Virus record (IMG/VR): IMGVR_UViG_3300033143_002447
Location: 1 to 28,010 of that record
Length of the DNA stretch: 28,010 nucleotides
Origin: a virus
Direction: 5' to 3' (one strand)
This document shows positions 1 to 28,010 of this stretch, piece by piece; position 1 is the stretch's first letter, and the number at the start of each line of letters is the position of its first letter. The notes under the pieces are model-generated. The model did no database searches. It was not told where the DNA came from and was given only the letters and a program-made list of their open reading frames with translations. The translations under genes and the position numbers were made by a program.

Positions 1-233
1 CATAAATATATAGCCTTGGACATTTCTGTAGCTAGTCCTATAATCTCTCTATAATACACAAAATGGTCTCCATAAGCAACATTAGGAGTTTTTAAATTTA
101 TCGCAAAGTTTGTTAGGCTTTGATTGGTAGGTGCTCTGGTGTCTGTTATAATCCCTATAGCAGGTTTGGTTAGATACTCTAACTGACAAATAACCTCATC
201 ACCTATGAAATACTCCGTAACTTGTTTTGTCAT
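1..233 (-). CDS. small protein of the left operon, stop codon at window edge
   Basis: I do not recognise a function. Reading from ATG at 233 gives 77 residues starting MTKQVTEYFIGDEV and ending ATEMSKAIYL. The next two bases (TG) run off the window, so the stop is probably a TGA overlapping the ATG of a further gene at base 3. An AGGAG lies 8 bases before the start. The early 'GDEV' turn and alternating hydrophobic residues resemble the other small beta-rich proteins of this operon, and the C-terminus carries the operon-wide tail (T-[DE]-[LM]-[ST]-K-A-[MI]-Y). It is one of the most downstream genes seen in the - strand operon. Confidence 0.8.
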   Translation of the reverse strand, partial: MTKQVTEYFIGDEVICQLEYLTKPAIGIITDTRAPTNQSLTNFAINLKTPNVAYGDHFVYYREIIGLATEMSKAIYL

Positions 234-260
234 GTGTAACTCTCCTATACTAATGTTATA

Positions 261-344
261 CTACTGTGAGTAGCTAGGATCAATCCTAAGGCTCTGAATG
301 GATAAAAAGGAACCCTGGGTAGTAATGCCTGTTAAATCATTCAT
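261..344 (-). CDS. possible 27-residue ORF between operon genes
   Basis: ATG at 344 overlaps the last codons of the frameshifted gene upstream in the same 8-base way as its neighbours (TATGAATGA). The frame encodes 27 residues (MNDLTGITTQG..., ending DPSYSQ) and stops at 261. The overlap geometry argues for translation. The shortness and lack of a fold pattern or the shared tail argue against a functional product; it may be the truncated head of a lost gene. Function unknown. Confidence 0.3.
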   Translation of the reverse strand: MNDLTGITTQGSFLSIQSLRIDPSYSQ

Positions 345-569
345 ACAAAGCCGCCGCTAACTTTCCTGCTGGGGCTATATCAACTAAGGGGAAGTAGTGT
401 GTGTATTCCTTGTCATCGAACCTAACGCAGTAAACAGTTTCTAGGTTGAAATCTTATTAAGATCGGCGAATATATGTACTATAACGCCTTCAGACCCTCG
501 TACCCAATTATAACCGTAACTGTCTTTTAATACTACTACTTTTTGACCCACTTTAAACTTATTCTCCAT
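337..569 (-). pseudogene. frameshifted member of the small-protein operon
   Basis: From ATG at 569 the frame reads MENKFKVGQKVVVLKDSYGY... and stops at a TAG (441-443) after 42 codons. The -1 frame carries on sensibly from about 450 (NLETVYCVRFDDKEY...) to a TGA at 337-339 and ends GKLAAALYE, the tail shared by the operon. Joined, the two halves give a protein of about 77 aa, the size of its neighbours, with the same opening (F-x-V-G-Q-K-V-V-V). Adding one base in the AAA run at 449-451 (+ strand) would restore one frame. No standard slippery heptamer is present, so a mutation or a sequencing error is likelier than programmed frameshifting. The start overlaps the preceding gene by 11 bases. 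Confidence 0.7.
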
Positions 570-774
570 AAAGAGCCTTTGCCATATCTGAAGCAGGGGT
601 TATCTCTGCTGGTAAAAGAATATACGAAGCACCATCATGAGTAACGACGATAGTACTTACAGAGCACTTCCCGGTTTGGGTGATTACTGCTACAGCACCT
701 TTTTTTAATCTAGGGTAAGGGTTATGGTTAGTTCCGTAAATTACAACAACTAACTGTCCTTCGAAAAATTTCAT
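559..774 (-). CDS. small beta-rich protein of the left operon
   Basis: Unknown function, 71 aa. The frame extends upstream to 819, but I choose ATG at 774 because it overlaps the previous stop as ATGA (4 bases) and has a GAGG about 10 bases ahead. The protein begins MKFFEGQLVVVIYG and has a mid-chain G-A-V-A-V-I-T strand, a pattern seen in small SH3/KOW-like barrels (inference from pattern only). It ends with ITPASDMAKALYGE, a variant of the operon tail. The DNA for that tail (AAAGG, 6 bases, ATG) is also the SD and start of the next gene. Confidence 0.8.
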   Translation of the reverse strand: MKFFEGQLVVVIYGTNHNPYPRLKKGAVAVITQTGKCSVSTIVVTHDGASYILLPAEITPASDMAKALYGE

Positions 775-1226
775 AGAAATAGAGCCTCTGTCAAGTTTCC
801 TTTGGGAACAATAGTACAATGTTCATCTATATACCTCTCACTAACGTCATCTAAGTCTTCACTGTCTAATAGCACTTTATACCTATAATCACACGGATTG
901 ACTTCATAAACCTCAACTATCTGTATAGCATTGGAAACTACTCCATGAACTTTATTACTAGTTTTGAACACATCGCCCCAGTTATATTTTGGTTTAACTA
1001 TTCTATAGACTACCGTTTCCCAATTAGAGTCCAAATGAGCAGCTAGCCAAAGTAATGGGATTAGAGGGAATAAAAGGACACTAAGCGCAAGCAAGATGCC
1101 AGCAGCTGCTAGCTCGCCTGCTACTAAGTACCTCTTATTCCTAGAGATATTTAGGTCCATCCCCCAGATCAAAAGTCCAGTTATAACTAAGCCAATTAAT
1201 AAATAAATATACACATAATTAATCAT
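771..1226 (-). CDS. membrane-anchored member of the left operon
   Basis: 151 aa, unknown function. Two strongly hydrophobic segments fill the N-terminal 60 residues (about 4-24 and 38-61), joined by a short basic loop containing SRNKR. This predicts a two-helix membrane hairpin followed by a soluble domain. The soluble part contains KYNWGDVF and ends with TIVPKGNLTEALFL, closely matching the end of the gene at 1831-2097 (TIVPKGALTGVLYE). It therefore looks like a small-family domain fused to a membrane anchor. Start and stop both overlap neighbours by 4 bases (ATGA), implying translational coupling. Confidence 0.8.
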   Translation of the reverse strand: MINYVYIYLLIGLVITGLLIWGMDLNISRNKRYLVAGELAAAGILLALSVLLFPLIPLLWLAAHLDSNWETVVYRIVKPKYNWGDVFKTSNKVHGVVSNAIQIVEVYEVNPCDYRYKVLLDSEDLDDVSERYIDEHCTIVPKGNLTEALFL

Positions 1227-1426
1227 AAAAATATAGCCTCGCCTAGTTCGGTAGCTTCTAACACCTCATCGTCGTACCAATAAGATAGTTTCTTATCCAT
1301 AAACCGCAGCTGGTACCCAAAAGCTTCTACACACTCAATGGTTCCAATAGTTCCTAAATATGGATCGTCAAAACGCCAAGAGCTTTTTACTACAATCATT
1401 TTGTCCCCTACTTCAAACCTACTCAT
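1223..1426 (-). CDS. small KOW/SH3-like protein of the left operon
   Basis: 67 aa. It opens MSRFEVGDKMIVVKSSW and continues YLGTIGTIECVEAFGYQLRF, the VGD-x-hydrophobic...G-x-x-G-x-I arrangement typical of small KOW/SH3-like barrels. That is a pattern match, not a proven family. The end, DEVLEATELGEAIFL, is a clear version of the operon tail. The start overlaps the upstream stop by 8 bases and the stop overlaps the next start by 4. Function unknown. Confidence 0.82.
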   Translation of the reverse strand: MSRFEVGDKMIVVKSSWRFDDPYLGTIGTIECVEAFGYQLRFMDKKLSYWYDDEVLEATELGEAIFL

Positions 1427-1838
1427 ACATAGCCTTTGTCATTTCAGTCCTTTCTAATACTTCTTCCAACGTTACCCAAGTGTTTCCGTTACCATGGGCC
1501 AAAAGGACTTCTAAACAACAATTTTCTGCTATCATTGCCTCAGTTAGTCGAAACTTCTGAACTAAACAAGTTCCTAACTCTTTGTGATGGACTATGGAGC
1601 TTATACCGTACTGACATTTTTGTAAGTCGTCTGACAACGTTTTTAGCTTCCTTTTCCTAGAGTCTAACCTACTAACATCTTTTTCTATAATTTTAACTAG
1701 GTCTTCTTTACTCTCACACACACCGTGCGTTATAGAGTCGTACGTATCTATAGGTTCCCAACTCGTAGTATCAGTTGTGATAGTATGACTACTACTTCCG
1801 TAACCTGCAATGCCATGAAGGATCTTGTCATTACTCAT
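1419..1838 (-). CDS. hypothetical protein of the left operon
   Basis: 139 aa, function unknown. The first half is polar and includes a charged, probably helical stretch (KEDLVKIIEKDVSRLDSRKRKL). The second half is more beta-like and ends TLEEVLERTEMTKAMYE, a textbook copy of the operon tail. ATG at 1838 overlaps the upstream stop by 8 bases (TATGAGTAA) and has AGGAG six bases ahead, the best SD in the operon. This member differs most from the barrel-like paralogues, yet keeps the tail. Confidence 0.8.
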   Translation of the reverse strand: MSNDKILHGIAGYGSSSHTITTDTTSWEPIDTYDSITHGVCESKEDLVKIIEKDVSRLDSRKRKLKTLSDDLQKCQYGISSIVHHKELGTCLVQKFRLTEAMIAENCCLEVLLAHGNGNTWVTLEEVLERTEMTKAMYE

Positions 1839-2097
1839 ATAAAACTCCTGTTAAAGCTCCTTTAGGAACTATGGTGAATATATTGTTAAAATTGGAGATC
1901 GGCATACACTGCCCTCCCCCATCTGCAAATGATATCCTAATATGATATTCATCATCCGCACCCTCTAAGGAGTCAATGAATACGTACTTATCAGTTTCTT
2001 TATCATATATACTAAGGATAGCCTCTATTATGGTGTCTTTAACTCTATAAGGATAAGAACTATTATTCTTAATCTTAACGTACACAGTATTACTCAT
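1831..2097 (-). CDS. hypothetical protein of the left operon
   Basis: 88 aa, function unknown. It has alternating hydrophobic strands (NTVYVKIKNNSSYPY, YVFIDSLEGADDEYHIRISF) and ends FTIVPKGALTGVLYE. That ending nearly repeats the end of the membrane-anchored gene at 771-1226, extending similarity beyond the last six residues. Both ends overlap neighbours by 8 bases. The codons for its tail include AGGAGTTTTATATG, an SD and start for the following gene. Confidence 0.8.
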   Translation of the reverse strand: MSNTVYVKIKNNSSYPYRVKDTIIEAILSIYDKETDKYVFIDSLEGADDEYHIRISFADGGGQCMPISNFNNIFTIVPKGALTGVLYE

Positions 2098-2317
2098 ACA
2101 TAGCCTTACTAAGGTCAGTAAGCAATACTACCTCATCAACAGTAGTAATATAATTGTTAAGAGTATAACTTAAGCCATCACACCCTACAGTAAACGTCTC
2201 ATCAAACAATATAGCTACTTCACCATCCTTTGTATGAAACACATGCTCACACACAGTACCTACAGCTCCCTTACAAGTACCTTTAGTTAGTATGACTCTA
2301 TCTCCATAAATAAACAT
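2090..2317 (-). CDS. first gene of the left operon, small KOW/SH3-like protein
   Basis: 75 aa, unknown function. The frame could begin at a GTG at 2323, but that codon overlaps the SD. ATG at 2317 sits five bases after a perfect AGGAGG (2323-2328 on the complement) and is the better start. The protein opens MFIYGDRVILTKGTCKGAVG, with GD-x-V and G-A-V-G-T-V features like its paralogues. It ends DEVVLLTDLSKAMYE, the operon tail. It lies immediately behind the promoter at 2337-2365, so it heads the operon. Confidence 0.85.
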   Translation of the reverse strand: MFIYGDRVILTKGTCKGAVGTVCEHVFHTKDGEVAILFDETFTVGCDGLSYTLNNYITTVDEVVLLTDLSKAMYE

Positions 2318-2336
2318 AAACACCTCCTGACTAACT

Positions 2337-2365
2337 ACTATAGTATACTACAAGTCTATTGTCAA
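2337..2365 (-). promoter_or_regulatory. sigma70-like promoter for the left operon
   Basis: On the - strand a perfect -35 box TTGACA (2365-2360) is followed by a 17-base spacer and TATAGT (2342-2337). The expected start of transcription is near 2330, only a few bases before the AGGAGG of the first operon gene, giving a very short leader. Use by host RNA polymerase in early infection is an inference from consensus match and position. Confidence 0.75.
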
Positions 2366-2498
2366 GGCTTAATATGACTAAAAATACATATCTATGATAT
2401 CAACTAGTTACAAAATAGTTTATTTTTGATAAATTGTCTTAGTAGATACTTTAAGCTAAAAGTACACTAGAGGCCTATTATAGGAAGACTATTATAAT

Positions 2499-2635
2499 AA
2501 GACTACAAAGTATTACGATAGTTACTAGGGTATTGCTATTAAATATTACTACTAAAGTTATTACTTGGGTTATGTAAGCAATAACGTAGTAATATTTATT
2601 ACAGTAAGATTATTACAGTAATAACCTGTAGTCTT
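2499..2635. repeat. TATTAC/GTAATA repeat cluster in the divergent intergenic region
   Basis: The roughly 350 bases between the divergent operons hold no credible gene. Within them TATTAC occurs at 2511, 2544, 2559, 2597 and 2611, and its complement GTAATA at 2589 and 2618. The last pair forms a perfect 7-base palindrome, TTATTAC-A-GTAATAA (2610-2624). The cluster is bracketed by an inverted pair, AAGACTAC (2499-2506) and GTAGTCTT (2628-2635). It could be an operator array, a replication origin or A/T-rich promoter DNA. A TATAGT at about 2637 could be a -10 for the rightward genes, but no good -35 accompanies it. Confidence 0.5.
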
Positions 2636-2671
2636 ACTATAGTACCTAAAACAACGTATTTGAAAGTTAGT

Positions 2672-2872
2672 ATGAAAGATAATAACCTTATCAGGTTCCC
2701 TGACGCTAGGTCTAGGAAACAGAGAGACAAGCTACGTAAGGAAGACTACTCTTATGAACTAGCTCGTAGCAAGCGTGAATCGTGGTTTAAGTTTGTAGGG
2801 GTACTAGCGTTGCTGTCGGCACTGGGGCTGTCCCTAATATACCTAGTATCATTGTTGATTACCCATACATAA
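2672..2872 (+). CDS. small single-pass membrane protein
   Basis: 66 aa from ATG 2672; a TTG at 2660 is an alternative start, and neither has a strong SD. The first 40 residues are highly charged and basic (DARSRKQRDKLRKEDY). A single hydrophobic segment follows at about residues 41-63 (WFKFVGVLALLSALGLSLIY...) with a short polar end. The positive-inside rule would leave the basic part in the cytoplasm. It is the first rightward gene after the divergent region. No family recognised. Confidence 0.7.
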   Translation: MKDNNLIRFPDARSRKQRDKLRKEDYSYELARSKRESWFKFVGVLALLSALGLSLIYLVSLLITHT

Positions 2873-2884
2873 GAATGGAGAGCT

Positions 2885-3163
2885 ATGAAGAGACATACGT
2901 TTAAGGCTGGAGAATTTGCATACTTCTCTACAAAAGGAGAAATTGTGAGGATTATAGGAAGTTCTGACAAAAAGGGACTTCTAGGCACAAAACAGGTTCT
3001 TAGGGTAATGAGCTTAAAAGATATAGACCCAGCTACTGGAAAGCCCTCTAGATACATAGACTGTCCTATTGCTGATGTAATGCCTATTACCGACGACGAC
3101 GTACAGCTTATGTTTAAGATGCTCTATCTTACTGAGGAGTTTACCCTCCTAAGGTACCTTTAG
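2885..3163 (+). CDS. hypothetical protein
   Basis: 92 aa; ATG follows GGAG with a four-base spacer. It opens MKRHTFKAGEFAYFSTKGEIVRIIG, echoing the G-[DE]-x-V openings of the left-operon proteins. The middle contains a likely turn (DIDPATGKPSRYIDCP). The C-terminus is hydrophobic and aromatic (KMLYLTEEFTLLRYL). Function unknown. A non-coding stretch with hairpins follows directly. Confidence 0.75.
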   Translation: MKRHTFKAGEFAYFSTKGEIVRIIGSSDKKGLLGTKQVLRVMSLKDIDPATGKPSRYIDCPIADVMPITDDDVQLMFKMLYLTEEFTLLRYL

Positions 3164-3203
3164 TTGACGTATAGTTGACATAGTGTATACGCCTGTTGTA
3201 AGA
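3164..3203 (+). promoter_or_regulatory. candidate promoter with TAGTGTATACG element
   Basis: Two -35-like hexamers, TTGACG (3164-3169) and TTGACA (3175-3180), precede TAGTGTATACG (3181-3191) and TTGTAAG (3196-3202). Possible pairings are TTGACG-N16-TATACG or TTGACA-N16-TGTAAG. The same 11-mer recurs in another intergenic gap at 18995-19005, again followed by a TATAAG-like box, so it may be a phage promoter or operator. No -10 box is perfect. Confidence 0.45.
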
Positions 3204-3336
3204 AGTCAGGTGATGAGAGCAGCTCTTTTGATCAGGGTAGCAGCGTGTTCGCCTTTTACATATTAGAGGTGCGCTGGAGTCCCTAGAGGGTCAGACTCCA
3301 CTACCTGGTGACAGTCAGGTCGTTTCTCTTCATATT
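3204..3336 (+). ncRNA. candidate structured leader or small RNA
   Basis: This stretch has no convincing ORF but several nested stems. CAGCG (3241-3245) pairs with CGCTG (3272-3276) around CCTTT/AGAGG. TGGAGTC (3275-3281) pairs with GACTCCA (3294-3300), seven pairs; it shares two bases with the previous stem, so the two may alternate. ACCTG (3303-3307) pairs with CAGGT (3316-3320). A 17-codon ORF (3213-3266, MRAALLIRVAACSPFTY) lies inside, with only a very closely spaced AGG. It could be a regulatory leader for the following genes or an independent RNA. It is not a tRNA by loop sequence or stem sizes. Confidence 0.4.
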
Positions 3337-3594
3337 ATGAGGTTTCCTGTGATAGGAGAGTTTGTAGAGTACCGAGGAGATTACTACATACTAGTAATGA
3401 GCGGTAATAGATACTACGGAGTAGTGACGCTACGAAGTAGCCCTTGTTCACCTAAGGTAGTATTAGTGATTGAACAAGCTTGCGCTAGCATCGTCATAGG
3501 AAAAAAAAGAACAATGTTGTTAACCTTATACGGCGATCCTTCGGATGTATTTGAGTACTTTATAGGAAACATCCTAGATCGAGAGGATTTATGA
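3337..3594 (+). CDS. small beta-rich hypothetical protein
   Basis: 85 aa from ATG 3337, opening MRFPVIGEFVEYRGDYYILV. This resembles the small barrel-like proteins of the left operon. The ATG has no SD, whereas an in-frame GTG at 3349 lies six bases after TGAGG, so initiation at 3349 (81 aa, IGEFVEYRG...) is a real alternative. The stop overlaps the next start as ATGA. Function unknown. Confidence 0.7.
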   Translation: MRFPVIGEFVEYRGDYYILVMSGNRYYGVVTLRSSPCSPKVVLVIEQACASIVIGKKRTMLLTLYGDPSDVFEYFIGNILDREDL

Positions 3595-3827
3595 AAGTTG
3601 GCGATTATTTCAGAATAAGTATGCCAAGAACAGAATCAGCAGTTATTTACCAAGCAGTGGTAGTTAGTTCTGATTCCGAGTGGGTTTCTGCTTCAGTGGT
3701 GTATCCTACTAGATTAGCAAACCAACTAAAGTCTTCAGGAGTATTTAAACTCCATTTGAACACTTTGAATATAGTTGTCTTAGGCAACCCAGAAGATAAA
3801 CCAGTACTAAAGGCAATTTATGGCTAG
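3591..3827 (+). CDS. small hypothetical protein with operon-type tail
   Basis: 78 aa, opening MKVGDYFRISMPRTESAVIYQAVVVS, again with an early VGD and beta-strand-like alternation. It ends NPEDKPVLKAIYG, matching the K-A-[IML]-Y tail of the oppositely oriented left operon. The tail codons overlap the next ATG by 8 bases. This rightward cluster therefore looks related to the left operon. Function unknown. Confidence 0.75.
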   Translation: MKVGDYFRISMPRTESAVIYQAVVVSSDSEWVSASVVYPTRLANQLKSSGVFKLHLNTLNIVVLGNPEDKPVLKAIYG

Positions 3828-4020
3828 ATATCTTACAGGAGAGTGCGTACTACTGAATATAGAGGAGGACGTTTACTTTTGTGAGATCATAAGCATACAA
3901 GCTCATGGTAATTATTACGTTAGTTTAACTGACGGTACTATGAACTCAAGGAGTAGTAAGTACCCTGATATGACAGTCTTACATCATACCTTGATTGAAG
4001 AGCATACAATACACGTATAG
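3820..4020 (+). CDS. small hypothetical protein
   Basis: 66 aa, MARYLTGECVLLNIEEDVYFCEIISI..., a compact beta-rich sequence with an early G-E-C-V turn like its neighbours. The last third is polar and His-rich (VLHHTLIEEHTIHV) and lacks the K-A-x-Y tail. It starts inside the previous gene (8-base overlap), indicating translational coupling. Function unknown. Confidence 0.7.
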   Translation: MARYLTGECVLLNIEEDVYFCEIISIQAHGNYYVSLTDGTMNSRSSKYPDMTVLHHTLIEEHTIHV

Positions 4021-4028
4021 AGGATACT

Positions 4029-4328
4029 ATGGAAGATTCAGACTTTATTGATAAGATATTAGACGAAGTAGTATTTGAGCGTGATTTTTACGCAACTATA
4101 GCAGGTACTGATGAGTACGATGTAGTTGCTGTAGACGCTAATTCCCAATCTCCAGTATTAGCTTCTGACGACTTTCAAAGAAAAGCGTTAGAAACTCAAT
4201 GTGATAGGACTGGAGTTAAAGTGGTTTACCAAATTTCTTACGGAGGCTACGCAGTAGTGTTGTGTAAGGAAGGAGGAGACTTGATAGGAATTGTACCAGA
4301 AATTTACCCAGACGGTTGGCCCTGCTGA
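4029..4328 (+). CDS. hypothetical protein
   Basis: 99 aa, acidic; ATG follows GAGGA with a 4-base spacer. It begins with an acidic helix-like stretch (MEDSDFIDKILDEVVFERDF). A more hydrophobic beta-like section follows near the end (GVKVVYQISYGGYAVVLCKEGGDLIGIV). No motif recognised. It closes the rightward cluster of small genes before the packaging module. Confidence 0.7.
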   Translation: MEDSDFIDKILDEVVFERDFYATIAGTDEYDVVAVDANSQSPVLASDDFQRKALETQCDRTGVKVVYQISYGGYAVVLCKEGGDLIGIVPEIYPDGWPC

Positions 4329-4356
4329 GATCAGAAATCTTTTCACTCGAATAACG

Positions 4357-4362
4357 TATAAT
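4357..4362 (+). promoter_or_regulatory. possible -10 box before the packaging genes
   Basis: A consensus TATAAT lies in the 98-base gap ahead of the zinc-ribbon/terminase genes. No recognisable TTGACA sits 16-18 bases upstream, so it would need an activator or a phage-modified polymerase. The position, where a late transcript would reasonably begin, is suggestive only. Confidence 0.3.
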
Positions 4363-4426
4363 TTATTTACAAAAAATCGAGATTACCTGACAGTAGCAAG
4401 AAAAACGTCTTTACACGAGGAATATT

Positions 4427-4693
4427 ATGAATAACGCTCACCAACTTAATAGGTATATTGTATATACTTGTAAGAAATGCGAATGGCAGACAGCTATATT
4501 AGCTACTTGGCCGGACTTAAAGCCTAAGTCTTGTCAGAATAGTAAATGTAGGTGTTCTTTTATTAGAGACCCTGACATGCTAGGAATACAAGTTCCTAAA
4601 AAATCTGTAGCTAAGAAAGCAACCAAAAAGGTTGTCAAAGTGTCTACAGAGCAAAAAGCTAGTAAGAAATCTTCTAAAAGGAAGAAAAAGTAA
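4427..4693 (+). CDS. zinc-ribbon protein with lysine-rich tail
   Basis: 88 aa; GAGGA five bases before ATG. A CKKC pair at residues 15-18 and a second Cys cluster (C36, C41, C43; SCQNSKCRC) make a probable zinc-binding ribbon of about 35 residues. The last 35 residues are almost entirely Lys, Ser, Ala, Thr and Val, a flexible basic tail suited to nucleic-acid contact. The stop overlaps the next ATG by one base (TAATG), tying it to the terminase genes. A DNA-binding role in packaging is inference; no named family recognised. Confidence 0.75.
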   Translation: MNNAHQLNRYIVYTCKKCEWQTAILATWPDLKPKSCQNSKCRCSFIRDPDMLGIQVPKKSVAKKATKKVVKVSTEQKASKKSSKRKKK

Positions 4694-5229
4694 TGTCTGA
4701 TGAGGATATCAAACAAAAACGTAAAGACGCTGCTCATTTAAGAGTAACTAGTCTTACTGAAGTTAGACAGATGAAATCTGACTCTGACTGGAACTTGTTA
4801 GAAGAGATCATTCAAGATGTTATGGCAGTGTACGTTATAAAGAACCCTAACAAACAGAACCAGTCTATGAAGAAACTCAGAGCTGATACTGAAGGGGAAA
4901 TTAACGTACGGTATGCTAAAGAGGTTGAACTGAGAGACTTGTTGATCAACGCCTTACCTTCTGAGATATCTCTATCCAAATGGGTTAAACCTACTAAATG
5001 GGTTGACGCTGTGTGGAATAAGGTGAGGACTGACGGTCTTTTTACGGCTGAGAGTAGATCTACTATGATCAAGGCTTTATATGATAGAGGTTTAGAGAAA
5101 TCAGACACTGCAGCCAAAATTTGGCTAACTCTGTCTGGAGACTATAGCGATAAGCTAGACGTTTCTACTGACAAGACTTTAGAAAAATATCGTGAGATTA
5201 ACGAAATTTTACATAAGAAGAAGGATTAG
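4693..5229 (+). CDS. terS: probable terminase small subunit
   Basis: 178 aa, mostly helical and charged, directly upstream of and overlapping the large terminase gene by one base (TAGTG). The C-terminal portion (DTAAKIWLTLSGDYSDKLD) resembles the 'A-x-x-W-L-x-L-x-G-x-Y-x-x-K' region seen near the end of many phage small terminases. Small terminases recognise the packaging site on phage DNA and stimulate the large-subunit ATPase. The call rests mainly on position and that weak C-terminal likeness; an N-terminal helix-turn-helix is not obvious to me. Confidence 0.7.
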   Translation: MSDEDIKQKRKDAAHLRVTSLTEVRQMKSDSDWNLLEEIIQDVMAVYVIKNPNKQNQSMKKLRADTEGEINVRYAKEVELRDLLINALPSEISLSKWVKPTKWVDAVWNKVRTDGLFTAESRSTMIKALYDRGLEKSDTAAKIWLTLSGDYSDKLDVSTDKTLEKYREINEILHKKKD

Positions 5230-6842
5230 TGAGTAAGTTAGAAGCTCCTGGAGTAGAAGAGGGAAAACCGTTACGAATACACGAGCTAGACGTTGAGTCG
5301 TTAGCTCAGTGGTTATGTGACAATAAGATCAGAACCACTCAAGGAAAGCTTATACAACCCCTCCACGAAGGTCATAAGATAGTACTGGATGACGACGCTA
5401 GATTTAAAGTATTAGCAGCAGGAAGACGTTTTGGAAAAACATTATTAACGTCGTTGATGGCATTATCAGTGCTTATGCAGATGAATAGAAGAGTTTGGAT
5501 ATTAGGCCCTGACTACGGTCTGTCTGAAAAAGTCTTTAGAGAAATTTATAATATATTGGTTACCCAGCTCAAGATAATTGAGCCAGGAAAACCTGGTAAA
5601 GGTAGAGCGAGGTACCAAAAAGGTGATTTTTATTTACAAACACCCTGGGGAAGTGTCCTGGAAGCTAAGTCAATGGAACGTCCAGACAGTTTAGCTGGAG
5701 AGGCCTTAGATTTTATTATTATTGACGAAGCTGCATTAGACAACAACTTAGAGAATATTTGGAACCAAATGCTCCAACCAACTCTTATGGACAAAGAAGG
5801 TAGCGCTATTTTCATTTCCACTCCTCGTGGACGCAACTCTTTTTATAAGTTGTTTCTAATGGGTCAAACTGGATTAGCTCAAAAAAACGGTACTTCTCCA
5901 ATAACCACAGACGAAGACGGAATAACAAACGACATGACTGATTGGAGTTCTTTTCAGAGAACTTCTTACGACAACCCTTTACTAGCTTCCACTCCAGAGA
6001 AATCTAGAGAAGAAGTTGACGCAGCTTATAGAAGAGCTGTATTAAGCGGTAAGGTAGTTCAGTTTAAGCAAGAGTATTTGGCGGATTTTGAAGCTGTCTC
6101 TGACATCGTGTTTCCAGGATTTATAACCGAGGTTACGGAGACTAAGAAGTACTCTAACGTAGTTGATTACGATTGGCACCCTGACAACGGACCTATCTAC
6201 GCAGCCTGTGACCATAACTTTGCTAAACCAGCTGCAACCATATTCGCTCAAATCAATTCTCATGGAGACGTGGTAATATTTGACGAGAGGTTTACTAAGC
6301 ATACCACTACTCAGATGCAAGGACAACAAATAGTAAACAAGCAGTCAGAGCTTCATAAAAAAGCTGTAGGTATTTGGGAAAAAGACGAAGTAGAACAAAA
6401 ATTTAGAAGGCAAATATATTTCGACAAAGTTGTAGCAGACGTTTCAGGAAACCAAGTACAATTAAACGGTAGAGCAGCTTGGGACGATATGGAAGTTGCT
6501 TTAGGGTATAGGCCAGTAGGTCTTAAACAGCCTAGAGATATCGGCGCAAATATGATGCGAACTTGGATGCAATTTCCTCAATTTGACGAAAAAGGTAAGC
6601 CTTTATTCAACGAACATAAAGAACAGATTACAATACCTAAACTGTTTGTTAATAGAAGTTGTGTAAATACTATATACGCACTAACCACAGCTAAATTCAA
6701 AGCAGGGAAGTCAGGTATTCTCAAAGAAGATTATGCAGAGTCTCCTGAAGGGTATGAAGGATTACTAGACGCAATAAGATATTTAATGGTTTACTTGTTC
6801 CATGACCGTGGAAATCACATTTCAATTACTGGAGGCTTTTAA
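5229..6842 (+). CDS. terL: terminase large subunit (packaging ATPase/nuclease)
   Basis: 537 aa, the usual length for TerL; GTG start overlapping the previous stop. The ATPase domain shows a Walker A-type loop AAGRRFGKT (residues 63-71), Walker B with catalytic acid IIIDEA (163-168, D166/E167) and a coupling motif ISTPRG (196-201). The nuclease domain has an RNase H-like set of acids: D328 (AACDHNF), D404 (VVADVSG) and D514 (LLDAIRYL). The enzyme cuts concatemeric DNA and drives it through the portal. All catalytic residues appear present. The next gene overlaps by one base. Confidence 0.97.
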   Translation: MSKLEAPGVEEGKPLRIHELDVESLAQWLCDNKIRTTQGKLIQPLHEGHKIVLDDDARFKVLAAGRRFGKTLLTSLMALSVLMQMNRRVWILGPDYGLSEKVFREIYNILVTQLKIIEPGKPGKGRARYQKGDFYLQTPWGSVLEAKSMERPDSLAGEALDFIIIDEAALDNNLENIWNQMLQPTLMDKEGSAIFISTPRGRNSFYKLFLMGQTGLAQKNGTSPITTDEDGITNDMTDWSSFQRTSYDNPLLASTPEKSREEVDAAYRRAVLSGKVVQFKQEYLADFEAVSDIVFPGFITEVTETKKYSNVVDYDWHPDNGPIYAACDHNFAKPAATIFAQINSHGDVVIFDERFTKHTTTQMQGQQIVNKQSELHKKAVGIWEKDEVEQKFRRQIYFDKVVADVSGNQVQLNGRAAWDDMEVALGYRPVGLKQPRDIGANMMRTWMQFPQFDEKGKPLFNEHKEQITIPKLFVNRSCVNTIYALTTAKFKAGKSGILKEDYAESPEGYEGLLDAIRYLMVYLFHDRGNHISITGGF

Positions 6843-7180
6843 TGGCAGGTACTACGCCTAGAGGCATTACTAAAAAACAGATAGAGACTATGTACAACCC
6901 AGGCTCCCAAAACGGAGTTAAAACTGCTACTAAGATTTTGGACGGTTCTACCTTAGTAGAAATAATCAAGTTTGGAGACGTTGTAGCCAAACTTACTGTA
7001 CAGTCTACAGATAGTTTAGTGTGTGACGTGACAGTCTCAATTAATGGTACTGATTTCATCACCGCCTTAACAGGAGTAGATAATTCTGCACTACAAAGTT
7101 ACGAACTCCACAACGTAACTACTATCAAAGTTACTAGAACGGCAGGAACAGGAAGATTACATATATCAGGAACTCTATAA
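6842..7180 (+). CDS. beta-rich hypothetical protein after terminase
   Basis: 112 aa. A short polar N-terminus with GITKKQIETMYNPGSQNGVK is followed by a beta-sandwich-like run (VVAKLTVQSTDSLVCDVTVSINGTDF, then TTIKVTRTAGTGRLHISGTL). The style fits a virion or decoration protein, and it overlaps both neighbours by one base in TAATG junctions. No family recognised. Confidence 0.75.
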   Translation: MAGTTPRGITKKQIETMYNPGSQNGVKTATKILDGSTLVEIIKFGDVVAKLTVQSTDSLVCDVTVSINGTDFITALTGVDNSALQSYELHNVTTIKVTRTAGTGRLHISGTL

Positions 7181-7416
7181 TGGAATCCCCAGTAATAATA
7201 AGAAGAAATAGACTGTTTAAGATAGACGAAACAGTTTTACCAGAAGCAGCAAATACCAATCCTATAAAAGGAGCTTTGTACGCAGCTATTTATACAGAGT
7301 TTAAAGGAAGTGCTTTTTCTGATAAATATAAAACATTGACAGCAGACCAAAGAATGCAATCTATAAATGACTACGCATGGGCGTGGCTAAACACAAGAGG
7401 TTATACTAATGGCTAA
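7180..7416 (+). CDS. small hypothetical protein
   Basis: 78 aa, MESPVIIRRNRLFKIDETVLPEAANTNP..., with a helical, aromatic C-terminal half (SINDYAWAWLNTRGYTNG). It lies in the string of overlapping small genes between terminase and portal: one-base overlap upstream, eight-base overlap downstream. Function unknown. Confidence 0.7.
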   Translation: MESPVIIRRNRLFKIDETVLPEAANTNPIKGALYAAIYTEFKGSAFSDKYKTLTADQRMQSINDYAWAWLNTRGYTNG

Positions 7417-7618
7417 AAAAGCAACTAAAAAACCTACCAAACCAAAAGCAAAAGACGTAAAAACTGGCGCACTAGGACTGGGAGATGCTTACGCATACGC
7501 AGTAGAAGGACTTACGGAAGATCAAAGCGAAAGCCAAGAAGCATGGTTAGGAGTTTCAAAGAAAACTTTGGACCCAAAAGCTTACGTTGGCGGAGATAAG
7601 CTAAATGTCAAAAAGTAA
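7409..7618 (+). CDS. small lysine-rich hypothetical protein
   Basis: 69 aa. The N-terminal 20 residues are basic and low-complexity (MAKKATKKPTKPKAKDVKTG), reminiscent of the Lys/Ala/Thr-rich tail of the zinc-ribbon protein at 4427. The rest is neutral (GLGDAYAYAVEGLTEDQSES...). It overlaps the previous gene by 8 bases and the next by 14. Function unknown. Confidence 0.65.
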   Translation: MAKKATKKPTKPKAKDVKTGALGLGDAYAYAVEGLTEDQSESQEAWLGVSKKTLDPKAYVGGDKLNVKK

Positions 7619-7829
7619 GATGTACAAACCAAAAGGAAGTTCTAACATACCTAATGCACCTAGATACGATCCTGATACAGGAGAGGCAGTAGAGGTAAAT
7701 AAAAGAGCAGCTCTTAGACAATGGTTTAAGGATGCTAAGGTAGATAAGATAGCAGAAGATGAAAGTTACTCAGTTTCGATAGACCCTAAACAAGCAGTTT
7801 ATGCTAGAAAACAAAAAAAGGAAAAATAA
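7605..7829 (+). CDS. small hypothetical protein
   Basis: 74 aa, MSKSKMYKPKGSSNIPNAPRYD..., polar and basic with no clear domain. The middle has a probable short helix (NKRAALRQWFKDAKVDKIAEDE). It starts 14 bases inside the preceding gene and ends one base before the next start codon. Function unknown; likely a packaging or head-associated minor protein by location. Confidence 0.65.
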   Translation: MSKSKMYKPKGSSNIPNAPRYDPDTGEAVEVNKRAALRQWFKDAKVDKIAEDESYSVSIDPKQAVYARKQKKEK

Positions 7830-7830
7830 A

Positions 7831-8121
7831 ATGTCAGATATCAAACAAGGCGAGTCAATTTCTATTGACCACACAGAAGCAGTAAGATCAGCACCTAGTA
7901 CCAAAGGTAAGTCAACAGCAGCTAAAGGAAAGTCCTGTGATAAAGCTACAGAAGAGAAAGCTTCAGCAGCTCCTAGCACTAAAGGACAGAAGAATATGTA
8001 CGGAGGCCCTTACAGAGCTGACCACCCTTCTACTGATCCAGCATCAATGACAACTCCATTCGACTCCAGTAAGTCTGAATTGGACGGACACTCTTTAAAG
8101 AAGCCTACACAACGTAAGTAA
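7831..8121 (+). CDS. low-complexity hypothetical protein
   Basis: 96 aa from ATG 7831, preceded by AAAAGG nine bases away. An in-frame ATG at 7801 lies inside the previous gene and lacks an SD. The sequence is Ser/Lys/Ala-rich and contains an imperfect internal repeat (SAPSTKGKSTAAKG and AAPSTKGQKNMYGG). It looks disordered. Before the homing-endonuclease remnant arrived it was probably directly followed by the portal gene. Function unknown. Confidence 0.7.
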   Translation: MSDIKQGESISIDHTEAVRSAPSTKGKSTAAKGKSCDKATEEKASAAPSTKGQKNMYGGPYRADHPSTDPASMTTPFDSSKSELDGHSLKKPTQRK

Positions 8122-8200
8122 TAAGTCGGTTTTGTTAATCTCTAATAAACGTTTAACTAGTTTGAAGGTAGAGCCTTTAACCGTAAATCCAGAGGGAATT

Positions 8201-8515
8201 ATGTTTAGTAAAATAGATACAGAAGAGAAAGCTTATTGGTTAGGATTTTTAGCAGCTGATGGATGTATTACAGTTCACAAGAACGGTTGTAAATATATTA
8301 AAATAGCTTTAGCTAAAAAAGACATAAAACCTTCCAAACTAAGTGCGGTATCTTCTATATTTTTATTTAGAAAAGATACTAGAACTGCTAAAAAAATTAT
8401 AAAGTATTTGTACGAAGGTTCTACTATTTATTTAGATAGAAAGTACGAAAAAGCTTTATTAGGAATGGCTTGGAAAAGTAAGCACAAAGAAAAGGAGGTG
8501 AACCGTCAGTTTTAA
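8201..8515 (+). CDS. LAGLIDADG homing endonuclease remnant
   Basis: The ORF encodes 104 aa from ATG 8201 (GAGGG four bases ahead); a TTG at 8132 could extend it to 127. EEKAYWLGFLAADGCI is a clear LAGLIDADG-type motif. Later IKYLYEGSTIYLDRKYEKAL resembles the C-terminal part of phage and bacterial homing endonucleases with this N-terminus. Those enzymes normally have well over 100 residues and a second motif between the two blocks; here the two are joined at about KKDIKPSKLSAVSS, so most of the centre, including the second catalytic helix, is missing. It is probably inactive. The 79 bases before it (8122-8200) show nothing recognisable. Confidence 0.75.
   Translation: MFSKIDTEEKAYWLGFLAADGCITVHKNGCKYIKIALAKKDIKPSKLSAVSSIFLFRKDTRTAKKIIKYLYEGSTIYLDRKYEKALLGMAWKSKHKEKEVNRQF
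8492..8501 (+). promoter_or_regulatory. full-length Shine-Dalgarno for the portal gene
   Basis: AAGGAGGTGA matches the complement of the 16S rRNA 3' end over ten bases. It lies inside the last codons of the homing-endonuclease remnant. Six bases separate its GGAGG from the codon GTC at 8505, the first position in the portal frame where initiation would be optimally spaced. No ATG, GTG or TTG in the portal frame occurs nearby. Confidence 0.7.
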
Positions 8516-10394
8516 TTTAGGAGTTTCTAACCACCCGTTAAGTAGGTTAGGCGGACTTAGTTCCATCGGCATATATCTATACGAAGACGTTTATTACAGA
8601 CAGTGGATAAGTGAAATAGCTTTAGCATTTTACGAAGGTAGACAAGATGAGTTCGTTTGGTTGGATTTAGTTAGACAATTCCGAAATCCCGAAAAACAAC
8701 AAATCCTTCCTATCAATATCACAAAAGAGATTATTGATGAGATTTCTTTATTATATCGTGAAGATCCTATCTATCAGGTAGTAGACGATAATGGTAAAGT
8801 ATTGCCTAAAGACCAAAAACTCTGGGAAGAGTTGATGAAAGATTCCAGGTATCTATCTTTTATGGATAAGTTAGATAGGTGGACTCGTTTGTTAGGTACA
8901 GTATTGGTAAAAGTAAGTTTCGTAGATCCGAAGACTGGGTCATTAGTGAAAGAAACTGAAGGCGGCAAAGTACAGTTAGACATGATGCACGGAGGAGTGT
9001 ATGATATTAAGACTGGTGCGTCTCCTTATTATATTACAGAACTTATGATAGGTTTCGGTAAAGGGTTTAAGGGATTTAATAATTCTACTAACCCTAATCC
9101 AGGACACTTAACTGGCCAAGACGTACTATCCCAAACTATTAACTTGACTAACCCTTCTAAGTTAGGTCCAGTAAACGAAATTTATTGGAGTTTGGACGAC
9201 CATAAAATAACTGATAATGAGAACAGAGAATACTCCACTAAAAATCCTTACGGAGTTATTCCAGCAGTACCTTTCTTTAATCAAGATCCAGCGCACTATT
9301 ATTTCTTGCCTATTGACGAGCCTTTAATATACGCCAATCATGCATTGAATATGAGAATGACTGACCTTAACCATATAGCAAAGTTTCAATCTTTTGGTAT
9401 ACCTGTGATCAAAGGAGTAGAAAGACCTACTTCAACTAGACAAGGCAGACCGACAGACGACTTTAATATATTACGAGGAGGTAGCGCCCAAAACTCTTTT
9501 GGAGGTTTGAGCGGAGTTAGTGGTCATGGAGCAGGAGGAAGTTTCCGTTCTTTTGACGCAGGACTAGGAGTTAATAGAGATGGCAACGCAGACGCCAACG
9601 CTCTGGGAATGTCTCTAGGTCCAGACACGGCTGTAGCTGTCGGAGAAAAAGGCGACTTTAAGTTTGCCCACCCTCAAGCAGACATTACAGGACTGTTAAA
9701 GACTATCGAATCTGTCACCGACATGGTCAGGATAAATCATGGACTTAAACCAAAGTTCAGTAATACTTTACCTGATTCCGGCTTCGGACAAATGATAGAG
9801 AAGATGGGAGTTATCGAAGATAACGTTAGACGTGGAAAGCTATTTAATGAGAGAGAACAACAACTATTCTCAGTAATCAAAGCTTTGTGGAACTCACATA
9901 ACGAAAAGTCAGGCGCTAAAAAGTTCTCTGAAAACGCTTCCTTAAAAATATTCTATAAAACTCCTGAATTTCCAACTGACCCAAAAACTCAGATGGAGAC
10001 TATTATAATGGAGCAGAATATACTTCATTCTGGAGATAAGATAGCTTATAAGAAACTTTACCCTCACCTAAGCGATAAGGAAATAGTCAAACTAGTTACA
10101 GAAGTTCGTAAGAATAAGCTGGAACAAGCTAAATCAGACGCTGAATTAGAGGTTGAGCGAGCTAAAATACTACAAGAAGCTGGAATTCTACAAGCAGACT
10201 CGTCTGCTTCTTTGGCTAGCGGATCTACTAGATTAGACATAAGCTCTGACATTACGTTAGGACAACTGGCTGGAGAAGCTGGAGATATGCCTAATCCTAA
10301 GATAGATAACAAGGCTAAACACGCAGAAGACTCAGGAAAACAAGGAAGCGATTCCAGAAAAACTGACAAATCTAGTAAACCAAAAAAGAAGTGA
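8505..10394 (+). CDS. portal protein, without a standard start codon
   Basis: The portal forms the ring through which DNA enters the capsid. The frame is open from the TGA at 8499-8501. Its first ATG/GTG/TTG is TTG 8661, yet clearly protein-like sequence precedes it (SFNLGVSNHPLSRLGGLSS, then YYRQWISEIALAFYEGRQDE). I place the start at GTC 8505 (about 629 aa) because a full SD sits six bases upstream; starting at 8661 would remove 52 residues. Portal traits are length, place between terminase and scaffold, the segment LPIDEPLIYANHALN, and a helical C-terminal part with a Lys-rich acidic tail. GTC differs by one base from GTG. Confidence 0.88.
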   Translation, partial: VSFNLGVSNHPLSRLGGLSSIGIYLYEDVYYRQWISEIALAFYEGRQDEFVWLDLVRQFRNPEKQQILPINITKEIIDEISLLYREDPIYQVVDDNGKVLPKDQKLWEELMKDSRYLSFMDKLDRWTRLLGTVLVKVSFVDPKTGSLVKETEGGKVQLDMMHGGVYDIKTGASPYYITELMIGFGKGFKGFNNSTNPNPGHLTGQDVLSQTINLTNPSKLGPVNEIYWSLDDHKITDNENREYSTKNPYGVIPAVPFFNQDPAHYYFLPIDEPLIYANHALNMRMTDLNHIAKFQSFGIPVIKGVERPTSTRQGRPTDDFNILRGGSAQNSFGGLSGVSGHGAGGSFRSFDAGLGVNRDGNADANALGMSLGPDTAVAVGEKGDFKFAHPQADITGLLKTIESVTDMVRINHGLKPKFSNTLPDSGFGQMIEKMGVIEDNVRRGKLFNEREQQLFSVIKALWNSHNEKSGAKKFSENASLKIFYKTPEFPTDPKTQMETIIMEQNILHSGDKIAYKKLYPHLSDKEIVKLVTEVRKNKLEQAKSDAELEVERAKILQEAGILQADSSASLASGSTRLDISSDITLGQLAGEAGDMPNPKIDNKAKHAEDSGKQGSDSRKTDKSSKPKKK

Positions 10395-10405
10395 ACGAGG
10401 AAATA

Positions 10406-10753
10406 ATGAGTAACCCAGCGAAATATTTAGTAAAATTGATCAGAAACGACGGATCTTCCGTTGACTTAGTAGAAACTAGCGAGTTTAGTGAGGCTAAAGA
10501 GGTTTGGAAAACGTCTTACTTGAAATGGACCACTTCTGTAGCAGAAAGAACCCCGTTCGTAGTAGATCAGCCCACTGAAACAGGATTTATGACGGCTTTT
10601 GACCCGTCTTTGATCCGAGAGATATTAATATTACCTTTACAAAACAAGCAAGAGTCCGACAATCCTTACTACAACAGGATGAACAAGGAAGGTCTATCTG
10701 CTATGTTAGGTAGAGGAATATCGTCTGAATTAACAGACGGAGGATATACATAA
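10406..10753 (+). CDS. hypothetical protein between portal and scaffold
   Basis: 115 aa. I prefer ATG 10406, which has GAGGA at a good distance, over GTG 10391 inside the portal stop region. It begins MSNPAKYLVKLIRNDGSSVDLVE, a beta-hairpin-like start, and ends with a helical segment (NPYYNRMNKEGLSAMLGRG). Its stop TAA (10751-10753) is the first part of the repeated hairpin leader ahead of the scaffold gene. Function unknown; a head-assembly role is inferred from position. Confidence 0.75.
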   Translation: MSNPAKYLVKLIRNDGSSVDLVETSEFSEAKEVWKTSYLKWTTSVAERTPFVVDQPTETGFMTAFDPSLIREILILPLQNKQESDNPYYNRMNKEGLSAMLGRGISSELTDGGYT

Positions 10754-10759
10754 CCCCAA

Positions 10760-10780
10760 CAACTGGTAGAGCCAGTGAGG
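10760..10780 (+). repeat. hairpin leader, copy 1 (before scaffold)
   Basis: ACTGG (10762-10766) and CCAGT (10772-10776) form a five-pair stem with loop TAGAG, directly followed by GAGGAG. The 21-base unit recurs at 13085-13105 with one difference, in the loop, at the same place relative to the next gene. It may be an RNA-binding site or translation-control leader. Confidence 0.7.
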
Positions 10781-10790
10781 AGAACGAGGA

Positions 10791-11660
10791 ATGAACGACG
10801 ACTTAATTAACCAATTGGGAAATAAACCAGCTCCAGATGGTGCGACAAGTACCCAGAACACTACGCAGGTAGAGCCTGCAAAGAGTGCTGAAGAGCCTAC
10901 TCCTGCTGCCACGGATAGTACGGCTAGTGGTGATACTGGTGCAGAAGTTGACAAAACTACTGTAAAAGATCCCGAAGATTGGTCAAAAGAGAGCGCTTTG
11001 AAAGAGGTTATTAAACTTCGAGAAGAGCAAAAGATCCAACGACTTAAATATACTGAAAAGTTAGACAAGTTCAAAGAGGAGATTGCAGCAACGCAAGAAC
11101 CTTTAAAAGAAGAGCTAGCAGAACTTAAGAAGTATAAAGAGGAGCTGGGTAAGATCAAAGCAGCTGAGGAAGACAAGAAGAGAACTCTGGAAGACAAAGT
11201 GTCTCACAGAGAAACTCGTATTGGTGAATTAGAAGCTAGGGTCGAAGCGATGTCCGCTGACAGAGACACTGAGTCTCAAAGTTTCAAAGAGCGTTTATCT
11301 GTGTATGAAGCACAGGAAGAAGCTCGAAAACAATTGTATATGGATAAGCTTAAAGTAGAACTTGACGCTATTCCAGAAAAATTCAGGGAACAAGCAGAAT
11401 TGATTTCAAAAGGCGCAGGAGATCCTAGCGAAGCTTTAGTAGCAATTAGCGAAGCTCGTCTAAAAGGGTTCTTTGAGGACAAAACGGTTATTGTTAACCA
11501 CGCAGTCCCAGGAGCCGCTGATGGAGCGAGAGCAACTAAAGAACAACTAGAAGGAGCAGCAAGAGCTGGTAGAGACAGTATGTCCTCTACTGACAAGGTT
11601 CGAGAAGCTCTTAAAGAGATCCGCCAAGGCGAAGGAAACTCTGCATTTAGAACCCGTTAA
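10791..11660 (+). CDS. capsid scaffolding protein
   Basis: 289 aa, acidic and highly charged, directly upstream of the major capsid gene, the classic scaffold position. Residues 1-60 are Pro/Ala/Thr/Ser/Glu-rich and disordered. Residues about 65-205 form a long coiled coil (for example KEELAELKKYKEELGKIKAA). The last part contains a probable helix-rich capsid-binding end (STDKVREALKEIRQ). Scaffolds guide capsid shell assembly and then leave or are degraded. No protease domain is visible here. The gene is preceded by the repeated hairpin leader. Confidence 0.85.
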   Translation: MNDDLINQLGNKPAPDGATSTQNTTQVEPAKSAEEPTPAATDSTASGDTGAEVDKTTVKDPEDWSKESALKEVIKLREEQKIQRLKYTEKLDKFKEEIAATQEPLKEELAELKKYKEELGKIKAAEEDKKRTLEDKVSHRETRIGELEARVEAMSADRDTESQSFKERLSVYEAQEEARKQLYMDKLKVELDAIPEKFREQAELISKGAGDPSEALVAISEARLKGFFEDKTVIVNHAVPGAADGARATKEQLEGAARAGRDSMSSTDKVREALKEIRQGEGNSAFRTR

Positions 11661-11682
11661 CACTTTATGAGTATCATAAAAA

Positions 11683-12999
11683 ATGCCACAGGTAGTAACA
11701 CTAACTGAAGCAGCAAAATTATCTAACAACCTTTTGGTTGAAGGTATTGTTGCCGATATCGTAACCGTCGATGAATGGTTTCGTTATCTCCCTTTCGTAA
11801 CGTTTGAAGGCTTAGCTTATACCTTTACTCGTGAGAAAACATTAGCTTCTGCAGATTTTGCATCTAGAGGAACTAATCTTAGCCAGTCTAAATATACAGA
11901 CGGCGCTAAGTTTGAGAACATCAACGTTAATTTGTCTGCAATTATTGCTGATATTATCATTGATGGTCAAATCGAAGATCAATTTTCAGAAACAAATGAT
12001 CAATTACAAGTTCAGATCAGTTCTAAAGCAAAGCAAATTGCAAGAATTTATATGAACGCTATCGTTAACGCTCACCGTTCTGCTGCTCTTACGCAGTCAA
12101 ACAACGGTCCTATCGGTATTGCTGATCGTTTCGAAGGAATGGCTTCCATTCTTGAAGCAGAAGCAGGAAACACTGACGACGTTAACCATCCGTTTTACAG
12201 CCAAGGTGCTGGAACTCAAACTCTTTCTCTAGTAGAAGATGATCCTTCATCTCCTCGTGTAGGAAAAGCCGGACGAGTTTATACCTTAGAGGATCTTGAT
12301 GATCTTCTTGATCGATGTACTGCAGCACGTCCAGACTTCATTATGATGAATTCTCGTGAAATTCGTACCCTCCGTGTTCTTCTTAGAAACACTGGTGGTG
12401 GAACTGATGCGTATATGATTCAACAACAAGGTCTAGGTAATCAAAAGCCAATGCTTTATTATCAAGACATTCCAGTCTTCCGCAACGATTTCGTATCTAA
12501 GGCTCAGGGAGTTCAAAGTACTGCACATACTTCCCACACAGCATCAGGTCCATCAGGAACTCAGTTAAACTCTGCTACCGCAGCAGACGCAACAGAGATT
12601 CACATTCGTAGTGACGAAGGTGTTATGATGAGATACCCAATCCTTACTGGAGCAGGCACGGACACAGTAACTGTAACCTCTTCAGGATCTTTCTTTGATC
12701 CAGAGCAAAACAGAGTAGTTGCTAGAGTTGCGTTAGACGATGCTTCTATGACTGCATCGGAAGACATCGTATCTCACGAACGAGTTGACGGATCTTCCGT
12801 TTACGCTGGTTCTTGGGGAGAGTTTAAAGGTATTTCTGGATTTACTTCAGCTAACAATGCTGGACTAAAAATGGAGTACGTAGGTCCTCGTGAAGATGAG
12901 AACGCTTACCAATACCGTATGAAGTGGTATTGCGGCTTCGATCTTTATAATCGTCTTGCATTAGCAAGAATGAAAGGTTGTTTGCCACTAGGCTCATAA
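11683..12999 (+). CDS. major capsid protein (HK97-type)
   Basis: 438 aa, following scaffold and closed by strong terminators. N-terminal features (VVTLTEAAKLSNN, then FTREKTLASADFASRGTNL) and the C-terminal MKWYCGFDLYNRLALARMKG fit an HK97-fold shell protein. A Ser/Thr/Ala-rich stretch at about residues 280-345 could be a surface insertion. ATG 11683 is forced by an in-frame stop at 11677-11679, yet there is no clear SD; the leader is A/T-rich. Codon use stands out: CGT for Arg and CTT for Leu are far more common than in the neighbouring AGA-rich genes, as expected for the most abundant virion protein. Confidence 0.93.
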   Translation: MPQVVTLTEAAKLSNNLLVEGIVADIVTVDEWFRYLPFVTFEGLAYTFTREKTLASADFASRGTNLSQSKYTDGAKFENINVNLSAIIADIIIDGQIEDQFSETNDQLQVQISSKAKQIARIYMNAIVNAHRSAALTQSNNGPIGIADRFEGMASILEAEAGNTDDVNHPFYSQGAGTQTLSLVEDDPSSPRVGKAGRVYTLEDLDDLLDRCTAARPDFIMMNSREIRTLRVLLRNTGGGTDAYMIQQQGLGNQKPMLYYQDIPVFRNDFVSKAQGVQSTAHTSHTASGPSGTQLNSATAADATEIHIRSDEGVMMRYPILTGAGTDTVTVTSSGSFFDPEQNRVVARVALDDASMTASEDIVSHERVDGSSVYAGSWGEFKGISGFTSANNAGLKMEYVGPREDENAYQYRMKWYCGFDLYNRLALARMKGCLPLGS

Positions 13000-13011
13000 T
13001 TTTTTGCGAAG

Positions 13012-13037
13012 CGTTGGGACTTTTGTCCCGACGTTTT
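13012..13037 (+). terminator. first post-capsid terminator
   Basis: CGTTGGGAC (13012-13020) pairs with GTCCCGACG (13025-13033) through nine pairs including one G-U, around a TTTT loop, and is followed by TTTT. It lies 12 bases after the capsid stop. Confidence 0.85.
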
Positions 13038-13075
13038 AGGAGGCGTTACGGATACCCTAGCGCCTCCTTTTTTTT
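13038..13075 (+). terminator. second post-capsid terminator
   Basis: AGGAGGCG (13038-13045) pairs with CGCCTCCT (13061-13068) across a 15-base loop and runs into nine T residues. This is a strong intrinsic terminator one base after the first. The pair would sharply limit read-through from the capsid transcript. Confidence 0.9.
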
Positions 13076-13084
13076 ACTAACCGA

Positions 13085-13105
13085 CAACTGGTCGAGCCAG
13101 TGAGG
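13085..13105 (+). repeat. hairpin leader, copy 2 (after capsid)
   Basis: ACTGG (13087-13091) and CCAGT (13097-13101) flank loop TCGAG and are followed by GAGGGAG and the ATG at 13113. The unit differs from the copy at 10760-10780 by one loop base, and both lie behind a TAACC. The loop difference leaves the stem intact, consistent with selection on the hairpin. Confidence 0.7.
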
Positions 13106-13112
13106 GAGAATA

Positions 13113-13751
13113 ATGTCATACTATACAACAAAATCAAGTACAGTGAACAAAGAATACGTAGTTATTAAGCACGGAATCCCTAATGTAAACTCTGTAGTAA
13201 TGGGAGTTAGGTTTAGAGGAGGCTGGGCAGTCGTAGACAAAGGTAGTAAAATTTACCACAATCTTACGAAATTACCAATGTTAAAGAACCCTAGGGAGAT
13301 GCCTTTATCATTTTTAAAACAACTACCATTTATTACTAGAGCAATGGACGTAAAACTTATTTACGGCGCCGACGTATTTGCAAAATACGTAACACTGAGC
13401 GATAAGATAGAAGTAGAAGAAGAAGCCGCCAAAGTAACCAAAGCTGAAAAAATGCATATAGAGAATAAGTCTATTTGCTGTCACAGACTAAGCAACGGCA
13501 TGTTATGTAAAGTTAACGTAGCAGACGAAAAAGTATCTTCATACTGCTCACACCACATATTAGAAGACCCTAGATTAGAAGAATTAGGTTTCAAAGTACC
13601 TAAAGCAATGTTACCTAAACAACGAAAGAAGTTAAGGAAATCAGCTTTTAATGAAATTAGGAAGTCTTTAAATAAGAGGAACAAGAAAAATGATAAAGTG
13701 GTGGAAACAGAGACAACAATCGAAGACGTTATCAATAAAAAAGAAGCTTAG
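13113..13751 (+). CDS. zinc-finger-like hypothetical protein
   Basis: 212 aa. Residues 1-95 look like a folded domain (VVIKHGIPNVNSVVMGVRFRG...). An acidic linker follows, then a Cys/His cluster at about 123-150 with the spacing C...G-x-x-C...Y-C-x-H-H (HRLSNGMLCKV, SSYCSHHI), a small zinc-finger pattern found in various phage proteins. The last 50 residues are very basic (KQRKKLRKSAFNEIRKSLNKR). A structural or nucleic-acid-binding role is possible; I cannot name one. The gene lies behind the second hairpin leader and overlaps the next by 62 bases. Confidence 0.75.
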   Translation: MSYYTTKSSTVNKEYVVIKHGIPNVNSVVMGVRFRGGWAVVDKGSKIYHNLTKLPMLKNPREMPLSFLKQLPFITRAMDVKLIYGADVFAKYVTLSDKIEVEEEAAKVTKAEKMHIENKSICCHRLSNGMLCKVNVADEKVSSYCSHHILEDPRLEELGFKVPKAMLPKQRKKLRKSAFNEIRKSLNKRNKKNDKVVETETTIEDVINKKEA

Positions 13752-14028
13752 TAATAGGATAACCGTATTGGAAGACTGTCTAGAAGACTCTCGCACTTTG
13801 TTGGAGATAAAGACTAAACAATACGATGATTTTATGCTTAAGGCCAATAAAGATTTAGAGAGAGTTTTGGAACTTTTGGACGAAGAGAAGTCTAATAATG
13901 ACCTTACTATGGGGGCTAGACTAAATCAAATAAGAGATTTGAAAGATAGACTAAAAACAAAGACCGATGACTTAAGAGCCTCAGAGAATAATAATGAGAC
14001 TCTAAAAACTACGTTAGGTCATTTTTAA
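13690..14028 (+). CDS. coiled-coil hypothetical protein
   Basis: 112 aa. ATG 13690 has AGAGGA nine bases ahead and lies inside the previous gene (62-base overlap in another frame). After a basic, Trp-containing start (MIKWWKQRQQSKTLSIKKK) nearly the whole chain is a predicted coiled coil (RITVLEDCLEDSRTLLEIKT and onward). Function unknown. The long overlap is unusual here, so a later start is possible, though none has a better SD. Confidence 0.65.
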   Translation: MIKWWKQRQQSKTLSIKKKLSNRITVLEDCLEDSRTLLEIKTKQYDDFMLKANKDLERVLELLDEEKSNNDLTMGARLNQIRDLKDRLKTKTDDLRASENNNETLKTTLGHF

Positions 14029-14043
14029 TAGTGAGAGTTATTT

Positions 14044-14685
14044 GTGGGAACTAAATCTACCAGGTCTTCTGGAACTCAACATAATATGCGAGGAGTTGCT
14101 CAAGGTAATACGTTAGTAGATCCTATTACAGGACTACCAGTAGACGTATTATTAGACTCCGAAGGCGTACGTAGGTTAGCAGTAGACACCTCTATTCAAT
14201 TAGACGGAATAACAGTAAATGTAGATCCTTTGACTCCATTAGTGGACGGAGTACATATTGGCGACGGAGAGGGAGATCTATTAGAGATTAACCCTGACGG
14301 AAGTATTAACGTTAATACGGCCGTAGACGCAGCTGACGGCGATAACATAGCCATTAGCGGCCACGCCTCTCCAGTGTTTGATGAGGCTGCTGACACCATC
14401 ACTACGGCCTCCTACGAGGAAGTTTATTCATACGTAGCAGCAGCAATAACTAACATAGAGAAGATAGAGACCACTGTAGACACAACAGCTACTTTTAGAG
14501 TAAAACTCAACGGAGTGGTAATAAAAGTGTTGAGGTCAAGTCCTTTAGAAAAGAACGTAGTTTTCACGTTCAAAGAGCATAGAGTGCTAGCCGATACTGA
14601 CGAGATTTCAGTAGAAGCTAGAGTAGACAGATTTAAACGAACTAGTTACGATACTTTTGTATCATTAGAGGGGTATTTAGTTTAA
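14044..14685 (+). CDS. beta-rich virion protein, probably neck/fibre component
   Basis: 213 aa, GTG start with GAGAG eight bases ahead. The N-terminal part (NTLVDPITGLPVDVLLDSEG...) leads into repeats of the form V-D-x-x-I-x-x-D and the motif IGDGEGDLLEINPDGSINV (about residues 71-91). The latter recurs in the gene at 14946. The C-terminal 80 residues form a separate beta domain. Such sequences are common in phage fibre, neck-appendage and decoration proteins. The exact structural role is unknown. Confidence 0.7.
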   Translation: MGTKSTRSSGTQHNMRGVAQGNTLVDPITGLPVDVLLDSEGVRRLAVDTSIQLDGITVNVDPLTPLVDGVHIGDGEGDLLEINPDGSINVNTAVDAADGDNIAISGHASPVFDEAADTITTASYEEVYSYVAAAITNIEKIETTVDTTATFRVKLNGVVIKVLRSSPLEKNVVFTFKEHRVLADTDEISVEARVDRFKRTSYDTFVSLEGYLV

Positions 14686-14924
14686 TGTACGTACAATTCA
14701 ATAAAAATAAAATGCACATACAAGTTATCTGCGGAGTAAACGAAGATTACAAAGCAACCGATAAGATCAAAGAACTACAGAAAAAAGTGACTGACACTAA
14801 AGCTAAGATGGAAGAATTTTCCAAAGTAGTGATTGTGCCAGCACTTACAGACATAGACACCCTATTAAAAGAAATCAACCAAGAGGTTGACACCGGGGAA
14901 GTTCGAACAAAAGCCGAGGAATAA
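14685..14924 (+). CDS. small coiled-coil hypothetical protein
   Basis: 79 aa, one-base overlap with the preceding stop (TAATG). A short strand-like start (MYVQFNKNKMHIQVICGVNED) is followed by a charged helix (TDKIKELQKKVTDTKAKMEEF) and an acidic tail. Placed between two fibre-like genes, it may be a chaperone or linker for them, but nothing in the sequence proves that. Confidence 0.65.
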   Translation: MYVQFNKNKMHIQVICGVNEDYKATDKIKELQKKVTDTKAKMEEFSKVVIVPALTDIDTLLKEINQEVDTGEVRTKAEE

Positions 14925-14945
14925 CCTAATTAGGAGGCTTAAAGA

Positions 14946-15713
14946 ATGGATGATTTTGGATTACTGGTAGCGCAATATAATGCGTCACTACCCACGTTCA
15001 CAGACGGAGACTATACAGAGTTACAAGTTGACGTTAATGGACGATTATTAGTACAAGCAGACGTAACAGTATTAGTAGATTTCTTAGGATTAAACGGAGC
15101 AGGAGACAGCTCTAACATCTTAATCGTAGGAACGGAAGACGGAACTTCTACAGGAACACCTCACGTTATCCAAGTCGGAGCTAACGGAGAAATAACAGTA
15201 ACAGCAACTGATTTAGATATCAGAGACCTAACTCACACTCAAGATAGCATAGCTATTGGTGACGGAACTGACCTCCTTTCTGTTAATGCTGACGGCAGTA
15301 TCAACGTAGTTGCTACTTTAGGAGCTGTAGGATCAGCCGCTTACACAGTAACTGACGCACTAGCAGCTGCAGGTGACGGACTTGTTGTAATAACTGCAAC
15401 AGCAACCCCTTGGGTAACTGTAGCAAGCTTGGCAGTTCCTTCTGGAACTACTGCAGTATTGTTTGGTTATCAGTGGAGCTGTGACGATAACGCTCAAGTT
15501 AGAATCATAAGCGATGACACTACTGACATCAAAGTTTACAAGACCGGACTAAATAGTTCAGCTACTCCAGGATACAGCGAGCACTTTTCTTCTAACGGAA
15601 GAATTGAAGTCGCAGGAGCAACAAGTCTAGAACTAAAGATGCAGGTTAAGAAGCGTAAAGCTGGCGGCGGAGACGCTAACGGCACAGGATCGATGCATTT
15701 ACGAACAACATAA
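14946..15713 (+). CDS. beta-rich virion protein, probably fibre/decoration
   Basis: 255 aa; AGGAGG nine bases before ATG. The chain is rich in Thr, Val, Asp and Gly with repeated strands (YTELQVDVNGRLLVQADVTV, HVIQVGANGEITVTATDLD). It contains SIAIGDGTDLLSVNADGSIN at about residue 98, a paralogous copy of the motif in the 14044 gene. The C-terminal domain (about 150-255) is compact and ends with a Gly-rich segment. It is probably surface-exposed on the particle. A hairpin terminator follows at once. Confidence 0.72.
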   Translation: MDDFGLLVAQYNASLPTFTDGDYTELQVDVNGRLLVQADVTVLVDFLGLNGAGDSSNILIVGTEDGTSTGTPHVIQVGANGEITVTATDLDIRDLTHTQDSIAIGDGTDLLSVNADGSINVVATLGAVGSAAYTVTDALAAAGDGLVVITATATPWVTVASLAVPSGTTAVLFGYQWSCDDNAQVRIISDDTTDIKVYKTGLNSSATPGYSEHFSSNGRIEVAGATSLELKMQVKKRKAGGGDANGTGSMHLRTT

Positions 15714-15717
15714 TAAG

Positions 15718-15740
15718 CTGAGGGCTTCCGCCCTCGGTTT
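15718..15740 (+). terminator. hairpin after fibre-like gene
   Basis: CTGAGGGC (15718-15725) pairs with GCCCTCGG (15730-15737) over eight pairs including one G-U, with a TTCC loop. Only three T residues follow, so termination may be partial, or the hairpin may mainly protect the 3' end of the message. Confidence 0.6.
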
Positions 15741-15749
15741 CGAGGACTT

Positions 15750-16109
15750 ATGATACACGACAATGAATTGAACATAAAAGAGTTTAAAGAGTTTTTCCCT
15801 GAACTAGATTGGATAAAAGTTCCAAGAAAGTTGTCTGAAGAAGTGTCTGACTATTTTTACGTAGGAACTTATGAAACTGAGGATAGAAGAGTACACGTTT
15901 CGGTAAGACCTTCTATGAGAATGCAAATTACAGACACCAACAAAAAATGCACTAAAAATGGGGACGAACCTTTAGAAAGCTATAACGGAAGGTTTTATCA
16001 ATACTCAAGCTCAGTAGAAGTATTAGTAGAAAGCTCTTTAATTAGTAAGATTGAAGAAGTAGCAAAAGAGCTACCAAAACAAAAAAACCAAACAGTTAGT
16101 TGGGAGTAG
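15750..16109 (+). CDS. hypothetical protein
   Basis: 119 aa; GAGG four bases before ATG. It opens with an acidic helix (NELNIKEFKEFFPELDWIKV) and continues with a strand-rich middle (RRVHVSVRPSMRMQI) and a Lys/Gln-rich end. No family recognised. Flanked by fibre-like genes; its stop lies two bases before the next start. Confidence 0.65.
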   Translation: MIHDNELNIKEFKEFFPELDWIKVPRKLSEEVSDYFYVGTYETEDRRVHVSVRPSMRMQITDTNKKCTKNGDEPLESYNGRFYQYSSSVEVLVESSLISKIEEVAKELPKQKNQTVSWE

Positions 16110-16111
16110 TT

Positions 16112-16447
16112 ATGGGAGACTTTAACGATTTTGATTTAGAAATAGAAAACCTAAGAGGCTCCAATCCAGAATCATTCATAACTACAATAACTACAGCAGG
16201 AACTCCAGTTACTGTTTCTCCATCATCAGGAGACACTGTAAAAGTAGTTTACATAAACGTCCCTTTGATCGGCCCCAATTCAACAAATAACACGATAAAT
16301 AGGTACATATTATATAGTACTGATTCAGGAACAACATTTCATACCCTAAGAGTAAACGAATCAATAAGTATTCCAGGAGTATTCCAGGACCTTAGAATAG
16401 ACTCTAGTCACGACGGTATGAAAGTTGAGATAGAGATGAGGTCTTAA
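16112..16447 (+). CDS. small beta-rich virion-type protein
   Basis: 111 aa from ATG 16112, with GGGAG five bases ahead; the frame extends to a TTG at 16100 without an SD. The chain is a run of beta strands (TTITTAGTPVTVSPSSGDTV, NRYILYSTDSGTTFHTL), like small head-decoration or fibre-accessory domains. One-base overlap with the next gene (TAATG). Function unknown. Confidence 0.65.
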   Translation: MGDFNDFDLEIENLRGSNPESFITTITTAGTPVTVSPSSGDTVKVVYINVPLIGPNSTNNTINRYILYSTDSGTTFHTLRVNESISIPGVFQDLRIDSSHDGMKVEIEMRS

Positions 16448-16938
16448 TGTCTGAATTCTCAGGATTTAAAAAGAAAAAAATACAAATAGCTAAAGAAACT
16501 CCGTTTGATAATAGTACTAACGGGTTTACAGCAGAAGAAACCCAAGCAGCCATAGAAGAAATAAATCAGACTTTCATAACATCAGTTTCTCCTGGATTCG
16601 GGTTTGGTAGATCTAGCAAAGTTAATAGAGGGACTTGGTTACAATGCGAGACAGTACCGTCAAATAAGGCAGGAAGACATGTGTACGTAAATAACGCAAA
16701 AGTTATAACAGTGTTCGTATCTTCAGAAAACATAGATACTTTTGACATAGGCGTATATCATCATACCGGAGATGAAACTAACTTAACGTTTTTGGGCATA
16801 GTGTCAATAATAGCCTCCAGAGGAGGTACATTTTCAGTATCTTGGCCGGTACCAACAAACACACAACTAGCACTAAAACTAGAGTTGGGAGACGCACGTA
16901 ATTTAGTGTGCGGTTTAGAATTGTCAGGTACTAACTAA
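16447..16938 (+). CDS. fibre-like virion protein
   Basis: 163 aa. Residues 17-38 (ETPFDNSTNGFTAEETQAAI) carry the 'PFDNSTNGF...Q-x-A-I-E-E' segment common in phage tail-fibre and appendage proteins, where it marks a shaft-to-head connection. A C-terminal domain of strands follows (HVYVNNAKVITVFVSSENID). Overlaps both neighbours by one base. A role as a short fibre or appendage subunit is inferred. Confidence 0.68.
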   Translation: MSEFSGFKKKKIQIAKETPFDNSTNGFTAEETQAAIEEINQTFITSVSPGFGFGRSSKVNRGTWLQCETVPSNKAGRHVYVNNAKVITVFVSSENIDTFDIGVYHHTGDETNLTFLGIVSIIASRGGTFSVSWPVPTNTQLALKLELGDARNLVCGLELSGTN

Positions 16939-18002
16939 TGAGTAAAATAATAAAAAATACTACCGCATCAGACATTGTCTTATCTGATACAGGAGTAACA
17001 ATATTAGCCAACTCTCAGATAACTATCCCCCCAGTAGACTATTTATTATGGGCGGAGAGTTCTAACGTAGTCACTCACGTAGGTTCTGAAGATTTGGTAG
17101 TAAATGACGGATCTTACGATCTTTCTATATCAGATGGCATAGACTTGATAAAAGGTTTGTATACTAAGTCAGTACAACTCACTGACGGCAACACATCAAT
17201 AACTTTTATCGACGACAACGGAACTCCTAGAATTCCAGTAGACGCCAATGTAACAGCTATCGTAGAACCTTCTGAATTTTATTTTAGCGTCATTCAAGGG
17301 AACGTGTCGGGACACACTGGTCACACAACGTACGGAAGAGTACCAGAGTTAGACATAAATCAAATATTCGACGTAACTCCATTTGGAGATATGACTTGGC
17401 TACCTTCTGCAGAAACTGTAAAGATTTCCTCAGACAACGTTAACGACACTAGCGCAGGAACAGGACTACGAACAGTAGTTCTGTACGGACTGTCAGCAAC
17501 TCACACAGAACAGTCGGAAACTTTAATTTTAGACGGTATTACAGAAGTAACTTCTGCTAACACTTATTTAAGAATAAACTATATGAGAGGCGCTACCGTA
17601 GGATCTTCCAATAAAAATCAAGGCACTATAGTATTGCAAGGTACAACAACCCCAGGAACGCTGTCTCAGATAGAACCAGAAAAAGGAGCGTCTGAGCAAC
17701 TAGCTTTTACAGTACCTGCCGGAAAAACTTGTTACATAACAAACCTAAGAGCTTCTGTAACCGCCGCTGTAGGAACAGGCCCAAAAGAAGGTTTATTACA
17801 GTTTTGGGTAAAACCTTTAAACGGGCCGTGGACAATGCCAGCTAGCGAGGGATTGACTAGCGACGGCGGACCAGCTTGGTTCAACCCTATGATGCCGTTG
17901 GTCATACCAGAAAAATCTGATGTAAAAATGGTAGCACAGTCCCGACAAAACAACTCCCAAATAACTAGTATAACTCAATACGTGATGGTGGAAAATGCGT
18001 GA
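16938..18002 (+). CDS. large beta-rich virion protein
   Basis: 354 aa. The N-terminal region (IIKNTTASDIVLSDTGVTIL, then LVVNDGSYDLSISDGIDLIK) resembles linker repeats in phage neck and fibre proteins. After about residue 115 (EFYFSVIQGNVSGHTGHTTY) the chain forms a large compact beta domain of the type seen in decoration and receptor-associated proteins. It is the longest of the 14-18.6 kb virion group and shares an eight-base overlap with the next gene. The precise role is unknown. Confidence 0.68.
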   Translation: MSKIIKNTTASDIVLSDTGVTILANSQITIPPVDYLLWAESSNVVTHVGSEDLVVNDGSYDLSISDGIDLIKGLYTKSVQLTDGNTSITFIDDNGTPRIPVDANVTAIVEPSEFYFSVIQGNVSGHTGHTTYGRVPELDINQIFDVTPFGDMTWLPSAETVKISSDNVNDTSAGTGLRTVVLYGLSATHTEQSETLILDGITEVTSANTYLRINYMRGATVGSSNKNQGTIVLQGTTTPGTLSQIEPEKGASEQLAFTVPAGKTCYITNLRASVTAAVGTGPKEGLLQFWVKPLNGPWTMPASEGLTSDGGPAWFNPMMPLVIPEKSDVKMVAQSRQNNSQITSITQYVMVENA

Positions 18003-18600
18003 AGTAAAATATAATGATTTTGCAAGTTACATTAGCTCAACAAACTCGCACGGTAAGGTGAGATATATAGAGTCTAACAATAGTTATTACATATACCTGT
18101 CTGATAAAGGGGTAGAAATTTCTACGGAGATCAGCTCTAGACAAACTACCGATAGAACAGACTTCGAGACTAATTACAAAGCATTAGCAAACCAATCCTT
18201 GTACACAGTGGTAGAAGCCTTGCCAGCGCCTGCAGGGTTTTCATTCGAAGGTAAGAAAACTCACACAGGTACAGCAACCAACGAAACAACAACAGTTGAC
18301 TACACTGTTCCAGAAGAGAGATATCTTACGGGGGTGATGGTAAAAGGTTTTGGAACTCATTGGGAAGACACGGCAGTATTTTCTATCGTAATGCCTGCCA
18401 ACCACGCAGGAAATCCTACAGAGAACGAGATAACAGTAAATACATTTGCCCCTTCCTGGGCCATCAGCGACGACTTACAACACTTAGATATTTATAGAGC
18501 AAAGATCCCAGCAGGAATGCTAGTACGAGTTGAATATACCACTGCCAGTACTACCGCAGTAAACTTTTGGGTAAACACCTTCTTACATGAGAGAACGTAA
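17995..18600 (+). CDS. beta-rich virion protein
   Basis: 201 aa. The first 60 residues look like a small attachment domain (NDFASYISSTNSHGKVRYIE). Residues 70-201 form a beta domain (HTGTATNETTTVDYTVPEER, LVRVEYTTASTTAVNFWVNT). In layout it resembles the C-terminal half of the preceding gene, so the two may be partners or distant paralogues. It is coupled upstream by an 8-base overlap and downstream by TAATG. Confidence 0.65.
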   Translation: MREVKYNDFASYISSTNSHGKVRYIESNNSYYIYLSDKGVEISTEISSRQTTDRTDFETNYKALANQSLYTVVEALPAPAGFSFEGKKTHTGTATNETTTVDYTVPEERYLTGVMVKGFGTHWEDTAVFSIVMPANHAGNPTENEITVNTFAPSWAISDDLQHLDIYRAKIPAGMLVRVEYTTASTTAVNFWVNTFLHERT

Positions 18601-18836
18601 TGAAAAAAGAATGTGAATTATGTAAGTACTTTTGGAACGTGTTGATAGCAATTGACCAACTAGCCAATGCAGTATTTCTTAGGGGTGATCCTGACGAAAC
18701 AATTTCTTCTAATGCAGGAAAAAAACAACACAAAGCAAAGTGGGCTAAAACCTTATGCTGGTTGTTAAATAAATTAGATACAAACCACTGCAAAAAATCA
18801 ATAGAATTAGATGAGGGCGACGATGGCATCATATAA
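18600..18836 (+). CDS. conserved phage protein of lysis-type regions
   Basis: 78 aa. The segment FLRGDPDETISSNAGKKQ and the ending LLNKLDTNHCKKSIELDEGD match a small, widely distributed phage protein I recall from near lysis genes in other phages, where 'GDPDETISS' is nearly invariant. Its biochemical role is not known to me. Cys-6 and Cys-9 (ECELCKYFW) could bind a metal, but are not enough to claim it. The next gene starts inside its last five codons. Confidence 0.65.
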   Translation: MKKECELCKYFWNVLIAIDQLANAVFLRGDPDETISSNAGKKQHKAKWAKTLCWLLNKLDTNHCKKSIELDEGDDGII

Positions 18837-18984
18837 CAGAACTGCAGTAAAAGTAAAAAACAACAAGAAGAACGCAGTACAAAGACTATTAAAAATAAAC
18901 ATTATATTGACTATTCTTATACTCTTATCACATCCTACTATAGTATCTTTAGCTAAAGATATAGTAGCAGAAATACAGAGATAA
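18823..18984 (+). CDS. short single-pass membrane protein
   Basis: 53 aa: ATG 18823, five bases after GAGGG, stop TAA 18982-18984. The N-terminus is basic (NRTAVKVKNNKKNAVQR); one hydrophobic segment follows at about residues 22-45 (LLKINIILTILILLSHPTIV). It overlaps the preceding gene by 14 bases. Size, basic N-terminus and location beside the lysis-type gene would suit a small holin or accessory membrane protein, but this is inference and no lysis enzyme is seen nearby. Confidence 0.65.
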   Translation: MASYNRTAVKVKNNKKNAVQRLLKINIILTILILLSHPTIVSLAKDIVAEIQR

Positions 18985-18988
18985 TACG

Positions 18989-19019
18989 TTGTTTTAGTGT
19001 ATACGGACTAAGTTATAAG
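18989..19019 (+). promoter_or_regulatory. TAGTGTATACG element, second copy, with TATAAG
   Basis: TAGTGTATACG (18995-19005) repeats the 11-mer at 3181-3191. Here it follows TTGTTT (18989-18994) and is followed by TTATAAG (19013-19019), paralleling TTGTAAG at the first site. The gap has no gene, so a promoter or operator is plausible; the -35/-10 fit to sigma70 is weak (19-base spacer). Confidence 0.4.
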
Positions 19020-19038
19020 GACGTATTCGAGGGACTAT

Positions 19039-19227
19039 ATGAAACGAGAAGTAATAGTAGATTTGGACGCTTTGAACGATATTACTAAGTATATGGTAAA
19101 CAAGCCGTATAAAGAAGTGGTAGGACTTTTAGACAACTTAAAGGCCAGTGTAAGAGAGATTCCAGATGAAAAAGAAACCGAGAAAAAACAAGACCACACC
19201 CTCAAAACAGCTCAAGAAAGAAGTTAA
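19039..19227 (+). CDS. small hypothetical protein
   Basis: 62 aa; GAGGG five bases before ATG. The N-terminal 45 residues look like two helices (VIVDLDALNDITKYMVNKPY and onward); the tail is charged (EKETEKKQDH). It is the first gene after the second TAGTGTATACG element. Function unknown. A second ORF begins inside it in another frame. Confidence 0.65.
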   Translation: MKREVIVDLDALNDITKYMVNKPYKEVVGLLDNLKASVREIPDEKETEKKQDHTLKTAQERS

Positions 19228-19318
19228 CTGGGAGGATTTAAACATCCTTAGCGAAGACGCTACCAGTACTCTAAATGAGCAGGATATGGAATCAGAAGAT
19301 GAGCGATCAACCGAGTAA
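19166..19318 (+). CDS. 50-residue ORF bridging two genes
   Basis: ATG 19166 (GAGAG seven bases ahead) opens a frame of 50 codons ending TAA 19316-19318. It starts inside the 19039 gene and ends inside the following coiled-coil gene. The product is basic first (MKKKPRKNKTTPSKQLKKEV) and acidic later (SEDATSTLNEQDMESEDERS). It fills the gap between its neighbours and continues the overlapping-gene style. A cytoplasmic accessory role is conceivable; no family recognised. Confidence 0.5.
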   Translation: MKKKPRKNKTTPSKQLKKEVNWEDLNILSEDATSTLNEQDMESEDERSTE

Positions 19319-19811
19319 CATTGAGACTAAGTACGCTCTCCAAGCCCAAAGAACAGAGTTCGAACTATCCAAGCTTAATGACAAGTACGAAGAGCATGTG
19401 GAGTTATTCAAATCTCACACAGAAGACGACAAAGAGACCAACCAAACTCACATTGACATACTAACTAAGGTATCTGATCAGGTAGAGTTTACTCAGAAAT
19501 GTTTAGACAGCTTAAACAATAAGTTGGAACTTAGTACACAAAAACTACAGTCTGAGATTGAGAAGATCAATCACCTAGACGAACAACAAAATAAGATATT
19601 AGACGAGCATATTGCTGGAGTTAATACTCTAAAAGAGATACTAGCAGTACAGAAAGAAGAAGTTCGGTTATTAGAGAAGTCAATAAACCTTAGGATAATT
19701 GACTTAGAGAAACCTGCTGTATGGTTAGGAACTACCGGCAAGGTGTTAATAGCACTAGGAGCTACGGCAGGCGCAGTAACGTTAATCTTAAAGTTAGTAG
19801 AGAGACTCTAA
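19299..19811 (+). CDS. coiled-coil protein with C-terminal membrane helix
   Basis: 170 aa from ATG 19299; an upstream in-frame ATG at 19275 gives 178 aa but has no SD. Residues 5-135 are a long helical coiled coil (for example NKLELSTQKLQSEIEKINHL). A single hydrophobic segment follows at about 145-165 (VLIALGATAGAVTLILKLV) with a short basic end. The layout recalls XhlA-type membrane-associated lysis proteins, though those are shorter. A membrane-anchored lysis or superinfection role is possible. TAATG overlap with the next gene. Confidence 0.65.
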   Translation: MSDQPSNIETKYALQAQRTEFELSKLNDKYEEHVELFKSHTEDDKETNQTHIDILTKVSDQVEFTQKCLDSLNNKLELSTQKLQSEIEKINHLDEQQNKILDEHIAGVNTLKEILAVQKEEVRLLEKSINLRIIDLEKPAVWLGTTGKVLIALGATAGAVTLILKLVERL

Positions 19812-20566
19812 TGGCTAAAGTAATAAGTTCGACCACAGGTACTAGAATCGAGCCGTTAGACACGTACAAATTTATTCGTGGGACTACCGCAACTTTCAAA
19901 GTAATGTTCCACAGCGACGGAAAACCTACAACAGTTTCAGTAGGAACAAAACCAACAATAGTCATACTAAAACCTTCCTTCCTAAATAAATCTGGAGCAG
20001 GTCCAGCTATAGTAGCTACCATAGAAGGTGAGTTAGTAGCAGGACAAGAGTATGAGTATAAGTTTGATTGGGAAATACCACCATCAATAGAACCTTTAAA
20101 CAACTTCGTTGTCAGGTACCAAGCTACCATAGGGGCTATAACTAATATTTTCGGAGACGAGTTCTTTGAAATAGTTTCAGAATTAGGTATGATATCGATA
20201 AAGACGGCAGGGTACGCAACTATCTCAGACGTTAGATCTAAGAAATTTAATATAGATGATTACATGCCAGTAGCAATTAAGAAGGATTTAGACGCTAGAA
20301 ACTCTATGATCCAGTCTCACATTGACGACGCCACTAGCAAGTTACGAGAAGAGATGCCACTATTTAAACAAAGAGGCAACACAGAAAATTATAGACTGTT
20401 CGTAATTTATTACACAGTGTGGAGTCTTTTACTAGCCTCCAGAGGAGAAGACGGAAGCTCAGTATCAGACAGAAACTTACAGTACTGGAGAACTGAGTGG
20501 AAACAGATACTGAACCAAGAGAAGCGTAAGGGCGGTATACAAGGAATTCCTCTAGGACGTGGTTAG
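19811..20566 (+). CDS. probable neck/head-completion protein
   Basis: 251 aa from ATG 19811 (TAATG junction); the frame continues upstream to 19721 inside the previous gene and is not needed. Residues 1-125 form an Ig-like beta domain (FIRGTTATFKVMFHSDG, EYEYKFDWEIPPSIEP). From about residue 135 the chain is helical (ISDVRSKKFNIDDYMPVAI), like head-tail connector subunits. The position between virion proteins and tail genes fits a neck component. No motif proves it. Confidence 0.6.
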   Translation: MAKVISSTTGTRIEPLDTYKFIRGTTATFKVMFHSDGKPTTVSVGTKPTIVILKPSFLNKSGAGPAIVATIEGELVAGQEYEYKFDWEIPPSIEPLNNFVVRYQATIGAITNIFGDEFFEIVSELGMISIKTAGYATISDVRSKKFNIDDYMPVAIKKDLDARNSMIQSHIDDATSKLREEMPLFKQRGNTENYRLFVIYYTVWSLLLASRGEDGSSVSDRNLQYWRTEWKQILNQEKRKGGIQGIPLGRG

Positions 20567-20575
20567 GAGTACGGA

Positions 20576-21859
20576 GTGACAAAACTAACTATGACTTCTG
20601 ATATAGAAAAACTTAAAAAAAGTTTGAAACTATACGAGAAAAGACTTAACCAAAATATTACGAAAAAAACTGAAGAAGCTTTAAACAGAACTGTAGCCAA
20701 ACTTAAAACGCAGCTCAGTGAAATATACAACAATAACATCAGAGCTTCTACCCCAACACTAGCATCAGCCCCACAAGCAAGGGCGCAAGAGATTGCTGAA
20801 GTATCTACTCTAGGTAAGTCGAAGAGTATAGGGGAGAGCGGAGAGTTCTATAGTGATGCAAATAGCAACATCATCAAAGCTCACCTAGTAAACACAACAA
20901 GTAATAAACCAGGTAACATAGTATCTAGGGTAAGAAGTATTATAGAAGAAGGCGATACTTACGAAGACCATTTAGAGAACTTTAAAAGTAGTATCTTAGA
21001 GAAAATCTTCGCCATCCAGCAAGCAGATGGAAATTATAAATACTTTGTTATACCTAAAGGAAGCAGATTAGAAGACGACGTTATGGACAACGTAAAAATC
21101 TTCTGCTCTTCTTACGTAGATAACACCAACTCACTAGTAGAAACAGACGAAGGCGAGTTAGTAAGAAAAGGTACAGCAGAAGGTAGGAAGAAGTTTGAGA
21201 GAGATAAGAACAGAGGTGACGAACCTTTTACCGAGTTCACACTAAAAGAAAAAGCATTCAAACTTATACAAGAAAGAGGTACTGACATAACAGACATTAT
21301 AACTAATGTCCAGCACGGAGAGTACACTAAAGCTTCCGACTTAGCAAAACAACTAGCGGCTAGAAACGTTGCAAACCGTCAAGCAGATTATATTGACAAA
21401 ACTACAACTAGAATGTCCAAAGGAGTAGACCTTTCCAACGACCAAGCTGCATTAGGAAAAGGCAATAAAAGAATTAGCGGACTGACTGTTAAGAAGTTTA
21501 AGCACGGCGGAGTTACTATAGCTTACGACATAGTTATAAAAGCTACTGGAGAAGAGTTCTCAATAGATGATACCGGCCAGTCAGGAGACAATAAGTGGAA
21601 CCTCAAGGAAGGTAGCTACGAGACTTCGACTTTAAAAGGAGCAGATGACTCTTTTCCAACCAAAAGAGCAGCGTTGGCCTCTTTGGAACCAAACATACAA
21701 AAAGAGAATCTCCTATCTAAAGAAGAAAAGTTAGACAAACTAGCAAAAGACATCACAAGAGAAGTTGCTGTGTGGACAAAAGAAACAAAAGGCGTTTTGG
21801 AAAGAGAGTTGTCAATAGCTATAAATAAAGCTATGAAAGAATTTAACAGAAAAAGGTAA
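20576..21859 (+). CDS. hypothetical neck/tail-region protein
   Basis: 427 aa; GTG start six bases after GGAG. The first 60 residues are a charged coiled coil (MTSDIEKLKKSLKLYEKRL and onward). The middle is mixed alpha/beta (KIFAIQQADGNYKYFVIPKG) and the last 50 residues are helical and charged. No catalytic motif is visible. Lying between the probable connector and tail genes, it may be a neck or tail-completion protein; this is inference from order alone. Confidence 0.6.
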   Translation: MTKLTMTSDIEKLKKSLKLYEKRLNQNITKKTEEALNRTVAKLKTQLSEIYNNNIRASTPTLASAPQARAQEIAEVSTLGKSKSIGESGEFYSDANSNIIKAHLVNTTSNKPGNIVSRVRSIIEEGDTYEDHLENFKSSILEKIFAIQQADGNYKYFVIPKGSRLEDDVMDNVKIFCSSYVDNTNSLVETDEGELVRKGTAEGRKKFERDKNRGDEPFTEFTLKEKAFKLIQERGTDITDIITNVQHGEYTKASDLAKQLAARNVANRQADYIDKTTTRMSKGVDLSNDQAALGKGNKRISGLTVKKFKHGGVTIAYDIVIKATGEEFSIDDTGQSGDNKWNLKEGSYETSTLKGADDSFPTKRAALASLEPNIQKENLLSKEEKLDKLAKDITREVAVWTKETKGVLERELSIAINKAMKEFNRKR

Positions 21860-21862
21860 GCA

Positions 21863-23293
21863 ATGTCGGTAAGAATATTTAAAGACATAGAAGAAGCGTT
21901 AGCAAGGGAAGTGAGAAGACTTACCTATCACGACCAAGTAACAGCTACTGACACAGTACTACAAGATGCCTTTGACCCTTTTACTGGAGAGATAGTAAGT
22001 ATCCCAGTAGAACCTCAGTTTTACGATTCAAGCGCAGACACACAAAGTATTGATTACCCTAATATATTTATTAAGCTATTGCGTACTAGAGAAGATAGAT
22101 TCTCAGGACGAGTGACCCCTCAATACGGCAGGGACATATTAGTACCGGTAGCATCAGCTCCTAAAGCATACGAAATAGTAGCTAACGGAGTTTCACAAAA
22201 CATTACCCCAGGGAACGATCTAATCACTTCCCTGTTCAAGATAATTAAAGTACAACCAGGACACTTGTTAAGAATACTTAATGGAACTAATCAAGGTACG
22301 TATACTGTCGCTAGTATAACCCTTGACAGTGGTGGCAGCCATACAATCTCCGTTAGCAACGTATTATTAGCTAATTTACCTGAAGTATTTTTCGACCCTA
22401 TTACAAGGGACGTTATTTTTCAAGAAGATACTGATTTAAATACGATTAAAGCTGGAGACGTCTTTACTGACAACTCTTCAAATAGTTTTAACGTAGTTTC
22501 GGCTGACCCGATTAATAATAGAATTGTAATAGACGGAAGCACAACACCAGACACATCCAGCGAAGGAAACTTAGCTAGGACTGGGGATGTTTTTATCAGT
22601 GATCCAGATTTAGTGAGGTATTTGGTCTTAGACCCTACCAAACCAATTCAGGTTCAAACTCCGGGAGGACTCTGCGACGCTACTAGCGAATTTTCAGGAA
22701 CTAGTCCTTCCATACCATTAGATATGTTTTATCTTATTAGGATAGATTCCAAAGAAAGACAAACACATATCGAGATTTTAAATAGGATGTGGGAAGAGTT
22801 TAATCCTCCTAGAACAGGACTACCAGTGGTAGTTAGAAGCTCTAAGAGCGCAGACACACTACTCACAGAAGATGTTCCTACTGGTGGCAGCCAGACTATT
22901 ACTGTTAAAGACAACAGTAAGATTAACATCGGAGATCCTGTAGTATTGTTTGACGAATTAAGTCCTAGCAAGGATACTAGTTCAGAAGGTTTTGAGGGGT
23001 TGTTTTCAACTCACGTAACAGGTAAGGTTGGTACAGACCAACTCCAACTGCAAGACGTTATTCCAGAAACCTTCACAGTTAACAACACTACTCGTGTAGT
23101 AACTCACACCACTATGCAGATACTAATGTTTCATTTTATAGACCATAAAACTAGGGACGTAGAATCAGCTCAGTATTGGGTACACGAGTTTACTTTTTGG
23201 GTACAAGCTACAATAGATAGGTTGGGAGACGCTGAAAAAACTACTGTTGTGACAGATATTGACGCCGAGATAGAAATAGGCGTAGACTGTTAA
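21863..23293 (+). CDS. probable tail-completion/neck protein
   Basis: 476 aa; AAGG six bases before ATG. The N-terminal section (DIEEALAREVRRLTYHDQVT, SIDYPNIFIKLLRTREDR) and the C-terminal section (HFIDHKTRDVESAQYWVHEF) flank two similar beta-rich repeats, each with a G-D-x-V/F core (TIKAGDVFTDNSSNSFNVVS and KINIGDPVVLFDELSPSKDT) and the string DTSSEG. Placed directly before the sheath, it is likely a neck or tail-terminator-type protein expanded by inserted domains. The family is not certain. Confidence 0.6.
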   Translation: MSVRIFKDIEEALAREVRRLTYHDQVTATDTVLQDAFDPFTGEIVSIPVEPQFYDSSADTQSIDYPNIFIKLLRTREDRFSGRVTPQYGRDILVPVASAPKAYEIVANGVSQNITPGNDLITSLFKIIKVQPGHLLRILNGTNQGTYTVASITLDSGGSHTISVSNVLLANLPEVFFDPITRDVIFQEDTDLNTIKAGDVFTDNSSNSFNVVSADPINNRIVIDGSTTPDTSSEGNLARTGDVFISDPDLVRYLVLDPTKPIQVQTPGGLCDATSEFSGTSPSIPLDMFYLIRIDSKERQTHIEILNRMWEEFNPPRTGLPVVVRSSKSADTLLTEDVPTGGSQTITVKDNSKINIGDPVVLFDELSPSKDTSSEGFEGLFSTHVTGKVGTDQLQLQDVIPETFTVNNTTRVVTHTTMQILMFHFIDHKTRDVESAQYWVHEFTFWVQATIDRLGDAEKTTVVTDIDAEIEIGVDC

Positions 23294-23325
23294 TTTAACT
23301 TAAAATAATTGGAGAATAATAAAAG

Positions 23326-25209
23326 ATGGCAATACTTAACACTAACGTTGGGCCAGAACGAGTACAAACGTTCGACCAACCTTTAGGAGTTGTTCAAGTA
23401 CCTGGAGCAGGTACAGCCGTTGCTGGTATTCTAATTTCTACTTCTAAAGCTGGAGCACCTCTAAACGCTCCTACAAGAGTACAAAGCTTAACTGACTTTG
23501 TTGAAACTTTTGGCGATGTTGACGAAGTTACAGGAGATGGATATTACGCAGTAAAAGGTTTTTTTGATAACGCAGGTACAGGAAGTACTGCGATAATTGT
23601 ACATGTAGGAACTAGCCCTACAGCATCAGACTGGATTGGAGATGGGATCTCAACTGGTCTTAGAGCATTGGATTCCGTAGACGACCTTACTTTAGTAATG
23701 GTTCCAGGACTTCCATTAGAGACAGCTTACCTAGTACACCCTGCTGTAATTGATTATAGCGAAACTGTTAGAGCAGAGTTCGGCGCAGCCCTTACCACTG
23801 TGTTTTCTTTAGTTTCTATTCCTGACGCAATTAGTTCAGCTCAGTCTGACGAACTGCAGAATAGTTTTACTTTAGATTCTACAACTCCAGTAGGAGATAA
23901 TTTCGAACTTACGGTCGGTGTTGCCGCAACAACACAACAACAAGCTACAGGAACAATAACAATAAACACAGACAATATTTTTGCTGCCGGTTCTGAAAGG
24001 ATTTATGTTATCCACGGAGCAAACAACATAAACTTTACTTCCTCAGCATCAGCAGGACCACAATCTTTTCTGATAGGAGCAACTGCATCTGACACGGCAC
24101 AAAATTTGGCAGACGCCATTAACGCACAGGCTGCGGCGGCGCTAATATATGTAATTGCCGGTGCTGCTGGAGAAGTAGTAACAATAACTGCAGACATCAC
24201 ACAACCGTCCGTAGTAGGTTCACTAGGTAACGCAATCTCAGTAACATCAAGCGACGGTCCAGCTTCTACAGTTGACCCACTACAACTGACAACTTCAGCT
24301 TCAGCTTTGTCTGGAGGCCAAGACGCAAGTTCTGGATCTCCACAAGACTTATCAGAAATAACTCCAGGAATGCTAGTCACAAACACTGCCGATGATTTCT
24401 TGGCTGTAGTAACTGCTGTAGACGACGTGTTAGACACTCTGACTATTGCAGTAGACCCTACAACTTCTTTCGATGCAGATAGCTTGGTACACGTATCAAT
24501 ACCTTCTGCCATCACTTACAAAGAAACTGTAGTAAACAACCCTTCAAGATTTGCAGCATGGTACTACAATACACTAACTGTTCTTGACTCCTCTACCGGA
24601 GCAGCAGATGGAGCAACAGTAACTGTAGATCCAGTAGGACACGTTGCAGGAGTAATGTCTAGAATGGATTCCAACTTAGGAATCGGTGGAGTTTCTCACG
24701 CACCAGCAGGAATTAAGTACGCTGGTATTGCAGGAATTCAAGGACTAAGACTTCAGATCTCTGAAAGACTAGACGGCGGAGCACTACGTTTGAACTTTAT
24801 CAACCGTATTACTTCTTTCCCAGGAGCAGGAAATGTTATCTTCGGAGGCTACACAGCCGACTCAGGAACATCACCACTACTCACTGCAGACGAGCAGCTT
24901 ATCCAAGTGATGAGAACTTTACAATTTATTAAAGCTTCATTGGACGTAGGTTTAAGATCTTTCCTTTGGGAAAACTTTAGCCCTGACACTCAAGCTCAAG
25001 TAGCATCTTCTATTCAATCTTTCCTACGAAACAACATTCATTTGTTTCCAGCAGGATTGGCAGAAGCTCAACAGTTTAAAGTAATTTCTGTAGAAGCTAC
25101 TCAAGACGAACTTGACCAAGGACTATTAAGAGTACGTGTTCAACTAAGACCTAACAAAGCAGTAAGGTTTATTGAAATCGCACTTGAATATCCTATCCCA
25201 GTAGCTTAA
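23326..25209 (+). CDS. tail sheath protein
   Basis: 627 aa contractile sheath subunit; GGAG ahead of ATGGCA. The N-terminal domain (VPGAGTAVAGILISTSKAG, FVETFGDVDEVTGDGYYAVK) and C-terminal domain (FIKASLDVGLRSFLWENFSP, LFPAGLAEAQQFKVISVE) are typical of phage sheaths, as is HVAGVMSRMDSNLGIG...APAG in the middle. Residues about 185-395 look like an inserted module containing IGATASDTAQNLADAINAQA, found in many unrelated virion proteins; it splits the usual arginine-to-'AAWYYNTLTV' stretch. Sheath rings contract to drive the tube through the host envelope. Confidence 0.95.
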   Translation: MAILNTNVGPERVQTFDQPLGVVQVPGAGTAVAGILISTSKAGAPLNAPTRVQSLTDFVETFGDVDEVTGDGYYAVKGFFDNAGTGSTAIIVHVGTSPTASDWIGDGISTGLRALDSVDDLTLVMVPGLPLETAYLVHPAVIDYSETVRAEFGAALTTVFSLVSIPDAISSAQSDELQNSFTLDSTTPVGDNFELTVGVAATTQQQATGTITINTDNIFAAGSERIYVIHGANNINFTSSASAGPQSFLIGATASDTAQNLADAINAQAAAALIYVIAGAAGEVVTITADITQPSVVGSLGNAISVTSSDGPASTVDPLQLTTSASALSGGQDASSGSPQDLSEITPGMLVTNTADDFLAVVTAVDDVLDTLTIAVDPTTSFDADSLVHVSIPSAITYKETVVNNPSRFAAWYYNTLTVLDSSTGAADGATVTVDPVGHVAGVMSRMDSNLGIGGVSHAPAGIKYAGIAGIQGLRLQISERLDGGALRLNFINRITSFPGAGNVIFGGYTADSGTSPLLTADEQLIQVMRTLQFIKASLDVGLRSFLWENFSPDTQAQVASSIQSFLRNNIHLFPAGLAEAQQFKVISVEATQDELDQGLLRVRVQLRPNKAVRFIEIALEYPIPVA

Positions 25210-25213
25210 AAAT

Positions 25214-25235
25214 ATAGGCCCGAAAGGGCCTATTT
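25214..25235 (+). terminator. post-sheath hairpin terminator
   Basis: ATAGGCCC (25214-25221) and GGGCCTAT (25226-25233) form eight perfect pairs around a GAAA tetraloop, followed by a short T tract. It ends the sheath message or limits read-through to the tube gene. Confidence 0.8.
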
Positions 25236-25264
25236 ACTAACTTAACATAACGGAGAATAAATAA

Positions 25265-25846
25265 ATGGCAAGATCATCAGCCTCAGAACCTTTAGAAAAA
25301 TTTAGGTTTAAAGTGACTTTTACTAACACTGGAGACTCAGCAGAAACTTCAGGAACAGTAGCAGGTTTTCACGACATACAAGTACCTAAAAGAACTACAA
25401 ATAAAGGAACTTATAGAGAAGGTAACGACAACGACGTCAACCAACTTTTCGCTGGTTTGAGTTCTATGGAAGACGTAGTGCTCAGTAGAGGACTTGTGGC
25501 AAACACTGGAACAACCGGTACAGCTCTGTACGAATGGATGAGCGCAGTACACAACCCTTCTGCAGGAAACATAGAAAGAGGTCCAGCTTCAGCTTCTCAC
25601 AAATATAGAAAAGACGTTACCGTAGCGATGTTAGATCGTGAAGGGAAGGTAGCTAGGCAATGGAAGTTGCACAATGCTTGGCCAGTTAATTTTGTCCCTG
25701 GTTCAGATTTGAATGCTGGAGAAGACGGAGAAAAGTCTTTAGAGCAATTAACACTAGCCTACGAAGATTTTCAAGAGATACAACAAAACGGTACTGACGA
25801 AGCAAAAGTGTCAGGATCACTTCCGGCAGCAACACCAGCAAGTTAA
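25265..25846 (+). CDS. tail tube protein, copy 1 (probable main tube)
   Basis: 193 aa, gp19-like tube subunit. It starts MARSSASEPLEKFRFKVTF and has the family's C-terminal sequence (LDREGKVARQWKLHNAWPVN...SLEQLTLAYEDF). Tube subunits stack as hexamers inside the sheath and carry DNA into the cell. It sits right behind the sheath with its own GGAG leader and is bounded by hairpins on both sides. That and the closest family fit mark it as the main tube. The last 20 residues are Ala/Ser/Pro-rich. Confidence 0.92.
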   Translation: MARSSASEPLEKFRFKVTFTNTGDSAETSGTVAGFHDIQVPKRTTNKGTYREGNDNDVNQLFAGLSSMEDVVLSRGLVANTGTTGTALYEWMSAVHNPSAGNIERGPASASHKYRKDVTVAMLDREGKVARQWKLHNAWPVNFVPGSDLNAGEDGEKSLEQLTLAYEDFQEIQQNGTDEAKVSGSLPAATPAS

Positions 25847-25873
25847 TAACTGGGGCTAAAGCCCCGTTATTTT
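25845..25873 (+). terminator. hairpin between tube copies 1 and 2
   Basis: GGGGC (25852-25856) pairs with GCCCC (25861-25865) around TAAA; the stem extends through a T-G pair and, past one bulged C, through AATAA/TTATT, then TTTT. It overlaps the stop codon of the first tube gene, so the two downstream copies are probably transcribed less. Confidence 0.78.
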
Positions 25874-25884
25874 AGAGGTACTAA

Positions 25885-26547
25885 ATGGCAAGAAGTTCTA
25901 TAACAGAACCCGTAGAAAAATTTAGGTTTAAAGTAACTTTTCTTTCGTTGGGATTTGACGCCGACTTTAAAGAGTTAGCAATACCAGCAGGATTTACCGA
26001 AGTTACTATACCAAAAGCTAATGTGAATGTCATGGAATACAGAGAAAATTCTGATATGAACAGGACTATAAAAATTCCCGGATTGATATCGTATGACCCA
26101 GTAGTATTGAGAAAAGGTGTGACGACTGACAAAAGTTTGTACAATTGGTATAAACAAGTACACAACGACGTTACTAATTTGTCAGCTGCTAACGAAGTGT
26201 TATCTAGTATTAACATAGTTCCTGTACACAGTCCAGATTTTAGAAGAGAGATGCTAATAACTTCTTTAGACAGAGAAGGAAACGCAGTTAAACATTGGAT
26301 GTGTTTTAATTGTTTTCCTGTCTCTTATCAAGGAGGGGATTCGCTCAACGCTCAAGATAGTGGAAAACTCATTGAAGAGTTGGTAATTACTTACGAAGCT
26401 ATGGCAGAGTTGCAAGGTAAGACAGTATTGGACGCTGTACAAGACCTTACTAAAGAGTCAACAAAAGCTGGGATAGATGCTGTAAGAAATGCTATCTACG
26501 GAGCCGTAGTAGGCGGAGCATCACAGATACCGTCTTACATTTTTTAA
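25885..26547 (+). CDS. tail tube paralogue, copy 2
   Basis: 220 aa. It begins MARSSITEPVEKFRFKVTF, almost the same as copy 1, and keeps the conserved end (SLDREGNAVKHWMCFNCFPV...LIEELVITYEAM). A C-terminal extension of about 40 residues (DAVQDLTKESTKAGIDAVRN...) is unlike copy 1. In T4, gp48 and gp54 are tube-related proteins that start the tube on the baseplate; a similar minor-tube role is a reasonable inference. Confidence 0.85.
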   Translation: MARSSITEPVEKFRFKVTFLSLGFDADFKELAIPAGFTEVTIPKANVNVMEYRENSDMNRTIKIPGLISYDPVVLRKGVTTDKSLYNWYKQVHNDVTNLSAANEVLSSINIVPVHSPDFRREMLITSLDREGNAVKHWMCFNCFPVSYQGGDSLNAQDSGKLIEELVITYEAMAELQGKTVLDAVQDLTKESTKAGIDAVRNAIYGAVVGGASQIPSYIF

Positions 26548-26562
26548 TCTTAGGAGTAACTA

Positions 26563-27162
26563 TTGGCAAGATCAGCATTAAGAGATCCCTTAGATAAGTA
26601 TAGATGGACTGTGAGTATTACCGGGTTCAGTAAGATGGGATTCCAAGAAACTTCCGTACCTGGCTACAACATAACAACCAAGAAATACACTGAAGGCGGA
26701 GCACACTTGACTCCAAGAAAGATAATCAACTCTGTAGAAACTAAAACAGTCAAACTCTCTCGTGGAGTGACTAACGATACAAGTTTCAACAGATGGGCAA
26801 ACGGGTTTATCGACAAAGTCACTAACAGCGCTGCTTTTTTTGGAACTAGTGACGTTGACACGTCGCACCCTCTACTCACAGCAGCCGCTAACAACTTCGC
26901 CAAACCGATAAAAAGTACTGTGACTACTGGAGAAAGTACTAGGTACAGAAGAGACGTTAAGATAGAACACGTTAATAGAGTAGGTCAAGTAGAAGTTGTG
27001 TACATGTTATACAACGCATTCCCAATAGAATATTCACCAGCATCTGACTTTGATTCCACCGCAGACGACGGAGTTAGTATAGAGTCTATAACATTAGAAT
27101 ACGAGAGTTTTGAAGTATTGTACTCAGGAGCAGCTGGCGCAGCAGTAAATTTGTTCACTTAA
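26563..27162 (+). CDS. tail tube paralogue, copy 3 (TTG start)
   Basis: 199 aa from TTG 26563, six bases after AGGAG; the second codon onward (ARSALRDPLDKYRWTVSI) aligns with ATG-initiated copies 1 and 2, so the start is secure. The end (VNRVGQVEVVYMLYNAFPIE...SIESITLEYESF) is tube-like but more diverged. A weaker start codon downstream of a terminator suits a protein needed in few copies, such as a tube initiator, terminator or baseplate ring. Confidence 0.85.
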   Translation: MARSALRDPLDKYRWTVSITGFSKMGFQETSVPGYNITTKKYTEGGAHLTPRKIINSVETKTVKLSRGVTNDTSFNRWANGFIDKVTNSAAFFGTSDVDTSHPLLTAAANNFAKPIKSTVTTGESTRYRRDVKIEHVNRVGQVEVVYMLYNAFPIEYSPASDFDSTADDGVSIESITLEYESFEVLYSGAAGAAVNLFT

Positions 27163-27185
27163 GCAATCAACCGAGGAGAAGATTA

Positions 27186-27971
27186 ATGCTTATACAATTA
27201 CCTAACGGTCTTATTGACGGGACCGACCTATTTAATTATGCCGATGTAGACGAGCTTAGAGGTAAGCAGCAGAATTATTTGGCCAACCAAGATTTGGTAG
27301 TAGGTAACATCGGACACGTACCTAAAATTCTAGAAGATATGATACTAAGTCTACAAACAAAAGAAGGCCTCAAGTGGAAAGGTGATGTGTCTAAAGCTAT
27401 TTGGAAATTACCTACAGGAGATATAGAGACAATCCTAATAAACATTAGAAAGAATACTTATGGAGGTAAGTTCTATCATGTGGCTGAGTGTACGCACTGT
27501 AACCATGAGATGGGCGACCTCCTTTTGCAGCTAGAGGACTTAAAAACAAAGCCTTTCGATTTGACAGAGATGATAAAAAGCAAGCACATAACACTGCCAA
27601 AAGCTAAAGTGGAAGTGGAAGTAAAGCCTACGTATTTAAAAGACATCTTTGACATGATCAAAATCACTACAGGCAAAAAAGACAAACTAGTAACCTCCTT
27701 GATTCCTTTATCAATCAAGAGTATTAAATCAGGTACTAAAGAAGAGCCTGTAATAACAAGTCCAATAAATAGCTCACATATAGAAGACTTACCAGTAAGC
27801 GACTTACTTCATCTACAAGACCAACTTGATAAGACTAAAGTAGAAGGTTCTATAGACACCACCATAGAAATAGAATGTTCAGAATGTCACAAAGAATTTG
27901 AAACAAAGTTAAATGTGTTTGATTCAACTTTTTTCGACCCTACCAAGGGATCTACGTCTGGGAGTATGTAG
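27186..27971 (+). CDS. tail assembly chaperone with zinc ribbon
   Basis: 261 aa; GAGGAG seven bases before ATG. The core (GDIETILINIRKNTYGGKFY...ECTHC) resembles the T4 gp26-type baseplate/chaperone family (Pfam T4_baseplate, from memory). Cys pairs at 102/105 (CTHC) and 231/234 (CSEC) make a zinc ribbon. It follows the tube genes, where phages encode tail assembly chaperones that guide tape-measure folding. Near its end, codons ACT TTT TTC hold a T-TTT-TTC slippery heptamer, so a longer -1 frameshift product probably exists. The zero frame ends at TAG 27969-27971. Confidence 0.82.
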   Translation: MLIQLPNGLIDGTDLFNYADVDELRGKQQNYLANQDLVVGNIGHVPKILEDMILSLQTKEGLKWKGDVSKAIWKLPTGDIETILINIRKNTYGGKFYHVAECTHCNHEMGDLLLQLEDLKTKPFDLTEMIKSKHITLPKAKVEVEVKPTYLKDIFDMIKITTGKKDKLVTSLIPLSIKSIKSGTKEEPVITSPINSSHIEDLPVSDLLHLQDQLDKTKVEGSIDTTIEIECSECHKEFETKLNVFDSTFFDPTKGSTSGSM

Positions 27972-28010
27972 ATCATAAATCCGATCTCTTGGGAGATTAC
28001 ACATTTTTCG
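27929..28010 (+). CDS. -1 frameshift extension of the chaperone, runs off the edge
   Basis: T-TTT-TTC at 27929-27935 is in phase with the upstream gene (X-XXY-YYZ). After a -1 slip the frame reads FFRPYQGIYVWEYVDHKSDL... and has no stop through base 28009. Many tailed phages make a G/GT-type chaperone pair this way just before the tape measure gene. The extension's length and the downstream gene are outside the window. Confidence 0.65.

Follow-up and report, generated by a model that had tools for sequence, protein, structure and literature searches.

A putative GUC start behind an extended Shine-Dalgarno sequence in a phage portal gene, and recurrent weak portal starts among its relatives

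In the DNA of an uncultivated phage analyzed here (the window, 28,010 nucleotides), the portal gene is probably translated from a GUC codon at position 8505 with the help of an extended Shine-Dalgarno (SD) sequence, following the insertion and decay of a homing endonuclease gene (HEG), and represents one example among recurrent weak starts specific to the portal, which plausibly limit portal dosage. GTC is almost never used as a start codon, and AUU- or GUC-type starts have been described for a handful of bacterial genes and are ignored by gene finders. Among the phages compared, one essential gene repeatedly carries non-canonical starts with SDs of matching strength, and the capsid gene does not. 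If this reading is true, start-codon choice is a visible control of virion stoichiometry, the phages provide a natural series for studying the rescue of weak start codons by SD strength, and the portal genes of this group would be systematically mis-annotated or truncated in databases.

Table 1. Features of the portal start region in the window.
Feature	Position	Strand	Remarks
Portal-leader hairpin 1, TTGAAGG-UAGAG-CCTTTAA	8162..8180	+	Conserved; about 20 of 48 relatives have this hairpin, with loop NAGAG, ahead of the portal
Leader hairpin 2 (probable), UCC-AGAG-GGA	8188..8197	+	Short and weak alone; position fits the second hairpin in L008, L015, L031, L037 and L035
LAGLIDADG homing endonuclease remnant	8201..8515	+	ORF of 104 aa from ATG 8201; PHROG endonuclease match
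Extended Shine-Dalgarno AAAGGAGGTGAACC	8491..8504	+	Part of the 3'-terminal HEG remnant sequence; ranks first among 48 portal starts
GTC, proposed portal start codon	8505..8507	+	Aligned codon ATG, GTG, TTG or ATT in relatives; GTC also in L001 and L005
Portal protein gene	8505..10394	+	629 aa; Foldseek matches all portals; between terminase and major head protein
TTG, first canonical in-frame portal start	8661..8663	+	Rejected; would cost 52 residues under purifying selection

The portal gene and its proposed start

By predicted fold and gene position, the product of 8505-10394 is a portal protein. A Foldseek search with the predicted model (pLDDT 53, low confidence) returned 45 matches at E<=0.001, every one of them a portal or connector entry, and the gene sits between terminase (phrog_2) and the major head protein (phrog_212). 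Pfam and PHROGs searches gave no match for the portal protein itself. Likewise, tblastn against named phage records found none, so no annotated isolate is available for comparison, and neither hosts nor prophages turned up when prokaryote genomes were scanned. One relative, L005, carries at 1401-3139 a near-identical copy of the window portal that lacks codons 86-132 and changes frame; faulty assembly or a defective variant could account for this.

The portal frame is closed upstream by a TGA (8499-8501). The sequence reads TGA ACC GTC, placing GTC two codons after the stop, and the first in-frame ATG, GTG or TTG is the TTG at 8661, 52 codons inside the conserved protein; the lack of a standard start at the N-terminus, first noted in a preliminary description of this DNA, is thereby confirmed. 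Over codons 2-44 the window and its relative L002 differ at 2, 2 and 15 sites in the three codon positions (dN/dS ~0.04), with similar values in other relatives that align without gaps. As judged from these substitutions, codons 2-44 are clearly protein-coding and under strong purifying selection. Many columns of the first 52 codons are invariant in 27 relatives, for example F3, N4, L5, G6, Y24, L25, Y26, Y31, R32 and W34.

Directly upstream of GTC, 13 of the 14 bases of AAAGGAGGTGAACC (8491-8504) are complementary to the 3' tail of 16S rRNA, including 11 contiguous bases in AAAGGAGGTGA (8491-8501), and the GGAGG core ends 6 nt before the codon. The preliminary description had seen a ten-base SD six bases ahead of GTC 8505, and the calculated duplex bears this out: its energy is -19.5 kcal/mol against -11.6 kcal/mol for the next of 33 window starts (canonical anti-SD assumed), which puts the portal SD far beyond background. 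With no canonical start before the conserved coding sequence and an extended SD at proper spacing, the region has the features of the non-canonical-start class. Translation from GTC is predicted to yield the N-terminal peptide (M)SFNLGVSNHPLSR, beginning (M)SFNLG.

The closest parallel with experimental proof is Streptomyces sigR, which starts at GTC behind AGGAGGTG and is repressed by IF3 (PMC5472188). Both genes place GTC directly behind an extended SD, and in both finders of canonical starts misplace the start. However, sigR encodes a bacterial sigma factor, whereas the gene in the window is a phage structural gene known from sequence, whose relatives vary between ATG, GTG, TTG and ATT. In Staphylococcus aureus the AUU and AUA starts, among them cvfC1 (AUU), ccpN and infC (AUA), all come with extended SD motifs and reach roughly 10% of AUG expression; these genes are cellular rather than viral and were studied by ribosome profiling (PMC13009471). 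For the AUU starts of Escherichia coli infC and pcnB, the accepted model is initiation at AUU with reduced, IF3-sensitive translation; those are single bacterial genes, whereas here AUU occurs in one phage gene across about a dozen lineages. Among phages, ORF35 of Ralstonia phage RsoM1USA carries an annotated GTC start, apparently by annotation alone, no comparative or functional support having been found (PMC6389784). The literature searched, with most subscription journals outside its reach, yielded no report of a non-canonical start of a phage portal.

Start codons across related phages

Two IMG/VR scans returned 58 and then 72 loci, largely on the same contigs, and removal of duplicates left 48 distinct start regions. 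The tally covers 47 distinct relatives, leaving out the distant portal of L114 whose aligned codon, around 2998, reads GGA. In alignment with 8505, 21 of them have ATG, 13 ATT, nine GTG, three TTG and one GTC. No canonical in-frame start lies between the upstream stop and this codon in 12 of the 13 relatives with ATT and in the one with GTC; the exception, L029, has TTG codons 12-14 codons upstream, beyond its SD. Changes between canonical and non-canonical portal starts number at least ten on the tree. As read from these alignments and from the other genes checked, the weak portal start is a recurrent, portal-specific trait of the family, which goes beyond what the preliminary description had envisaged.

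The ATT codon lies 70-97 nt after the previous gene in L002, L016, L018 and L055 and 170 nt after it in L007, leaving no room for a catalytic intron. A comparison with relatives that lack the endonuclease had been proposed as a check on the start. ATT still occurs at the same codon in such relatives, 70-170 nt past the previous stop, so splicing and frameshifting are disfavored as a general solution. Most of the ATT relatives free of an endonuclease combine a leader this short with the lack of any canonical in-frame start ahead of the codon.

The GTC of the window reads GTCAGT where the near relative L004 reads GTGAGT, and therefore probably arose from GTG by a single third-position change. 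Group I introns lie at several different positions after about portal codons 36-64 in L002, L020, L029, L037 and L047, marking an intron hot spot. Identity between the window and L002 is 83% over codons 1-64 and about 91-93% over the following 600 nt, and later parts of the gene also fall to 83%. The higher divergence of codons 1-64 is a hint of gene conversion close to the intron site of L002, and ATT might have spread by co-conversion with an intron or HEG; however, the later parts of the gene at 83% weaken this hint, and the start codon does not follow the presence of an intron. In addition, L009, L016, L067 and L115 share AAAGG(T/C)AGGGTA-N3-AT just before ATTTCTTTT, upstream of the portal, three of them without an endonuclease; horizontal spread of a start cassette is possible.

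The endonuclease remnant and other readings of the start

The ORF ahead of the portal had been described as an endonuclease remnant, and database comparison agrees. It matches phrog_4645 (2e-17), and its intact relative in L009 matches LAGLIDADG_3. Aligned by tblastn to the intact enzymes of L009 and L031, it covers only their residues ~10-51 and ~160-226, that is, the two ends; the middle portion with the second LAGLIDADG motif is deleted, and the two motifs of an active enzyme are thus not both present. It ends in TAA 8513-8515, so that it shares 11 nt with the beginning of the portal gene.

The leader ahead of this ORF resembles that of HEG-free portal genes. HEG-free relatives carry a hairpin with an NAGAG loop, often two, 36-50 nt before the portal start, and this hairpin stands 32-36 nt before the endonuclease ATG in the window, L009 and L031, which indicates that the endonuclease occupies the portal start position and uses its leader. 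Covariation supports hairpin 1: 96.6% of cells are paired and 41 double changes stand against 10 expected in shuffles, the rows having been picked for at least four inner pairs and the outer three pairs having played no part in this choice. In six lineages an HEG or its remnant adjoins the portal start, and no ATG portal is among them (Fisher p=0.03, with one of the six, L007, recognized by eye). We propose that a LAGLIDADG homing endonuclease invaded the portal start, acquiring the portal's leader and ATG position, that it decayed to a 104-codon remnant, and that the 3' end of this remnant now supplies the portal SD. Free-standing HEGs of T4 similarly lie between conserved phage genes and some overlap their neighbors, but these are GIY-YIG or HNH enzymes (PMC2988022), whereas here a LAGLIDADG enzyme sits exactly at the portal start and uses its leader.

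According to our proposal, ribosomes would begin the portal at GUC 8505 with ordinary fMet initiation, enabled by the unusually long SD (8491-8504). Initiation at GUC is expected to be very weak, which counts against a direct reading of this codon. Since the remnant stop overlaps the portal start, termination-reinitiation may help. GUC might be used only in this way, with ribosomes on the HEG remnant stopping at TAA 8513-8515, slipping back by a few bases to the SD and restarting, and with the remnant ORF kept open for this purpose. The 11-nt overlap, a frame still open across the internal deletion and the overlapping and coupled HEG genes of T4 (PMC2988022) are consistent with such coupling. 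We nevertheless consider strict dependence on it unlikely, as no upstream ORF overlaps the ATT start of HEG-free relatives, the portal SD is very strong by itself and the open remnant is seen in only one lineage.

The preliminary description had offered GTC initiation, a frameshift, splicing or a sequence error as the options. Comparison favors the first, and the other three lose ground to the ATT starts of relatives, the three assemblies with GTC and the failure to detect an intron at the window site. A +1 frameshift at CAG-TTT-TAA (8507-8515) would fuse the remnant to the portal from F3 on, and slippage at the stop-adjacent TTT-TAA would indeed join the frames and keep F3 N4 L5 G6. Frameshifting of the prfB type has an SD ~3 nt upstream of the slippery codon before the stop. 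Here about a dozen nt separate the SD core from the site, the fusion would put ~104 extra residues on a conserved N-terminus, and ATT relatives lack an HEG and carry in-frame stops shortly before the codon; such a frameshift is very improbable.

Splicing of a HEG-bearing RNA intron, joining ATG 8201 to the portal, would account for the HEG ATG lying exactly at the portal start position, and group I introns do occur inside the portal genes of the five relatives listed above. However, a scan for group I and II catalytic cores found no match to any intron family at the window portal start (7000-9200), even at E<=10, and the same scan finds the introns in the relatives' portals, where true introns score 76-92 bits; none was found around the L009 or L031 endonucleases. 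Only 79 nt lie outside the HEG ORF, partly taken by leader hairpins, and the 70-170 nt leaders of ATT relatives are too short. We therefore give splicing hardly any credence. An Rfam match to GP20-b at 7385-7436 fell far below threshold and away from the portal, and was rejected.

A sequence error is equally hard to credit: GTC is one base from GTG, the codon of L004, but it is identical in three assemblies, the window, L001 (3300033153) and L005 (3300033141), making an error unlikely, and non-canonical codons recur in 13 other lineages. Translation from TTG 8661, the first canonical in-frame start, can practically be dismissed, as it would forfeit 52 codons that purifying selection preserves and that include many invariant residues, and ATG relatives start at the codon aligned to 8505.

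SD strength, portal specificity and possible dosage control

Weaker portal start codons usually come with stronger SDs, which, together with their recurrence in this gene and not in the others checked, suggests deliberate throttling of portal output. Mean SD energies are -7.3 kcal/mol for ATG, -9.3 for GTG/TTG and -12.2 for ATT/GTC (Mann-Whitney p=3e-4, kinship ignored), with related phages taken as partly independent in these SD-codon statistics. Nine sister contrasts hand-picked from the tree go in the expected direction in eight cases (Wilcoxon p=0.02), and an automatic independent-pairs test on the tree gave four for and none against, not significant alone. Against the trend, the SD of L009 (ATT) is weaker than that of its ATG sister L014.

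Within the genes and genomes checked, the weak start is specific to the portal. ATG begins the major capsid protein gene in 43 of 43 cases, as compared with non-canonical starts in 14 of 47 portals (Fisher p=5e-5), and the neighboring genes checked in relatives offered no case comparable to the portal. When two ATT-portal contigs (105 and 112 kb) were scanned for a strong SD with a non-canonical codon and an open frame, the portal was the only clear gene. No tRNAs were found in these two contigs or in the window, and no phage-encoded IF3 in the records of nine relatives, which may be incomplete; from the two contigs and nine records it follows that host factors must do the initiating.

Weak portal starts, mostly AUU, with compensating SDs thus recur, and the GTC of the window would be one instance. 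The portal is present in 12 copies per virion. Based on this stoichiometry and on the contrast with the capsid gene, we infer that the purpose may be to hold portal synthesis down compared with that of the capsid protein, with discrimination presumably by IF3, as at Streptomyces sigR. The strong SDs of weak codons could also be mere compensation, without selected throttling. We therefore put forward only tentatively that dosage control by the portal start codon has evolved in this phage family, where AUG was swapped repeatedly for AUU, GUG, UUG or GUC and the SD was tuned, keeping portal low against capsid and responsive to host IF3 or ribosome state, with HEG invasion as one route.

The portal leader may hold a further layer of regulation, as its hairpin is possibly a protein-binding translational operator. 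In the 105 kb contig of L009 it is the only hairpin of its kind (stem of at least 6) just upstream of an ORF, and the Rfam scans run gave no family match for it. An invariant AGAG within a five-base loop is seen in the leader hairpins of the window, L009, L031, L015, L016, L025, L037 and L067. Elsewhere in the window, ACTGG-UAGAG-CCAGT (10762-10776) lies just upstream of the gene at 10791 and ACTGG-UCGAG-CCAGT (13087-13101) just upstream of the gene at 13113, which suggests an element common to a small set of structural genes.
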